Positions 1-64,000 of a stretch of 64,000 bases of DNA are shown here, in pieces. How positions within the stretch are numbered: the first letter of the stretch is position 1; the number at the start of each line of letters is the position of its first letter. A program made the translations under genes and the position numbers. This DNA comes from Thermobispora bispora DSM 43833 (GTDB lineage Bacteria; Actinomycetota; Actinomycetes; Streptosporangiales; Streptosporangiaceae), in NCBI RefSeq assembly GCF_000092645.1, contig NC_014165.1, positions 3,844,001 through 3,908,000 on the forward strand. Reading direction: 5' to 3'. Under the pieces are notes generated by a model. That model worked only from the letters and a program-made list of their open reading frames with translations. It did not search any database and was not told the origin of the DNA.

Positions 1-120
1 AGCACCCGGCCAGGGCAGGCCGACGGCCCGTACGCACCGCACGGCCGGAGGCCCGCGGTCCGCGCACCGCACGGCCACAGGCCGGCGGTGCGCACACACC
101 ACAAGGCCGGAAGGCCGGCG
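1..120. repeat. Degenerate 30-bp tandem repeat (about 4 units)
   Basis: Four consecutive 30-bp units (1-30, 31-60, 61-90, 91-120) share the pattern CACCGCACGGCC followed by AGGCC and CGGCGGT. The second and third units agree at about 24 of 30 positions. The array may extend left beyond the window. No gene is seen in 1-390. The bases after 120 are plain GC-rich sequence up to the promoter of the next gene. Confidence 0.5.
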
Positions 121-377
121 GCCCGCCGCCGCGCGCCCAGGGTCCGGCCGGAGCCGTCCGGCTCCGGAGGAGAACCGGCTGACCGGCCCCGCACCCCGTG
201 ACCTCACGCCGCGCCCCGGGTCCGCGTGCCACCGTATCCGAGCCCGGAGACTGCTCGGGCCGCACCCCGCCCTCTCGCACGGCCGGCCTGCGGTGACCGC
301 GCCCCGCCACCCGGAACGGCGGCCCCCGGCCACCGCGGCCCCGAGCCTCCGGAAGGCGGCGGCCGGCGGGCGGCGTC

Positions 378-383
378 TAAGCT
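378..383 (+). promoter_or_regulatory. Putative -10 box (TAAGCT) of a leaderless transcript
   Basis: TAAGCT ends 7 nt before the GTG at 391, so transcription would begin at or next to the start codon. No Shine-Dalgarno sequence precedes this GTG. The same box and spacing recur before other genes in the window. Confidence 0.45.
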
Positions 384-390
384 TGCGCAC

Positions 391-624
391 GTGACCCAGC
401 GGCGCCAAGAGGAACTCAAGCCCATCGAGACCCACGACACCGCGACCATCCTGGTCGGCACGGTCCTGTGGGTGATCGCCCTCCTGGCCATGGTGCTGGT
501 GGTCAAGCCGGCCGACCCCCGCCCGGTCTGGACCTGCGTCGCCGGCATCGGGCTCGGCCTCTTCGGCCTCGGCTACGTCCGGATCCGCGACGCCCGCCGC
601 AAGCGGCGCTCGACCGGCGCCTGA
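391..624 (+). CDS. DUF2530 family small membrane protein
   Basis: A 77-residue protein with two predicted transmembrane helices, around residues 20-40 (ILVGTVLWVIALLAMVLVV) and 48-66 (VWTCVAGIGLGLFGLGYVRI), and a basic C-terminal tail (RIRDARRKRR). The short polar N-terminus, the WTC motif and the glycine-rich second helix match the actinobacterial DUF2530 family, whose function is unknown. The GTG at 391 is preferred over an upstream in-frame ATG at 226. The upstream part is Pro/Arg/Ala-rich and unlike the family, and a TAAGCT box sits 7 nt before 391. The gene converges on the large minus-strand ATPase gene that ends 31 bp downstream. Confidence 0.75.
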   Translation: MTQRRQEELKPIETHDTATILVGTVLWVIALLAMVLVVKPADPRPVWTCVAGIGLGLFGLGYVRIRDARRKRRSTGA

Positions 625-655
625 TCGCTCACCACGGCCGGCCGGCGCCGGACGC

Positions 656-3613
656 TCACAGCGACGTCACCGGGTCGAGGTCGGCCTCGGCGAGCAGAAT
701 CGGGACCCGGGCCGGATCGCGGAGCAGGGCGGCGACGGCGAGCCGATCGCCCCATTGACCGGCCGCCCAGGCGAGGCCGCGGGCGAGCCCGTCCACGCCC
801 GAGGCGTGCACGGTCCCCTCGTAGTACCGCCACGGCACCGGCCGCCCGTCGACGAGCAGGCGCTCGTGCTCCACGTAGGTGGCCGGGGCGTCCGGCAGCA
901 GCGAGCGCACCTCGGCGGGCACCGGCCGCTCCACCCCGGTGGAGGTCACCTCGCCGGTGACCACCTCCCCGGCGATGGGCAGGTCGAGCACCTCGGCGAG
1001 CGACTCGGCGAGGTCGAACGGCGCGAGGATGAGCGGCCGGTCCTCGACCAGCGGCAGCAGGTCGGGCGCCTCCACCACGACCGGGCCGTCGGAGACGTCG
1101 GCGACGACCACCGAGCCCTTGCGGATCGCCCGCACCGCGTCCGGCGGGGTGACCCGCTGCGGGTCCACGCCGGCGAGCGCGATCCACAGCGCGCGGAGCT
1201 GGGCCCGGTCCACCTCGGCCTCCGGGTCGGCGAGCCGCTCGAGCAGCTCGTCCGGCCCGCCGTACGAGGCGAGCAGCTCGCCGAGCGACGACCGGACCCC
1301 GATGAGCTTGAGCGCCTCCTCGTCGATGACCGCCGGCGCCTCGCCGTACAGGCCGAACAGCAGGGGGTCGCCCGAGGCGAGCCGCAGCTCGGTGGGGCGC
1401 CTGCCGGCGAGCACCGGGTGCCGCGACAGCCACCACGCCGTGTACGACGGCACGTCCACCGTCTCCCCGCCGGCGAGCACGCGCAGCGGCTGGAGGGCCC
1501 GGCGCAGCGGCGGGCGGGCGAGCAGGGTGAGCGCCGCGGTCCAGTCGGCGATGTACTCCAGGTCGCGCACGGCCATGAACTCCGGGGCGACGGCCGGCAC
1601 GTCGCTCTCGGGCAGCAGCTCGTAGATCGCCTCCAGCCACTCCTCCTCGCCGTCGAGGCCGTGGTCGCACTCGGCCGGGTCGAGCACCACGTCGTGGTCG
1701 TGCACCACGGCGAACCCGTCGAGCACCCCGGCCGCGGTGAGCACCCGGGGGCCGTAGCGCTCCACCAGGTCGGGCGCGGCCACCCCGAACCGCACCTCGG
1801 GGTCGATCATCTTGGCGAGGGCGCCGTCGGCGAGGAGGAGGTCGCCGGCCGCGTACCGCTCGCCGTCCGCGCTGCGGAGCGCGAGATCGGCGAGCCACGG
1901 CGCCTCCCCGGCGGTGAGCCCGGCCGCCTCCACCAGGGTGAGCACGGCCTGCGCCACGGGCTCGGGGTCGGGGCTGTCGAGCGACTCGGCGACCGCGGTC
2001 CGGGTGAGCGGGTCGTCGAGCACGGTGCGCGGGGTCGCCTCGGCCGCGCCGAGCCGGAGCAGCAGCGGGTGGACCGCGTCCGGATGGACGATCCGCAGCC
2101 CGAGCGGCGCGAGCAGCGCCGGGTCGAGCCGCTCCGGCCCCTCGGAGAGCACGAGCGTGCCGCGCGGCCCCCGCACCAGCCGCCCGTCGGCGAGCGGCAC
2201 CGGGATGGCCGCGATCGCCTCCAGGTCGTCGGCCGGGAGCACCTCGTACAGCGACCGCCACCAGGCCGGGTCCTTGTCCCGGACCGCGTCGCCGGAGAGC
2301 ATGTCCACCGCGTCGGCGAGGTCGATCCGCCGGACCCCGAGGGTGGTGAGCGCCGGGTGCCGCGACGGCCAGTCCGCGGGCAGCAGGCCGGGGACGATGC
2401 CGGCGATCTTCTCCAGGAACGCGGCCGGACCGGGCACGGCCTTCGCCTCCCGGCCCGGGACCGGCTCGGGCGCCACGGCCCCGCCCTCCCCGGAGAGCAC
2501 CGGGAGCAGCGGGGTGTCCGGGAGCATCCGGATGATCTCGTGGCGGATGGCCGCGTCGAGCTCGCCCTTGCCGATCAGGGACGGCACGAGGTCGAGGAGC
2601 GCGGGGGTCTTCGGCAGCTCCCGCAAGAGCCGGACGTACGCCTTCGCCGCCTCGCGGGCGAGGAAGTCGGTGAGCGGGCCGGGGGCGACGTGCCGCCGGT
2701 CGGTGGTCATCGGGAAGGTGGCGATCAGCAGCGCCGGCAGGTCGATCGGCTCGTCGCTCGGGGTCGGCGCGTGCAGCACCCGGGGCACATCGCCCGTGCC
2801 GCCGCCCTCCCGCACGGCCCACCGCACCTCCCAGTACGGCCGGGCCCGCTCCTCGGTGGGGCGGTCGGCGAACAGCTCGGCCACCTGCTCGGGGGTGAAC
2901 TCGCCCGAGGCGGTGACCACGCGCCAGCCCTCGGCGGTGATCGTCCGGCACCGCCCGTCGACCTCGATCTCGATGCGCTCGAGCGCGGGCAGGGCGATCG
3001 GCAGGGCCGGGCTCGCCTCGTCGAGCATGCGCCGTACCGCCTGCTCGGCCGCCTCATCGCGGAGGGGCAGCCGGACGACCGTGTCGAAGCCCTCGGGGAC
3101 CTCCAGGTCCTCCACCGGGAACGGCAGGCGGAGCAGGGGGACGTGCCCGTCCCGGCGGGCCAGCTCCTCGGCGAGCTCGGGCCGGGCGGCCACGAGCTCG
3201 GCCGTCTCCGCCCGGGACCAGCGCACCCCGCCGGTGGCCCGCGACATGATCGCCGGGGTGTCGGTGACCGAGACCACGGCGGCGAAGCCGACGCCGAACC
3301 GGCCGGCCGCGCCGATGTCGTCCTTCTTCGCCGAGGCGCGGAGCGTGCACAGGCTCTCCACCCCGGCCGCGTCGAGCGGGGCGCCGACGTTGGCGGCGTA
3401 GAGGACGCCGTCCCGGAGCGTCAGCCGCAGGCGGCCGGGCACCCCGGCGCGGAGCGCGGCGTCCGCGGCGTTCTGGGCGAGCTCCACCACCAGCCGGTCG
3501 CGGTACCCGCCGAGGGCGAAGTCCTCCTCGGCGTTGGCGTCCTCCCGGAACCGGGCGGGCGAGGCCGTCCACGCGTCGAGAACGGTCTGGCGCAGTCGTT
3601 CGGTGTCGAACAT
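656..3613 (-). CDS. Sacsin N-terminal-like HSP90-type ATPase
   Basis: A 985-residue protein whose first 200 or so residues form a Bergerat (GHKL/HSP90-like) ATP-binding domain. The visible motifs are ELAQNAADA near residue 45 (the helix supplying the Mg-binding Asn), NVGAPLDAAGVESL in the place of the ATP-lid loop, and GAAGRFGVGFAAV. This is the arrangement of actinobacterial proteins annotated as sacsin N-terminal ATPase-like. The remaining 780 residues are Leu/Ala/Asp-rich, without transmembrane segments or a recognised domain. A chaperone-like cytoplasmic role is inferred from the ATPase fold only. The start codon lies 2 nt after the stop of the DUF3027 gene, so the two genes are probably co-transcribed and translationally coupled. 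Confidence 0.85.
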   Translation of the reverse strand: MFDTERLRQTVLDAWTASPARFREDANAEEDFALGGYRDRLVVELAQNAADAALRAGVPGRLRLTLRDGVLYAANVGAPLDAAGVESLCTLRASAKKDDIGAAGRFGVGFAAVVSVTDTPAIMSRATGGVRWSRAETAELVAARPELAEELARRDGHVPLLRLPFPVEDLEVPEGFDTVVRLPLRDEAAEQAVRRMLDEASPALPIALPALERIEIEVDGRCRTITAEGWRVVTASGEFTPEQVAELFADRPTEERARPYWEVRWAVREGGGTGDVPRVLHAPTPSDEPIDLPALLIATFPMTTDRRHVAPGPLTDFLAREAAKAYVRLLRELPKTPALLDLVPSLIGKGELDAAIRHEIIRMLPDTPLLPVLSGEGGAVAPEPVPGREAKAVPGPAAFLEKIAGIVPGLLPADWPSRHPALTTLGVRRIDLADAVDMLSGDAVRDKDPAWWRSLYEVLPADDLEAIAAIPVPLADGRLVRGPRGTLVLSEGPERLDPALLAPLGLRIVHPDAVHPLLLRLGAAEATPRTVLDDPLTRTAVAESLDSPDPEPVAQAVLTLVEAAGLTAGEAPWLADLALRSADGERYAAGDLLLADGALAKMIDPEVRFGVAAPDLVERYGPRVLTAAGVLDGFAVVHDHDVVLDPAECDHGLDGEEEWLEAIYELLPESDVPAVAPEFMAVRDLEYIADWTAALTLLARPPLRRALQPLRVLAGGETVDVPSYTAWWLSRHPVLAGRRPTELRLASGDPLLFGLYGEAPAVIDEEALKLIGVRSSLGELLASYGGPDELLERLADPEAEVDRAQLRALWIALAGVDPQRVTPPDAVRAIRKGSVVVADVSDGPVVVEAPDLLPLVEDRPLILAPFDLAESLAEVLDLPIAGEVVTGEVTSTGVERPVPAEVRSLLPDAPATYVEHERLLVDGRPVPWRYYEGTVHASGVDGLARGLAWAAGQWGDRLAVAALLRDPARVPILLAEADLDPVTSL

Positions 3614-3615
3614 GC

Positions 3616-4419
3616 TCAGGAATTGTTCACGGGTTCCGTCGCGGCCTCGGTCTCGCCCTCATCCTCGCCGAAGTCCACCGGCTCGAAGCCGGTGTCGTCG
3701 AGGATCGGCGGCGCCGGCTCCGGGACGGGCGAGGGCAGCTCCGCCTCCGAGTGGGCACCGCACCCGTGGTCGGCGGAGACGACCCGGCCGTCGTCCGGGG
3801 CGTACTCGTTCGCGCACACGCCGAAGAGCTGGCCGAGCGAGCCGGCGAGCGGCCAGTAGAACCCGCAGGTGCCGCACTGTCCCGGGGCCGCCTGGGCGAT
3901 CGGGGCGTTCGGTCCCCCCTGACCGGAGTACCACCGGTCGGCGGCCCGATCCCGGCCGATGGCGGAGAGCACCCGGGCCCGGCCCAGGCCGAACTCGAAG
4001 ACGGACTGCCGGTCGAGCTCCTCGCTCGTCGAGGTGTAGCCGGGGACCAGCCGCTCGTCGTCGGCCTGCGCGGGCAGCAGGTCGCCCACACCGAGATCAC
4101 CGGGACGGAGCCGTTCGTGCCACGGCACCCAGCGCGGGGCGAGCAGCGCGCCCTCCCCCGGCAGCAGCACGGTCTCGCTCACCGTGACGTGCCGCGCCCG
4201 GGCCGCCCGGGCGACCGTGACCGCCCAGCGCCAGCCGCGGTAGGCACGGTTGAGACACTCGAAGTAGTGCGTGACGACGCGGTCGCCCTCGTTGTCGAAG
4301 CCGAGATGCGCACCCACCTCGCCGGGCCCAGCGATCTCCTCCGCGGCCTGGCGGGCCAGATCGGTCGCCGCCACGCACGCCGCGTCGGCTCGGGTGCTTC
4401 GGATTCGGGAACGACTCAC
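3616..4419 (-). CDS. DUF3027 family protein
   Basis: A 267-residue soluble protein of the actinobacterial DUF3027 family, function unknown. Visible family features are the N-terminal DAACVAATDLARQAAEE helix, the segment YRGWRWAVTVARA, the run LLAPRWVPWHERLRPGDLG, and a CGTCGFYWPL segment followed by VCANEYAPDDG and DHGCGAHSE. The last three contain four cysteines and histidines that could bind zinc. The C-terminus is acidic and disordered (EDEGETEAATEP). The gene lies 2 nt upstream of the sacsin-like ATPase gene on the same strand. That coupling suggests that the two products act together, but this is inference. Confidence 0.85.
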   Translation of the reverse strand: MSRSRIRSTRADAACVAATDLARQAAEEIAGPGEVGAHLGFDNEGDRVVTHYFECLNRAYRGWRWAVTVARAARARHVTVSETVLLPGEGALLAPRWVPWHERLRPGDLGVGDLLPAQADDERLVPGYTSTSEELDRQSVFEFGLGRARVLSAIGRDRAADRWYSGQGGPNAPIAQAAPGQCGTCGFYWPLAGSLGQLFGVCANEYAPDDGRVVSADHGCGAHSEAELPSPVPEPAPPILDDTGFEPVDFGEDEGETEAATEPVNNS

Positions 4420-4549
4420 ACTCCATTCTCACCCACTTCACGAGCGGCCCGCACCGTGACCGGGCCGCTCGGAGGGGATCTCATGGAGAGGAGATCGGTG
4501 TCCGGGTGCGCCCGGGCCGGCCGGGGGCGCCGTGGCCCGTCGCCCCCGG

Positions 4550-4945
4550 TCAGCCGTCGAGATCGTCGGCGACCGCGCGCAGCACCACGGCCGCCTTCTT
4601 GGCGAGCGCGGCGTCCGGCTGCCTCCCCTTCTGGTAGAAGGACTGGAGTTCGTCGAGTAGCTTGATCAAGTCCTCGACGATCACCGCCATCTCATCCGGC
4701 TTCTTCCGCTTCAGCCTGCCTCTGGCTCCCCTCGCCAGGGTGGGTGGCTCGATGATCCTTACCGACAAGGCCTGCTGACCACGGCGGCTCTCCGCGATAC
4801 CGAACTCGACTTTCTGTCCGGGTTTCAGCGCGGTCACGCCTTTGGGCAGCACAGAGGAATGCACGAAGACCTCACCGCCGTCATCGCGGGTGAGGAAGCC
4901 GAAACCCTTTTCGGCGTCGTACCACTTGACCTTGCCACTCGGCAC
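4550..4945 (-). CDS. Cold-shock domain protein with C-terminal extension
   Basis: A 131-residue protein. Residues 1-65 are a cold-shock (OB-fold) domain with the RNA-binding motifs GKVKWYDAEKGFGFL (RNP1-like) and VFVHSS (RNP2). Residues 66-131 are a basic linker (RGRLKRKKPDE) and two helices (IVEDLIKLLDELQSFY; AVVLRAVADDLDG). This longer form is common in actinomycetes beside helicase genes. The GTG at 4945 is chosen because homology begins there and GAGG lies about 8 nt upstream. An open frame runs further upstream, but its residues look like untranslated leader. The 155-nt divergent region to the helicase gene holds the promoters of both genes. Confidence 0.88.
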   Translation of the reverse strand: MPSGKVKWYDAEKGFGFLTRDDGGEVFVHSSVLPKGVTALKPGQKVEFGIAESRRGQQALSVRIIEPPTLARGARGRLKRKKPDEMAVIVEDLIKLLDELQSFYQKGRQPDAALAKKAAVVLRAVADDLDG

Positions 4946-5088
4946 AGGGTGACCTCGTTCAGACTGTCGTGAAGGTGATGGATGTAGGTTATGCCCACAG
5001 AGAGGCCACGTGGACCTACTCCGTGGTAGTAAGAGCCTCACATAGTTGAGATCTATTCGCGACTCGGAATCGTTCCCGGAAACGACCA

Positions 5089-5094
5089 TACGAT
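5089..5094 (+). promoter_or_regulatory. Putative -10 box (TACGAT) for a leaderless helicase transcript
   Basis: TACGAT ends 6 nt before the GTG at 5101, and no Shine-Dalgarno sequence is present. Confidence 0.45.
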
Positions 5095-5100
5095 GGACGG

Positions 5101-7674
5101 GTGACGGGCACGGACACGGCCCGCCACTCCGACGGTGCGCGGGAATTCCGGGAATGGCTCCGCAGCGCATCCGATGAGCGGCTGCGCGAGCTCGTCACCG
5201 CGCGCCCCGAACTGATCAGCCCGGTCCCCGCCCATCTCGACGCCCTCGCCGACCGCGCGTGCACCCCGTCCGCGCTCGCCCGCGCCCTGGACCGGCTCGA
5301 CCGCTTCACCCTGGCGGTGCTGGAGACGCTCGTGCTCCTGGGCGGCCGCGCCACCCGGGACGCTCTGCTCACCCCGCTGGCCCGCGCCGCCGGCGGCCTC
5401 GCCGGCGCGGAGACGGTGGGCGCCGCCCTGGACGAGGCCCTGGACCGGCTCCGCGCCCGTGCCCTGCTCTACGACGGCCCTGCGGGCACCGTGCTCGCCG
5501 CGCCGGGGATGGCCGAGGCGGTGGAGCCGCCCGCGGGCCTCGGCCCGCCCGCCGCCGAGGTGGTGCGGCTGCTCCATCCGGAGCAGGTCACCGCGATCCT
5601 GCGCGCGATCGGCCCCGGCGCGGGCGGTGGGGACGCACCCGGGGACACGGCCGGGGGCGCGGGCCCTCCCGGGGACGCGATTCCCGGTGACGCGGACGTT
5701 CCCGGCGGCGCGGTACGGCCCGGCGGCACCGCGGGCTCCGGGGCCGGGCGATCCGGCGCTCCGGGAGCCGGCGGCGCGGGACCGGGCGAGCCGCGGGACC
5801 GGCTCGTGGCGCTGCTCACCGACCCGGCGACGGTCCGCCGGCTGGCCGGTGAGGTCTCGGCGCAGGCCCGGGCCGTGCTCGCCGACCTCGCCTGGGGGCC
5901 CGCCATGCGGCGGCTGCCGGACGCCCGGCGCGCGCTCGGCACCGCGGCGGCCCGCTCGCCTGTGGAGGAGCTGCTCGCCCGCGGCCTGCTCGCCGCGGTG
6001 AGCGACGACACCGTGGTGGTGCCGCGCGAGGTCGCCCTGGTGGTCCGCGGCGACCGGTACCACCGCGACCTGCCCTGCCGCCCGCCCGAGCCGGCCGGCC
6101 GGAGGCGGGACCCGGCCCTCGTCGACCGGACCGCCGCCGGGCAGGCGTTCGCCTTCACCCGCGCGGTGGAGGAGCTGTGCGAGCTCTGGGGCGCCGACCC
6201 GCCCCGGGTGCTGCGCACGGGCGGCCTCGCCGTACGGGATCTGCGGCGGACCGCGCACCTGCTCGACCTGCCCGAGCGGCTCACCACCCTGGTCGTCGAG
6301 GTCGCCTACGCCGCCGGGCTGATCGCGGCCGGGGAGGGCGAGTGGCTGCCGACCGGGTCCTACGACGGATGGCGGGCCGGGGCGGCCGAGCACCGGTGGG
6401 CGGTGCTCGCCACCGCCTGGCTCGGCACGGACCGGGTGCCCGGGCTGGCCGGCGAGCGGGACGAGCGGGACCGCGCGCTCGGCGCCCTCCACCCCGAGCT
6501 GCGCCGGCCCGCGGCCGCCTGGGTGCGGGAGCAGGTGCTCGGCGTGCTCGCCTCGGCCGCCCCGGGGCTCGCCCCCGAGAAGCAGTCCGTGCTCGCCCGG
6601 CTCGCCTGGGAGCGGCCGCGGTTCCGGCCGGCGCTGCGGGAGCGGTACGCCGGGTTCGCCCTGTGGGAGGCCGAGCAGCTCGGGATCACCGGGCTCGGCG
6701 CGCTCTCCGCCCACGGCCGGGCGCTCGCCGGGTCGCCGGCCGACACCGGGCCGGCGGAGCGGCTGCTCGCCCCGCTGCTCCCCGAGCCGGTCGACCACGT
6801 GCTCCTCCAGGCGGACCTCACCGCGGTGGCGCCCGGGCCGCTCACCACCGAGCCGGCGCGCCTGCTCGCCCTCGCCGCCGACGTGGAGTCCAAGGGCGGC
6901 GCCACCGTCTACCGCTTCAGCGAGAAGTCCGTGCTCCGCGCGCTCGACGCCGGCCTGTCCGCCGACGAGCTCACCGCGGCGCTGGAGCGGCACTCGGCCA
7001 CCCCCGTCCCCCAGCCGCTGCGCTACCTCGTGGCCGACGTCGCCCGCAGGCACGGGAGGGTCCGGGTGGGCGCGGCCGCCGCGTACATCAGGTGCGACGA
7101 CCCGGCCGTGCTCGACGAGGTGCTCGCCGACAAACGGGCCGAGGGCCTGCGGCTGCTCCGGCTCGCCCCGACCGTGCTCGTCTCCGCGACACCCCGGGCC
7201 GAGCTGGTCGACGCGCTCCGGGCGATGGGGTGCGCGCCGGTCGCCGAGTCCCTCGAGGGTGACGTGCTCGTGGCGCGGACCGGCGGCCGGCGGACCTGGA
7301 GCCGGCCGGCTCCCCGGGCGGCCGGCTCGGGGCTCGAGCCCGAGGCGGTCGACCCCGGCGTGATCGACGCGGCGGTCCGGGCGCTCCGGGCGGGCGATGA
7401 GGCGCACCGGGCCCGCCGTACCGCGGTGGCCTCGCCGGACGGGGAGCCGCCGCGCTCCCCGGCGGGCGTCACCCTCGGCGTGCTCCGGGAGGCGATCCGG
7501 CGCGGGACGCGGGTGTGGATCGGCTACCTCGACTCCCAGGGCCGGCTCACCAGCCGCATCGTGGTCCCGGCCCGGATCGAGGGCGGGTACCTCACCGCCT
7601 ACGACGAGACCCGGGCCGCCGTGGGCCGGTTCGCGCTGCACCGGATCACCGGGGCCGCCGAGCACGGTGGGTGA
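5101..7674 (+). CDS. XPB/Ssl2-like helicase-associated protein with WYL-like C-terminus
   Basis: An 857-residue protein of the actinobacterial helicase C-terminal-associated family (XPB/Ssl2-like). No Walker A or DEAD/DEAH box is visible, so it is not an active helicase itself. The N-terminal 120 residues resemble winged-helix tandem domains (FREWLRSASDERLRELV, LTPLARAAGGLAGAETV). Residues 175-240 are a Gly/Pro/Ala-rich linker. The central part matches the XPB-like domain (LLQADLTAVAPGPL, FRFSEKSVLRALDAGLSADEL-type segments). The end (VWIGYLDSQGRLTSRIV, YLTAYDETRAAVGRFALHRI) resembles a WYL ligand-sensing fold. It lies 75 bp upstream of a true XPB helicase, probably as one operon, and could be its regulator or DNA-loading partner (inference). 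Confidence 0.82.
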   Translation: MTGTDTARHSDGAREFREWLRSASDERLRELVTARPELISPVPAHLDALADRACTPSALARALDRLDRFTLAVLETLVLLGGRATRDALLTPLARAAGGLAGAETVGAALDEALDRLRARALLYDGPAGTVLAAPGMAEAVEPPAGLGPPAAEVVRLLHPEQVTAILRAIGPGAGGGDAPGDTAGGAGPPGDAIPGDADVPGGAVRPGGTAGSGAGRSGAPGAGGAGPGEPRDRLVALLTDPATVRRLAGEVSAQARAVLADLAWGPAMRRLPDARRALGTAAARSPVEELLARGLLAAVSDDTVVVPREVALVVRGDRYHRDLPCRPPEPAGRRRDPALVDRTAAGQAFAFTRAVEELCELWGADPPRVLRTGGLAVRDLRRTAHLLDLPERLTTLVVEVAYAAGLIAAGEGEWLPTGSYDGWRAGAAEHRWAVLATAWLGTDRVPGLAGERDERDRALGALHPELRRPAAAWVREQVLGVLASAAPGLAPEKQSVLARLAWERPRFRPALRERYAGFALWEAEQLGITGLGALSAHGRALAGSPADTGPAERLLAPLLPEPVDHVLLQADLTAVAPGPLTTEPARLLALAADVESKGGATVYRFSEKSVLRALDAGLSADELTAALERHSATPVPQPLRYLVADVARRHGRVRVGAAAAYIRCDDPAVLDEVLADKRAEGLRLLRLAPTVLVSATPRAELVDALRAMGCAPVAESLEGDVLVARTGGRRTWSRPAPRAAGSGLEPEAVDPGVIDAAVRALRAGDEAHRARRTAVASPDGEPPRSPAGVTLGVLREAIRRGTRVWIGYLDSQGRLTSRIVVPARIEGGYLTAYDETRAAVGRFALHRITGAAEHGG

Positions 7675-7749
7675 CCCGGCCGGTACGGGAGTGATTCCGG
7701 CCGCCCTCGTGTTGGACTCGTGTTGGATGGCCGGAGGAAAGGGGGGACG

Positions 7750-9405
7750 GTGAACGACGGGCCGCTGATCGTGCAGTCCGACAAGACGCTGCTGCTGGAG
7801 GTCGGGCACCCGCTGGCCGACGAGTGCCGCAAGGCGATCGCGCCGTTCGCCGAGCTGGAGCGCGCCCCCGAGCACGTGCACACCTACCGGGTGACCCCGC
7901 TCGCCCTGTGGAACGCCCGGGCGGCGGGGCACGACGCCGAGCAGGTCGTGGACGCGCTCCTCCGGTACAGCCGGTACCCGGTGCCGCACGCGCTGCTCAT
8001 CGACGTCGCCGAGACCATGGCGCGGTACGGCCGGCTCCGGCTGGAGAAGCACCCGATCCACGGGCTGGTCCTCACCGCCTCCGACCGGGCGGTGCTCGAG
8101 GAGGTGCTGCGGTCGCGGAAGATCCGGCCGATGCTCGGCGAGCGGCTGGACGAGGACACCGTGGCCGTCCACCCCTCCGAGCGGGGCAACATCAAGCAGG
8201 CGCTGCTCAAGCTCGGCTGGCCGGCCGAGGACCTCGCCGGGTACGTGGACGGCGAGTTCCACCCGATCGAGCTGCGCGAGGAGGGCTGGTCGCTCCGGCC
8301 GTACCAGCGGGAGGCGGCGGAGGCGTTCTGGCACGGCGGCTCCGGGGTGGTCGTGCTGCCGTGCGGCGCGGGCAAGACGATCGTGGGCATCGCGGCGATG
8401 GCGCTCGCCCGGGCGACCACGCTGATCCTCGTCACCAACGCGGTCTCGGCGCACCAGTGGAAGCGCGAGCTGCTCCGGCGGACGGCGCTCACCGCGGACG
8501 AGATCGGCGAGTACACGGGCGCGAAGAAGGAGATCCGGCCGGTCACCATCGCCACCTACCAGGTGATGACGACCAAGCGGAACGGGGTCTACCGGCACCT
8601 GGAGGTGTTCGACGCCCGCGACTGGGGGCTGATCGTCTACGACGAGGTCCACCTGCTGCCGGCGCCGATCTTCCGGATGACGGCCGAGCTGCAGGCCCGG
8701 CGGCGGCTGGGGCTGACCGCGACGCTGGTGCGGGAGGACGGCCGGGAGGGGGACGTCTTCTCGCTCATCGGGCCGAAGCGGTACGACGCGCCCTGGAAGG
8801 AGATGGAGAGCCAGGGGTGGATCGCACCGGCCGAGTGCATCGAGGTGCGGGTGACGCTCACCGAACGGGAGCGGCTCGCCTACGCGATGGCCGACCCGGA
8901 CCAGCGGTACCGCTTCTGCTCGACCACGCCGGCGAAGACGCGGGTGGCCGAGGCCCTGGTCCGCCGGCACGCGGGCGAGCAGATTCTGATCATCGGCCAG
9001 TACGTGGATCAGCTCGACGAGCTCGGCGCGCACCTGAACGCGCCCGTGATCAAAGGGGAGACCCGGGTGCGGGAGCGGGAGCGCCTGTTCCAGGCGTTCC
9101 GCGACGGGGAGATCCCGGTGCTCGTGGTCTCGAAGGTGGCGAACTTCTCCATTGACCTGCCGGAGGCCACGGTCGCGATCCAGGTCTCCGGAACCTTCGG
9201 GTCACGCCAGGAGGAGGCGCAGCGGCTCGGCCGGGTGCTCCGCCCCAAGCCGGGCGGCGGGGGCGCCCGGTTCTACTCGATCGTGAGCCGCGACACCGTC
9301 GATCAGGAGTTCGCCGCGCACCGCCAGCGCTTCCTCGCCGAGCAGGGGTACGCGTACCGCATCATCGACGCCGGCGACGTGGGCGAGGAGGACCCGGCGA
9401 GATGA
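7750..9405 (+). CDS. xpb: XPB-family DNA repair helicase (SF2)
   Basis: A 551-residue superfamily 2 DNA helicase. Residues 1-190 form the damage-recognition-type N-terminal region. Helicase motif I (PCGAGKTIVG) lies near residue 203 and the Walker B variant DEVH near residue 298. These are followed by LGLTATLVREDGREGD, which holds motif III and the RED motif typical of XPB. The C-terminal RecA-like domain includes ILIIGQYVDQLDELG, SKVANFSIDLPEATVAIQVSG and a QEEAQRLGRVLRPK motif VI. It should unwind DNA 3' to 5' in repair. GTG 7750 is used because an AGGGGGGAC purine tract and GGAGG lie just upstream. The preceding in-frame ATG at 7720 would overlap this tract. Confidence 0.92.
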   Translation: MNDGPLIVQSDKTLLLEVGHPLADECRKAIAPFAELERAPEHVHTYRVTPLALWNARAAGHDAEQVVDALLRYSRYPVPHALLIDVAETMARYGRLRLEKHPIHGLVLTASDRAVLEEVLRSRKIRPMLGERLDEDTVAVHPSERGNIKQALLKLGWPAEDLAGYVDGEFHPIELREEGWSLRPYQREAAEAFWHGGSGVVVLPCGAGKTIVGIAAMALARATTLILVTNAVSAHQWKRELLRRTALTADEIGEYTGAKKEIRPVTIATYQVMTTKRNGVYRHLEVFDARDWGLIVYDEVHLLPAPIFRMTAELQARRRLGLTATLVREDGREGDVFSLIGPKRYDAPWKEMESQGWIAPAECIEVRVTLTERERLAYAMADPDQRYRFCSTTPAKTRVAEALVRRHAGEQILIIGQYVDQLDELGAHLNAPVIKGETRVRERERLFQAFRDGEIPVLVVSKVANFSIDLPEATVAIQVSGTFGSRQEEAQRLGRVLRPKPGGGGARFYSIVSRDTVDQEFAAHRQRFLAEQGYAYRIIDAGDVGEEDPAR

Positions 9406-9593
9406 CCTCGCCGGGGATGGCTCCGACGGGAATCACGTCCAGGAGATCCCGCGGGACCGTGGCAACCGGATCACCCCCTCGCGATCTGCCCCTCGCATCG
9501 ATCAACCGAGATGCGGAATACCCTACTGCTACCGACAAATCACTCCAAATACTCCCATATTTACGGACATCCACAACGGATCGTGATATTCAG

Positions 9594-9623
9594 TTGATCT
9601 GCCGCCCGCACGTCGGATAAGCT
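9594..9623 (+). promoter_or_regulatory. Putative sigma-70-type promoter of the HelD/HelR-like gene
   Basis: TTGATC (9594-9599), an 18-bp spacer and TAAGCT (9618-9623) lie about 65 nt before the ATG at 9688. The surrounding 9500-9640 is clearly less GC-rich than the genes on either side, as expected of a promoter region. I did not see the rifamycin-associated inverted repeat that precedes some helR genes. Confidence 0.45.
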
Positions 9624-9687
9624 CCTCGTTTTTGCGGCGCCGCTCAGCTCTTCGGCATTGTTTCCGTCGGTTAAGGAGCTTTTCCGT

Positions 9688-11667
9688 ATGTCCGATACCG
9701 TGCTCGAGGCGGAGCGCGCCCATCTCGCAGCGTCACGGGCCGCGCTGCGCGCCATGCGCGAACACGCCGAATCCCTCTCCGCGGACGCGGCGGGCGACTG
9801 GGTCTCCCGGGAGGTGCTCCGGGGCCTCCTCGATCAGCGGATCGCCGCGCTCGCCGACCACCCGGACACCCCGCTCTTCTTCGGCCGGCTCGACCGCGCG
9901 GCCGGCGACGACCTCCCGCACACGATCTACGTCGGCCGCAGGCACGTCCACGACCCGGACGGCCGGCCCATGGTGATCGACTGGCGGGCCCCGGTCGCCC
10001 GGGCGTTCTACCAGGCGAGCCCGGCGGACCCGATGGGCGTCGCGCTCCGCCGCCGGTTCGGCTACCGGGGCGGCGAGCTCACCGCGTACGAGGACGAGCC
10101 GCTCGACGGCCGGCCCCTCGAGCAGAGCCGGATCCTCCTGGAGGAGATCGAGCGGCCCCGCACCGGCCCGATGCGGGACATCGTCGCCACCATCCAGCCG
10201 GACCAGGATGAGATCGTCCGCCGGGACCTGGCCACCACGGTCTGCGTGCAGGGGGCGCCGGGCACCGGCAAGACGGCCGTGGGGCTGCACCGCGCCGCCT
10301 ACCTGCTGTTCACCCACCGGGAGCGGCTGACCCGGTCGGGCGTGACCATCGTGGGCCCGAACCGCGCGTTCCTCTCCTACATCTCCTCGGTGCTCCCCGC
10401 CCTCGGCGAGGTGACGGTCGACCAGACGACCGTGACCGAGCTGCTCGGCGGCCCCGCGCACCCGGAGGATCCCGCGGTCGCCGCGGTCAAGGGCGACGCC
10501 CGGATGGCCGAGGTGCTCAGGCGGGCGCTCTGGCTGCACGTGCGCCGGCCGGAGGAGGGCCTGCTCGTCACCCGGGGCATCGACCGCTTCCGGGTGCCCG
10601 AGTACGAGATCAGCGAGATCGTGGCCGCGCTGCGCGGCACGACCCGGTACGGCCCGGGCCGCGCCATGCTCGCCCAGCGGCTCGCCCACGCCGTGCTCGT
10701 CCAGATGGAACGGCGCGGCCAGGCGCCGGACGACCGGGTGCAGGACGCGGTGGCCAGATCCCGGCCGGTCAAGGCACTGGTCGACGCGGTGTGGCCGAAG
10801 CTCACCCCCGAGCAGGTGCTCCACCGGCTGCTCTCCGACCCGGAGTTCCTCGCCCAGGCCGCCGGGCCGCACCTGTCCCCCGCCGAGCAGGAGCTGATCC
10901 TCTGGCGGAAGCCGTACCGCTCACCCCGGTCGGCGAAGTGGTCGGCCGCGGACGCCGCCCTCCTCGACGAGCTAGCCGACCTGATCGAACGGACCCCCTC
11001 CCAGGGCCACCTCGTCATCGACGAGGCCCAGGACCTCTCCCCCATGCAGCTCCGCGCGCTGGGGCGGCGCTGCCGCACCGGGTCGGCGACCGTGCTCGGC
11101 GACCTGGCGCAGGGGACGACCCCGTGGGCGGCGCGGTCGTGGAAGGAGGTGCTCGAGCACCTCGGCCAGCCCGGCGGCGAGATCGTCGAGCTCACCGTCG
11201 GCTTCCGCGTGCCCCGGGAGATCCTCGGCTTCGCCGCCCGGCTGCTCCCCGCGATCGCCCCCGGCCTCGCCGAGCCCCGCTCGCTCCGCCCGGGGACCGG
11301 GTCCCTCACCGTCCGGCGAGTGCCCGACGTGCTCGAGGCCGTCGCCGGCACGGTGCGGGAGCTGCTCGAGCGCGAGGGCTCGATCGGCGTGATCGCCGCG
11401 GACGCGGCCGTGCCCGCGATCGCGTCCGCGCTCGGCGGGGCGGCCGCGGTGCTCGGCCCGGAGGCTCCCGACGACGCGCGGGTGCTGATCGTCCCCGCCA
11501 CCGTCGCGAAGGGCCTCGAGTACGACCACGTGGTCCTGGTGGAGCCCGCCGACATCGCCGACGCCGAGGAGCGCGGCCTCGCCCGCCTCTACGTGGTGCT
11601 CACCCGGGCGGTGACCTCGCTCACCGTCCTCCACCGGCGGGACCTCCCGGGCCCGCTCGCCGGCTGA
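9688..11667 (+). CDS. HelD/HelR-type UvrD-superfamily ATPase
   Basis: A 659-residue superfamily 1A motor. An N-terminal antiparallel coiled-coil-like arm (EAERAHLAASRAALRAMREH) is followed by VIDWRAPVARAFYQA, a hallmark of HelD-type proteins. The motor motifs are Walker A GAPGTGKTAVGLHRAAYLL near residue 190, Walker B VIDEAQDLSPMQLRAL near residue 445, VGFRVPREIL, and the C-terminal ATVAKGLEYDHVVLVEP and RLYVVLTRAV. Known HelD and HelR proteins bind RNA polymerase, recycle stalled enzyme and can protect against rifamycins. Here that role is inferred from architecture. ATG 9688 is chosen because AAGGAGCT lies 8 nt upstream. A DNA-helicase role is the alternative. Confidence 0.8.
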   Translation: MSDTVLEAERAHLAASRAALRAMREHAESLSADAAGDWVSREVLRGLLDQRIAALADHPDTPLFFGRLDRAAGDDLPHTIYVGRRHVHDPDGRPMVIDWRAPVARAFYQASPADPMGVALRRRFGYRGGELTAYEDEPLDGRPLEQSRILLEEIERPRTGPMRDIVATIQPDQDEIVRRDLATTVCVQGAPGTGKTAVGLHRAAYLLFTHRERLTRSGVTIVGPNRAFLSYISSVLPALGEVTVDQTTVTELLGGPAHPEDPAVAAVKGDARMAEVLRRALWLHVRRPEEGLLVTRGIDRFRVPEYEISEIVAALRGTTRYGPGRAMLAQRLAHAVLVQMERRGQAPDDRVQDAVARSRPVKALVDAVWPKLTPEQVLHRLLSDPEFLAQAAGPHLSPAEQELILWRKPYRSPRSAKWSAADAALLDELADLIERTPSQGHLVIDEAQDLSPMQLRALGRRCRTGSATVLGDLAQGTTPWAARSWKEVLEHLGQPGGEIVELTVGFRVPREILGFAARLLPAIAPGLAEPRSLRPGTGSLTVRRVPDVLEAVAGTVRELLEREGSIGVIAADAAVPAIASALGGAAAVLGPEAPDDARVLIVPATVAKGLEYDHVVLVEPADIADAEERGLARLYVVLTRAVTSLTVLHRRDLPGPLAG

Positions 11668-11998
11668 GCGCGTCCTCGCCGGCTGGAGCCCTCGCGACGG
11701 GGAGAACTTCCTCGCCGGCCGCCGTGGCCCCGTACGGCGGGGCGGCGCCAGGGCGAACCCCGCGACCACGACGCGGGAAGGTCGGCATCGGGCGGCGGAT
11801 GGCATGGGTGGCCCGCGCGCACGCGGACGGGCTACTCCTATCGAGCGTTCGTCGTTCGGTAGGGGCGGATGGCCCGCGCGCACGCGGACGGGCTGCGCGG
11901 TGGGCGACGGACATCGGGGCCGCGGCGGGAGAACGGCCGGCCACCGGCGGAACAGAGTGGTGCGGGCGGGCCCCGGTCGCGGGCGGCCTCGGCAACGG
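11668..11998. other. Intergenic region between helD-like gene and groEL terminator
   Basis: No gene is supported here. The region contains a 24-nt direct repeat, GGCCCGCGCGCACGCGGACG plus GGCT, at 11810-11833 and 11871-11894 (period 61). Between the copies is an imperfect palindrome, TATCGAGCG-TTCGT-CGTTCGGTA, around 11839-11861. Confidence 0.4.
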
Positions 11999-12000
11999 AA

Positions 12001-12027
12001 AAGGGCGGTCCCCGGTGGGAACCGCCC
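12001..12027 (-). terminator. Rho-independent terminator of groEL
   Basis: Read on the minus strand: an 11-bp stem, GGGCGGTTCCC with GGGGACCGCCC (one G-U pair), a 3-nt ACC loop, then TTTT. It starts about 25 nt after the groEL stop. Confidence 0.85.
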
Positions 12028-12051
12028 CTGGACGCCCGTTATCGATCAGGC

Positions 12052-13698
<1,647 letters not shown>

Positions 13699-13773
13699 TC
13701 AGCGGACCGAGCCGACGCCCGCGACGGCTTGGGTCCGGCTCCTTCGCGGACCCCATCGCCTCGATCCCGGTGA

Positions 13774-13800
13774 TTGTCACTCTCGACCTTAGAGTGCCAA
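13774..13800 (-). promoter_or_regulatory. CIRCE operator 1 (HrcA site), promoter-proximal
   Basis: TTGTCACTC, a 9-nt spacer and GAGTGCCAA match the CIRCE consensus TTAGCACTC-N9-GAGTGCTAA at 15 of 18 arm positions. It lies just downstream of the putative groEL transcription start. Confidence 0.75.
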
Positions 13801-13806
13801 TGCATG

Positions 13807-13835
13807 TATCTAGCACTCTACCCATTCGAGTGCAA
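13807..13835 (-). promoter_or_regulatory. groEL promoter
   Basis: On the minus strand: TTGCAC (-35, 13835-13830), a 17-bp spacer and TAGATA (-10, 13812-13807), nested inside the upstream CIRCE. Confidence 0.55.
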
Positions 13836-13836
13836 G
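13810..13836 (-). promoter_or_regulatory. CIRCE operator 2 (HrcA site), spanning the groEL core promoter
   Basis: CTAGCACTC, a 9-nt spacer and GAGTGCAAG match the CIRCE consensus well. Only 9 nt separate it from the other CIRCE. Its two arms overlap the -35 and -10 boxes. Confidence 0.85.
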
Positions 13837-13872
13837 CGGAAGCCACTCTGACCAGCCGGTACGGCTCCGCGG

Positions 13873-13915
13873 AAAGAGAAAAGAGGCCTGGTCCGCACCG
13901 CGCGGTCCAGACCTC
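13873..13915 (-). terminator. Terminator of the downstream cold-shock gene
   Basis: On the minus strand, GAGGTCTGGACCGC pairs with GCGGACCAGGCCTC (two mismatches, GCGGT loop) and is followed by TTTTCTCTTT. It starts about 20 nt after the cold-shock stop codon and separates that gene from the groEL promoter. Confidence 0.8.
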
Positions 13916-13936
13916 GTGTTCACCTCGGACGGGGGA

Positions 13937-14137
13937 TCAAATGGTCCTCACGGCCTCCGCCTGCGGGCCCTTCCGGCCCTCGGTGATGTCGAACTCCACC
14001 CGCTGGCCCTGCTCGAGGGACTTGAAGCCGTCCATCAGGATCGCGGTGTAGTGCACGAACACGTCCTTACCACCGTCTACCGCGATGAAGCCGTAGCCCT
14101 TCTCCGCGTCGAACCATTTGACGGTGCCCTGCGCCAC
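13937..14137 (-). CDS. Cold-shock protein (CspA family)
   Basis: A 66-residue single cold-shock domain of standard length. RNP1 is [15 protein letters not shown] and RNP2 is VFVHYTAI, with a C-terminal [11 protein letters not shown] segment as in actinobacterial scoF/SC7.0-type proteins. It binds single-stranded nucleic acid as an RNA chaperone. The start is GTG 14137 with GAGGAG about 8 nt upstream. The position next to groEL and the metM-like gene is conserved in Streptomyces. It has its own terminator. Confidence 0.93.
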
Positions 14138-14367
14138 GTTATTACTCCTCTTGCCGTGCTGGAGACCATGACCATGACCATCGCCCCCAGTTTTTCGTCG
14201 ATCACGACGACCCTACCGGGAGAATGCGCAGGGCGACAGCATTCAATGGGCTGATTTCCGCAAGAAGTTCATCGGGCGCGGGATCCGGTGATTATCCATC
14301 CGCGCCCTAACGAGAATGATTTCTGGAACGCACCGTTTCCGGCCGCCGCCCCGGGGGAAACGAGGAA

Positions 14368-14400
14368 GGCCCGGCCGCCGGGACGGTGAGCGGCCGGGCC
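14368..14400 (-). terminator. Terminator of the metM-metO-like operon
   Basis: On the minus strand, an 11-bp perfect stem (GGCCCGGCCGC with GCGGCCGGGCC) and an 11-nt loop are followed by TTCCTCGTTTCC. It begins 13 nt after the carrier-protein stop. Between it and the cold-shock gene (14138-14367) I see no gene. Confidence 0.75.
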
Positions 14401-14413
14401 GTACGGCTCAGGT

Positions 14414-14692
14414 TCAGCAGCCCCCGGCGACGGCGGGGATCACCGACACCTGGACCCCGTCCGGCGTCGGGGTGTCGAGACCCTGCGCGAACCGGACGTC
14501 CTCCTCGCCCACGTAGACGTTGACGAACCGGCGGATCTTGCCGTTCTCATCCAGAATCCGGGCGCCGATCCCGGGGTAGTCGGCGTCGAGCTTCTGCAGC
14601 ACCTCACGGAGCGTCGCGCCTTCGCCCTGCACCTCGGCCGCCCCACCGGTGTACGACCGCAGAATGGTGGGAATCCGCACGGAAACGCTCAT
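14414..14692 (-). CDS. metO: MoaD/ThiS-family sulfur-carrier protein (probable MetO, CysO-like)
   Basis: A 92-residue beta-grasp sulfur carrier. The order SVRIPTILRSYTGG, LREVLQKLDADYPGI, RRFVNVYVGEEDVRF and VSVIPAVAGG is that of CysO and related carriers. In these, the C-terminal diglycine is adenylated and turned into a thiocarboxylate that donates sulfur. Here one extra Cys follows the diglycine (AVAGGC), so a protease cut or an altered end is needed. The gene starts 37 nt after the threonine-synthase-like gene, in the same riboswitch-controlled transcript. By analogy with Streptomyces MetM/MetO, it should supply sulfide for homocysteine synthesis. The direct evidence here is context only. 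Many databases call it simply MoaD/ThiS. Confidence 0.85.
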   Translation of the reverse strand: MSVSVRIPTILRSYTGGAAEVQGEGATLREVLQKLDADYPGIGARILDENGKIRRFVNVYVGEEDVRFAQGLDTPTPDGVQVSVIPAVAGGC

Positions 14693-14729
14693 CTCAACTC
14701 GCTTTCGTGTCCGATGTCCAACAGGCCGA

Positions 14730-15980
14730 TCAGTTGGCGAATGCCGTACGGAGCGCGTCGAGGGACGGGCGGATGACCGCCGTCGGGCGCGCCTGGCCGG
14801 CGACCACGTCGAGGGTCTTCAGCCCATCGCCCGTGTTCAGCACCACGGTCTCGGCGTCGGGGTCGAGCCGGCCGTCCCGGAGCAGCTTGCGCAGGACGCC
14901 GACGGTCACCCCGCCCGCCGTCTCGGCGAAGATGCCCTCGGTGCGCGCGAGCAGGCGGATCGCCTCGACCACCTCGTGATCATCGACGTCCTCCACCGCG
15001 CCCGAGGTGCGCCGGACCACGTCGAGCACGTACGGGCCGTCCGCCGGGTTCCCGATCGCGAGCGACTTGACGATCGTGTCCGGCTTGACCGGCTGCACCA
15101 CGTCGTGGCCCGCCTTGAACGCGCGGGCGACCGGCGCGCAGCCGGTGGCCTGGGCGCCGAAGACGCGGTACGGCTTGTCCTCGACCAGCCCGAGCTTGAT
15201 GAGCTCGCGGAACCCCTTGTCGATCTTGGTGAGCTGCGACCCGGACGCCACCGGGATCACGATCTGGTCGGGCAGCCGCCAGCCGAGCTGTTCGGCGATC
15301 TCATAGGCGAGCGTCTTCGACCCCTCGGCGTAGTAGGGCCGCAGGTTGACGTTGACGAAGCCCCACTTCTCCCCGAGCGGGTCGCCGAGCAGCTCCGAGC
15401 AGAGGCGGTTGACGTCGTCGTACGAGCCCTCGACCCCGACGATGCGGCCGCCGTACACCGCGGCCATGACGATCTTCGCGGCCTCGAGGTCCGCCGGGAT
15501 GAACACGCAGGAGTCCAGGCCGGCGCGGGTGGCCGCCGCCGCGACCGCACCGGCGAGGTTCCCGGTGGACGAGCAGGAGAGCGTGCGGAAGCCGAAGGCG
15601 CGCGCCGCCTCGACCGCGATCGCCACCACCCGGTCCTTGAACGAATGGGTGGGGTTGCCGGAGTCGTCCTTCACATACAGCGAGCGGAGCCCGAGTTCGG
15701 CGGCGAGCCTGTCCGCCTTGACCAGCTTCGTCCAGCCAGGAGCGAGATTGGGCTTCTCAGCGACGTCCGGCGGCACCGGGAGGAGCGCGCGATACCGCCA
15801 GATGTTCGGAGGCCCGGAGACGATCTCCTCGCGGCTGATCTCACCGAAGTCATAGGCGACCTCGAGCGGCCCGAAACACTGCGAGCAGGCGAAGATCGGT
15901 CCTAGCTTCTCGAGGGCACCGCATTCACGACACGACAGGCCGATGGCACGGCCGAACTCACGGGTTTCGACATGCACCAT
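14730..15980 (-). CDS. metM: Threonine-synthase-family PLP enzyme (annotated thrC; probable MetM homocysteine synthase)
   Basis: A 416-residue fold-type II PLP enzyme. The N-terminal CRECG and CSQC form a rubredoxin-like four-cysteine knuckle. The Schiff-base lysine is in NPTHSFKDR near residue 112. The phosphate-binding loop is SSTGNLAGAVAA, and the segments VASGSQLTKI and AIGNPADG are standard for threonine synthases. Threonine synthase converts O-phosphohomoserine to threonine. In Streptomyces the MetM branch instead uses O-phosphohomoserine and a thiocarboxylated carrier to make homocysteine. A SAM-I riboswitch directly upstream and a sulfur-carrier gene directly downstream favour the MetM role here. 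A genuine thrC beside hom and thrB elsewhere in the genome would support this. Plain threonine synthase remains the alternative. Confidence 0.85.
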   Translation of the reverse strand: MVHVETREFGRAIGLSCRECGALEKLGPIFACSQCFGPLEVAYDFGEISREEIVSGPPNIWRYRALLPVPPDVAEKPNLAPGWTKLVKADRLAAELGLRSLYVKDDSGNPTHSFKDRVVAIAVEAARAFGFRTLSCSSTGNLAGAVAAAATRAGLDSCVFIPADLEAAKIVMAAVYGGRIVGVEGSYDDVNRLCSELLGDPLGEKWGFVNVNLRPYYAEGSKTLAYEIAEQLGWRLPDQIVIPVASGSQLTKIDKGFRELIKLGLVEDKPYRVFGAQATGCAPVARAFKAGHDVVQPVKPDTIVKSLAIGNPADGPYVLDVVRRTSGAVEDVDDHEVVEAIRLLARTEGIFAETAGGVTVGVLRKLLRDGRLDPDAETVVLNTGDGLKTLDVVAGQARPTAVIRPSLDALRTAFAN

Positions 15981-15997
15981 GAAGGCGAGGCCTTTCC

Positions 15998-16133
15998 CTC
16001 ATCTTCACTCCCGACCACCTTGGCCGGGAGCCGGAATTGGCACCTGTCCCGGCCGGCCTCGCGGATACGAGCACAGTCACCGGGAGGGTTGCCGGGGCTT
16101 CACAGGGCCGGTCCCTCCACCCCTCTTGATGAG
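15998..16133 (-). ncRNA. SAM-I (S-box) riboswitch
   Basis: The minus strand carries all core S-box elements in order. They are CTCATCAAGAGGGGTGGAGG, then GACCGGCCC, TGAAGCCCCGGCAACC, a variable P3 arm, GGTGCCAATTCCGGC, the P4 stem, and GTGAAGATGAG. P1 is CTCATC (16133-16128) paired with GATGAG (16003-15998). The SD-like GGAAAGG follows P1 directly, about 10 nt before the ATG at 15980. It can also fold into a 5-bp hairpin (AAGGC-CTC-GCCTT). This suggests control of translation rather than termination. When SAM is abundant, P1 forms and expression of the downstream genes should fall. Confidence 0.93.
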
Positions 16134-16317
16134 CGATGTTCAATTGTCGATCACATGTCCGCCCGGCGGACGGCCTGCGGCGCCAGGCCGCGATCGCGCC
16201 GCGGAAAATCCCGCCCGGGCGGTGTGCCACACGGCGAAATCCGTGTCACACCTCAAGCACTGTACCCTTTCATCCCGCGATTTCGAGATGGCGTCTCATG
16301 ATGTGAGAAATGCCGTC
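16134..16317. other. Intergenic region between riboswitch and ECF sigma gene
   Basis: This 184-nt stretch must hold the promoter for the riboswitch transcript. A weak minus-strand -10 candidate, GACAAT, lies about 10 nt before P1, without a convincing -35. No gene is supported. Confidence 0.35.
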
Positions 16318-16869
16318 TCAGCGGTAGGCCTCCCCGAGCACGCTCTGCACGTACTTGCGGGCCTGATGGATGCGGGATTTGGCCGTGCCGATCGGGATGC
16401 CGAGCTGCTCGGCCACCTCCGCGTAGTCGAGCTCGCAGATGTCCCGCAGCACCAGCGCCTGGGCGAGCTCCGGCTTCTCCGCCTCGAGCGCCTCCATCGC
16501 GTCGAGCAGGTCGAGCCGGGAGCCGGCGATCACGCTCACCCGCCGCGGGTCCGGGCGCTGCTCGGGCAGCTCCTCGGCCTGCTCGGAGGAGCGCCGCTTC
16601 AAATTCCGGTAAGTCGTCCGCGCGCAGTTCGCGGTCACGATGTGCAGCCAGGTGCTGAACTTCGCCCGGCCCTCGAACCGCGAGATGTTCCGGGCGACGG
16701 CGAGCAGCGTGTCCTGCGCCGCCTCCTCCGCGTCCTGCCGGTACGGCAGCAGCCGCTCGCAGTGCCGTAGCACGTCGGGCTCGATCCGGCGGAGCAGCTC
16801 TCCGAGCGCCCGATGGTCGCCTTGAGCGGCCGAGCGCGCCAGAGCCTCGGTCGTCTCGTCCAGTGACAT
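16318..16869 (-). CDS. ECF-type RNA polymerase sigma factor
   Basis: A 183-residue group 4 sigma factor. Region 2 (residues 25-90) contains LLPYRQDAEEAAQDTLLAVA and FSTWLHIVTANCARTTYR (core binding and -10 recognition). A variable linker (SSEQAEELPEQRPDPRRV) follows. Region 4 (residues 125-180) has ALVLRDICELDYAEVAEQL and the helix-turn-helix GIPIGTAKSRIHQARK. No anti-sigma factor is adjacent. The next gene is divergent otsA, with a 96-nt shared upstream region. The trigger and regulon are unknown. The minus-strand GGAAGATT upstream could be an ECF -35 element, but its -10 is unclear. Confidence 0.9.
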   Translation of the reverse strand: MSLDETTEALARSAAQGDHRALGELLRRIEPDVLRHCERLLPYRQDAEEAAQDTLLAVARNISRFEGRAKFSTWLHIVTANCARTTYRNLKRRSSEQAEELPEQRPDPRRVSVIAGSRLDLLDAMEALEAEKPELAQALVLRDICELDYAEVAEQLGIPIGTAKSRIHQARKYVQSVLGEAYR

Positions 16870-16965
16870 GCCGAATCAAGCCCTTTCAGATCACTTGACA
16901 TGCTATTGGTGGCGTCTGGATTAATCTTCCGACATGCGCGCCCGAAGAGTCCCGGGGAGGCGTAG

Positions 16966-18399
16966 ATGAGCAGCTCGGTGCTGATCGCTTCCAATAGGGG
17001 CCCCGTCTCATTCGCCATCGCGGAAGACGGTTCGCTGACCATGGCCAGGGGCGCCGGCGGACTGGTGTCCGGCCTGACGGAGGCGGTCAAGGGCACCGAC
17101 GCGCTGTGGATCTGCGCCGCGATATCCGAAGGCGACCGGTACGCGGCGCGGAAGGCGCCCAACGGACGGATCGACAAGGGCGGCTACGACATCACCCCGG
17201 TGCGGATGCTCGACATCCCGCCCGCGACCTTCGACCGCGCCTACAACTCCGTGGCGAACTCCACGCTCTGGTACGTCAACCACCTGCTGTACAACACCTC
17301 GCTCGCCCCGCAGTTCGACACCACGTTCCGGCGGGAGTGGCAGGCGTACCGGGACTACAACGACGCCTTCGCCACGGCGCTGGCCGAGGAGGCGGCCCCG
17401 TGGGCCCGGGTGATGGTGCAGGACTACCACCTCGCACTGACCCCGCTGATGCTCCGGGAGCAGCGGCCCGACCTGCGGATCGCGCACTTCTCGCACACCC
17501 CGTGGGCCCCGCCCGAGTACTTCTCGCTCCTCCCCGACGACGTGGCCGCCGAGGTGCTCACCGGCATCCTGGGCGCCGACCACGCCGGCTTCCTCACCGG
17601 CCGCTGGGCGTCGGCGTTCATGGACTGCTGCGAGGTCATCCTCGGCGCGACCGTGGACCGCGAGCGCCGCACGGTCCGGTACGACAAGCGGACCACGCAG
17701 ATCGGCGTCCATCCGCTCGGCGTGGACGGGGAGGCGCTCCTGGCGCGCGCCACCGCCCCCGACGTCGAGTCCCACATGGCGGCGCTCAAGGACCTCATCG
17801 GGGACCGCAAGCTGATCGTCCGGGTGGACCGGACCGAGCTGTCCAAGAACATCCTCCGCGGGCTCACCGCCTACCGGGAGTTCCTGGAGAAGCACCCCGA
17901 GTGGCACGGCCGGGTGGTCCACCTCGCCTTCGCGTACCCGTCCCGGCACGACCTGCCCGAGTACCGCGAGTACACGGCCGCGGTGCAGCGGTGCGCCAAG
18001 GAGATCGAGGACGAGTACGCCACCGACGACTGGGACCCGATCATCCTCCACGTGCGCGACGACTACGCCCGGTCGCTCGCCGCCTACCGGCTCGCCGACG
18101 TGCTCCTGGTCAACCCGATCCGGGACGGCATGAACCTCGTTGCCAAGGAGGGCCCGATCCTCTCCGAGCGGTGCGCGCTCGTGCTCTCCCGGGAGGCCGG
18201 CGCCGCCGCCGAGCTGGGCCAGGACTCCCTGCTCGTGAACCCGTTCGACATCTCGGGCACCGCGGCCGCCCTCCACGAGGCGCTGCTGCTGCCGGAGACC
18301 GAGCGCATCCGGCGGATCGCCCGGCTGCGGAAGGCGTCCACCGCCATGCCGCCCCGCCGCTGGTTCGAGGAGCAGCTCGCCGCCCTCGCCGCCCGCTGA
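16966..18399 (+). CDS. otsA: Trehalose-6-phosphate synthase (GT20)
   Basis: A 477-residue GT20 glycosyltransferase that joins a nucleotide-glucose donor to glucose 6-phosphate. Visible motifs are the N-terminal SNRGPVSF and GAGGLVSGL (sugar-phosphate loop), WYVNHLLYN, VQDYHLALTPLMLRE, FSHTPWAPPEYF and the nucleotide-sugar-binding DGMNLVAKEGP. The usual HPxGxD segment appears as IGVHPLGVDGEALLA, and the RxDxxKGxxxR motif is altered to VRVDRTELSKNILRG. The Arg and Lys positions are retained, as in other actinobacterial members. GGGGAGG lies 6 nt before the ATG. otsB is convergent and close by (18475-19281). The pair makes trehalose, a stress and osmotic protectant. Confidence 0.92.
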   Translation: MSSSVLIASNRGPVSFAIAEDGSLTMARGAGGLVSGLTEAVKGTDALWICAAISEGDRYAARKAPNGRIDKGGYDITPVRMLDIPPATFDRAYNSVANSTLWYVNHLLYNTSLAPQFDTTFRREWQAYRDYNDAFATALAEEAAPWARVMVQDYHLALTPLMLREQRPDLRIAHFSHTPWAPPEYFSLLPDDVAAEVLTGILGADHAGFLTGRWASAFMDCCEVILGATVDRERRTVRYDKRTTQIGVHPLGVDGEALLARATAPDVESHMAALKDLIGDRKLIVRVDRTELSKNILRGLTAYREFLEKHPEWHGRVVHLAFAYPSRHDLPEYREYTAAVQRCAKEIEDEYATDDWDPIILHVRDDYARSLAAYRLADVLLVNPIRDGMNLVAKEGPILSERCALVLSREAGAAAELGQDSLLVNPFDISGTAAALHEALLLPETERIRRIARLRKASTAMPPRRWFEEQLAALAAR

Positions 18400-18474
18400 C
18401 GCCGCGGCGGCTGCCCGCTCCCCCGCCCCGCCACGGGCCCGATCGGCGGTACGGCACGGCCGCGCGGGCGCCGC

Positions 18475-19281
18475 TCACCGGTCCGGGCGCAGCGCGGCGA
18501 CGATGGCCCGCAGCAGCCCGACGACCCCGTCCGGCCCGTCCACCACGATGTCGGCCTCGGCGGCGAGCTTCGCCACCTCGGCAGACCCGCTGCACACCCG
18601 GACCCCGGGGATGCCCGCCTCGGCGACCGCCCGGAAGGCGGCGAGGTCGCCGAGGTCGTCCCCGGCGAAGAGCACCGAGCGGGCCCGCCGTTCGGCGAGG
18701 AACGCGGTCAGGGCCTGCCCCTTGTCCATCCCGGGCGCGCGCAGCTCGAGCACGAACCGGCCCGGTTCGACGATGAGCCCGGTCCGCGCGGCGAGCGCGG
18801 TGACCGGCTCGGTGAGCGCGGCGAGGGCCGCCGCGGGATCGGGGCACCGGCGGGTGTGCACCGCCACGGCCCGGCCCTTGTCCTCGATGTGCACGCCGGC
18901 GTAGGGCGCGGTGATGGCCGGGAGCTCCGCGCGGACCGCGTCCAGCCCGGGCGGCGGGGGCGGCGCGGTGATCCGGCCGTTCTCCCACCGTTCCATGCCG
19001 TAGTGACCGAGGATGACCAGCCCGGGGACGTCGGCGAGCGACCGGCCGTCCGGGGCCGCGCCGAGCGCGAGCGCGGTGGCCGGCGGGCGCCCGGTGATGA
19101 TCACGACGGCGTTGACGAGCGGGGCGAGATCGGCGAGGACCTCGGGGGCCTCGGGGTGGATCCGGGCGGCGTCCGGGTCGGGGACGATCGGGGAGAGGGT
19201 GCCGTCGAAGTCCAGCCCGATCACGGCGCCGGAGGGGTCGCCGAGCAGGGATCGCAGCCCGGGGTGGTCGGGGAGTCTCAT
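18475..19281 (-). CDS. otsB: Trehalose-6-phosphate phosphatase (HAD)
   Basis: A 268-residue HAD-superfamily phosphatase. Motif I is GLDFDGTLSPI near residue 24, with the nucleophilic Asp and the acid/base Asp two residues on. Motif II is the ITGRPP segment, followed by VILGHYGMERW and the family segment VHIEDKGRAVAVHTRR. Motifs III and IV are MDKGQAL and FAGDDLGDLAAF. It removes phosphate from trehalose 6-phosphate made by OtsA. Its start overlaps the stop of the DUF3263 gene by 4 nt, so these two genes form an operon convergent with otsA. Confidence 0.93.
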   Translation of the reverse strand: MRLPDHPGLRSLLGDPSGAVIGLDFDGTLSPIVPDPDAARIHPEAPEVLADLAPLVNAVVIITGRPPATALALGAAPDGRSLADVPGLVILGHYGMERWENGRITAPPPPPGLDAVRAELPAITAPYAGVHIEDKGRAVAVHTRRCPDPAAALAALTEPVTALAARTGLIVEPGRFVLELRAPGMDKGQALTAFLAERRARSVLFAGDDLGDLAAFRAVAEAGIPGVRVCSGSAEVAKLAAEADIVVDGPDGVVGLLRAIVAALRPDR

Positions 19282-19559
19282 GCGTTCGTTCCGTACCGGC
19301 GGATCTCCCGGCTCCTCCTGCGGGCGGCGCGCTGCCGCCGGAGCCGCTTCACCAGCATGGGGTCGAAGGCTAAGCTCTCCGGCCGGTCGATCAGCTCACC
19401 GAGTAACTGGTAGTAACGGGTGGCCGGGATCCCGAAGGTCTCCCTGATCGCCTGCTCCTTGGAGCCGGCGTGCCGCCACCACTGCCGTTCGAAGGCGAGG
19501 ATCCGGCGGTCCCGTTCCGAGAGGGCGCAACCGTCATCGGCGGCCGGCTCGACGTCCAT
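19278..19559 (-). CDS. DUF3263 family small DNA-binding-like protein
   Basis: A 93-residue actinobacterial DUF3263 protein. The core LSERDRRILAFERQWWRHAGSKEQAIRE is split by prediction into two helices, followed by FGIPATRYYQLLGELIDRP, which reads like a helix-turn-helix, and a strongly basic C-terminus (KRLRRQRAARRRSREIRR). A nucleic-acid-binding role is likely but unproven. It overlaps otsB by 4 nt (ATGA), so the two are translationally coupled. A link to trehalose control is only suggested by this. Confidence 0.85.
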   Translation of the reverse strand: MDVEPAADDGCALSERDRRILAFERQWWRHAGSKEQAIRETFGIPATRYYQLLGELIDRPESLAFDPMLVKRLRRQRAARRRSREIRRYGTNA

Positions 19560-19639
19560 CCGCTCCTCCTCGCCGTCGTCGCTCGCCCGTCTTCATCGTA
19601 ATGGGCGTGCCGGGGCTGTTCACTCCGCGGCCGGAGACG

Positions 19640-19645
19640 TAATGT
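19640..19645 (+). promoter_or_regulatory. Putative -10 box (TAATGT) of a leaderless transcript
   Basis: TAATGT ends 7 nt before the GTG at 19653. No Shine-Dalgarno sequence is present. Confidence 0.45.
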
Positions 19646-19652
19646 CACCGGT

Positions 19653-20456
19653 GTGACCTCGATAATCACGCTGCTCACCGACTACGGACTGGAAGACGGC
19701 TACGTGGCGGCCTGCCACGGAGTGATCCTCGGTATCGCCCCGCAGGCCCGGATCATCGACGTGGGCCACCTCATCCCCGCGGGGGACGTGCGGCGGGGCG
19801 CGGCGATCCTCGCCCAGACCATCCCGTACCTCCCGGCCGGGATCCACGTCGCCATCGTGGACCCGTCCGCCGGGACCCGCCGGGCGGTCGTGATCGAGGC
19901 GGGAGATCGGATCTTCGTCGGCCCGGACAACGGCGTGCTCTCGTGGGCGGTCACCGCCGCCGGCGGCGCCCGCGCCGCCTACGAGATCACCAACCGGGAG
20001 CTGTTCCTCGAGAAGGTCTCGCCGACGTTCCTCGGCCGGGACCTGTTCGCCCCGGTCGCCGCCCACCTCTGCGCCGGGCGGCCGCCGGCCGACGTGGGGC
20101 CGCAGCTGCCGATCGACGACCTGGTGGTGCTGCCCGCGCCCACGTCGCGGATGCGGGACGGGAGCGTCGAGGGCGAGGTCCTCTCGGTGGACCACAACGG
20201 CAACGTGCAGACGTCGATCACGGCCGCCGATCTGGAGGCGCTCGGCATCCGGGTGGGCGACACCATGGTCGTCGGGCTCGGCCGCCGGCAGTTCACCGTG
20301 CAGCTCCGGGAGACGTTCACCACGGTCCCGCCGGGCGAGCTCGTGGCCTTCACCGACTCGGCCGGCCTGGTCGCGATGGCCGTCAACGCCGGCGACGCCT
20401 CGGAGCGCCTCGGGCTGCCGCCGGGCGCCCACGTACGGCTCTCGCCCGGCCGCTGA
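19653..20456 (+). CDS. DUF62-family SAM hydroxide adenosyltransferase-like protein lacking the motif His
   Basis: A 267-residue protein of the DUF62 / SAM-dependent halogenase-hydrolase superfamily, which splits SAM into adenosine and methionine using water. The N-terminal LLTDYGLEDGYVAACHG, VDPSAGTRRAVVIEA, VGPDNGVLSWA and C-terminal VDHNGNVQTSI are family hallmarks. Asp70 and Arg77 match the catalytic Asp and Arg of characterised members. The usual FHGRD motif, which I take to hold the catalytic His, reads TFLGRD here (Leu127), and VDPGVGT reads VDPSAGT. The reaction may therefore be weakened, lost or changed. The GTG start with a -10 box 7 nt upstream implies a leaderless mRNA. Confidence 0.85.
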   Translation: MTSIITLLTDYGLEDGYVAACHGVILGIAPQARIIDVGHLIPAGDVRRGAAILAQTIPYLPAGIHVAIVDPSAGTRRAVVIEAGDRIFVGPDNGVLSWAVTAAGGARAAYEITNRELFLEKVSPTFLGRDLFAPVAAHLCAGRPPADVGPQLPIDDLVVLPAPTSRMRDGSVEGEVLSVDHNGNVQTSITAADLEALGIRVGDTMVVGLGRRQFTVQLRETFTTVPPGELVAFTDSAGLVAMAVNAGDASERLGLPPGAHVRLSPGR

Positions 20457-20504
20457 CCGCCGGCGGGCCCGAAGGGCCGCGCTGGACCCACCGGCGGTGT
20501 GCGC

Positions 20505-21554
20505 TCACTGGGCCGGGGCGGGGACCTCCGGCCCGGCCTCGCCGGCGCCGACCACGTCGTGCGCCTCGGCGAAGTGGCAGGCCGCCGGGTGGTCGACGCC
20601 CGGCCGTACCTCGAGCGCGGGCACCTGCGACGCGCAGATGTCCTGGGCCTTCCAGCACCGGGTGCGGAACCGGCAGCCCGAGGGCGGGTTCGCCGGGGAG
20701 GGCGGGTCGCCCTGCAGGATGATCCGCCTGCGGTGCTCCCGGCCCTCCGGGTTCGGGACCGGCACCGCGGAGAGCAGGGCCTGCGTGTAGGGGTGGCTCG
20801 GGCGCTCGTAGATCTGGGCGTCCGTGCCCATCTCCACGAACTTGCCGAGGTACATCACCGCGACCCGGTCGGAGATGTGCCGCACCACCGACAGGTCGTG
20901 GGCGATGAAGATGTAGGAGAGCTTGAACTCGTCCTGCAGCCGCTTCAGCAGGTTGATGACCTGCGCCTGGATCGACACGTCGAGCGCGGAGACCGGCTCG
21001 TCGCAGATGATGATCTTCGGCTGGAGGGCGAGCCCGCGGGCGATCCCGATGCGCTGGCGCTGCCCGCCGGAGAACTGGTGCGGGTAGCGGTTGATGTGGT
21101 CGGGGTTGAGGCCGACGACCTCGAGCAGCTCCTGCACCCGCTTGCGGCGCTGGCTCTTGGGCACGACGTCCGGGTGGATCTCGAACGGCTCGCCCACGAT
21201 GTCGCCGACGGTCATCCGCGGGTTGAGCGAGGTGTACGGGTCCTGCATCACCATCTGGATGTCGCGCCGCAGCCGCTTGAGCTCGGCGCCCTTCGCCTTG
21301 GTGATGTCCTTCCCGTCGACCTTGACGGTGCCCGAGGTCGGCCGCTCCAGGGCCATGAGCAGCTTGGCGAGGGTGGACTTGCCGCACCCCGACTCGCCCA
21401 CGATGCCGAGCGTCTCGCCCCGGTGCAGGTCGAAGGAGACCCCGTCGACGGCCTTGATCGCGCCGACCTGGCGCTTGAAGACGATGCCCTGGGTCAGCGG
21501 GAAGTGCTTGACCAGGTCACGGACTTCCAGGATCGGCTCACCGGGTGCCGCCAT
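20505..21554 (-). CDS. oppF: Oligopeptide/dipeptide ABC transporter ATPase (OppF type)
   Basis: A 349-residue ABC ATPase. Walker A is [14 protein letters not shown] near residue 52, the Q-loop is [15 protein letters not shown], the signature is [17 protein letters not shown] and Walker B is [15 protein letters not shown], with an H-loop in [11 protein letters not shown]. The Opp C-terminal domain has the cysteine-rich [15 protein letters not shown] segment found in nickel/peptide importers, where such cysteines can ligate an Fe-S cluster. It powers peptide import with OppD. Its start overlaps oppD by 17 nt, and it is the last gene of the five-gene operon. Confidence 0.93.
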
Positions 21555-22578
21555 CGAGGACCTCCCTCCAGTAGTGGCAGGCGCTCTTGCGGGTGCCGCC
21601 CACCGGCTGCAGCGGGGGCACCTCGGTCTCGCACCTGTCCCGGCGGTACGGGCAGCGGGGGTGGAACGCGCAGCCGGTCGGCATCTGGAGCAGGTTCGGC
21701 GGCGTCCCCTTGATCGCGTGCAGCTCCCTGCCCTTGAGGTCCACCCGCGGGATGGACTCGAGCAGCCCCTTGGAGTACGGGTGGGCGGGGTTGCGGAACA
21801 GGTCGTACACCGAGGCCTGCTCGACGATGCGGCCGCCGTACATCACGGCGATCTTGTCGGCGACGTCGGCGACCACGCCGAGATCGTGGGTGATGAGGAT
21901 CAGGCCCATGTTGCTCTCGCGCTGCAGCTCGGCGAGCAGCTCCATGATCTGGGCCTGCACGGTCACGTCGAGCGCCGTGGTGGGCTCGTCGGCGATGAGG
22001 ATCTCGGGGTCGAGCGCGATCGCCATGGCGATCATGATCCGCTGGCGCATCCCGCCGGAGAACTGGTGCGGGTAGTCGTTCACCCGGTCCTTGGCCGCGG
22101 GGATGCGCACCCGGTCCATGAGCTCGATCGCCTTCTTCTTCGCCTCCGAGCGGGAGGTGCCGCGGTGCACGCGGTACATCTCGGCGATCTGCCAGCCGAC
22201 GGGGAAGACCGGGTTCAGCGCGGAGAGCGCGTCCTGGAAGATCATGGAGATGCCCTCGCCGCGGATCTTCCGGCGCTCTTCCTCGGGCAGCTTGAGGAGG
22301 TCGACCCCGCGGAACCGGATCTGCCCGGCGGTCACCCGTCCCGGCGGCATGTCGAGGATGCCCATGATCGTCTGGGCGGTGACGCTCTTCCCCGAGCCCG
22401 ACTCGCCGAGCACGGCGAGCGTCTCCCCGGCGTTCACGCTGTAGCTGACGCCGTTGACCGCCTTGGCGACGCCCGACCGGGTGTGGAATTCGACGTGGAG
22501 GTTCTCCACCTCGAGCAGGGCTCCCGTGCCGTTCGCGCCGGAGCCGCTGCGCAGAGGCTCGGAGAGCATTTCCACCAT
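21538..22578 (-). CDS. oppD: Oligopeptide/dipeptide ABC transporter ATPase (OppD type)
   Basis: A 346-residue ABC ATPase. Walker A is [16 protein letters not shown] near residue 53, the Q-loop is [16 protein letters not shown], the signature is [17 protein letters not shown] and Walker B is [15 protein letters not shown]. The C-terminal Opp domain has [21 protein letters not shown] 22578 is chosen because AGGAGG lies 7 nt upstream. The longer open frame would run back into oppC. It pairs with OppF as the two motor subunits on the cytoplasmic face. Confidence 0.93.
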
Positions 22579-22589
22579 GCTGTGCCTCC

Positions 22590-23534
22590 TCAGCGAAGCT
22601 TCGGATCGAGGGCGTCGCGTACGGCTTCGCCCAGCATGACGAAGGTGAGCACGCACAGGGAGAGGAACCCGGCGGGGAAGAGCAGCGCGTGCGCACCCGA
22701 GCGGATGTACTGGGCGTGATCGGCGATCGCGATACCCCACGAGATGACCGGCGAGCGCAGCCCGATGCCGAGCAGCGAGAGGGTGGCCTCGGCCCCGATG
22801 TAGCTGCCGATGGTGATCGTCGCGTAGACGAGGATCGGCGCGAGCGAGTTCGGCAGCAGGTGCTTGACGATGATGCGCATCGGGCCGGCCCCGAGCGCGC
22901 GGGCGGCCACCACGTAGTCCTGGTGCTTGGCCTGGATGATCGCGGACCGGGCGATCCGCATGAGGATCGGCCAGCCGAGCAGGGCGAGGGTGATGATCAC
23001 CACCGTCATGATCATCGCCCGGCTCGGGTTGGACTGCACCGGGGCGATGGTGCCGAGGATGATGATCGCGCCCAGCACGTACGGCACGCCGAGGAAGATC
23101 TCCCCCACCCGGGAGATGATCGAGTCCACCCAGCGGGAGTAGTACGCGGCGATGATGCCGGCCACCCCGCCGAGCACGACGGTCGCGAGGGTGGCGAGCA
23201 CGCCCACGACGATCGAGGTCCGCGCCCCGTAGATCGTGCGCGCGTAGACGTCCCGGCCCTGCAGGTCGTACCCGAACCAGGCCTCCGCGCTCGGCCCTTC
23301 CAGGCTCTTGGCGAGTTCGGCGTAGTCGGGGTTCTTCTGCGTGAAGAGCTGCGGGAACGCCGCCATCAGCAGGAAGAGGATGAGCAGCGCCAGCGAGAAC
23401 CAGAAGAGCTTCCGCCGCTTGAGATCGTCCCAGCTGTCCCGCCAGAGGCTGCGCGGCTTCTCCGCCGAGAGGCCGTCGCCCCGCGGCTGCTGTGCGAGGT
23501 CCATCAGGTCGGGCGCCGCGGTCGGTTCACTCAT
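22590..23534 (-). CDS. oppC: Oligopeptide/dipeptide ABC transporter permease (OppC type)
   Basis: A 314-residue inner-membrane permease. A soluble N-terminal 40 residues precede TM1 (LFWFSLALLILFLLMAAF). A periplasm-side loop with WFGYDLQGRDVYARTIYGAR, typical of OppC/DppC, follows, then five more helices. The EAA coupling loop reads AARALGAGPMRIIVKHLLPNSLAPI. It forms the channel with OppB. It overlaps oppB by 8 nt and precedes oppD by 11 nt. Confidence 0.93.
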   Translation of the reverse strand: MSEPTAAPDLMDLAQQPRGDGLSAEKPRSLWRDSWDDLKRRKLFWFSLALLILFLLMAAFPQLFTQKNPDYAELAKSLEGPSAEAWFGYDLQGRDVYARTIYGARTSIVVGVLATLATVVLGGVAGIIAAYYSRWVDSIISRVGEIFLGVPYVLGAIIILGTIAPVQSNPSRAMIMTVVIITLALLGWPILMRIARSAIIQAKHQDYVVAARALGAGPMRIIVKHLLPNSLAPILVYATITIGSYIGAEATLSLLGIGLRSPVISWGIAIADHAQYIRSGAHALLFPAGFLSLCVLTFVMLGEAVRDALDPKLR

Positions 23535-24453
23535 AGCGGATCCTCGGGTCGAGCATGCCGTAGAGGAGGTCGACGATCAGGTTGGTGAACAGGTACACGA
23601 GGACGAGCAGCGAGGCGACCGGCACGACGATCGTGTAGTCCTGGCCGAGGATCGCCCGCCAGAGCAGGCCCCCGATGCCGTGGATGTTGAAGATGCCCTC
23701 GGTGATGATGGCGCCCGACATGAGCGAGCCCACCTCGGTGCCGAGGAAGGTCAGCGCCGGGATCAGCGAGTTGCGCAGCAGGTGCACGCCGACGACCCGG
23801 CGGCGGGGGAGACCCTTGGCGATCGCGGTGCGGACGTAGTCGGCGCGGAGGTTCTCCACGATGCTCGTCCGGGTGAGCCGCGCGGTGAAGGCCATGTTGA
23901 GGCTGGCCAGCACGAACGCGGGGACGATCAGCTCGGAGAGGCGCGCCTCGGGCGACACCGTGGGCTCGACCACGTGGAGCTGCACCCCGAGCAGCCACTG
24001 GAGCACGTAGCCGGTGACGAACACGGGGAGGGAGAGGAGGAACAGCGTGGAGGCGGCCACCGCGTTGTCGACGAAACCGCCGCGCCGGAGCCCGGAGAGC
24101 ACGCCTGCGCCGATGCCGATCAGCGCCTCGATGGCGACGGCGAGCAGCGCGAGCCTGATGGTGACCGGCCAGGCGCTGGCGAGCTGATCGATGACCGGCA
24201 CCTGGTTGAAGTCGACCCCGAGGTTGCCGGTGAGGAGGTTCTTGAGGAAGTTGAAGTACTGGACCAGCAGCGGCTGGTCGAGGCCGAACTGCTCCCGCAT
24301 CGCGTTGACGTAGTGGTCGGGGCAGGGCCGCTGCCCGCACCGCGCGGCGAAGGGATCTCCCGGCAGCTGCCAGACCATGTAGTTGATCAGGAACGTCGCG
24401 CCGAGCAGCACGGGGATGAGTTGCAACAGGCGCCGAATCGTGTATCGGCCCAT
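23527..24453 (-). CDS. oppB: Oligopeptide/dipeptide ABC transporter permease (OppB type)
   Basis: A 308-residue permease. TM1 (LIPVLLGATFLINYMVWQLPGDP) carries the family end motif PGDP. The extracytoplasmic domain follows (MREQFGLDQPLLVQYFNFL, LLTGNLGVDF), then five helices and the EAA loop TAIAKGLPRRRVVGVHLLRN. The loop CGQRPCPDHY contains two cysteines that could form a disulfide outside the membrane. ATG 24453 has GGAGG 6 nt upstream. The GTG two codons earlier overlaps that ribosome-binding site. An intercistronic hairpin separates it from oppA. Confidence 0.93.
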   Translation of the reverse strand: MGRYTIRRLLQLIPVLLGATFLINYMVWQLPGDPFAARCGQRPCPDHYVNAMREQFGLDQPLLVQYFNFLKNLLTGNLGVDFNQVPVIDQLASAWPVTIRLALLAVAIEALIGIGAGVLSGLRRGGFVDNAVAASTLFLLSLPVFVTGYVLQWLLGVQLHVVEPTVSPEARLSELIVPAFVLASLNMAFTARLTRTSIVENLRADYVRTAIAKGLPRRRVVGVHLLRNSLIPALTFLGTEVGSLMSGAIITEGIFNIHGIGGLLWRAILGQDYTIVVPVASLLVLVYLFTNLIVDLLYGMLDPRIRYE

Positions 24454-24528
24454 GCGCACCTCCAGTCGGACACGGACGGTCTGATGCCCACCCCGGATCG
24501 GTGACGGGGTAAGCGTTACGGACAGTCA

Positions 24529-24561
24529 CCGAGGCCGGCTCCGGTCGGGAACCGGCCTCGG
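24529..24561 (-). other. Intercistronic stem-loop between oppA and oppB
   Basis: A long stem (CCGAGGCCGG with CCGGCCTCGG, plus inner pairs, about 14 bp, tetraloop-like centre) lies 20 nt after the oppA stop with no following T tract. Such hairpins commonly partially stop transcription or protect the upstream mRNA, which would keep binding protein in excess over permease. Confidence 0.6.
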
Positions 24562-24581
24562 GACATGGGCGAACTGGAGGC

Positions 24582-26264
24582 TTACGCTTCCTTGATCGCG
24601 ATGGACAGCGGATCGAGGACGCCGAACGGAGTGACCTTGACCCCCGTCACCCACTTCGAGGTGCCGGCCTGCAGCCCGTAGGACCACAGCGGGATGGCGG
24701 GCATGTCCTCGGCCAGCATAGCCTCGGCCTCCTGGTAGAGGGCCAGGGACTTGGCCGGGTCGGTCTCGCGGTCGGCCTCGCTCAGCTTGGCGTCGAGCGC
24801 CTTGTTGCTGTAGTCACCGTCGTTCGACGAGGCGCCGGTCTTGTACAGCGGGTTCAGGAAGTTCTCGATGTGCGGGTAGTCCATCTGCCACCCGGTACGG
24901 AACATTCCCTTGATCTTCCGCTGCGTGACGAGGTCCCGGAGCTCGGCGAAGGTCGGGGTGGCCTTGCCGACGACGGTGAAGCCGGCGTCCGGGCCGAGGG
25001 CCTGGTTGATGCTGTTGGCGACGGCGTCCACCCACTCCTTGTGCGCGGAGTCACCGTTGTACCAGAGCGGGAACTCCTTCGGCGGGGTGTAGCCGGCGGC
25101 CTTCGCCTTGGCGAGGTACTCCCGGGCCTTGGCCGGGTCGTAGGTGCAGAACTCGCCGCAGGCGCCCGGCTTGTAGCCCTCCACGATCGGGGAGACCCAG
25201 CCGTCGATCGGGGTACAGCCGTTGTTGAAGATCTTCTCGGTGATGGTCTTCCGGTCGATCGCGAGCGAGAGCGCCTTCCGGAAGTCCGCGTTACCGCCGT
25301 ACTCCTTGTCGTACAGCGGGAAGGTGATCGTCTGGACGACGCCCTGCTGGCCCTCGATCGCGCGGTCGCCGAGGTCGCTCTTCCACTTGTCGCCGGCGAG
25401 CGCGGACGGCGGGACGAGCTCGGTGAAGTCGAGGTTGTTGGAGAGCAGGTCGGCGTAGGCGGCGTCGTCGTTCTGGTACATGCGGTAGACGATCCGCTTG
25501 ACCTTCGGCTTCTCCGCCCCGTGGTAGTCGGGGTTCGCCTCGACCACGATCTCCTTGTTGTGGTCCCACTTCACGAACTTGAAGGGGCCGTTGCTGATCG
25601 GGTTCTGGGCGAAGCCCTTGGGGTCCTTGAAGAACGCCTCGGGGAGCGGCGCGAAGGTCGAGTACCCGAGCTTGGTGCGGAACACCGCCTGCGGCGCCTT
25701 GAGCGTGACCTTGAAGGTGAGCTCGTCGATCACCTCAAGGCCGGACATCTTGTCGCTCTTCGGGGTGGGCGCCTCCTTCGGGCCGTCCGGACCGTCCGGG
25801 TCCTCGGTGTAGACGTCCTCGAAGCCCTCGATGTCGGCGAACCAGGGAGCACCGATCTGCTGGTTCGGGGAGTACGCGGTGTAGTTCCACGCGTCGACGT
25901 AGTTCTTGGCCGTGACCGGGGTGCCGTCGCTCCACTTGAGGCCCGGCTTGAGCTTGATCGTCCAGACCCGGTTGTCGCTCGTCTCGATGGACTCGGCCTG
26001 GTCGAGCTCGGGAGCCGCGGTGTCCGAGTTGTACTTCACCAGCTTGCTGTAGATGAAGTCGGCGATCGTACCACCGCAGGTCTCGTTGATGTTGCCCGGC
26101 ACGAGTCCGGTCTGGGGCTCGCAGCCGCGAATATAGACGGTGCCGTCGGCAGCGCGCGGGTTCGTCTCGCTGCCGGAGCCGCCACCGCCACCGCCGCACG
26201 CGGCGACGCCGAGGGCGAGCAGCGCGGATCCGGCAGCGATCTTCGCGCCCTTAGTCACGCGCAT
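24582..26264 (-). CDS. oppA: Oligopeptide/dipeptide-binding lipoprotein (SBP family 5, OppA type)
   Basis: A 560-residue extracellular solute-binding protein. The signal peptide ends in the lipobox LALGVAAC, with Cys23 as the lipid anchor. A Gly/Ser linker follows. The family 5 landmarks are WTIKLKPGLKWSDGTPVTAKNYVDAW near residues 99-125, ISNGPFKFVKW, and NADFRKALSLAIDR with the nearby catalytic-like peptide cleft segments. Four to six additional cysteines (CEPQ, ETCGG, NNGCTP, ACGEFC) suggest disulfides outside the cell. It hands peptides to OppBC. ATG 26264 has GGGAGG upstream. The peptide preference cannot be read from the sequence. Confidence 0.93.
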   Translation of the reverse strand: MRVTKGAKIAAGSALLALGVAACGGGGGGSGSETNPRAADGTVYIRGCEPQTGLVPGNINETCGGTIADFIYSKLVKYNSDTAAPELDQAESIETSDNRVWTIKLKPGLKWSDGTPVTAKNYVDAWNYTAYSPNQQIGAPWFADIEGFEDVYTEDPDGPDGPKEAPTPKSDKMSGLEVIDELTFKVTLKAPQAVFRTKLGYSTFAPLPEAFFKDPKGFAQNPISNGPFKFVKWDHNKEIVVEANPDYHGAEKPKVKRIVYRMYQNDDAAYADLLSNNLDFTELVPPSALAGDKWKSDLGDRAIEGQQGVVQTITFPLYDKEYGGNADFRKALSLAIDRKTITEKIFNNGCTPIDGWVSPIVEGYKPGACGEFCTYDPAKAREYLAKAKAAGYTPPKEFPLWYNGDSAHKEWVDAVANSINQALGPDAGFTVVGKATPTFAELRDLVTQRKIKGMFRTGWQMDYPHIENFLNPLYKTGASSNDGDYSNKALDAKLSEADRETDPAKSLALYQEAEAMLAEDMPAIPLWSYGLQAGTSKWVTGVKVTPFGVLDPLSIAIKEA

Positions 26265-26505
26265 AGTGGACTGATCCTCCCTCTAAGGTTGGGCGTTGGC
26301 ACTGGCCTGGTCCCGACTTCGATGGGCAGGTCAAAACCGCATACGCCCTGCCAGTTGATGGCGAGCATCTCTCAGGAGTGCCGATGGTGGCGTCTCCGAC
26401 ACGTTGCAGTTCAGAGACACGTTCGCCGCCGGGCTGACACGGCCGGGCGCTCACGGGACCCGCGATCGTCGGCGACAGGGCCCGGCACCTTGAGGGCCGA
26501 GCACC
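26265..26505. other. Divergent intergenic region upstream of oppA
   Basis: This stretch holds the leader of oppA on the minus strand (SD GGGAGGATC) and the upstream region of the exporter operon on the plus strand. I see no convincing -35/-10 pair for oppA and no gene. Confidence 0.35.
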
Positions 26506-26511
26506 TATTCT
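26506..26511 (+). promoter_or_regulatory. Putative -10 box (TATTCT) upstream of the exporter operon
   Basis: TATTCT ends 7 nt before the GTG at 26519, the same geometry as other leaderless genes here. Confidence 0.4.
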
Positions 26512-26518
26512 TGACCGG

Positions 26519-26692
26519 GTGAGCCTGCGAGACCCGTGCCGTTGTCCCCCCGCCACCATGTCCTGGGCTGCCGTTGACCGGACCTCCGCCGCGGCCACAG
26601 TACCCGAGGACGCCGGCGAGCCGGGGGACCAGCATCGCGAGCTCCTCACCGACCACCATCCAGTAGGGCATTCACTAGGGTCCATGCCATGA
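26519..26692 (+). CDS. Possible 57-residue leaderless leader gene coupled to the ABC exporter
   Basis: A GTG-started frame of 57 codons begins 7 nt after a TATTCT box. It ends in an ATGA overlap with the start of the exporter permease, which otherwise has only a weak SD. The third codon positions are about three-quarters G or C, higher in the first two thirds. The product (beginning VSLRDPCRCPP) has a Cys-Arg-Cys motif and no recognised family. It may be a real small protein or simply a device to couple translation. Its position, start pattern and overlap support it, but no homology does. Confidence 0.35.
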   Translation: MSLRDPCRCPPATMSWAAVDRTSAAATVPEDAGEPGDQHRELLTDHHPVGHSLGSMP

Positions 26693-27594
26693 GCCAGCCG
26701 GAATCCGCGCTCGCGGACGCCCAGGGGGACGGCCGAGCTTCGGAAGATCTGGCCGCGCTCGCCAGGCGTTACGGTCTGCGACGCGCCATCGCGCGCCCCA
26801 GCATGCCCGCCTACCTGCGCCAACTGTGGGACCGGCGGCACTTTATCGTCACCTACGCGACGTCGAGGAACGTTTCGAAATACTCCGAGTCGGCCCTGGG
26901 ACAGCTGTGGCAGGTCCTCACGCCCCTGCTCAACGCGGCGGTCTACTGGCTGATGTTCGGGGTCATCCTCGACCAGCGCAAGAACATCGACAACTACCCC
27001 GCCTTCCTCATCACCGGGGTGATGGTCTTCACCTTCACCCAGCGCACGGTCATCGGCGGCGCGAAGTCGGTCTCCTCCAACCTCTCGCTGATCCGGGCGC
27101 TCCACTTCCCCCGCGCCGCGCTCCCGCTCGCGTACGCGTTCCAGGAGCTGCAGCAGCTCTTCTACTCGATGGCCGTGCTGCTGGTGCTCGTGCTGGTCAC
27201 GGGCGAGCCGGTGACCTGGCTGTGGCTGCTCATCCCGGTCCCGCTCGCCATGCAGCTCGTCTTCAACATCGGGACGAGCCTGTTCATGGCCCGGGTCGGC
27301 GCCTTCGTCCGGGACGTCAACCAGCTGCTGCCGTTCATCACCCGGACCTGGCTCTACGCCTCCGGCGTCTTCTACAGCATCGCCGAGCGGACCAAGGATC
27401 TTCCGGACTTCATCCGCTGGGTCCTGGAGTTCAATCCGGCGGCCGCGTATATCGAGTTCATGCGCCATCTCCTGATATATGAGCGCATGCCCGAACGCTG
27501 GGCGTGGACGACCTGTCTATTCTGGGCGGTGTTCGCGCTGATCGTCGGCTTCTGGTACTTCTGGCGGGCCGAGGAGAGGTACGGCCGTGGCTGA
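26689..27594 (+). CDS. ABC-2 type polysaccharide/teichoic-acid exporter permease
   Basis: A 301-residue permease of the TagG/RfbA type. A cytoplasmic N-terminal 60 residues include the amphipathic YLRQLWDRRHFIVTYATSRNVSKY. About six transmembrane helices follow (LLNAAVYWLMFGVIL; YPAFLITGVMVFTF; LFYSMAVLLVLVLVTG; LWLLIPVPLAMQLVF; FITRTWLYASGVFYSI; LFWAVFALIVGFWYFW). It forms the pore through which lipid-linked glycans or wall polymers are flipped outward. The ATPase gene overlaps its end by 8 nt. No glycosyltransferase is adjacent, so the cargo is unknown. Confidence 0.88.
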   Translation: MSQPESALADAQGDGRASEDLAALARRYGLRRAIARPSMPAYLRQLWDRRHFIVTYATSRNVSKYSESALGQLWQVLTPLLNAAVYWLMFGVILDQRKNIDNYPAFLITGVMVFTFTQRTVIGGAKSVSSNLSLIRALHFPRAALPLAYAFQELQQLFYSMAVLLVLVLVTGEPVTWLWLLIPVPLAMQLVFNIGTSLFMARVGAFVRDVNQLLPFITRTWLYASGVFYSIAERTKDLPDFIRWVLEFNPAAAYIEFMRHLLIYERMPERWAWTTCLFWAVFALIVGFWYFWRAEERYGRG

Positions 27595-28459
27595 GCTCAC
27601 CGAGAACGTTTCCGAGAAGGCCCCTGAGACGGCCGCCAAGGCGTCTCAGGCCGCCGAGGCCGCCGCCCCGGCCTCCGGGACCGCCGCCAAGGGCGCCGCC
27701 ACCACGCCCGGGGAGCGGGTCCCGACCGTGATCGTGGACAACCTCCACATCGTCTACAAGGTGTACGGCAAGCCGTCCGACGCGCAGAAGGGCAACGCGG
27801 CGAACGCGCTCCTGCGCATCCTGCGGCGGCAGGGCCGGCCGGAGATGAAGGAGGTCCACGCCGTCCGCGGGGTGACCTTCGTCGCCTACCACGGCGACGC
27901 GATCGGGATCATCGGCCGGAACGGCTCGGGCAAGTCGACCCTGCTGCGCGCCATCGCCGGGCTCCTCCCCCCGCACAAGGGCGCGGTGTACACCCGCGGC
28001 CAGCCCTCTCTGCTCGGCGTCAACGCCGCGCTGATGAAGGAGCTCACCGGCGAGCGGAACATCGTGCTCGGCTGCTACGCCATGGGCATGACGCCCGCCG
28101 AGGTGCGCGCCAAGTACGACGAGATCGTCGACTTCTCCGGCATCGGGGAGTTCGTCAACTTCCCCATGTCCACGTACTCCTCCGGCATGGGGGCACGGCT
28201 GCGGTTCGCCATCTCCTCGGCCAAGACCCACGAGGTGCTCCTCATCGACGAGGCCCTCGCCACCGGTGACCGCGAGTTCCGGCGCAAGAGCCAGGAGCGC
28301 ATCCGCCAGATGCGCGAGGCGGCGGGCACCGTCTTCCTGGTCGCCCACAACCTCGACGTGATCGAGGAGACCTGCAACCGGGTGATCTGGTTGCACAAAG
28401 GGAAGATCAGGATGGAGGGTGATCCCAAGGAGGTCATCAAGGCCTACAACAAGGCCTGA
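27587..28459 (+). CDS. ABC exporter ATPase of TagH/RfbE type
   Basis: A 290-residue ATPase. An Ala/Glu-rich N-terminal extension of about 45 residues ([20 protein letters not shown]) precedes the nucleotide-binding domain. Walker A is [16 protein letters not shown] near residue 109, the signature is [15 protein letters not shown] and Walker B is [12 protein letters not shown], with an H-loop in [12 protein letters not shown]. The EALATGD form is typical of polysaccharide and teichoic-acid exporters. The Wzt-like C-terminal cargo domain is missing, so cargo would be recognised by the permease. It starts with GTG inside the permease gene, implying coupled translation. Confidence 0.9.
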
Positions 28460-28488
28460 CGATCGCACGATCGCATTGGAGGGGTGAA

Positions 28489-29028
28489 GTGCAGACACCG
28501 CCGCCGATCCCATATGAGTATCTCCCCGCCGTGCCGTCGCTGACCGTGGAGAGCGCCGACGTCCGCGACGGCGAGCGGCTGGCCGAGGCCCACGTCTTCA
28601 ACGGCTGGGGGATGTCGGGGCAGAACCTCTCCCCGCACCTGCGCTGGTCGGGTGCGCCGGAGGGCACGAAGAGCTTCGCGGTGACCTGCTTCGACCCGGA
28701 CGCCCCCACCGGGAGCGGGTTCTGGCACTGGCTGCTGTACGACATTCCGGCCACCGTCACCGAGCTGCCGACCGGGGCCGGCACCGGCCCGGAGTTCAAG
28801 GGCCTGCCCGCCGGGGCCAAGCACGGCCGTAACGACTTCGGGGCCAACGAGTACGGCGGCGCCGCCCCGCCGCCGGGCTGGCCGCACCGGTACGTGTTCG
28901 CCGTGCACGCCCTCAAGGTCGAGAAGCTCGACGTGCCCGCGGACGCCACCGCGGCCGTGATCGGCTTCAACATCACGGCGAACACGCTCGCCCGCGGCTA
29001 CATCGCACCTGTGTACGAAACGAAATAG
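28489..29028 (+). CDS. YbhB/YbcL (PEBP) family protein
   Basis: A 179-residue phosphatidylethanolamine-binding/Raf-kinase-inhibitor-like protein. The ligand-pocket motifs are [40 protein letters not shown] (DPDAP and the HW segment) and the [16 protein letters not shown] loop, followed by [10 protein letters not shown]. There is no signal peptide, so it is cytoplasmic. The bacterial substrate is unknown. GTG 28489 has GGAGGGG 5-6 nt upstream. It follows the exporter genes at 29 nt and may be read through with them. Confidence 0.92.
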
Positions 29029-29054
29029 CCTGCGCCCTCCCCATCGGCTATCAT

Positions 29055-29070
29055 TCGAACACGAGTTCGA
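29055..29070 (+). promoter_or_regulatory. SOS box (LexA operator)
   Basis: TCGAAC-ACGA-GTTCGA is a perfect palindrome matching the actinobacterial LexA consensus TCGAAC-N4-GTTCGA. TATCAT (29049-29054) abuts it as a -10 box, so bound LexA would cover the transcription start. Confidence 0.88.
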
Positions 29071-29084
29071 TGGAGGAGGGTGGC

Positions 29085-29246
29085 ATGAGCGACCTGGCGA
29101 GGGCGATCGACAAGCTGGCCGCCGAAGATCCCTCGGAGCTGCCGGTCGGCGTGCTCACCGAGCAGCTCATCGACCTGCACTGGCAGATGGCCCGGCTGCA
29201 GGCCCAGATCGCTCGGCGCACTCACCTGCGCGCCTGGCTCAACTGA
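29085..29246 (+). CDS. SOS-boxed 53-residue protein (DUF222-N-terminus-like)
   Basis: A 53-residue, mainly helical acidic/basic protein (MSDLARAIDKLAAEDPSELP, then VLTEQLIDLHWQMARLQAQ and IARRTHLRAWLN). The SD GGAGGAGG lies 6-8 nt before the ATG. A perfect LexA site and a -10 box lie 15-36 nt upstream. The second helix resembles the start of DUF222 (13E12-type) proteins, some of which are SOS-induced in mycobacteria, but the rest of that family is absent. It may be an autonomous small DNA-damage-response protein or a trimmed remnant. A GC-rich hairpin follows directly. The function is unknown. Confidence 0.75.
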   Translation: MSDLARAIDKLAAEDPSELPVGVLTEQLIDLHWQMARLQAQIARRTHLRAWLN

Positions 29247-29248
29247 AA

Positions 29249-29278
29249 GCCCCGGGCGGGTGGCCCACGGCCCGGGGC
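29249..29278 (+). terminator. Hairpin after the SOS-boxed gene
   Basis: GCCCCGGGC pairs with GCCCGGGGC across a 12-nt loop, 3 nt after the stop. No T tract follows, as is common in actinomycetes. Confidence 0.6.
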
Positions 29279-29290
29279 AGGACACACGAA

Positions 29291-29328
29291 GAAACGGTCG
29301 GCGCCTGTCACCAGGCGTCGACCGTTTC
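29291..29328 (-). terminator. Terminator of the alanine-rich secreted protein gene
   Basis: A 17-bp stem (GAAACGGTCGACGCCTG with CAGGCGCCGACCGTTTC on the minus strand, one mismatch) is followed by TTCGTGT. It lies 23 nt after the stop and could act on both strands. Confidence 0.8.
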
Positions 29329-29351
29329 AGCGTTCGGTGCGGGGTGCGCCG

Positions 29352-30380
29352 CTAGCAAGCGCTGGCGGTGGAGGCCGCCGACAGGTTCTGCTGCGTCGTC
29401 GAGGTGACGACCGGGCGGCGGGCGGCGGTGGTGGCCGCGGCGTCGCCGGAGCCGTTGCCCTTGCACTTCCGGCGCGCGAGCGTGGCCGAGGCCTTCGCGT
29501 TCACGTCCGCCACCACGGTGGCGGTGACGTCGGCGGTCTGCTGAAGCGTGGTACCGGTCGCGGCGGCCGGGGCCTGCACGGTCTGCTGGACGGCACCGGC
29601 GGTGCCGGCGACCTGGTTGGTGACGCGCTTCGTGGTCTGCTGCGCGGCCGTGCTCGCGGTCTGCACCGCCTCCGGAGCGGGCGTCTCGCAGGGGACGATC
29701 GCGAGCAGCCCGCTGGCGGTGCCGGCGGTGGCGGCGACGGTGCCGCTGAGGTCGAGGAGCGCGGTGAGCTGGGCGTTCAGGTCGAGCCCGGCGCTCACCA
29801 CGGCGCCGGCCGCGGCCGCGGCCGACAGGGTGGCCTGGGCGGCGTTGGCGGTCTCCGCCACGACGGTGGCCGCGGGCCGGCCGACCTCGGCGGCCGCATT
29901 GAGCGCGGCGTCGACCTTGGCCGCCACGGTGGCGTCCACGTTGGCCTTCGCGTTGGCGACGGCGTTCACCACGGCGGCGAGGTGGGCCTCGATCGTGGCC
30001 AGCACGTTCGCGCTGACCTCTGCCGTGGCGTCGGCGAGGACGTCGGCCGCGAGGCTGGCGGCGGCGTCCAGGTGGCCGTTGGCCTCCGCCGAGAGGCCGG
30101 TGAGGGTCCCGCTGGCCAGGGAGACGATCGCCTCGAGGTCGGCACGGAGCCGCGCGGTCAGCCGCACCGTGAGGTCGGCGGCCGCCGCGGCCTGGGCGTT
30201 GACCCCAGCGGTCGCCCGGGCGACCGCGTCGCTGGAGAGGTGGCCCAGGATCTTGGCCAGGGAGTTGACGCGAGACTGGGTGCACACCTCGTTGCAGACC
30301 TCGGCCTGGGCGGGCGCGGCGACCATGCCGGCGATGCCGACCGCTACGGCGACGACGGCTGTTCTGACCACTCGTTTCAT
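29352..30380 (-). CDS. Alanine-rich secreted protein of unknown family
   Basis: A 342-residue protein with a clear Sec signal peptide (MKRVVRTAVVAVAVGIAGMV then AAPAQA, cleavage before EVCNEVC). The mature protein is very rich in Ala, Val, Thr and Asn, with heptad- or 11-like amphipathic helix runs (DLTVRLTARLRADLEAIVSL; AANVLATIEAHLAAVVNAVA-type segments) and almost no aromatics. Six cysteines sit at the ends and middle (CNEVC, PCETP, RRKCKG, terminal Cys), so disulfides or cross-linking are possible. It has its own terminator and upstream region. It resembles apolipoprotein-like or LEA-like helical bundles in composition only. A cell-surface or spore-associated role is speculation. Confidence 0.8.
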   Translation of the reverse strand: MKRVVRTAVVAVAVGIAGMVAAPAQAEVCNEVCTQSRVNSLAKILGHLSSDAVARATAGVNAQAAAAADLTVRLTARLRADLEAIVSLASGTLTGLSAEANGHLDAAASLAADVLADATAEVSANVLATIEAHLAAVVNAVANAKANVDATVAAKVDAALNAAAEVGRPAATVVAETANAAQATLSAAAAAGAVVSAGLDLNAQLTALLDLSGTVAATAGTASGLLAIVPCETPAPEAVQTASTAAQQTTKRVTNQVAGTAGAVQQTVQAPAAATGTTLQQTADVTATVVADVNAKASATLARRKCKGNGSGDAAATTAARRPVVTSTTQQNLSAASTASAC

Positions 30381-30744
30381 TAACTTGCCCCCGGTTCAAT
30401 TCCGTTTCACGAGAGTGGGAATGTCGAACCCAAGAACCCCCGTGCGTCGGCGCGCGCCGACAAAGAACGACGGATTTTCTATCACTTCCGCCACGGTCCC
30501 GATCCCGGCCTTTACCTGGGGTTACGCCGCGGCCGACCGGGGGAAAATCCGGATATCGACCGACCGAGGAAACCGGGGTGGTCAGCCGATCTCCCAGCGG
30601 GGAGAAAGGCACGGTAAACGACTCGCAGCGGCTCGGGAAACGAAGTTTTCCATCGGCTTTTAGCGCTGGCGCGCGTCGCCGCCGCGGCGTGCCGTACGGA
30701 CGCGCTCACCCGCGCGGGTATTCACGACATATCTCGAAAAGCGC
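30381..30744. other. Divergent intergenic region with 16-bp palindrome
   Basis: This region lies between the secreted-protein gene (minus) and the DUF1707 gene (plus). It contains a perfect palindrome, GTCGGCGCGCGCCGAC (30446-30461), and several AT-rich patches (GATTTTCTATC, GGGGGAAAATCC). No gene is supported. Confidence 0.4.
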
Positions 30745-30750
30745 TAGCCT
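30745..30750 (+). promoter_or_regulatory. Putative -10 box (TAGCCT), leaderless
   Basis: TAGCCT ends 6 nt before the GTG at 30757. Confidence 0.4.
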
Positions 30751-30756
30751 GCCGGT

Positions 30757-31323
30757 GTGACCAGTCTGACGCCGTACGCCGGTGATGACCCCACGATGCG
30801 CGCCTCCGACGCGGACCGCGACCGCGTCGCCGCGATCCTCGGCGAGGCGCTCGCCGCGGGACGCCTCACCAGCACCGAACACGCCGACCGGCTCGACGCC
30901 GCGTACGCCGCGGTGACCATCGGCGACCTCATCCCGCTGATCAAGGACCTGCCCGCGACCGCCGGCACCGGGGCACCGGCCGTACCGGAGAGCCACGAGA
31001 TCTCAGCGGTGCTCAGCAAGATCATCAGAGGCGGCCGGTGGGTCACCGGGCGGCGCACCGTGCTCCGGGCCGTGTTCGGGGCGCTGATCGTTGACCTGAG
31101 CGACGCGGTCATCCCGGGCCGCGAGCTGACCCTCGAGCTGAACGCCTTCTGCGGGAAGATCATCCTGACCGTCCCGCCGCACGCACGGGTGATCGACGAG
31201 GGCGGCGCGTTCTGCTCCAAACGCACGGTGATCGCGGACGCCGGCGGCGACGGCCCGCTCATCCGGGTCACCGGCGTCCCCCGGTTCAGCAAGGTGATCG
31301 TCCACCGCGCCTCCGGCCGGTGA
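30757..31323 (+). CDS. DUF1707 and LiaF-like domain protein
   Basis: A 188-residue protein. Residues 12-66 are a DUF1707 domain (MRASDADRDRVAAILGEALA, GRLTSTEHADRLDAAYAA, TIGDLIPLIKDLP). Residues 95-185 are a beta-rich domain of the LiaF/YvqF C-terminal type (FGALIVDLSDAVIPGRELTLEL, FCGKIILTVPPHARVIDEG). Many DUF1707 proteins are membrane-anchored, but no transmembrane segment is visible here. The family is linked to cell-envelope stress sensing, with no defined reaction. The GTG start is leaderless by its -10 box. The stop is followed 44 nt later by the PlsX-like start. Confidence 0.85.
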   Translation: MTSLTPYAGDDPTMRASDADRDRVAAILGEALAAGRLTSTEHADRLDAAYAAVTIGDLIPLIKDLPATAGTGAPAVPESHEISAVLSKIIRGGRWVTGRRTVLRAVFGALIVDLSDAVIPGRELTLELNAFCGKIILTVPPHARVIDEGGAFCSKRTVIADAGGDGPLIRVTGVPRFSKVIVHRASGR

Positions 31324-31355
31324 ACCCGGACCACGGGGCGCAGACCCACGAGGCC

Positions 31356-31361
31356 TACCAT
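31356..31361 (+). promoter_or_regulatory. Putative -10 box (TACCAT) of the PlsX-like gene
   Basis: TACCAT ends 6 nt before the ATG at 31368, which decides this start over an in-frame GTG at 31320. Confidence 0.4.
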
Positions 31362-31367
31362 TTCGCC

Positions 31368-32396
31368 ATGAGTCCTGGAGCGCGGGTGTCGCCGATCGCC
31401 GTGGACGCCATGGGCGGCGACAACGCGCCGGGCGAGATCGTCGCCGGGGCCGTCCAGGCGGTCCGGGAGCGGAACGTCCCGGTCGTCCTCGTCGGCCTGC
31501 CCCAGCAGCTCGAGGAGGCGCTCGCCGAGCACGACGCGGTCGGGGAGATCCCCATCATCCGCGCCGAGGAGGCGCTCGGCATGGACGAGGGCGCGCTCGC
31601 CAGCCTGCGCCGCCCCCGGTCGAGCATCGCCGTCGCCTGCCACCTGGTCCGGCGCGGCGAGGCCGCGGCCGTGGTCTCCGCGGGCTCGACCGCCGGTGTG
31701 GTCGCCACCGGCCGGCTGCGGCTCCGCGCCCAGCCCGGCGTGATCCGGCCGGCCATCGCCGTCACCCTGCCGACCCTCCCCCAGCCCACCGTGCTCATCG
31801 ACGCGGGCGCCACCGCCGACGCCAAGCCCGAGATGCTCGTGCAGTTCGCCCACCTCGGCACGGCGTACGCCGAGGTCGCCCTCGGGCTGCGCCGCCCCCG
31901 GGTCGGCCTGCTCACCATCGGCACCGAGGCCGAGAAGGGCAACAAGCTCGCGCGGCGGGCCCACGAGCTGCTCAGCACCGCACCGGGGATCCACTTCGCC
32001 GGCAACGTCGAGGGCCACGACCTGCTCACCAGGGTCGTGGACGTGATCATCACCGACGGTTTCACCGGCAACATCGCGCTCAAGGCGCTGGAGGGCAGCG
32101 TGCGCTACGCGTTCGACCAGCTCCGCGAGGCCATCGCCGGGAGCCGGATGGCGCGGTTCGGCGCGCTGCTCCAGCGCTCCCGGCTCCGCGAGCTCCAGCG
32201 CAGGCTCGACCCCGAGACGCAGGGCGGTGCCGTACTCCTCGGCCTGAACGGGACCGTGGTGATCGCGCACGGCGCCTCCCGGGCGGGGAGCATCGCCTCC
32301 GCGTGCGAGCTCGCGGCGCGGCTCGCCGCCCAGCGGATCGTCCAGCGGATCGGGGAACGGATCGCCGCCGCGCCCAAACCGCACCGCCTCTGGTGA
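31368..32396 (+). CDS. plsX: PlsX-family phosphate acyltransferase (divergent)
   Basis: A 342-residue protein of the PlsX family, which makes acyl-phosphate from acyl-ACP for phospholipid synthesis. Family motifs are IAVDAMGGDNAPGEIV at the N-terminus, VVSAGSTAGVVATG (usually SAGNTGALM), VLIDAGATADAKPEMLVQFA, VGLLTIGTEAEKGN, FAGNVEGHDLL and IITDGFTGNIALKALEG. Several positions differ from canonical PlsX, and there are no neighbours such as rnc or rpmF. This may therefore be a paralogue with an altered substrate. The length is normal. ATG 31368 is preferred because homology begins there and a -10 box lies 6 nt before it. Confidence 0.82.
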   Translation: MSPGARVSPIAVDAMGGDNAPGEIVAGAVQAVRERNVPVVLVGLPQQLEEALAEHDAVGEIPIIRAEEALGMDEGALASLRRPRSSIAVACHLVRRGEAAAVVSAGSTAGVVATGRLRLRAQPGVIRPAIAVTLPTLPQPTVLIDAGATADAKPEMLVQFAHLGTAYAEVALGLRRPRVGLLTIGTEAEKGNKLARRAHELLSTAPGIHFAGNVEGHDLLTRVVDVIITDGFTGNIALKALEGSVRYAFDQLREAIAGSRMARFGALLQRSRLRELQRRLDPETQGGAVLLGLNGTVVIAHGASRAGSIASACELAARLAAQRIVQRIGERIAAAPKPHRLW

Positions 32397-32495
32397 CCGG
32401 CCGGGGCCTCTGGTGACCGGCCTTGGCCCGCGCCGGCGACCGGCCCCGATCCCGGGCGCCCCTCGCGACCCGGCCGGAGCCCTTCCGGCCGCCGA

Positions 32496-32501
32496 TAAGC
32501 T
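32496..32501 (+). promoter_or_regulatory. Putative -10 box (TAAGCT) of argS
   Basis: TAAGCT ends 8 nt before the ATG at 32510, fitting a leaderless argS mRNA. Confidence 0.45.
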
Positions 32502-32509
32502 TGATGTCC

Positions 32510-34231
32510 ATGACCGACCCGCAGCTCCTGCTCACCGAGCGGGTCCAGCAGGCACTGGGCACCGCGTTCGGCCCGGAGTACGCCGAGGAAGACCCGCTGA
32601 TCAGGTCCTCCCAGTTCGCCGACTACCAGGCGAACATCGCGCTCAGCCTGGCCAAGCGGCTCCGGCGTGCGCCCAGGGACGTCGCCCAGGACCTGCTCGG
32701 CGCGCTCGACCAGACCGGCATCACGGCCGAGGTGAGCGGGCCGGGCTTCATCAACATCACCCTGAGCGACGAGTGGATCGCCGAGCAGGCCGAGCGGCTC
32801 CTCCAGGACGAGCGGCTCGGCGTGCCGAAGGTCACGCCGCAGACCGTCGTGATCGACTACTCGGCCCCCAACGCCGCCAAGGAGATGCACGTCGGCCACC
32901 TGCGGACGACGATCGTCGGCGACACCCTCGCCCGGACCCACGAGCACCTCGGCAACCGGGTGATCCGGCAGAACCACCTCGGCGACTGGGGCACGCCGTT
33001 CGGCATGCTCATCGAGCACCTGCTCGACGTGGGCGAGGAGGAGGCGCTGCGGAGGCTCGCCGCGGGTGAGGGCAACGCCTTCTACCAGGAGGCCCGGAAG
33101 AAGTTCGACACCGACCCCGAGTTCGAGGAGCGGTCCCGCCGCCGGGTGCCGCTGCTCCAGGGCGGCGACCCGGAGAGCCTGCGGCTGTGGGGCGAGTTCA
33201 TCGAGTACACCAAGCGCTACTTCAACAAGGTGTACGCGATGCTCGGCGTCACCCTCACCGACGAGCACATCGCCGGCGAGAGCATGTACAACCCCATGCT
33301 CGCCGACGTGTGCGACGAGCTGGAGAAGGCGGGGATCGCCAAGATCAGCGACGGGGCGCTCTGCGTGTTCCCGCCCGGGTTCACCGGCCGGGACGGCGCA
33401 CCTCTCCCGCTCATCATCCGCAAGCGGGACGGCGGGTACGGCTACGCCACCACCGACCTGGCCGCGATCCGCTACCGGATCCGCGACCTCAAGGCGGACC
33501 GGATCCTCTACGTCGTCGGCGCCACCCAGTCCCTCCACTTCCAGATGGTCTTCGCCACCGCGCGGATGGCCGGCTGGCTGACCGACGACATCCGCGCCGA
33601 GCACGTGCAGATCGGCAGCGTCCTCGGCAGCGACGGCAAGATGTTCCGGACCCGGAGCGGTGAATCGGTCAAGCTCACCGACCTGCTGAACGAGGCGATC
33701 GTCCGGGCCGACGCGGTCATCGCCGACCGCGGCTACGAGCCGGAGGTGCGCGAGCAGATCGCCCGCAAGGTCGGCATGGGCGCGGTCAAGTACGCCGACC
33801 TGTCGGTCAGCCACGACAGCGAGTACGTCTTCGACTTCGACCGCATGCTCGCGCTGACCGGCAACACCGGGCCGTACCTGCAGTACGCGACCGCCCGGAT
33901 CCGCTCGATCTTCCGCACCGGCTCGATCGACCCCGGTTCGGTCACCGGGCCGATCCGGCTGGGCCACCCCACCGAGCGGGCGCTCGCGCTGCAGCTCCTC
34001 AAGTTCGGCTCGGTCGTCCAGGCGGTGGCCGACCTGTCCGAGCCGCACCGGCTGTGCGGTTACCTGTTCGAGCTCGCCCAGGCGTTCACCGCGTTCTACG
34101 AGAACTGCCCGGTGCTGAAGGCCGAGGACGAGGAGGTCCGGCGGTCGCGGCTCGCCCTGTCCGCGCTCACGCTCCGCATCCTGCTCCAAGGGCTCGACCT
34201 GCTCGGTATCGACGTTCCTGAGCGCATGTGA
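32510..34231 (+). CDS. argS: Arginyl-tRNA synthetase
   Basis: A 573-residue class I aminoacyl-tRNA synthetase that charges tRNA-Arg. An N-terminal additional domain (residues 1-110) binds the tRNA D-loop. The signature SAPNAAKEMHVGHLRTTIVG holds the HIGH motif as HVGH. The C-terminal KMSKS-type loop is SDGKMFRTRSGESVKL. The DALR anticodon-binding domain ends in LLQGLDLLGIDVPERM, the typical arginyl-tRNA synthetase terminus. Upstream in-frame starts would add Arg/Pro-rich residues unlike the family. ATG 32510 fits both homology and the -10 box. Confidence 0.95.
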   Translation: MTDPQLLLTERVQQALGTAFGPEYAEEDPLIRSSQFADYQANIALSLAKRLRRAPRDVAQDLLGALDQTGITAEVSGPGFINITLSDEWIAEQAERLLQDERLGVPKVTPQTVVIDYSAPNAAKEMHVGHLRTTIVGDTLARTHEHLGNRVIRQNHLGDWGTPFGMLIEHLLDVGEEEALRRLAAGEGNAFYQEARKKFDTDPEFEERSRRRVPLLQGGDPESLRLWGEFIEYTKRYFNKVYAMLGVTLTDEHIAGESMYNPMLADVCDELEKAGIAKISDGALCVFPPGFTGRDGAPLPLIIRKRDGGYGYATTDLAAIRYRIRDLKADRILYVVGATQSLHFQMVFATARMAGWLTDDIRAEHVQIGSVLGSDGKMFRTRSGESVKLTDLLNEAIVRADAVIADRGYEPEVREQIARKVGMGAVKYADLSVSHDSEYVFDFDRMLALTGNTGPYLQYATARIRSIFRTGSIDPGSVTGPIRLGHPTERALALQLLKFGSVVQAVADLSEPHRLCGYLFELAQAFTAFYENCPVLKAEDEEVRRSRLALSALTLRILLQGLDLLGIDVPERM

Positions 34232-34353
34232 CCCGGCTTCCGGGAAGATGTGAAGCGCGTCGTTCGGCGCGCCTCATCCGCCCTTGCCCCGCCGAGGGTC
34301 TACTCTGACCCGGGCAAGGGAGTGCCTGCCGATCCCTCGGGAGCGTTTTCCGC

Positions 34354-35745
34354 GTGAGCATGACCAACTCAGACTCGCAACCGGGCAACGAAGCGGAGCC
34401 TCCGGGCCGAACAGGTGATTCCCGAGCAGCGGGAGCACCCGGCATGCCGCCCGGGCAGGCGGCGCCGGCGAACGTGACCGAGCTGCACCGGTACGCCCAG
34501 GCGCTGATCGTCCAGCTCACCGCCGACGGCACCGCCCCGGAGCCGCCGCCCGGCGTCACCGACGTACCGGACCACTGGCTGGCCCCCGCCGTGGCCGCCC
34601 TGGTGCGGATCATGGCCGGCGAGGACGCGCACGAGGCCGTGGAGCGGGCCAGCCGGCTCGATGCGGAGCGCACCGCCCTGTTCCTCTGCCTCGCCCTGGC
34701 GGTCTGCGGCCTGGGCGACCGCGTGCACGCCTCCTGGCTCGGCACCGCCTTCGGCGAGCTCGCCGCGGACCGGCCGGTCACCCCCGGCCAGCGCGCCCTC
34801 TGGCTCGCGGCCGCACGGGGCGCCTACGGCCCGGTCGGCAAGATCTTCGTGCTGCGCAAACTCGACGCCACGGCCGTACCGGCCGAGGACGAACGCTGGC
34901 TCAAGGCGCTCGTCCCCGCCGAGCCGGAGGTCACGGCTCCCCCCTCGCTCGACGGCTTCTCCGAGCTGGCCGACCTGCCGGAGATCGCGCGGTCGCTCAA
35001 GGCCGCCGCCACGCTCCGCCGCCTGCGGGAGCGGTGCGCCGAGATCGTGGCCACCCCGGCGACGGGTGAGGTCACCAAGGTCGTCCAGGGGACCATCTGG
35101 GCGGAGGACGAACCCCTCGCCGTGCTCCGCTCGCTCATCGGGCAAGAGGACCGGGAGCCACCCCTGGGCTCGCTCACCGAGCTCCTGCTCCGCGACATCC
35201 GCCCCGGCGGCGACCCGCACCTCGCCGCGCTCGCCCTGCACGTCGGCGCGCCCGCGGTGAAGGCGTCGGCCGAAGCGCTGCTCGAGGTGGTCCGCCGGCC
35301 ACCGCCGGACTCCGTCACCGTGTCGCTCCTCGGCCATCCGGTCACGCTCCGGCCGGAGGGCCCGGACCAGGAGTCGCTCGCCGCGGCCGAGCAGCGGATC
35401 GCGGCCGAACGGCTCTCCGGCCGGCCGCGCCCGTGGGGCGCCTACGCGCTCTTCGGCGTGGCGGCCGTGCTGGTCGTCCTCGGGTTGCTGCTCTTCCCGC
35501 CGCTGGCCGTCGCCGGCCTCGGCGCCGCCGGAGGGGCCGGGTACCTGCTCTGGCGGCACCGGGTGGCCGAAGGGCAGGAGATGCGGCAGGTGCAGAAGCG
35601 GATCAGCGAGCTCTCCGACCTCGCCGACAAGGCGGTGTGGGCGCTGCACGAGTACGCCCGGGAGCTGGAGGCGCGCGCCGAGGCGGCGGCCGAGGACGTG
35701 GCCGAGCTGACCCGGATGCTCCGCCGGGGTCCCCGCGCCGCGTGA
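34354..35745 (+). CDS. Hypothetical membrane protein with C-terminal coiled coil
   Basis: A 463-residue protein of no family I recognise. The first 45 residues are disordered and Gly/Pro-rich. Residues 45-330 form an Ala/Leu-rich helical region (PDHWLAPAVAALVRIMAGED, FLCLALAVCGLGDRVHASW). Two closely spaced hydrophobic helices follow, around residues 363-397 (AYALFGVAAVLVVLGLLLF; LAVAGLGAAGGAGYLLW). The end is a coiled coil of about 60 residues (MRQVQKRISELSDLADKAVW and onward). The short region after argS (34232-34353) holds a TACTCT box and GGGAG before the GTG. Topology and job are unknown. Confidence 0.75.
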   Translation: MSMTNSDSQPGNEAEPPGRTGDSRAAGAPGMPPGQAAPANVTELHRYAQALIVQLTADGTAPEPPPGVTDVPDHWLAPAVAALVRIMAGEDAHEAVERASRLDAERTALFLCLALAVCGLGDRVHASWLGTAFGELAADRPVTPGQRALWLAAARGAYGPVGKIFVLRKLDATAVPAEDERWLKALVPAEPEVTAPPSLDGFSELADLPEIARSLKAAATLRRLRERCAEIVATPATGEVTKVVQGTIWAEDEPLAVLRSLIGQEDREPPLGSLTELLLRDIRPGGDPHLAALALHVGAPAVKASAEALLEVVRRPPPDSVTVSLLGHPVTLRPEGPDQESLAAAEQRIAAERLSGRPRPWGAYALFGVAAVLVVLGLLLFPPLAVAGLGAAGGAGYLLWRHRVAEGQEMRQVQKRISELSDLADKAVWALHEYARELEARAEAAAEDVAELTRMLRRGPRAA

Positions 35746-36350
35746 CCGGCGCCGCAGGCTCTGCGGCACCGCGGGCTCTGACAGGGCGGCCGGGCCGAGC
35801 CGTCGGCTGCCGGTACGGGTACGGCCCGGCCGGTGGGCGAAGGATCGCCGCATCTACGGCGGTAGGCGCCCCGGGGGCGCCCGCTCGGTGGGCGCTGCCG
35901 GCCGGTATGGACGCCTGGCCGGCGCAGCCGTGCGGCGAGGTGGACGCCTGACCCGGCGCGGATGTGTGGCCGGACGGACCGCGGCCGGACGGACATGCGG
36001 CCAGGGCACATTCCCTCGTCCATCACCACCAGCGCGCTAGGCGGGCAGGACAGGCCTTCGCGGCCGCCGACCCGATCGCGCCCAGATGGCGGTACGGCCC
36101 GGGTGGCCCTGAATCGGCGCGTGACCGGCCGGTGTGGAAGGCCGACCGGCGGAAACGCCCGGGCGTTCACATCCGGGGATCGCGAGGATAAGTGGCCTGT
36201 GTTTGGGGCGCCCTGGACGGGCTCGGGACCTCGGCCGTGCGGTGCCGTACGGACACCGGCCCGGACCGCGCGGCGGTATGCCGGCCCATCGCGGCGACCC
36301 GCTCCATGCCGGACGTGGCCGGGCAGGCCGCGGTCCGGCACCGGGTCACG
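35746..36350. other. Gene-free intergenic region
   Basis: A 605-bp GC-rich stretch with short local repeats of CGGACGGAC and GGCCGGTG types. The open frames here are Arg/Pro/Ala-rich, with no SD, no homology and no codon-position bias that I can see. I find no RNA gene or operator. Confidence 0.4.
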
Positions 36351-36731
36351 TCATGCGGTGGAGACCTCGACGTTGGCCGGAGTGATCAGGAAGACCTTGT
36401 CCGCGATACGCTCGATCCTGCCCTCGCAGCCGTAGGCGAGCCCGGCGGCGAAGTCCACCATCCGAGTCGCCTCGGCCGTGGACATGCCCGCCACGTCCAT
36501 CACCACGGTGTGCCCTTCGCGGAAGTGGCGGCCTACCGTCAGCGCGTCGTCGTACTTCTTGGGGCGAACCATCACGATGCGAGCAGGCTCGGCGACCGGC
36601 TGCCAGCGCTTCGCAGCACGCTCAGCGGCAGGCATCCACTCGTCGTCGTACTCTTCCTCGTCGTAGGCCTCGTCGTACTGCTCCACACCACCCAGGCCAA
36701 GGTAGCTCGCCACCTTGCGCACTGCCCCCAT
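36351..36731 (-). CDS. sepF: SepF-family cell-division protein (short paralogue)
   Basis: A 126-residue SepF-like protein. The N-terminal amphipathic helix MGAVRKVASYLGLGG should bind the membrane, and an acidic linker follows (YDEAYDEEEYDDE). The SepF core is IVMVRPKKYDDALTVGRHF, TVVMDVAGMSTAEATRMVDF, AGLAYGCEGRIERIADKVF, LITPANVEVS. SepF polymerises and tethers FtsZ to the membrane in actinobacteria, which lack FtsA. No ftsZ or division cluster is adjacent, so this is a stand-alone paralogue. ATG 36731 has AAGGA 8 nt upstream. That site is part of a duplicated 15-nt segment (36732-36762). Confidence 0.88.
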   Translation of the reverse strand: MGAVRKVASYLGLGGVEQYDEAYDEEEYDDEWMPAAERAAKRWQPVAEPARIVMVRPKKYDDALTVGRHFREGHTVVMDVAGMSTAEATRMVDFAAGLAYGCEGRIERIADKVFLITPANVEVSTA

Positions 36732-37010
36732 CGGCTCGTCCTTTTCCGGCTCGTCCTTTCCGGGCTTGCCCCGACACGAGGGACCGTAATCGCGCGGTTC
36801 AGCCCGCACCCGGCGACACGCCCGGTGATTTGAATTTTTTTGGCTGGACAATGTGGAGGGCCAGGAGCTGGGTCTCCACGAGGATTCGCGCTATGCGTCC
36901 AGCCTAACCAGCCGAACCTGCTACCAGCCGGGAACCCCTGCTGCCTACGCGTTCGCCCGTACGCGGTGAGTTCCCTCTCAGAGCCCGGGTAGTGCCCCGC
37001 CTCGCACCGC

Positions 37011-37334
37011 ATGACCTCCTCAAGCACCGAAGATGACCCCGCCGCATCGCCTTATGCGTCCCTTGGCCGCTCTAATGATCAAGACGCACGACCGCCGGAT
37101 CGAGTTCGGCGAATAGGCAGTGACCTAGCTCACAAAATAGGCAACATAACGAGCGATGTCGACGATATTTCTCGCCGTGTCTTCGGCGTGTCTCCGCGAG
37201 TTGTGATCACATCTGCACAGGATGCGCAATCCGGGTACGGCATTTCGCCACTGATTGCGCTGGTCAGCACGGGCGCGTCCGGAATGCGCCTCCGCTCGGG
37301 TGCGCGGTGGACCGAGATCCGGCCCGGGCTCTAA
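37011..37334 (+). CDS. Hypothetical protein in low-GC patch (doubtful)
   Basis: A 107-codon frame (start MTSSSTEDDPAASPYASLG). Its middle (RIGSDLAHKIGNITSDVDD, ISRRVFGVSPRVVITSAQ) has a normal protein composition, unlike the Arg/Pro-rich shadows nearby. Its GC content and codon use differ from neighbouring genes, which suggests an acquired gene or remnant. There is no clear SD or promoter and no recognised family. It may not be expressed. Confidence 0.25.
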   Translation: MTSSSTEDDPAASPYASLGRSNDQDARPPDRVRRIGSDLAHKIGNITSDVDDISRRVFGVSPRVVITSAQDAQSGYGISPLIALVSTGASGMRLRSGARWTEIRPGL

Positions 37335-37936
37335 GGACGCGCCTCGCCGGCCCTCAAGCGGCAGGGATGCTTCTGACGGCCATCCGATCGGCGCGTCGCC
37401 GCGGAGGACGGGAACGGGCGGTTGCGGACGCGGCCCGGCCGCGGTGCGGGACGCTCGTGAGAGGGATCGCCACACGGCTGGGAGATTGCGCACCGGCCGC
37501 TCGGGCGAGAGCGAACTGCGCTGAGCCACGCTCCCACGCAGCGGAGATCGCTCCGGTGAGGCCGAGGGGTGCTCGGTGAGCCGGACAGCGCAGGAGCGGA
37601 ATTCGTCGGGAAACTCCGCGATCTGAGGCTAGGGGTTGGGCCGGCGCACGGCGTCCCTCCGCCGCCGGGCCCACCGGTGCGGGACGCCCAGCGCCCCGCG
37701 GAGCGCTTCTCGATCTCCATGCCGAGGCGGGCGAGCTCCCGGAACCGTTCGTCGGTGAGGTCCAGGGCGGCCCCTTGGCTGAATGTGTGCGCGGAAGGGC
37801 AGCGGCCGAGCGCCCCCTATTGCCCGGGCCGATTGCCTCTCGGCGACCCGTGGAACGGTTGGCGACGCCACGGCGCCGGGGAAGGCGAGGACGGGAAGCC
37901 ACCCCACGTATGCGAGCCTCATCCCTTCGATTCCAG

Positions 37937-38098
37937 TGATCCGTACGGCCCGCATACGTGGCGATCCTCGCGACCCGCACGCCCGGTGGCCCGCGCAATC
38001 CGCATACCCAGCGATCCGCGCAGCCCACAGGCCTGACGCCCGTCTCCCCAGCGATCCGCGCGGCCCGTATGCCTGGCTCCGCCCTGCCCCATGCCTGG
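37937..38098. repeat. Degenerate repeat array (about 5 units)
   Basis: Units of roughly CGATCCGCGCGGCCCGCATG-CCTGG recur five times with spacings of 22-47 bp. The two right-hand units (starting at 38012 and 38052) share CAGCGATCCGCGCRGCCCR. Confidence 0.45.
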
Positions 38099-39023
38099 CG
38101 AGCCGGCGCACCTCGCCGCGCGAAAACCTGGTGGTGAGCCCCACTCGGGGGTTGGCAGGTCCCTTGGCCGGGCAGGCTGCAGCTGACCAACGGTCCGGGA
38201 GCCGGCGTGCCTGGTCTCGGCTGGCACGGACGCCGGCGGTAATGCTCTCGAATACCGCAACTCCTGCATACCGGAGCGGAGCCTCTCACATCCCAGGCCG
38301 ACAGCTCGCCGCCTCTCTTGATCCCACCGCATCCGGGCTCGGCAGCGCGATCACTACCTGACTCGCTGATGGCCGATGCGGATGCCGGCGGGCGTCAGGA
38401 CGTGAGGGTGGTGTCAGGGCGCGCGGATCGTGGGCCGCTGCTCGCGTCGGGCCGCCTCGCCATCACCGATGGTGCGCTCGAGGCCCGGGCGGCCGTTCAC
38501 CGCGCCAGCGGCTCTTGACCGACACGTGCCGAGGCCGCTCACGTGGTGGCCGAACCCGTCCGCGCGATTCTCCCCTGGTTCCCCGGGCGGAACGATCGGG
38601 CGTGGTGACGGGCACTACAGAGCTACGGAGCGGCTGCGAGCGCCCCAGTGCACTGACTGACGATCGCCGGCGCGCCGACGTGTCAGCCCGCTTCCGGGAG
38701 CACCCGGAAGGAAGTCATCAATGATCACGGCATGGTGATGACCGCTCCGACCCGCGATTCCGGATTGAGATGCGTCACCACGTCGGTGGGCTGACCGCCA
38801 TTTGCGAAACCACGGCGCTTCGGCACAGGCGCTCGCATGGCCGCACCGGTACGGGAATCGCCGGCACTATGAGCGTGCCGGACAATGACGGATGGTGGAG
38901 CCGGCGCGGGTTTTGACGATCTGGCAGCCGTAGCTTCGCCCTCGCTCAGGCGAGGACGAGCACGTCGAGCACTCCGTTGAGCCGGCTCGCGCGTCGCCGA
39001 TTGCGCGAATCGCCGAGAAATGA

Positions 39024-39050
39024 GTGAGCCGCCCGATAAGGGCGGCTCAC
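39024..39050 (-). terminator. Terminator of the rRNA operon
   Basis: On the minus strand, an 11-bp perfect stem (GTGAGCCGCCC with GGGCGGCTCAC) and a TTATC loop are followed by TCATTTCTC. It lies 10 nt after the 5S gene. Confidence 0.88.
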
Positions 39051-39060
39051 CGAGATCTGT

Positions 39061-39180
39061 GTTGCGGCGACGACCTACTCTCCCACACCCTCCCGGGTAC
39101 AGTACCATCGGCGCTGGAAGGCTTAACTTCCGGGTTCGGAATGTGACCGGGTGTTTCCCTTCCGCTATGGCCACCGCAAC
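39061..39180 (-). rRNA. rrf: 5S ribosomal RNA
   Basis: A 120-nt minus-strand gene from GTTGCGGTGGCCATAGCGG to GTCGTCGCCGCAAC. The ends pair as helix I. Internal hallmarks are CCCGGTCACATTCCGAACCC, GGAAGTTAAGCC and CAGCGCCGATGGTACTG. Confidence 0.95.
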
Positions 39181-39320
39181 GTCTTGTGTCAGTCAACCGG
39201 TCACCCCGGTCATCCGGCGCCGACGGCGTGATACGACATCGCCGGATCACGCTCGTTGGTCGCCGACCGGAGTGCGACGGCCTCCCGATCAGGGATCCGC
39301 TCGGTTGCTGATCGAGAATC

Positions 39321-39334
39321 GCATAGTGGGTGCG
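39321..39334 (-). other. 23S RNase III processing stem, 3' arm
   Basis: CGCACCCACTATGC on the minus strand is perfectly complementary to the 5' flank of 23S at 42393-42406. A further GAAT/ATTC pairing lies beyond. Confidence 0.8.
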
Positions 39335-39342
39335 TGCATGTG

Positions 39343-42382
<3,040 letters not shown>

Positions 42383-42392
42383 ACACGATGCT

Positions 42393-42406
42393 CGCACCCA
42401 CTATGC
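42393..42406 (-). other. 23S RNase III processing stem, 5' arm
   Basis: GCATAGTGGGTGCG on the minus strand pairs with 39321-39334, closing the pre-23S loop. Confidence 0.8.
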
Positions 42407-42493
42407 AATTCACAATCAGCAACCAGGTCACGGACCTGGCGGATTCCGGTCACTCACTTTACCGTTAAGTGAGCCCACCGGCAAACCGGCCCG

Positions 42494-42519
42494 TTCCCTC
42501 AAAACCCGACAGTGTGCCC
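42494..42519 (-). other. 16S RNase III processing stem, 3' arm
   Basis: On the minus strand, GGGCACACTGTCGGGTTTTG plus AGGGAA pairs with the leader arm at 44398-44421. It has a 10-bp perfect core, CACACTGTCG/CGACAGTGTG, extended with G-U pairs. Confidence 0.75.
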
Positions 42520-42697
42520 GACCAGACCACAAACCCCGAAACCGGCTTCCCCACCAGCGGCGGCCGCATAACGACCGCCACAGAAAGTGGTCATCACCAG
42601 CCCAGGCTCGTGTGCCCGGCCGACTAACCAGCGCTCCACATTCACCCACAAACTCAGCCCCAAGGAACTTTTCCAAACCAGGGGCTTAAGGGGTGCA

Positions 42698-44246
<1,549 letters not shown>

Positions 44247-44397
44247 TAAACCTCAAACACACGGGAAGAAAATCCCGGCGACACCACCACGGCACCGCCC
44301 ACCAACACAGCGAGCCGCACCATGGCAGCCACAATCACCCACCACGACAACACCAGATCACGGCGTCATCGCGACAGCGCCCAATGCACTGGCTTTT

Positions 44398-44421
44398 GAC
44401 ACACTGTCGAGTTCTCAAGAA
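44398..44421 (-). other. 16S RNase III processing stem, 5' arm
   Basis: On the minus strand, TTCTTGAGAACTCGACAGTG plus TGTC pairs with the spacer arm at 42494-42519. This leader element (TTGAGAACTCRACAGTG) is conserved in actinomycete rrn leaders. Confidence 0.75.
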
Positions 44422-44509
44422 ACGGGCCCCGGCACCACGACCCGAAACCCCGAAGCCCCGAACCTGGAACCCACCGGGATTTCACGCCCTGGCCCGAAAC
44501 AGCCCTCCG

Positions 44510-44538
44510 ATTCTCACCAGACCCGAAACCGGTGTCAA
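44510..44538 (-). promoter_or_regulatory. rrn promoter P2 (proximal)
   Basis: On the minus strand: TTGACA (44538-44533), a 17-bp spacer and GAGAAT (44515-44510). Confidence 0.6.
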
Positions 44539-44623
44539 ACCGACCCAACCGCGGCGGCACTTGACACCAACCCCGACACCGGCAGGAATCAAACGGCCGA
44601 ACCTTGCCCGAGGCAACCCCTCG

Positions 44624-44652
44624 ACTATAACCACTGGGTGCCGGTCATGCAA
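44624..44652 (-). promoter_or_regulatory. rrn promoter P1 (distal)
   Basis: On the minus strand: TTGCAT (44652-44647), a 17-bp spacer and TATAGT (44629-44624), close to the vegetative sigma consensus. It lies about 370 nt before mature 16S. Beyond the promoters, 44653-44910 shows no gene. Confidence 0.7.
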
Positions 44653-44913
44653 ACCGATCTTCAGCGGACCTCGAGGGATCATCGGCGGTCGCGTCTCACT
44701 GCGGTGATCCGCGCACACCGACCGGCACAGCGTAGCAGAATCCTGAGGTTCCGCCGCGCTCACATGGAGCCTTACCCCCTTATGCACAGCCCATACCTGC
44801 GGAAACCCCCGAATTTTTCCCTGTTCGCGTGATCGCGTATGCCGCCGCACCGGCATTGATCTTCGATCATCCACACCGCCCGCTGGAAAAGACAGCGCCG
44901 AAGATTGCCGCCA

Positions 44914-44919
44914 TAGACT
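44914..44919 (+). promoter_or_regulatory. Putative -10 box (TAGACT) of the oligopeptidase gene
   Basis: TAGACT ends 7 nt before the GTG at 44927, so a leaderless start there is preferred over the GTG at 44921. Confidence 0.4.
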
Positions 44920-44926
44920 CGTGCGC

Positions 44927-46987
44927 GTGAGCGAGAAGCCGCCTGTGGCGAAGAAGGTTCCCGTCGAGCGCACCCACCACGGCGACACCGTCATCGACGA
45001 GTACGCCTGGCTGCGCGACAAGAACGATCCGGACACGATCGCGTACCTGGAGGCGGAGAACGCCTACACCGAGAAGATGACGGCCCACCTGGGCGGTCTG
45101 CAGGAGACCATCTTCCAGGAGATCAAGGGCCGCACGCTCGAGACGGATCTGTCGGTGCCGGTTCGCAAGGGCGCCTGGTGGTACTACAACCGGACCGAGG
45201 AAGGCAAGCAGTACGGCATCCAGTGCCGGGTCGCCGCCGACGGTGACAACCCGCCGGAGCTCCGCCCGGGCGAACCGCTCCCTGGGGAGCAGATCCTGCT
45301 CGACGGGAACGAGCTCGCCGGCGACAGCCCGTACTTCTCCATCGGGACGAGCATCGTCAGCCCGGATGGCACGAAGCTCGCCTACTCCACCGACTACACG
45401 GGAGACGAGCGCTTCACCCTCCGCTTCAAGGACCTCACCACGGGCGAACTGCTGCCGGACGAGATCCCCGGTGTCTTCTACGGCGGCGCCTGGTCGGCGG
45501 ACGGCTCGACGTTCTTCTACACGGTCGTGGACGACGCCTGGCGGCCCTACCGCGTCTACCGCCACACCCTCGGCTCAACAGATGAGGACGTTCTCGTCTA
45601 CGAAGAGGAAGACGAGCGGTTCTGGGTCGGCATCGGGCTCACCCGGAGCCAGCGCTATCTCGTGCTCAGCGCCGGCAGCAAGATCACCAGCGAGATCCGG
45701 ATCCTGGACGCGGCCGATCCCACCGGTGAGTTCACCGTGGTACGGCCGCGGGAGACGGGCGTCGAGTACTCCCTCGAGCACGCCGGGGACCATTTCCTCA
45801 TTCTCCACAACGCCAGCGCGCTGAACTTCGCACTCGCCCGGGCACCGCTCGACGATCCGTCCGATTGGACCCCGGTAATCGAGCACCGGGAGGACACCAG
45901 GCTCCTCGACGTCGATGCCTTCAAGGACCACATCGCCGTCTACTTCCGCCGCGATGGCCTCACCGGCATCCGCATCCTGCCCCGGGACGGGCGGGAGCCG
46001 TACGACATCGAGTTCCCCGAGCCGCTCTACGACGTCGCGCTCTCGGCCAACCCGGAGTACGAGACGAACCGTCTCCGGATCAGCTACACCTCCATGATCA
46101 CCCCACCGTCCGTCTACGACTACGACCTGCGGACCGGTGAGCTGATCCTGCTCAAGCAGAAGCCCGTTCTCGGCGGGTACGATCCGGCCGACTACGAGCA
46201 GTTCCGCGAGTGGGCCACGGCCGACGACGGCACCAGGGTGCCGATCTCCATCGTGGTCAAAAAGGGCACGAAGCGGCCCGCCCCGACCCTGCTGTACGGC
46301 TACGGCAGCTACGAGTCCTCCATCGACCCCTACTTCTCGGTCTCCCGCCTTTCCCTGCTGGACCGGGGCGTCGTCTTCGCGATCGCGCACGTCAGAGGCG
46401 GTGGCGAGCTGGGCCGCAGGTGGTACGAGGACGGCAAGCTGCTGAAGAAGAAGAACACCTTCACCGACTTCATCGCCTGTGCGCGGCATCTCAAGGCGAC
46501 CGGCTGGTCGAGCCGGATCGTCGCGCGCGGGGGATCGGCGGGCGGGTTGCTGATGGGAGCGGTCGCGAACCTCGCCCCCGAGGAGTTCGCCGGCATCGTC
46601 GCCGAAGTGCCCTTCGTGGACGCGCTGAACACCATCCTCGACCCGTCGCTGCCGCTCACCGTGATCGAGTGGGACGAGTGGGGCGATCCGCTCCACGACC
46701 GCGAGGTCTACGCCTACATGAAGTCCTACTCGCCTTACGAGAACATCGGCCCGGGCCCGTATCCGCCGATCCTCGCGATCACCAGCCTGAACGACACCCG
46801 CGTGCTCTTCCACGAGCCGGCCAAGTGGATCGCGCGCCTGCGCGATAAGGCCGGTGGCGGCCCCTTCCTGCTGAAGACCGAGATGGGCGCCGGCCATGGC
46901 GGGCGGAGCGGGCGCTATGACGCCTGGCGGGAGGAGGCGTTCGCGCTCTCCTGGATCCTCGACCAGCTCGGCTGCGGCACCGTCTGA
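44927..46987 (+). CDS. Prolyl oligopeptidase-family serine peptidase (S9A, oligopeptidase B-like)
   Basis: A 686-residue cytoplasmic S9 peptidase that cleaves short peptides after Pro or basic residues. Residues 1-70 and 410-686 form the alpha/beta-hydrolase domain, and residues 70-400 a seven-bladed propeller that filters substrate size. The catalytic Ser is in RGGSAGGLLMG near residue 536, the Asp in TSLNDTRV near residue 624 and the His in GAGHGGRSGRYD near residue 656. The segment EYAWLRDKNDPDTIAYLEAEN is the S9A N-terminal signature. There is no signal peptide. It sits between the rrn operon and a strong hairpin terminator, as a single gene. Confidence 0.92.
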   Translation: MSEKPPVAKKVPVERTHHGDTVIDEYAWLRDKNDPDTIAYLEAENAYTEKMTAHLGGLQETIFQEIKGRTLETDLSVPVRKGAWWYYNRTEEGKQYGIQCRVAADGDNPPELRPGEPLPGEQILLDGNELAGDSPYFSIGTSIVSPDGTKLAYSTDYTGDERFTLRFKDLTTGELLPDEIPGVFYGGAWSADGSTFFYTVVDDAWRPYRVYRHTLGSTDEDVLVYEEEDERFWVGIGLTRSQRYLVLSAGSKITSEIRILDAADPTGEFTVVRPRETGVEYSLEHAGDHFLILHNASALNFALARAPLDDPSDWTPVIEHREDTRLLDVDAFKDHIAVYFRRDGLTGIRILPRDGREPYDIEFPEPLYDVALSANPEYETNRLRISYTSMITPPSVYDYDLRTGELILLKQKPVLGGYDPADYEQFREWATADDGTRVPISIVVKKGTKRPAPTLLYGYGSYESSIDPYFSVSRLSLLDRGVVFAIAHVRGGGELGRRWYEDGKLLKKKNTFTDFIACARHLKATGWSSRIVARGGSAGGLLMGAVANLAPEEFAGIVAEVPFVDALNTILDPSLPLTVIEWDEWGDPLHDREVYAYMKSYSPYENIGPGPYPPILAITSLNDTRVLFHEPAKWIARLRDKAGGGPFLLKTEMGAGHGGRSGRYDAWREEAFALSWILDQLGCGTV

Positions 46988-47010
46988 TCGGACCCACCCC
47001 GACGTACCCG

Positions 47011-47052
47011 GGTCTACCGGATCGGCGAGTCCAGCCGCCGATCCGGTAGACC
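47011..47052 (+). terminator. Strong hairpin terminator after the oligopeptidase gene
   Basis: A perfect 16-bp stem, GGTCTACCGGATCGGC with GCCGATCCGGTAGACC, and a 10-nt loop lie 24 nt after the stop. There is no T tract. A run of 15 C follows at 47059-47073. Confidence 0.8.
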
Positions 47053-47058
47053 AACCGT

Positions 47059-47073
47059 CCCCCCCCCCCCCCC
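47059..47073. repeat. Run of 15 cytosines
   Basis: An uninterrupted C15 tract directly after the hairpin terminator. It is not in a gene. Its length may vary between isolates or be a sequencing estimate. Confidence 0.8.
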
Positions 47074-47173
47074 GGCGGTCATCCCGCTGCCGGTCAACCC
47101 GGCACCGGAGTTCGATCCACGCGCCCCTGCCCAAGTGCGGTCGGCTCGCCCGAAACCGGCGGACACGCCGGGC

Positions 47174-47475
47174 CGGCCTTCCGCACAGGAGCACCGGCGA
47201 TCGGGCCCACCGGCCCTGCAAGGGCGTCCACCGATCGAGTCCGGCTGCCGCACGGGAGCCATCCACCGATTAACTCCACCCACCGCATGGGAGCACCCGG
47301 CGACGGGTTCGCCTCGCCTGCCGTACCGGGGCGTTGACCGATCGAGTCCACCTGCTCACGGGAGCCAGCCAGCGATCGGGTCCGCCTTGCCGCACAGGGG
47401 AGTCCACCGATCGAGTCCACCCGCCGTACAGGGCGGCCATCGATCCACTTGCCGCACGGGAGCGACCCCGATCGG
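47174..47475. repeat. Degenerate tandem array of about nine 35-bp units
   Basis: Units follow the pattern TTGCCGCACGGGAGC, about five variable bases, CCGATCGAGTCCACC. Spacing is mostly 33-37 bp. The clearest copies lie around 47233-47300 and 47335-47475. The period is not a fixed multiple of three and no frame is well conserved, so it appears non-coding. Unlike CRISPR, the repeats fill the whole period and the variable part is only a few bases. Confidence 0.6.
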
Positions 47476-47491
47476 ACCGGGCCCGGAGGGC

Positions 47492-49897
47492 TCAGAGGTC
47501 GTTGTGGCGCTGGAGATAGGTCAACGAGGCCCAACCAGGCAGCGCCGGCAGCCAGAAGGTCATCACCCGGAAGAGCAGGACGGCCGAGGTCGCGATCGTG
47601 CCGGGAAGACCGGCCACGGTGAGCCCGAGCGAGAGCGACGCCTCGACCGCGCCGAGACCACCGGGGGTGGGCGCGGCCGAGCCGATCGCATTGCCGGCGA
47701 GGAACACCACGGCGACGGCGGCGAAGCCCACGTCCCCGCCGAAGGCGCGCACACAGGAGTACAGGCAGACCACGAAGGCCAGGGTGAGCAGCAGGGTTCC
47801 GCTCACCCCCTCGATGATCTTCCGCGGCGACTGCAGCACATCGAGCAGGCGCGGGATCACCCCGGCGAACATCTCGCGCACCCGCGTGGAGACGAACCGG
47901 CGCACCGGCGGCACGGCGAGCACCACCAGAAGCAGCACCGCGATGCTGAGCAGGGTGACGAGCAACCCGCGCGAAGGGTAGAGCGACGGCGCCGCCTGGG
48001 TTCCGGTGAGGTAGCCGAAGAGCAGCAGCAACATGATGTGCGAGCCGAGCCCGATGAGCTGCGACGCCCCGACGCACGCCACCGCCACCCCGGGCGGGAT
48101 GCCCCGCTTCTGCAGGAAACGGGTGTTGATCGCGACCGCGCCGACCGCCGTCGGCGCGACCAGCTTCACGAACGACCCGGCGAACTGCGCCATCACGGTA
48201 CGGGTCAGCGGCAGGTGCTCCGGCACGAACCCCCGCAGCATGATCGCAGCGGCGACGTAGCTGAAGAACGCGGCGACCGCGGCCACCCCGCCCCACGCCC
48301 AGTTGGCGTGGGTCAGGATCGAGGCCAGGTTGACCTGGCTGAGCTGGGTGAGCAGCAGGTACGCCGCGAGCGCGCTCACGATCACCGTGATCAGCGTCTG
48401 CGGGCGGAACCGCTCGAGCCGTACCTCCTCGACCTCCACCTGCGGCTTGAGCGCGACGATCTGCTCGCGGATCGCGGAAAGCAGGTCCTTGCGCTTCTTC
48501 AGCGCCGTCCTGATCTCCCGGCTGAGCGCGATCGGCTGGAGCATGGGCAGCGCCTGCGCCAACCGATCGGCCCCCAGCACGGCCTCGGCCGACCTGACCG
48601 CGCGCTCCGCCCCGACCCGGGTCGCGAGGTACGCGAGCAGCTGGGCGACGTCGAGCATGAGCAGCAGATCACCGGCGGCGATCTCACCGCTGCGGGCGTC
48701 GACCAGAACCACCCGGCCCTCCCGGTCGACGTGGATGCTCTCGCCGGTGAGATGCCGGTGCGCGAGCCGGTGCCGGTGGAGCAGCAGCACCTGCTCCCAC
48801 ATCTGCCGCAGCAGCTCGTCGGTGATCTCCGAATCGTCCAGCTTGTCCACCGGCCGGGTGTCGATGTGCTCGTACGCGAGCAGGGCCGCCTCGGTGCCGA
48901 TCTCACTGGTGCCGAGCAGCCGGGGCAGCCGGGCACCGGCCGCCTGGGCCGCGTAGGCCATCAGCGCCTCACGCTCCAGCTCCGCCCGGAGCGACCGGAT
49001 CGCCCGCCGCCTGGTCTCGGAGTTGAGCCTGATGCCCCGCCAGAGCCGGTAGAGGATGCCGGCCGCCTGCCGGTCCCGGTCGAGCACGGCCACGTCGAGC
49101 CAGCGGCCGTCGGCGAGCCCGACCAGGTAGCGGCGGCTGCCGGAGCTGTCGTCGTCCATCCGCCGGGCGCTCACCGGGACGAACCCCAGCTTGCGCAGCG
49201 CGGCGAGCACCGCGGTCCCCGGTGGCCGGGTGTTGGCGCTGCCGATGCCGTACAGCGTGCCGAACCCCACGGCCTGGCCGACCAGGTACGTCAGGATCAC
49301 GCCGAGGGCGGTCGCCTTGGACGCGGTGAACAGCGCCAGCACGTCCAACCCGAGCGCGGCCCACATCAGCGCCCGCCACCGCGGCCGCCGCCACATCCGC
49401 ACCGCGGTCGCGTACGCGATCGCCGCGGTCAGCACGGTGTTGAGCGGCTCGATCTCCCGCCCGACGGTGAGGAGCCGCCGCAGCTCATCCGGCCCGGAGG
49501 ACGAGAGCAGCCACTCGTCGAGGGAGTAGGAGATGACCAGCGCGAGAATCGCGGCGAGCAGCCCCTGGGTCACCCGCATCCCATCGCGGTGGAAGACCCG
49601 CTCGACCGCGAACGCCACCGGCACGACGAGCACCGCGGCGTCGCCGACCAGCCCGGCGAGCACCGACAGCACGTCCGGGGTCCGGCCGGTGCCGGCCCGC
49701 ACGTCGATCTCCAGGCCGGTGAGCGTGCTCTGCATGGCCATGGCCAGCAGCACGACCGCGCCGAGGATCACCAGGGTGAGCAGGAAACGGAGCGCGTCGG
49801 CGGGACGGCGGATGCGCTGTGGCAGCAGAGGCTCGGCGACGAGCACGACGTCTTGGCCCGAGGCGGCGGCGTCCCGGCCGGTGACGTCGACTGTCAA
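47492..49897 (-). CDS. Pseudokinase-like and lysylphosphatidylglycerol synthase/flippase-like (UPF0104) membrane protein
   Basis: An 801-residue membrane protein in three parts. Residues 35-235 hold about six transmembrane helices. Residues 250-480 form a cytoplasmic domain resembling a protein or ABC1-type kinase. It includes HRLAHRHLTGESIHVD in place of the HRD catalytic loop and VVLVDARSGEIA in place of DFG, so the catalytic Asp is replaced by His and activity is doubtful. Residues 510-800 are the MprF-type flippase domain (UPF0104), with eight or so helices and the motif GSAAPTPGGLGAVEASLSLGL. The substrate is probably a lipid or glycolipid. No lysyl-transferase domain is fused. The start is TTG with AAGGAG 7 nt upstream. 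Confidence 0.85.
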   Translation of the reverse strand: MTVDVTGRDAAASGQDVVLVAEPLLPQRIRRPADALRFLLTLVILGAVVLLAMAMQSTLTGLEIDVRAGTGRTPDVLSVLAGLVGDAAVLVVPVAFAVERVFHRDGMRVTQGLLAAILALVISYSLDEWLLSSSGPDELRRLLTVGREIEPLNTVLTAAIAYATAVRMWRRPRWRALMWAALGLDVLALFTASKATALGVILTYLVGQAVGFGTLYGIGSANTRPPGTAVLAALRKLGFVPVSARRMDDDSSGSRRYLVGLADGRWLDVAVLDRDRQAAGILYRLWRGIRLNSETRRRAIRSLRAELEREALMAYAAQAAGARLPRLLGTSEIGTEAALLAYEHIDTRPVDKLDDSEITDELLRQMWEQVLLLHRHRLAHRHLTGESIHVDREGRVVLVDARSGEIAAGDLLLMLDVAQLLAYLATRVGAERAVRSAEAVLGADRLAQALPMLQPIALSREIRTALKKRKDLLSAIREQIVALKPQVEVEEVRLERFRPQTLITVIVSALAAYLLLTQLSQVNLASILTHANWAWGGVAAVAAFFSYVAAAIMLRGFVPEHLPLTRTVMAQFAGSFVKLVAPTAVGAVAINTRFLQKRGIPPGVAVACVGASQLIGLGSHIMLLLLFGYLTGTQAAPSLYPSRGLLVTLLSIAVLLLVVLAVPPVRRFVSTRVREMFAGVIPRLLDVLQSPRKIIEGVSGTLLLTLAFVVCLYSCVRAFGGDVGFAAVAVVFLAGNAIGSAAPTPGGLGAVEASLSLGLTVAGLPGTIATSAVLLFRVMTFWLPALPGWASLTYLQRHNDL

Positions 49898-50225
49898 GTC
49901 CTGCTCCTTGATGCGCTCTCACCACCAGGGGGTTTCCGCGGCGCCGGCCCGCCGCGTCAGTGCCTCATATCGGCCGCATACCGGCGCCGGGCCGCGAACA
50001 GCCGCCGCCGAGGACCAGCCGTGGCTTGATGACCACTCTACGGAGCGTCCCCGGCCGGTGAGCGGGCCCAATTTTCCCGCCCGCTGTCACGGGCGAAAGA
50101 TACCGTGACGGCCCGGCCGGTGACTCGCCGTTTCGCGGAGCCGATGGCCCGGGGCCGCGACCGGGGAACGAGGACCCGACGGTCATGACCGCCCAAGGCG
50201 GAGATTTGGAGGATATCGTCGGCCC
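49898..50225. other. Divergent intergenic region with an inverted repeat
   Basis: This 328-bp region separates the flippase-like gene (minus) from the oxidoreductase (plus). GTCACGG (50086-50092) and CCGTGAC (50103-50109) form a perfect 7-bp inverted repeat with a 10-nt spacer, a possible operator or hairpin. No gene is seen. Confidence 0.4.
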
Positions 50226-52247
50226 ATGACCTCGACCACTTTCGGCGCGTGCCCGCTCGACTGCCCGGACACCTGCTCCTGGGTGGTGACGGTGCAGGAC
50301 GGCAAGGCCGTGAGCCTGCGCGGGAACCGTGAGCACCCGTTCACGCGCGGGGCGCTCTGTGTGAAGGTCAACCGGTACCTGGAGCACGCCAGGGCCGCCG
50401 ACCGGATCCTGTACCCGATGAGGCGGGTCGGGCCGAAGGGTTCCGGGCGGTTCGAGCGGATCAGCTGGGATGAAGCGCTCTCCGAGATCGCCACCAGGCT
50501 GCACTCGATCATCGACGAGTACGGCGGGGAGGCGATCTGGCCGTACCAGGGCACCGGCACGCTCGGCTACATCCAAGGGGAGTCCGGCAAGGCCGGGCGG
50601 CGGTTCTGGAACGTCCTCGGGGCGTCCAAGCACGACATGAACATCTGCTCCCGGGCCGGCAACGTGGGCCTGCGGTACGTGAACGGCACCCCGGGCGGCA
50701 TGGATCCGGAGACGTTCGCCCTCTCCAAACTGATCCTCCTCTGGGGGACGAACCCGCTCACCAGCGGCCACCACGTGTGGAAGTTCATCCAGGAGGCGAG
50801 GGCCGCCGGGGCGTACGTCGTGGCGATCGACCCGATCCGCACCCGCACCGCCGACCAGGCGGACGAGCACCTGCCGATCCGGCCGGGCACCGACGCCGCG
50901 CTCGCCCTCGGCCTGCTCCATGTCGTGCTCGAGGAGGGCGCCGAGGACCGCGACTTCATCGAGCGGTACACGCTCGGCTGGGAGGAGTTCCAGGCCGAGA
51001 TCAGGAAGTACCCGGTGGACCGGGTCGCGGAGATCACCGGGCTGCCCGCCGAGCGGATCAGGTCCCTCGGGGTACGGCTCGCGCACACCCGGCCCACCGG
51101 GATCCGGGTGACGATGGGCATTCAGCGCCACGCCGGGGGCGGTGCGGCGCTCCGGGCGATCGCCTGCATCCCGGGGGTGACCGGTGACTGGCGCTATCCC
51201 GGCGGTGGCCTGGTCTACTCGACCAGCGCGCACGCGCGGCTGAACGTGGACGTCCGCGAGGACCTGCTGCCCAAGCCGGTGCGCACCCTCACGATGACCC
51301 GGCTCGCCTCGAGCCTCGACGAGACGGTGAAGTGCCTGTGGGTGTACGGCGCAAACCCGGTCGGCTCGTCCCCGGACCAGAACCGGATCCGGGCCGCGCT
51401 GCAGCGGGAGGACCTGTTCACGGTGGTGATGGAGCACTTCCCCACGGACACCGTGGACTACGCGGACATCGTGCTGCCCGCCACGATGCAGATCGAGCAC
51501 ATGGACCTGCACGCGGGCTACGGGCACATGTACCTGATCTGGAACGAGCCCGCGGTGGAGCCGCCCGGCGAGTGCCTCTCCACGACCGAGACGTTCCGCA
51601 GGCTCGCCCGGCACATGGGGCTCACCGAGCCGTGCCTGTACGACAGCGATCTGGAGATCGCCGAGCAGCTGCTGAGCACGACCGGGATCTCGCTCGAGGA
51701 GCTGCGCAAGAAGGGGTGGGCTCGGCTCGACGTGCCGGACCCGTTCCTGCCGTTCGCCGACGGTTTCCCCACGCCGAGCGGCCGGCTGGAGTTCGTCTCC
51801 GCCCGGGCCGAGGCGGACGGGCAGCCCCGGGTGCCGGGGTACACCCCGTCGCTCACCGCGGGTACGGCTCCCGCCGACCGCGCCTACCCGCTGACGCTCA
51901 TCACGCCGGCGCAGCACATGTTCCTCAACACCACGTTCGGCAACAATCCCGAGCTGCTCCGGCGGTCGAAAGGGCCGAAGGTGCTGGTCAACGAGGCCGA
52001 TGCCAAGCCGCGCGGGCTGGTGGACGGGCAGCTCGCCCGGGTGTTCAACCGCAACGGGGAGTTCACCGCCTACGTGGAGATCACCGACCGGGTGCGGCCG
52101 GGGGTGGTGGCCGCGCCCAAGGGCCACTGGCCGAAGCTCAGCCCGGGCGGCGCCAACCCGAACGCCGTGGTGGACGAGCGCGACGCGGACATGGGCAAGG
52201 GCGCGGTGTTCCACGACAACTTCGTCGACATCGCACCGGCCGGGTAG
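50226..52247 (+). CDS. Molybdopterin-dependent oxidoreductase (DMSO reductase family)
   Basis: A 673-residue molybdopterin enzyme. The N-terminal CPLDCPDTCSW and, about 30 residues later, GALCVK give the C-x3-C-x3-C-x27-C pattern of a [4Fe-4S] cluster. Residues 55-550 are the catalytic domain, with bis-molybdopterin-binding segments (ILLWGTNPLTSGHHVW, AIDPIRTRTADQADEHLPIRPGTD shown in part, GANPVGSSPDQNR). Residues 560-670 are the dinucleotide-binding domain (TTFGNNPELLRR, VNEADAKPRGLVDG). NICSRAGN may supply the Mo ligand. There is no Tat signal and there are no electron-transfer subunits nearby, so it is probably cytoplasmic. The substrate is unknown. GGAGGATAT precedes the ATG. Confidence 0.88.
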   Translation: MTSTTFGACPLDCPDTCSWVVTVQDGKAVSLRGNREHPFTRGALCVKVNRYLEHARAADRILYPMRRVGPKGSGRFERISWDEALSEIATRLHSIIDEYGGEAIWPYQGTGTLGYIQGESGKAGRRFWNVLGASKHDMNICSRAGNVGLRYVNGTPGGMDPETFALSKLILLWGTNPLTSGHHVWKFIQEARAAGAYVVAIDPIRTRTADQADEHLPIRPGTDAALALGLLHVVLEEGAEDRDFIERYTLGWEEFQAEIRKYPVDRVAEITGLPAERIRSLGVRLAHTRPTGIRVTMGIQRHAGGGAALRAIACIPGVTGDWRYPGGGLVYSTSAHARLNVDVREDLLPKPVRTLTMTRLASSLDETVKCLWVYGANPVGSSPDQNRIRAALQREDLFTVVMEHFPTDTVDYADIVLPATMQIEHMDLHAGYGHMYLIWNEPAVEPPGECLSTTETFRRLARHMGLTEPCLYDSDLEIAEQLLSTTGISLEELRKKGWARLDVPDPFLPFADGFPTPSGRLEFVSARAEADGQPRVPGYTPSLTAGTAPADRAYPLTLITPAQHMFLNTTFGNNPELLRRSKGPKVLVNEADAKPRGLVDGQLARVFNRNGEFTAYVEITDRVRPGVVAAPKGHWPKLSPGGANPNAVVDERDADMGKGAVFHDNFVDIAPAG

Positions 52248-52554
52248 CACGGCCGGCCGCCCCGGGGCTCCCCGGCCGGCCGAGCCCCCACGGTCCCCGA
52301 TGGAACCGGCCGGGTGTACGGCACCGGTACGGCTGGCCGGGTGTTGCGGCCCGCGGTGTCGGGGTGCGCCTCGCTAGGCCCGGTGCCGGGGACGTGTCTC
52401 GCCAGGCCGGAGTGCCGGGGATGTGCCGCACCGAGGCCACGGCACGCCGGCCTCACCAGGGGCGGGCCGTACCGGATGGGCTCCGGGGTGGTTCAGGGGC
52501 CGGTCAGGGAGTTCCCCGATGGTCCGGTGAGCCGCCGCGGGGCAGCCTGGGAGC
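52248..52554. other. Intergenic region containing a 30-bp repeat
   Basis: A 307-bp gene-free stretch. Its only structure is the three-unit repeat at 52355-52440. Confidence 0.4.
52355..52440. repeat. Three degenerate 27-30-bp tandem units
   Basis: Units GGTGTCGGGG..., GGTGCCGGGG... and GTGCCGGGGA... each continue with a GTG/CGC-rich middle and end in AGGCC. They start at about 52355, 52382 and 52412. Confidence 0.45.
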
Positions 52555-53004
52555 ATGAAGGAACTGACCCGTGTCGACGAGATGTCCTTGGCCGGGGCGG
52601 CCTTGCACGGCGCGCCCTGGCGTACCGCGATCGTCTCCGGCGGGGCGGTCGGAGCGGCGAGCCTGCTCCTCGGCTGGATCCTCCCGGGCCCGGCCGACCT
52701 CACTTGGGCGCTCTGCGTGGGCATCGCGGTGTTCGCGCTGGTGGCGGCGATCGGCGCGATCTCCCGGCCCGATGAGGGCGACCGGGTCACCCGGCAGTCC
52801 CGGCGCTGGGCGCTGCGGCATCCCTGGAAGTTCGCCCTCTACCCCGGGATGATCTCCGCCGCGCTGATGCTCCCGGTCCAGCTCGTGGTCGACCGCGAAG
52901 GGCTGTTCGGCGCGGTCTGGGACGCCGGCTGGGGGGCCGTGTGGGTGTCCCTGCTCACCGCGCTCATCACCCGCGCCATGCGCTACCGGGCCGGTGTCTC
53001 CTGA
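52555..53004 (+). CDS. Small four-helix membrane protein, unknown function
   Basis: A 149-residue protein with four predicted transmembrane helices, near residues 22-42 (TAIVSGGAVGAASLLLGWIL), 48-68 (LTWALCVGIAVFALVAAIGA), 90-110 (FALYPGMISAALMLPVQLVV) and 122-142 (AGWGAVWVSLLTALITRAM). Its cytoplasmic loops are basic (RQSRRWALRHPWK), with a polar N-terminus. I recognise no family. The SD is weak (GGGAG before the ATG), and it stands alone between repeat-bearing intergenic regions. Codon use and hydrophobic pattern support a real gene. Confidence 0.72.
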   Translation: MKELTRVDEMSLAGAALHGAPWRTAIVSGGAVGAASLLLGWILPGPADLTWALCVGIAVFALVAAIGAISRPDEGDRVTRQSRRWALRHPWKFALYPGMISAALMLPVQLVVDREGLFGAVWDAGWGAVWVSLLTALITRAMRYRAGVS

Positions 53005-53307
53005 GCGGGCGCGCCGGGACTCCGGCGGAGCACCGCCGGCGGCGCCGCGATCGAACTCCCGCCCCCTGCGCCACCGGTGCGACGTTCCCGGTGGTCAGCT
53101 GATCGGCCGCCGGGAACGAGGCGAACAGGGCGCATGCCGAGCGCGCGGACCGGTTGCCGCATGACCGAACCTTTGCCGCGTGGCCAAACCGTTTGCCGCA
53201 TGACCGGACCGGTCGCCCCCTGAGGTACGGCCGGGCGGGACGAGCCGTCCGGGGAGCGTCCGGCGGGACGCCGTGCACTCACCCGATGGAGTGACGCGGT
53301 GCTCGGC
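53005..53307. other. Intergenic region containing a 20-bp repeat
   Basis: A 303-bp region between two converging genes. It contains the 20-bp repeat listed separately and otherwise nothing I can support. Confidence 0.4.
53152..53210. repeat. Three tandem 20-bp units
   Basis: GGTTGCCGCATGACCGAACC (53152-53171), TTTGCCGCGTGGCCAAACC (53172-53190) and GTTTGCCGCATGACCGGACC (53191-53210) are consecutive and 75-85% alike. Confidence 0.6.
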
Positions 53308-53691
53308 TCAGCTCGGCCCCGCGGCCCGTTCGGCATCGCTGCGACAGACGCAGAACTCGTTGCCGTCCGGGTCCAGCAGGACGACCCAGCCGGTGCCGTC
53401 GGAGAACCGGTGATCCTCATGGAGTGTGGCGCCGAGCGCGATCAGCCGCTCCACCTCCTCGTCGCGGGTCCGATCGGCCGGGCGCAGATCAAGGTGGAGC
53501 CGGTTCTTGACGCTCTTCCCTTCGGGGACTCGCTGAAAGAGCAGATGGGGGCGGCCACCCGGACGTTCGACCAGGATCTCGTCATCCTCCGGCCCGCCCT
53601 CGCCCATGGGCCAGCCGAGGGCATCGCTCCACCATCGGGCGATGCGGTACGGATCGTGGCTGTCGAAGGTGACCGTGTGGACCTCAATCAT
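53308..53691 (-). CDS. Glyoxalase/VOC-family protein
   Basis: A 127-residue protein, one vicinal-oxygen-chelate module pair. It starts MIEVHTVTFDSHDPYRIARW then WSDALGWPMGEGG. It contains LLFQRVPEGKSVKNRLHLDL, where the His of LHLDL is a likely metal ligand, and ends with GTGWVVLLDPDGNEFCVCRS, a typical VOC C-terminus with the Glu ligand (GNEF). Members include glyoxalases and antibiotic-binding or dioxygenase-like proteins. The substrate cannot be assigned. The open frame continues upstream without homology, so ATG 53691 is used although its SD is weak. Confidence 0.88.
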   Translation of the reverse strand: MIEVHTVTFDSHDPYRIARWWSDALGWPMGEGGPEDDEILVERPGGRPHLLFQRVPEGKSVKNRLHLDLRPADRTRDEEVERLIALGATLHEDHRFSDGTGWVVLLDPDGNEFCVCRSDAERAAGPS

Positions 53692-54205
53692 GGGCCAAGA
53701 CAACCACGGCCCTGAGACGTCCGCACCTGAATTTCCGCGCGCTGTGGATGGCCGGCTCCCCGGTAAGAGGCCCAGGCGCTCCAGCCCGAGCAGACTCGGG
53801 CGTACCGGGCCAGGCCGCCAGGAAGGAACGGCACCGCACGGACCCGAATCGCGCCGCTTGAGAGGGCCATCGAGGCCGGCACGCCGGAGACCGGCCCTGG
53901 CGACGCCACGCTGCCCCGCGGGCCGCTCGCCCTCGGCGAGGTCGGCCTCGCCGGTGAGCTCCGCCCGGCGCGCGACGTCCGGCGGCGGCTCGCACGCGCC
54001 GCCACCGGTCAGGCTCACGTGATCCGTACTGCGCCCCGCGGCCGATCCCGCAGGTGAGCCCATCCGAGCGCCCGGCCGTCCCCGTGCGTGACCGGCGGCG
54101 GCCCGCCTCCGCGGAAAGTCCATGACCCCGCCCGTGACCCCGCCCGTCACCCCGGCAGAAGGGGCGGTACCGGCATATCTCCCCGGAGGGGGTGTCCGGC
54201 ATGGT
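53692..54205. other. Intergenic region with a likely radA remnant
   Basis: A 514-bp region between the VOC gene and the acyl-CoA dehydrogenase operators. Apart from the remnant at about 53903-54055, no gene is supported. Confidence 0.4.
53903..54055 (+). pseudogene. Probable remnant of DNA repair gene radA (C-terminal piece)
   Basis: On the plus strand one frame reads LALGEVGLAGELRPARDV then RRRLARAA. This closely follows the RadA/Sms C-terminal motif ALGEVGLAGELR...RRLAEAARLGF. The match covers about 30 residues. Upstream and downstream, the RadA zinc finger, RecA-like core and continuation are absent, and the frame ends at a TGA. I infer a short decayed fragment or recombination scar. Confidence 0.45.
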
Positions 54206-54217
54206 TACTGGCGGGTA
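54206..54217 (+). promoter_or_regulatory. Putative operator half-match 1 upstream of acyl-CoA dehydrogenase
   Basis: GGTTACTGGCGGGTA: the 12-mer TACTGGCGGGTA resembles the palindrome 30 bp downstream. Confidence 0.4.
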
Positions 54218-54235
54218 GCATTCCGACTTGAAGGT

Positions 54236-54247
54236 TACTGGTCAGTA
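54236..54247 (+). promoter_or_regulatory. Putative TetR/FadR-type operator 2, overlapping a -10 box
   Basis: TACTG-GT-CAGTA has perfect 5-bp arms and overlaps a TACTTT -10 box (54246-54251). The GGTTACTGG core recurs exactly 30 bp upstream, i.e. on the same helix face. Confidence 0.5.
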
Positions 54248-54275
54248 CTTTGCCGGGCCTAGGAGCGGTCACACG

Positions 54276-56108
54276 ATGGGTCACTACAAGAGCAACATCC
54301 GCGACCTGGAGTTCAACCTCTTCGAGGTGTTCGGGCGCCGGGAGATCCTCGGCACCGGCCCCTTCGCCGACATCGACGAGGAGACGGCGCGCAACATCCT
54401 CGACGAGGTGAACCGGCTCGCGACCGGGCCACTCGCCGAATCGTTCGAGGACGCGGACCGGAACCCGCCGGTCTTCGACCCGGCGACGCACAGCGTCAAG
54501 ATGCCGGAGAGCTTCAAGAAGTCGTTCCAGGCGTGGATGGACGCCGAGTGGTGGCGCCTGGAGCTTCCGCCGGAGCTCGGCGGCACGCCGGCGCCGCGCA
54601 GCCTCGTGTGGTCGGTCGCCGAGCTGGTGCTCGGTTCCAACCCCGCGATCTGGATGTACGCGAGCGGCCCGGCCTTCGCACGCCTGCTCTACATGCTCGG
54701 CACCCCTGAGCAGAAGCGGTTCGCCGAGCTCGCCGTGGAGCGGCGCTGGGGCTCGACCATGGTGCTGACCGAGCCGGACGCCGGGTCGGACGTCGGCGCC
54801 GGGCGGACCAAGGCGATCCCGCAGCCGGACGGCACCTGGCACATCGAGGGCGTCAAGCGCTTCATCACCAGCGCCGAGCACGACATGGCGGAGAACATCT
54901 TCCACCTCGTGCTCGCCCGCCCCGAGGGCGCCGGCCCCGGCACCAAGGGCCTGTCGATGTTCCTCGTGCCCAAGTACCTGGTCGACCTGGAGACCGGCGA
55001 GCTGCGCGAGCGCAACGGCGTCTACGTCACGAACGTCGAGAAGAAGATGGGGCTCAAGGTCTCCACGACCTGTGAGCTCCGGTTCGGTGAGAAGCACCCG
55101 GCGATCGGCTACCTCGTCGGCAACGTGCACGACGGCATCCGGCAGATGTTCCTCGTCATCGAGCACGCCCGGATGATGGTCGGCACCAAGGCCATCGCCA
55201 CCCTCTCGACGGGCTACCTGAACGCGCTCGAGTTCGCCAAGAACCGGGTGCAGGGCGCGGACATGACCCAGATGGCCGACAAGACCGCGCCGCGGGTCAC
55301 CATCACCCACCACCCGGACGTGCGCCGTGAGCTGATGCTCCAGAAGGCGTACGCGGAGGGCATGCGGGCGCTGGTGATCTACACGTCCACCTTCCAGGAC
55401 GCGGTGCAGATCGCCGAGGCCGAGGGCCGGGACGACGCCGACGCCAAGGCCATGAACGACCTGCTCCTCCCGATCGTGAAGGGCATGGGGTCGGAGCGGT
55501 CCTACGAGATGCTCGCCCGGTCGCTGCAGACCCTGGGCGGCTCCGGCTTCCTGCAGGACTACCCGATCGAGCAGTACATCCGCGACTCGAAGATCGACTC
55601 GCTCTACGAGGGCACCACGGCGATCCAGGGCATGGACCTGTTCTTCCGCAAGATCGTGCGGAACCAGGGCAAGGCGCTGGGTCAGCTCTACTCGGAGATC
55701 AAGGCCTTCGCCGCGTCCGACGCCGGGAACGGCCGGCTGAAGGAGGAGCGGAAGCTGCTCGACGAGGCGGCCGACGAGGTCAAGGCGATGGTGGACAAGA
55801 TGGTCGGCTGGGCCATCGCCTCGGCCGAGACCCCGAAGGAGATCTACAAGGTCGGCCTCAACACCACCCGCCTGCTCATGGCCCTCGGCGACCTGGTCGT
55901 GGGCTGGCTGCTGCTGCGCCAGGCCGAGGTCGCGCTGCGGGCGCTGGGCTCGCCGGACGTCTCCGCCGAGGACCGGGCCTTCTACACCGGCAAGGTGGCC
56001 GCGGCCCAGTTCTTCGCCCAGACCGTGCTGCCGCGCCTGGCGAGCGAGCGTCGCGTGGTGGAGTCCACCGGCCTCGACCTGATGGAGATGCCCGAGGAGG
56101 CCTTCTGA
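54276..56108 (+). CDS. Acyl-CoA dehydrogenase (FadE type, with C-terminal extension)
   Basis: A 610-residue FAD flavoprotein that oxidises acyl-CoA to enoyl-CoA. The N-terminus [19 protein letters not shown] is typical of the long actinobacterial FadE branch. Flavin-binding landmarks are [14 protein letters not shown] and [16 protein letters not shown]. The catalytic Glu is in [15 protein letters not shown] near residue 448. The last 150 residues are an acyl-CoA dehydrogenase C-terminal-like extension ([20 protein letters not shown]). ATG 54276 has AGGAG about 10 nt upstream. Two operator-like repeats precede it, and a 14-bp hairpin follows. Chain-length preference is unknown. Confidence 0.92.
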
Positions 56109-56151
56109 CCCGGCCTGCCGTACGGCACGGCCGTCATCGGACGACCGGGTA

Positions 56152-56192
56152 GGCCACCGGGGCGGTGTGGCCGTCGTCCCGCCCCGGTGGCC
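56152..56192 (+). terminator. Terminator of the acyl-CoA dehydrogenase gene
   Basis: A perfect 14-bp stem, GGCCACCGGGGCGG with CCGCCCCGGTGGCC, and a 13-nt loop lie 43 nt after the stop. No T tract follows. Confidence 0.75.
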
Positions 56193-56301
56193 CAACCGGC
56201 TCCCCGGGCGTACAGGCGATCGGGTGAGCCGGACGGGATGCCCTTCTCGGCGACCGGCTCCCCGGGCGCACCCGGGCGGCCGCGCACGGTTCGGCCGATG
56301 A

Positions 56302-56631
56302 TCACGAATTCGGCCGGGCCGCGGGGTCGCCGTCCGGCGGGAGGGCGAACTGCACCGCCGCCCGCTCCGCGAGGATCGGGGCGATGCATTCGTCGATCAC
56401 CGCTCGGTGGGCGGGGTGGTCCCGGTAGACGAGGTAGTCCTCGGGTGAGTCGAAGTCGGCGACGAGCCCGAAGGAGAAGTTCCCCGGATTGATGCCGGCG
56501 TCCGGCCCGAACCGGTAGCTCTTCAGCTCCGGGATGAGCCGGGGCAGCTCACCCAGCCGCCGGGCCACCTCCGCCTTCTGCTCTTCGGTGGCGTCCTCGG
56601 TCCAGCGCAACAGCACGACGTGGCGGAACAT
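56302..56631 (-). CDS. Dabb-family (stress-responsive A/B barrel) protein
   Basis: A 109-residue dimeric alpha/beta-barrel protein. The start MFRHVVLLRWTEDATEEQKA and the segments YRFGPDAGINPGNFSFGLVA, FDSPEDYLVYRDHPAHRAVI are typical. In the last, the His pair (HPAH) is the family signature. Dabb proteins include cyclases and stress-induced proteins. No substrate can be assigned. A Pro/Asp-rich tail follows the barrel. It is a single gene on the minus strand with no adjacent partner. Confidence 0.9.
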   Translation of the reverse strand: MFRHVVLLRWTEDATEEQKAEVARRLGELPRLIPELKSYRFGPDAGINPGNFSFGLVADFDSPEDYLVYRDHPAHRAVIDECIAPILAERAAVQFALPPDGDPAARPNS

Positions 56632-57170
56632 GCTCTTCCTTCCCGGGCGATCGAGACGATCACGGCTGACGCCGAGGACGCATGCTAGCCAGCGCCGCTG
56701 CCCCGGCCGTGCGCCCGGTGCCCGGGCCGCCGATGTGATCGGTTGACCTTTCCTTCTGCATCCTCACACCATGGCCCCCGCTCCGGCGGGGGCCTTTCTC
56801 ATTCAAGAGAGCCGGCCCGTTCTCACTCACCGGCCCGTTCTCACTCAAGGGAACTCGGCCCGATCCGTGCCGATCTGCGTGTTCTTCGCCCGACGCGCGC
56901 CGGTGACCGGATCGATCCCGGCGGCAGTGCGTCTCGAGAGACCGGCCGGCAACGGCCTGCGACGGCAACGCGCCCGCCAGCCGAGAGGCCGCGGGCTGCG
57001 GCAACGCGGATCTTCTTACGGGACGCCGCACCGAAGCCGAATCGCCTTGCCCAGGCAAGCCGCTCGAGGCCTGGAGCCGATGCGAGACGGCCGGACGCCC
57101 GAGCGGCGGTCGACCGCTGCCACGACCGGCGCGACCGACATCTGAACACGTGCCAACGATCTACATACTA
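56632..57170. other. Intergenic region with an orphan terminator
   Basis: About 540 bp between the Dabb gene and the lipoprotein promoter. The only clear element is the terminator at 56773-56800. 56808-56850 has a short duplicated CGGCCCGTTCTCACTCA segment. No coding frame is convincing. Confidence 0.4.
56773..56800 (+). terminator. Orphan rho-independent terminator
   Basis: A 9-bp perfect stem GGCCCCCGC/GCGGGGGCC and a TCCG loop are followed by TTTCTC. No plus-strand gene lies between 56108 and this point, so it may end an unseen small RNA or stop read-through. Confidence 0.65.
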
Positions 57171-57199
57171 TTGATCCGTGTATTGAGTTCACGTAAAAA
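57171..57199 (+). promoter_or_regulatory. Promoter of the lipoprotein gene
   Basis: TTGATC (57171-57176), a 17-bp spacer and TAAAAA (57194-57199) lie in an AT-rich patch, 31 nt before the ATG. Confidence 0.5.
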
Positions 57200-57230
57200 T
57201 AGGTGCTCCAAAACCCGGTTGGAGCACTCG

Positions 57231-57662
57231 ATGAAATACCTCTGCTGCATCCTGCTCGCCATGCTCACCGCTGCCTGCGGTACCCAGACGGCAGGCACCG
57301 CGGGGCTGATGGCCGGCGGCTCGCCCACGCCGACCAGAACCACGGTGTGCACCAGCCCGAAGGTGCACCAGTTCGTGAGGGCGATGGAGGACTACGCCCT
57401 GGAGGGCTACTTCGACCCCAATCCGCTCCGCGCCATCCCCATGGACGAACTCACCGCCTGGCGCGACACGCTGGATCCGCTCGTGCCCTACAGCGAGAAC
57501 GAGCATGTGGAGCGGGCCCTCAATCTCGTCCTCGGCGGGCTCGACCGCTTGATCAAGTACTACTACCTGTACCGGCCGATCATCGACTCGGCGGGGCGCG
57601 CGATCATCCAGGGCATCACCAGCCTGCGCTTGAGGTGCGAGCGGGAAGGCGTCGAGTTCTGA
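57231..57662 (+). CDS. Small lipoprotein of unknown function
   Basis: A 143-residue predicted lipoprotein. The signal peptide MKYLCCILLAMLTAAC ends with the lipobox LTAAC, Cys16 being lipidated. A Thr/Ser/Pro linker (GSPTPTRTTVCTSP) follows. The helical domain (VHQFVRAMEDYALEGYFDPN; LDRLIKYYYLYRPIIDSAGR; IIQGITSLRLRC) has two cysteines (residues 40 and 137) that could form a disulfide. GGAG lies 7 nt before the ATG. The promoter is unusually AT-rich for this genome. I recognise no family. A surface location is well supported, a function is not. Confidence 0.78.
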   Translation: MKYLCCILLAMLTAACGTQTAGTAGLMAGGSPTPTRTTVCTSPKVHQFVRAMEDYALEGYFDPNPLRAIPMDELTAWRDTLDPLVPYSENEHVERALNLVLGGLDRLIKYYYLYRPIIDSAGRAIIQGITSLRLRCEREGVEF

Positions 57663-58126
57663 CCCCGGGCATGGCGGAGGCCCGCCGAAGCAGGGACCGC
57701 GCATTCTCCTGGTTCAGGTGCGGCAGACCTTCAGACCAGCGCCGTGGACGCCGACCGGATGCGGCTCACCACGGCCGCCGCTCCGTAGATCCCGGTATGG
57801 GCGGATGCCACGGTCGTGCCGGGCTGGTGATCGGTGGCCCTGGACATGGGTGGAGGGCGGCGCGCGGCCGCCCTCCACGAACGTCCTCGCATCGAGCCGG
57901 TGCCTTCCGCACCCGGCGGCGCGGACGGTCCCGGTTCCGGCGCCGCCGGTCACCCGGGTTCCGCGCCGGTGGCGCCGGTACGGCTCGGCCTCGCGGCGAG
58001 CGCAGGGCTCAAGGCCGCGAGCACGGAGCTCAGCCGTCCCGGGAGAGGCGGCGGCTCATCCTCGGCGGGCTCGACGCACGGGCTCGGCCCACGGCGGGCA
58101 CGCGGCCCAGCCGGTGAGCAAAGGGC
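57663..58126. other. Gene-free intergenic region
   Basis: This 464-bp region between the lipoprotein gene and the convergent E2 gene is GC-rich, without a supported gene, RNA or repeat. No clear terminator for either gene is seen. Confidence 0.35.
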
Positions 58127-59452
58127 TCAGCCCCAGGCGAGCATGCGGATGGGGTCCTCCAGCATGGCCCCCACGTCCCGCAGCACCTTCGAGCCGAGCT
58201 CGCCGTCGACCACGCGGTGGTCGAACGAGAGCGCGAGCGTGGTGACCTTCCGGACGGCGAGCTGCCCGTCCACCACCCACGGCATGTCCCGGATCTGCCC
58301 GAGGGCGAGGATCGCGACCTCGCCGGGGTTGAGGATCGGCGTGCCGGCGTCGACCCCGAACACCCCGACGTTCGTGATCGTGATCGTGCCGCCGGTGAGC
58401 TCGGCCGGGGTGCACCGGCCCGCCCGGGCGCGCTCGACCAGCCGGTTGAGCTCGCGGGCGAGCTCGGGGAGCGAGAGCCGGTCGGCGTCCTTGATGTTGG
58501 GGACGATGAGCCCGCGCTCGGTGGCCGCGGCGATCCCGAGGTTCACGTAGTGCTTGACGATGATCTCCTCGTCGGTCCACGTCGAGTTGATCATCGGATG
58601 GCGCTTCACCGCCGTGATCAGCGCCTTCGCCACCAGCAGCAGGGGCGAGACCCTCACCTCGGCGAACTCGGGGAGCCGGCGCAGCCGCTCCACGGCCGCC
58701 ATGGTCTCGGTCACGTCGACCTGGAGGAACTCGGTGACGTGCGGGGCGGTGAAGGCGCTCGCGACCATGGCCTGGGCCGTGGCCTTGCGCACCCCCCGGA
58801 CCGGGATGCGCTCCTCGCGCTCGGGGTGTCCGGCACCGGCGGGCGCGGCCTGGCCGGTGCGGAGCCGCGCGGCGGCCGCCTCCACATCGGCCCGGGTGAT
58901 GGAGCCGTGCGGGCCCGTGCCGGTGAGCGTCGACAGGTCGATGCCGAGGTCCTTGGCGAGCTTGCGCACCGGCGGCTTGGCGAGCACGCCGGACCGGCCC
59001 GGCCGGGACGGCGCGGGCGCGGCCGGGGTGGGCGCGGCCGGGGTGGGTGCCGTGGCCGCGGCGGTGCTCCGGCGGCGGCGCCGGGTCGCGCCCGGCTTGA
59101 CCCCGTACCCGACGAGCACCGGCTCCCGCTTCTCCGCCGTGCCGTCCTGCTCGGCCTTGACGGCCTGCCCGTTCTGCTCGGCCGGGGCCGCGGGCTCGGG
59201 AGCGGCGGGCGCGTCGCCGGTCCGGACCGAGATGATCGGCGTGCCGACCTCGACGGTCTGGCCCTCGGCGACGAGCAGCTCGGCGACCTTGCCCTCGAAC
59301 GGGCAGGGCAGCTCGACCACGGCCTTGGCGGTCTCGATCTCGACGATCGTCTGGTTGACGGTGACGGTGTCGCCCGGGGCGACGTGCCACTTGACGATCT
59401 CGGCCTCGGTGAGGCCCTCACCCACGTCGGGGAGCTTGAACTCACGCAGCAT
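58127..59452 (-). CDS. bkdC: Branched-chain 2-oxo acid dehydrogenase E2 (dihydrolipoyl acyltransferase)
   Basis: A 441-residue E2 core subunit. Residues 1-80 form one lipoyl domain with the lipoylated Lys43 in [13 protein letters not shown]. An Ala/Pro linker follows. Residues 155-195 are the E1/E3-binding domain ([35 protein letters not shown]). Residues 215-441 are the catalytic domain, ending with the active-site [18 protein letters not shown] (His and Asp). It transfers the acyl group to CoA. It is the third gene after E1 alpha and E1 beta, with 18 nt between. The E3 subunit is not in this window. A pyruvate-type complex is less likely given the E1 sequence. Confidence 0.92.
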
Positions 59453-59470
59453 GTGATCCTCCCTCCCCGG

Positions 59471-60445
59471 TCAGTAGGTGAACGCCCGGTCGACCGCGTC
59501 GAGCACCCGGTCCAGGTCGGGGAGGTAGTGCTCCTCGAGCCGGGAGGGCGGGTACGGCGTGGCGAACCCGCCGACCCGCAGCACCGGGGCCTCCAGGTGG
59601 TAGAAGCACTGCTCGGTGATCCGTGCGGCGATCTCGGCGCCGAAGCCGCTGAAGACCGGGGCCTCGTGGACGACCACGCACCGGCCGGTCCGCCGGACGG
59701 ACTCGGTGAGCACACCCATGTCGAGCGGGCTGAGCGAGCGCAGGTCGATGACCTCCAGGTCCCGCCCCTCCTCGGCGGCGGCCGTCGCCGCCTCCAGGCA
59801 GGTCTTCACCATCGGCCCGTAGGCGAGGAGCGTCAGGTCGCGGCCGGGCCGTACCACCCGGGCCCGGTCTATCGGCAGGCCCGGCGCGGAGAGGTCGACC
59901 TCGGCCTTGTCCCAGTACCGGCGCTTCGGCTCGAAGAAGATCACCGGGTCATCGCACCGGATCGCGTCCTGGATCATCGTGTACGCGTCGGCCGGGTTGG
60001 AGCAGGCGACCACGCGGAGCCCGGCGGTGTGGGTGAAGAACACCTCGGGCGACTCCGAGTGGTGCTCGACCGCGCCGATGCCGCCGCCGCACGGGATGCG
60101 GATGACGACCGGCAGCTTGATCGCGCCGAGCGACCGGTACCGCATCTTGGCGAGCTGGGTGATGATCTGGTCGGCCGCCGGGAAGACGAAGCCGTCGAAC
60201 TGGATCTCGCACACCGGGCGGTAACCGCGCAGGGCGAGCCCGATCGCGGTGCCGACGATGCCCGACTCGGCGAGCGGGGTGTCGATGACGCGGTCCTCGC
60301 CGAAGTCCTTCTGCAGGCCGTCGGTCACCCGGAAGACGCCGCCGAGCTTGCCGACGTCCTCCCCCATGATGAGGACCTTGGGGTCGTTCTCCATCGCGCG
60401 GCGCAGGCCCTCGTTGAGCGCCTTGACCATGGTCAGCGTGCTCAT
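59471..60445 (-). CDS. bkdB: 2-oxo acid dehydrogenase E1 beta subunit
   Basis: A 324-residue transketolase-like beta subunit. It begins MSTLTMVKALNEGLRRAMEN and has VLIMGEDVGKLGGVFRVT, DTPLAESGIVGTAIGLALRG (Glu that activates thiamine pyrophosphate), VCEIQFDGFVFPAADQI, GGGIGAVEHHSESPE and VVVHEAPVFSGFGAEIA. With the alpha subunit it decarboxylates the 2-oxo acid and acylates the E2 lipoyl group. Its ATG overlaps the E1 alpha stop by 4 nt, so translation is coupled. Confidence 0.94.
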   Translation of the reverse strand: MSTLTMVKALNEGLRRAMENDPKVLIMGEDVGKLGGVFRVTDGLQKDFGEDRVIDTPLAESGIVGTAIGLALRGYRPVCEIQFDGFVFPAADQIITQLAKMRYRSLGAIKLPVVIRIPCGGGIGAVEHHSESPEVFFTHTAGLRVVACSNPADAYTMIQDAIRCDDPVIFFEPKRRYWDKAEVDLSAPGLPIDRARVVRPGRDLTLLAYGPMVKTCLEAATAAAEEGRDLEVIDLRSLSPLDMGVLTESVRRTGRCVVVHEAPVFSGFGAEIAARITEQCFYHLEAPVLRVGGFATPYPPSRLEEHYLPDLDRVLDAVDRAFTY

Positions 60446-61527
60446 CGCTCGAACCCCCCGAGGTAGGCCATGAACTGCTCGCGCTCCTCCTCGGGCAGGC
60501 CATGCCGGGTCGCGTACACGTGCTCGAAGATCGCCTCCGGCCGTGGGTCGGGCATGGCGAGGCACCGCTGGCGCAGGTCCTTGGCGAGGGCGTCGGCCTC
60601 AGCGTCGATCGCGGCGAAGAAGTCCTGGTCCGCGAGCCGGTTCTTGTGGAGGTACGCCTTGACCCGCTCGATCGGGTCCTTCAGCTTCCAGGCCTCGAGC
60701 TCCGAGGCGAGCCGGTACCGGGTCGGGTCGTCCGAGGTGGTGTGGGCGCCCATCCGGTAGGTGAACGCCTCGATCAGCGTGGGCCCCTGCCCTTCCCGGG
60801 CGTGCTGCAGGGCCTTCCTGGTCACGGCGAGGCAGGCGAAGACGTCGTTGCCGTCGACCCGGATGCCGGGGAACCCGAATCCGGACGCCCGCTTGTAGAG
60901 GGGGATCCTCGACTGGCGCTCGATGGGCTCGGAGATCGCCCACTGGTTGTTCTGGCAGAAGAACACCACGGGGGCGTTGAAGACCGAGGCCCAGATGAAG
61001 GACTCGTTGACGTCGCCCTGCGAGGTGGCGCCATCGCCGAAGTAGACGATGGCCGCGCCCTCGACGCCGTCACGCTGGATCCCCATGGCGTACCCGACCG
61101 CGTGCAGGGTCTGGGAGCCGATGACGATCGTGTACAGGTGGAAGTTGTGCTCCTTGGGGTCCCAGCCGCCATGGCTCACGCCGCGGAACAGGCCGAGCAG
61201 GGTCACCGGATCGACCCCGCGGCACCAGGCGACGCCGTGCTCCCGGTAGGTGGGGAAGGCCATGTCGGCATCGGTGAGCGCGCGCCCGGACCCGACCTGT
61301 GCGGCCTCCTGTCCGAGCAGCGATGCCCACAGACCGAGCTCGCCCTGCCGCTGCAGGGCGACGGCCTCCTTGTCGATGCGGCGGACCAGGACCAGGTCCC
61401 GGTAGAGGGACCGGACCTCCTCCGCGGTCAGCTCGATGTCGTAGTCGGGGTGCTCGACCCGCTCCCCCTCGGGGGTGAGCAGCTGGACGAGCTCAGGGGG
61501 GGTGTCATGAGGGGCGTCGGCTGTCAC
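60442..61527 (-). CDS. bkdA: 2-oxo acid dehydrogenase E1 alpha subunit
   Basis: A 361-residue E1 alpha. The thiamine-pyrophosphate motif is GDGATSQGDVNESFIWASVF near residues 168-187, ending in FCQNNQWAISEP. Other landmarks are LLGQEAAQVGSGRAL and YRMGAHTTSDDPTRYR, the phosphorylation-loop equivalent that orders the active site. The sequence is closer to branched-chain (BkdA) than to pyruvate E1 of the PdhA type, which supports use of valine, leucine and isoleucine keto acids. The start is GTG with AGGAGAGG upstream. It is the first gene of the operon. Confidence 0.92.
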   Translation of the reverse strand: MTADAPHDTPPELVQLLTPEGERVEHPDYDIELTAEEVRSLYRDLVLVRRIDKEAVALQRQGELGLWASLLGQEAAQVGSGRALTDADMAFPTYREHGVAWCRGVDPVTLLGLFRGVSHGGWDPKEHNFHLYTIVIGSQTLHAVGYAMGIQRDGVEGAAIVYFGDGATSQGDVNESFIWASVFNAPVVFFCQNNQWAISEPIERQSRIPLYKRASGFGFPGIRVDGNDVFACLAVTRKALQHAREGQGPTLIEAFTYRMGAHTTSDDPTRYRLASELEAWKLKDPIERVKAYLHKNRLADQDFFAAIDAEADALAKDLRQRCLAMPDPRPEAIFEHVYATRHGLPEEEREQFMAYLGGFER

Positions 61528-61730
61528 GTGCCTCTCCTGTGCGTCTCGGGCCGGTTACGGGTGGGGTCGCCACCGGTACACCGGTCGGTCAGCCGCGGGC
61601 CCCTGGGTCCCGGGGCCACGCGCATTCGCGGAACATCGTGACAGAGGCCATACCCCACTTCCAAGACCCTCCTCGATGTCACCACCCGCGGAGGATCCTC
61701 CGGACCTCGTGTCCGGGGACGGGCGATCGA

Positions 61731-63347
61731 TCATCCCGCACGGTACACCACGCGGCCGTCCAGCATGGTGAGCCAAGCGCTGGCCCGCGCCAGGTCGTCC
61801 GGATCCGCCGCCTCGATGTCCCGGTCGAGCACCACCAGGTCGGCGAGCTTGCCCGGGGTGAGCGAGCCGATTCGGTCCTCCATGCGGAGCGCGTACGCGG
61901 CGTCGATGGTGTGGGCGCGCAGCGCCTCGTCGAGGGTGATGGCCTGGTCGGCCCCGATGGGCCCGCCTTCGCGGGTGCGCCGCCGGATCGCGTTGGCGAT
62001 GGTCTCCATCGGGCGGAGCGAGGAGACGAACGAGTCGCTGGAGAGCACCGGCCGCAGGCCCGCGTCGATCTCCTCCCGCATCGGCTGCAGGCGGTGCGCC
62101 CGCTCGGGCCCGAGCCGGCGGATGAGGTCGGTGCCGCTGTCGTAGAGGAAGTTGGGCTGGTTGACCGGGATCACGCCGAGCGCGGTGAACTCGCGGATCT
62201 GCTCCTGGGTCGGGTAGCCGCAGTGCTCGATGCGGGGCCGGGCGTCGTCCCCGCTGACCGCGACCGCGGCCTTGATCGCGTCCAGGGCGTAGGACATGGC
62301 GAGGTCGCCCTGGGTGTGGATGCCGACCTGCCAGCCGGCCCGGGCGGCCCGCCGGACCAGCTCGGTCAGCCGCTCGGGCGCGTGGTAGGTGTACCCGGTG
62401 AACTGCCCGTGCTCGCCGTACGGCTCGCGGAACAGGGCGGTGCCGCCGAGCAGGGTGCCGTCGGCGTAGAACTTCATCGCCCCGAAGCGGAGCCGGTCGT
62501 CGCCGAACGGCCCGGCGAGGCCGATCGCGGCGAGGTCGTCGAGCATGTGGGAGAGCGGCATGCAGACCGTGCGCACCGGGAGCGTGCCGGCCGCGTGCGC
62601 GGCCCGGTAGATGGTGAGCTCGCGCCGGGAGACCTGCGGGTCGCAGACCGTGGTCACCCCGGCGGACAGGTAGGTCTCCCCGGCCGCGGCGAGCCAGGCG
62701 AGGAGCTGCTCGGCCGGGAGGTCGGTGTGGAAGTTCGGGCCATGGCAGCCGATGTCCACCGCGAGCGGCAGCAGCAGCTCCATGGCCGAGTCGAGCACCA
62801 TGCCGGTGAGCCGCCCGCCCTCGTCGCGGACGAACTTCCCACCGGGCGGGTCGATGACGTCGTCGGTGATGCCCCGCAGGGCGAACGCGGCGGAGTTGAC
62901 CACCGCCTGGTGGCCGGAGACGTGGTACACGATCACCGGGTGGTCGGTGGTCGCCTCGTCGAGCCGCCGCATGGTCGGGCGGCCCTCGGGATACTTGGCG
63001 TCGTCCATGCCGAACGCCCGGATCCACTGGCCGGGCGGGGTGACCGCGGCCTCGGCCGCGATCACCTCGACGAGGTCGGCGACGCTCGCGACCCGGGGGT
63101 AACGGGCGTCGACCGAGGCCAGGGACTCGGCGGTGGACAGCAGGTGGTTGTGCGGGTCGATGAATCCGGGGACCACGGTGCGCCCGCCGGCATCGATCAC
63201 CTCGGCGTCCGGGCCGGCCGCGGCCCGGACCTCGTCGGCGCGGCCCACGGCGAGCACCCGCCCGTCCCGTACGGCGACGGCCTCCGCGGTGGGCGTGGCG
63301 GGGTCCATGGTGCGGACCCGGGCGTTGGTGACGACGATCGACGGCAA
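61731..63347 (-). CDS. Amidohydrolase, YtcJ-like
   Basis: A 538-residue metal-dependent hydrolase. The N-terminal composite domain (VVTNARVRTMDPATPTAEAV, VRDGRVLAVGRADEVRAA) precedes the metal-binding VVPGFIDPHNHLLST (HxH). Further features are the GMDDAKYPEG loop, MKFYADGTLLGGTALFREP with the candidate carbamyl or bridging Lys, VGIHTQGDLAMSYALDAI, RIEHCGYPTQEQI and VLSSDSFVSSLRPM with the metal-binding Asp. The end is IGSLTPGKLADLVVLDRD. It hydrolyses an amide or cyclic bond in an unknown substrate. A TTG at 63347 is chosen because GGAGG lies 5 nt upstream. An ATG at 63377 is the alternative. An MFS transporter gene upstream may import its substrate. Confidence 0.88.
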   Translation of the reverse strand: MPSIVVTNARVRTMDPATPTAEAVAVRDGRVLAVGRADEVRAAAGPDAEVIDAGGRTVVPGFIDPHNHLLSTAESLASVDARYPRVASVADLVEVIAAEAAVTPPGQWIRAFGMDDAKYPEGRPTMRRLDEATTDHPVIVYHVSGHQAVVNSAAFALRGITDDVIDPPGGKFVRDEGGRLTGMVLDSAMELLLPLAVDIGCHGPNFHTDLPAEQLLAWLAAAGETYLSAGVTTVCDPQVSRRELTIYRAAHAAGTLPVRTVCMPLSHMLDDLAAIGLAGPFGDDRLRFGAMKFYADGTLLGGTALFREPYGEHGQFTGYTYHAPERLTELVRRAARAGWQVGIHTQGDLAMSYALDAIKAAVAVSGDDARPRIEHCGYPTQEQIREFTALGVIPVNQPNFLYDSGTDLIRRLGPERAHRLQPMREEIDAGLRPVLSSDSFVSSLRPMETIANAIRRRTREGGPIGADQAITLDEALRAHTIDAAYALRMEDRIGSLTPGKLADLVVLDRDIEAADPDDLARASAWLTMLDGRVVYRAG

Positions 63348-63423
63348 GGTCTCCTCCTCGGAACGGTCGCGTGCCAAAGGCGGTCGAGGGCGGGCGGGCA
63401 GGCCGGTGCGGGCCTGGTGCCGG

Positions 63424-64000
63424 TCAGGACAGGGCGTGCCCGGGCACCGCCGGTTGCGGTACGGCGTCGCGGTGGCGCGGCGCGAAGGCCAGGCAGACCA
63501 GGCTCAGCACGCACATGGCGATGAGCAGCAGGATCGCGGGGACCGGTCCGCCGCCTCCGGCCTTGACCAGCGCGGTGGCCGCGAGCGGGGAGAGCCCGCC
63601 GAAGACCGCTCCGGCGACCTGGTAGGCGAGGGACATCGCCGTGTACCGCACCTTCGGGGCGTACATCTCCGCCAGCAGGGTGGCGATCGGGCCGTAGGTC
63701 GCGGACATGGCGAGCCGCATCGCGCCGAGCATCAGGAAGATGAGGAACGCGTTGCCCGATCCCATGACCATGAACTGCGGGAACGCGAGCAGCGCCACGG
63801 CGGCGAGGCCGATCGCCACGACCCGGCGGGTGCCGAACCGGTCGCCCAGCCAGGAGACGCCCAGGGTGGCGACGAGCTCGACGAACGAGGCGAAGCTGAG
63901 GCCGTTGAGCACGAGCTGCTCGGACGCGCCGACCTCGGGGCCGGTGGAGTAGGCGAGCAGGAACGTGGTGGCGATGTAGTAGCCGCCGATGGCCACGGGG
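63424..64000 (-). CDS. MFS transporter (MHS-like), N-terminal part outside the window
   Basis: The C-terminal part of a major facilitator transporter, open to the right edge. Six hydrophobic helices are visible (GYYIATTFLLAYSTG; LSFASFVELVATLGVSWLGD; VVAIGLAAVALLAFPQFMVM; AFLIFLMLGAMRLAMSA; LAYQVAGAVFGGLSPLAA; PAILLLIAMCVLSLVCLAF). The loop GDRFGTRRV is the MFS repeat motif between TM8 and TM9, and MYAPKVRYTAMSLAYQ matches the metabolite:H+ symporter (MHS) branch. It lies just upstream of the amidohydrolase on the same strand, so transport of that enzyme's substrate is plausible. Confidence 0.85.
   Translation of the reverse strand, partial: PVAIGGYYIATTFLLAYSTGPEVGASEQLVLNGLSFASFVELVATLGVSWLGDRFGTRRVVAIGLAAVALLAFPQFMVMGSGNAFLIFLMLGAMRLAMSATYGPIATLLAEMYAPKVRYTAMSLAYQVAGAVFGGLSPLAATALVKAGGGGPVPAILLLIAMCVLSLVCLAFAPRHRDAVPQPAVPGHALS

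Follow-up and report, generated by a model that had tools for sequence, protein, structure and literature searches.

A SAM-I riboswitch-linked metM-metO operon, annotated as threonine synthase, probably makes homocysteine in Thermobispora bispora

We analyzed a ThrC-like gene of Thermobispora bispora DSM 43833 that follows a SAM-I riboswitch and precedes a sulfur carrier gene, and conclude from sequence comparison that the two genes very probably form a metM-metO operon making homocysteine under SAM-I control, with threonine supplied by a ThrC encoded elsewhere. The first-pass annotation had read the locus as a methionine operon hidden under a threonine synthase name, and comparative genomics supports this reading through a separate thrC, the lack of MetA and of any credible MetX, the clade of the enzyme and its SAM-I linkage. 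The MetM/MetO homocysteine pathway of Streptomyces albulus was reportedly described by Hasebe et al. in 2024 (doi 10.1128/aem.01247-24), and T. bispora is a further member of this already published pathway. Less documented in the accessible literature are its breadth in Actinomycetes, the near-invariant riboswitch linkage, a bistable element combining P1 and the ribosome site, and a GG-Cys carrier tail; specialist interest lies in the breadth, the near-constant linkage, the carrier tail and the residue changes in the enzyme.

The genome is a single contig of 4,189,976 bp (4.19 Mb), of which the window, the whole 64,000-nt stretch analyzed, covers positions 3,844,001-3,908,000; the coordinates below are those of the window. 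The aptamer (15996-16135, minus strand) matches Rfam RF00162 at 77.8 bits against a gathering threshold of 44.4 (E 1.4e-16), and its P1 strands (16133-16128 and 16003-15998) end exactly at the limits originally proposed for a SAM-I element, 15998 and 16133. It lies, as first claimed, just before a ThrC-like gene, at a distance that we measure as 17 nt from the end of P1 to the ATG at 15980 and not the 18 nt given earlier. This gene, metM (14730-15980, minus strand), encodes a PLP enzyme of 416 aa, and 37 nt past its stop begins metO (14692-14414, minus strand), the ThiS/MoaD-type carrier gene already recognized on first reading, whose 92-aa product ends in AVAGG-Cys (...AVAGGC). Co-transcription is supported by the 37-nt gap and the conserved gene pairing; no terminator-like site was found between metM and metO, and the search of 13850-16400 found no promoter-like or terminator-like consensus, a negative result that does not by itself establish a shared transcript. 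A sigma-factor-like gene on the same strand just upstream of the riboswitch (16318-16869) has a counterpart in no more than 16 of 80 relatives and therefore falls outside the conserved unit. Downstream, a cold-shock gene is present in 73 and groEL in 74 of the 80 named loci. The window also carries an rRNA operon (16S, 23S, 5S) on the minus strand at 39062-44246.

The riboswitch linkage was assessed at two depths. One scan yielded 80 loci from named relatives, 74-85% identical and drawn largely from Streptomyces and Streptosporangiaceae, the nearest being Streptosporangiaceae such as Microbispora; a class-wide draw of 118 genomes gave a MetM-type match (E < 1e-100) in 88, about three quarters, and 87 of these loci were read. 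With a model built from 13 leaders, the aptamer was found upstream of the gene in 80/80 named relatives and at all 87 sampled loci, a recurrence that excludes chance. Because this model was trained on leaders of the MetM clade it favors near neighbors; the Rfam model, used as an independent check, recovered the aptamer in 12/12. Two of the sampled loci are weak, with two weak matches each before one MetM gene (L186:510-862 and L191:2153-2468, family f15), which suggests tandem or split SAM-I elements. Elsewhere, the clade-trained model found no SAM-I element at the canonical thrC (L003), cysO-cysM (L022) or CBS-CGL (L023) loci of T. bispora, nor at three divergent ThrC-like loci (L196-L198), and RF00162 has a single match in the whole T. 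bispora genome, the aptamer before metM.

Folding, anti-SD pairing and conservation point to a putative switching element at 15981-16006 (minus strand), comprising the P1 3' strand, a purine tract and an alternative hairpin. The best anti-SD match (15997-15991) starts at the base adjoining the P1 3' strand, and the leader has two near-equal folds, with and without P1 (-80.3 and -80.5 kcal/mol). In the fold lacking P1, the purine tract occupies the loop of the hairpin GAAG.UGAGG-GAAAGG-CCUCG.CUUC immediately 5' of the ATG; in other families, the tract runs straight on from P1. The hairpin is not universal among relatives, and its count of 49 rows versus about 10 expected by shuffling is indicative only, the sequences being related and some rows mis-parsed where the start codon also reads AUGA. 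Covariation offers no test of P1, which hardly varies. Control by transcription termination was set aside, there being no terminator-like site in the region. Barrick and Breaker (PMC2258182) report translational control to be frequent in Actinobacteria and, for SAM-I, place the ribosome-binding site in the 3' side of P1; both the bistable arrangement in T. bispora and the tract continuing P1 elsewhere fit such control. When SAM is plentiful, P1 would be stabilized, drawing a portion of the purine-rich ribosome-binding site into its helix and blocking translation; when SAM is scarce, the alternative hairpin would replace P1, presenting the tract in its loop and leaving the start codon free.

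The threonine synthase label is what normal annotation should give, as had been anticipated, since MetM scores 280.9 bits with TIGR00260 against a cut-off of 167.1. This NCBIfam model, however, fails to split MetM from ThrC, which a quick, midpoint-rooted tree resolves into separate groups of 96 and 16 rows (SH-aLRT 100 each). Tree placement had been recommended as a check, and it puts the T. bispora protein in the MetM clade with Streptomyces orthologues (74-79% identity), outside canonical ThrC. The protein thus appears to be a MetM orthologue, its tie to S. albulus MetM being indirect, through the Streptomyces sequences. Eight divergent zinc-ribbon ThrC-like rows (L196-L198 and L214-L218, 34-40% identical to MetM) group together in the same tree with weak support. 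The PLP lysine is kept (K115 in SFKDR, equivalent to K61 of Thermus thermophilus), and an N-terminal C17-C20-C32-C35 motif is present. At ThrC positions T88, S155, R160 and N188 (T. thermophilus numbering), which we take to serve phosphate and water handling, MetM has L142, N212, Y217 and S246, and the same L, N, Y and S occur in 99-100% of the 96 MetM rows. Of the marks of a canonical ThrC, the T. bispora protein therefore shows the TIGR00260 match and neither the clade nor the four residues; of those of a MetM/MetO system, the locus shows an orthologous enzyme, an adjacent Gly-Gly carrier with one extra Cys and an upstream SAM-I element, in a genome with no homoserine-acylation route.

Genome context was drawn from single-family searches and short stretches. 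A second thrC beside hom and thrB had been named as a decisive expectation, and a lysA-hom-thrC-thrB region of 13 kb indeed holds hom, homoserine kinase, lysA and a canonical ThrC (358 aa, TIGR00260 308.4 bits), so that the riboswitch-linked gene is not the sole threonine synthase candidate. Unrelated genes separate hom from thrC; polysaccharide-deacetylase-like and glycosyltransferase-like genes, named by eye, lie between them (L021:3419-8744). It could still be argued that MetM is a second true threonine synthase, answering to SAM because O-phosphohomoserine is a precursor for which threonine and methionine compete; the TIGR00260 score above cut-off agrees with this, as does a homologue from a cyanobacterium that shares 51.6% identity with MetM and acted in vitro as a threonine synthase and deaminase (PMC12172450). 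We consider this very unlikely: a canonical thrC is already present, the ThrC residues are replaced and the clade is separate, the carrier gene is linked at most loci, the genome otherwise has no acyl-homoserine route, and repressing a threonine synthase with SAM would divert still more O-phosphohomoserine from threonine while methionine is already abundant.

The expected absence of metX was borne out, the genome holding only a 60-residue MetX fragment at 23.8 bits, and the search for MetA returned no matches. As to the companion expectation, that metB and metY would be missing, the genome has a single strong PF01053 enzyme, and it adjoins cystathionine beta-synthase. Its best NCBIfam match is cystathionine gamma-synthase PRK07811 (674.7 bits), and its close solved relatives bear both gamma-lyase and gamma-synthase names. 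Plant cystathionine gamma-synthase takes O-phosphohomoserine as substrate, and the PF01053 protein could likewise, with an unseen beta-lyase, be the main source of homocysteine, leaving MetM-MetO auxiliary or devoted to another sulfur compound. Its score and the mixed names of its relatives speak for such a role, to which we nevertheless assign little probability, since its position beside cystathionine beta-synthase forms the usual reverse-transsulfuration pair, metM carries the genome's sole SAM-I switch, and genomes with MetM but without MetX are common. In the class-wide sample, MetX exceeds 300 bits in 65/118 genomes by the same kind of search; the curated TIGR01392 cut-off of 500 bits was passed by no control genome, and matches were therefore judged by E-value and bit score. 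Full-length MetX occurs in 39/88 genomes with MetM versus 26/30 without it (Fisher p = 4e-5, uncorrected for relatedness and hence overstating the evidence); many genomes carry both routes.

Against the MetM-MetO homocysteine operon count the NCBIfam threonine synthase name, MetX in 39/88 MetM genomes, the 23/87 loci with no nearby carrier, the gamma-synthase score of the PF01053 protein, the in vitro activity of the cyanobacterial homologue and, for the switch, the patchy occurrence of the alternative hairpin and the invariance of P1. The operon would supply the missing methionine step in a genome lacking the acyl-homoserine route. MoeZ (727 bits) would thiocarboxylate MetO at its Gly-Gly end, and hom and thrB would provide O-phosphohomoserine, from which MetM would eliminate phosphate to leave a PLP-bound vinylglycine. 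Attack of the MetO thiocarboxylate on the gamma carbon would then yield homocysteine, probably by way of a carrier adduct that is subsequently cleaved, by analogy with CysM/CysO/Mec. Homocysteine would be methylated to methionine by the cobalamin-type MetH or the MmuM-like homocysteine methyltransferase, both present and named from sequence, while threonine would come from the canonical ThrC. Mec, CysO and CysM are encoded as well, and on the model of CysO in M. tuberculosis (PMC3227635), MoeZ and the JAMM protease could serve MetO in activation and release.

The carrier gene is adjacent downstream in 79/80 named and 64/87 sampled loci. Among the remaining 23, which lack a carrier in the downstream stretch examined, one ends at a contig edge; MetM and riboswitch stand without a carrier within about 0.8-1.5 kb downstream at L132, L134, L139, L140, L142-L144, L152 and L155, and likewise at L178, L182-L184, L186-L191 and L193-L195. 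At such loci MetM may draw on CysO or on a carrier encoded farther away. MetO tails mostly end in GG, with GG-Cys in about a quarter (20/79 named and 14/64 sampled loci). At every named locus with this tail, TGC encodes the extra Cys and TGA follows; a triplet slip of GGC-TGA would produce this arrangement, so the tail may have arisen neutrally. Thiocarboxylation requires an exposed Gly-Gly, so GG-Cys carriers, if they work, need trimming. The two T. bispora carriers are 63% identical and both run past Gly-Gly, MetO by Cys and CysO (L022:2733-3011) by Ala-Arg, and the one JAMM protease gene found in the genome lies in the mec-cysO-cysM cluster. In M. tuberculosis the adduct of CysO and cysteine is cut by Mec (PMC3227635), and the likeness of a GG-Cys end to this adduct makes such an end, hypothetically, a candidate Mec substrate. 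Tentatively, and with rather less than even confidence, we propose that MetM with SAM-I is a common Actinomycetes homocysteine route annotated as threonine synthase, and that the GG-Cys proform, here and elsewhere, is trimmed by a single Mec shared with CysO, coupling cysteine and methionine synthesis. Sharing of an activating enzyme and a protease between the two carrier-based pathways thereby becomes testable, and the ThrC-like clade with SAM-I at all 87 read loci offers a straightforward criterion by which many genes now called threonine synthase could be re-annotated.

Among known systems, S. albulus MetM/MetO is the closest, sharing the ThrC-like enzyme, the carrier gene and the upstream SAM riboswitch, in keeping with the lack of a homoserine-acylation route in T. 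bispora; T. bispora belongs to another Actinomycetes family, and its MetO ends in GG-Cys. S. albulus metM is reported to be preceded by a SAM riboswitch, to be accompanied by metO and to prevent methionine auxotrophy (PMC12172450). Canonical threonine synthase (TIGR00260; T. thermophilus 1uim) resembles MetM in fold by sequence, PLP lysine and presumably substrate, whereas T. bispora MetM differs in its separate clade, the replacement of T88/S155/R160/N188, the extra N-terminal four-Cys motif, the riboswitch and the carrier gene. The Wolinella HcyS/HcyD/HcyF-MetY protein-thiocarboxylate pathway also delivers homocysteine sulfur on a carrier, one that likewise has a residue after GG, but it employs a PF01053-type MetY and acylated homoserine. 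M. tuberculosis CysM/CysO/Mec/MoeZ (PMC3227635) shares the carrier fold, MoeZ-type activation and a fold-type II PLP enzyme whose substrate is an O-phospho amino acid, and differs in making cysteine from O-phosphoserine with a CysK/CysM-type enzyme; the T. bispora cysO-cysM locus, in which a SAM riboswitch was searched for and none found, is in this respect unlike metM-metO.
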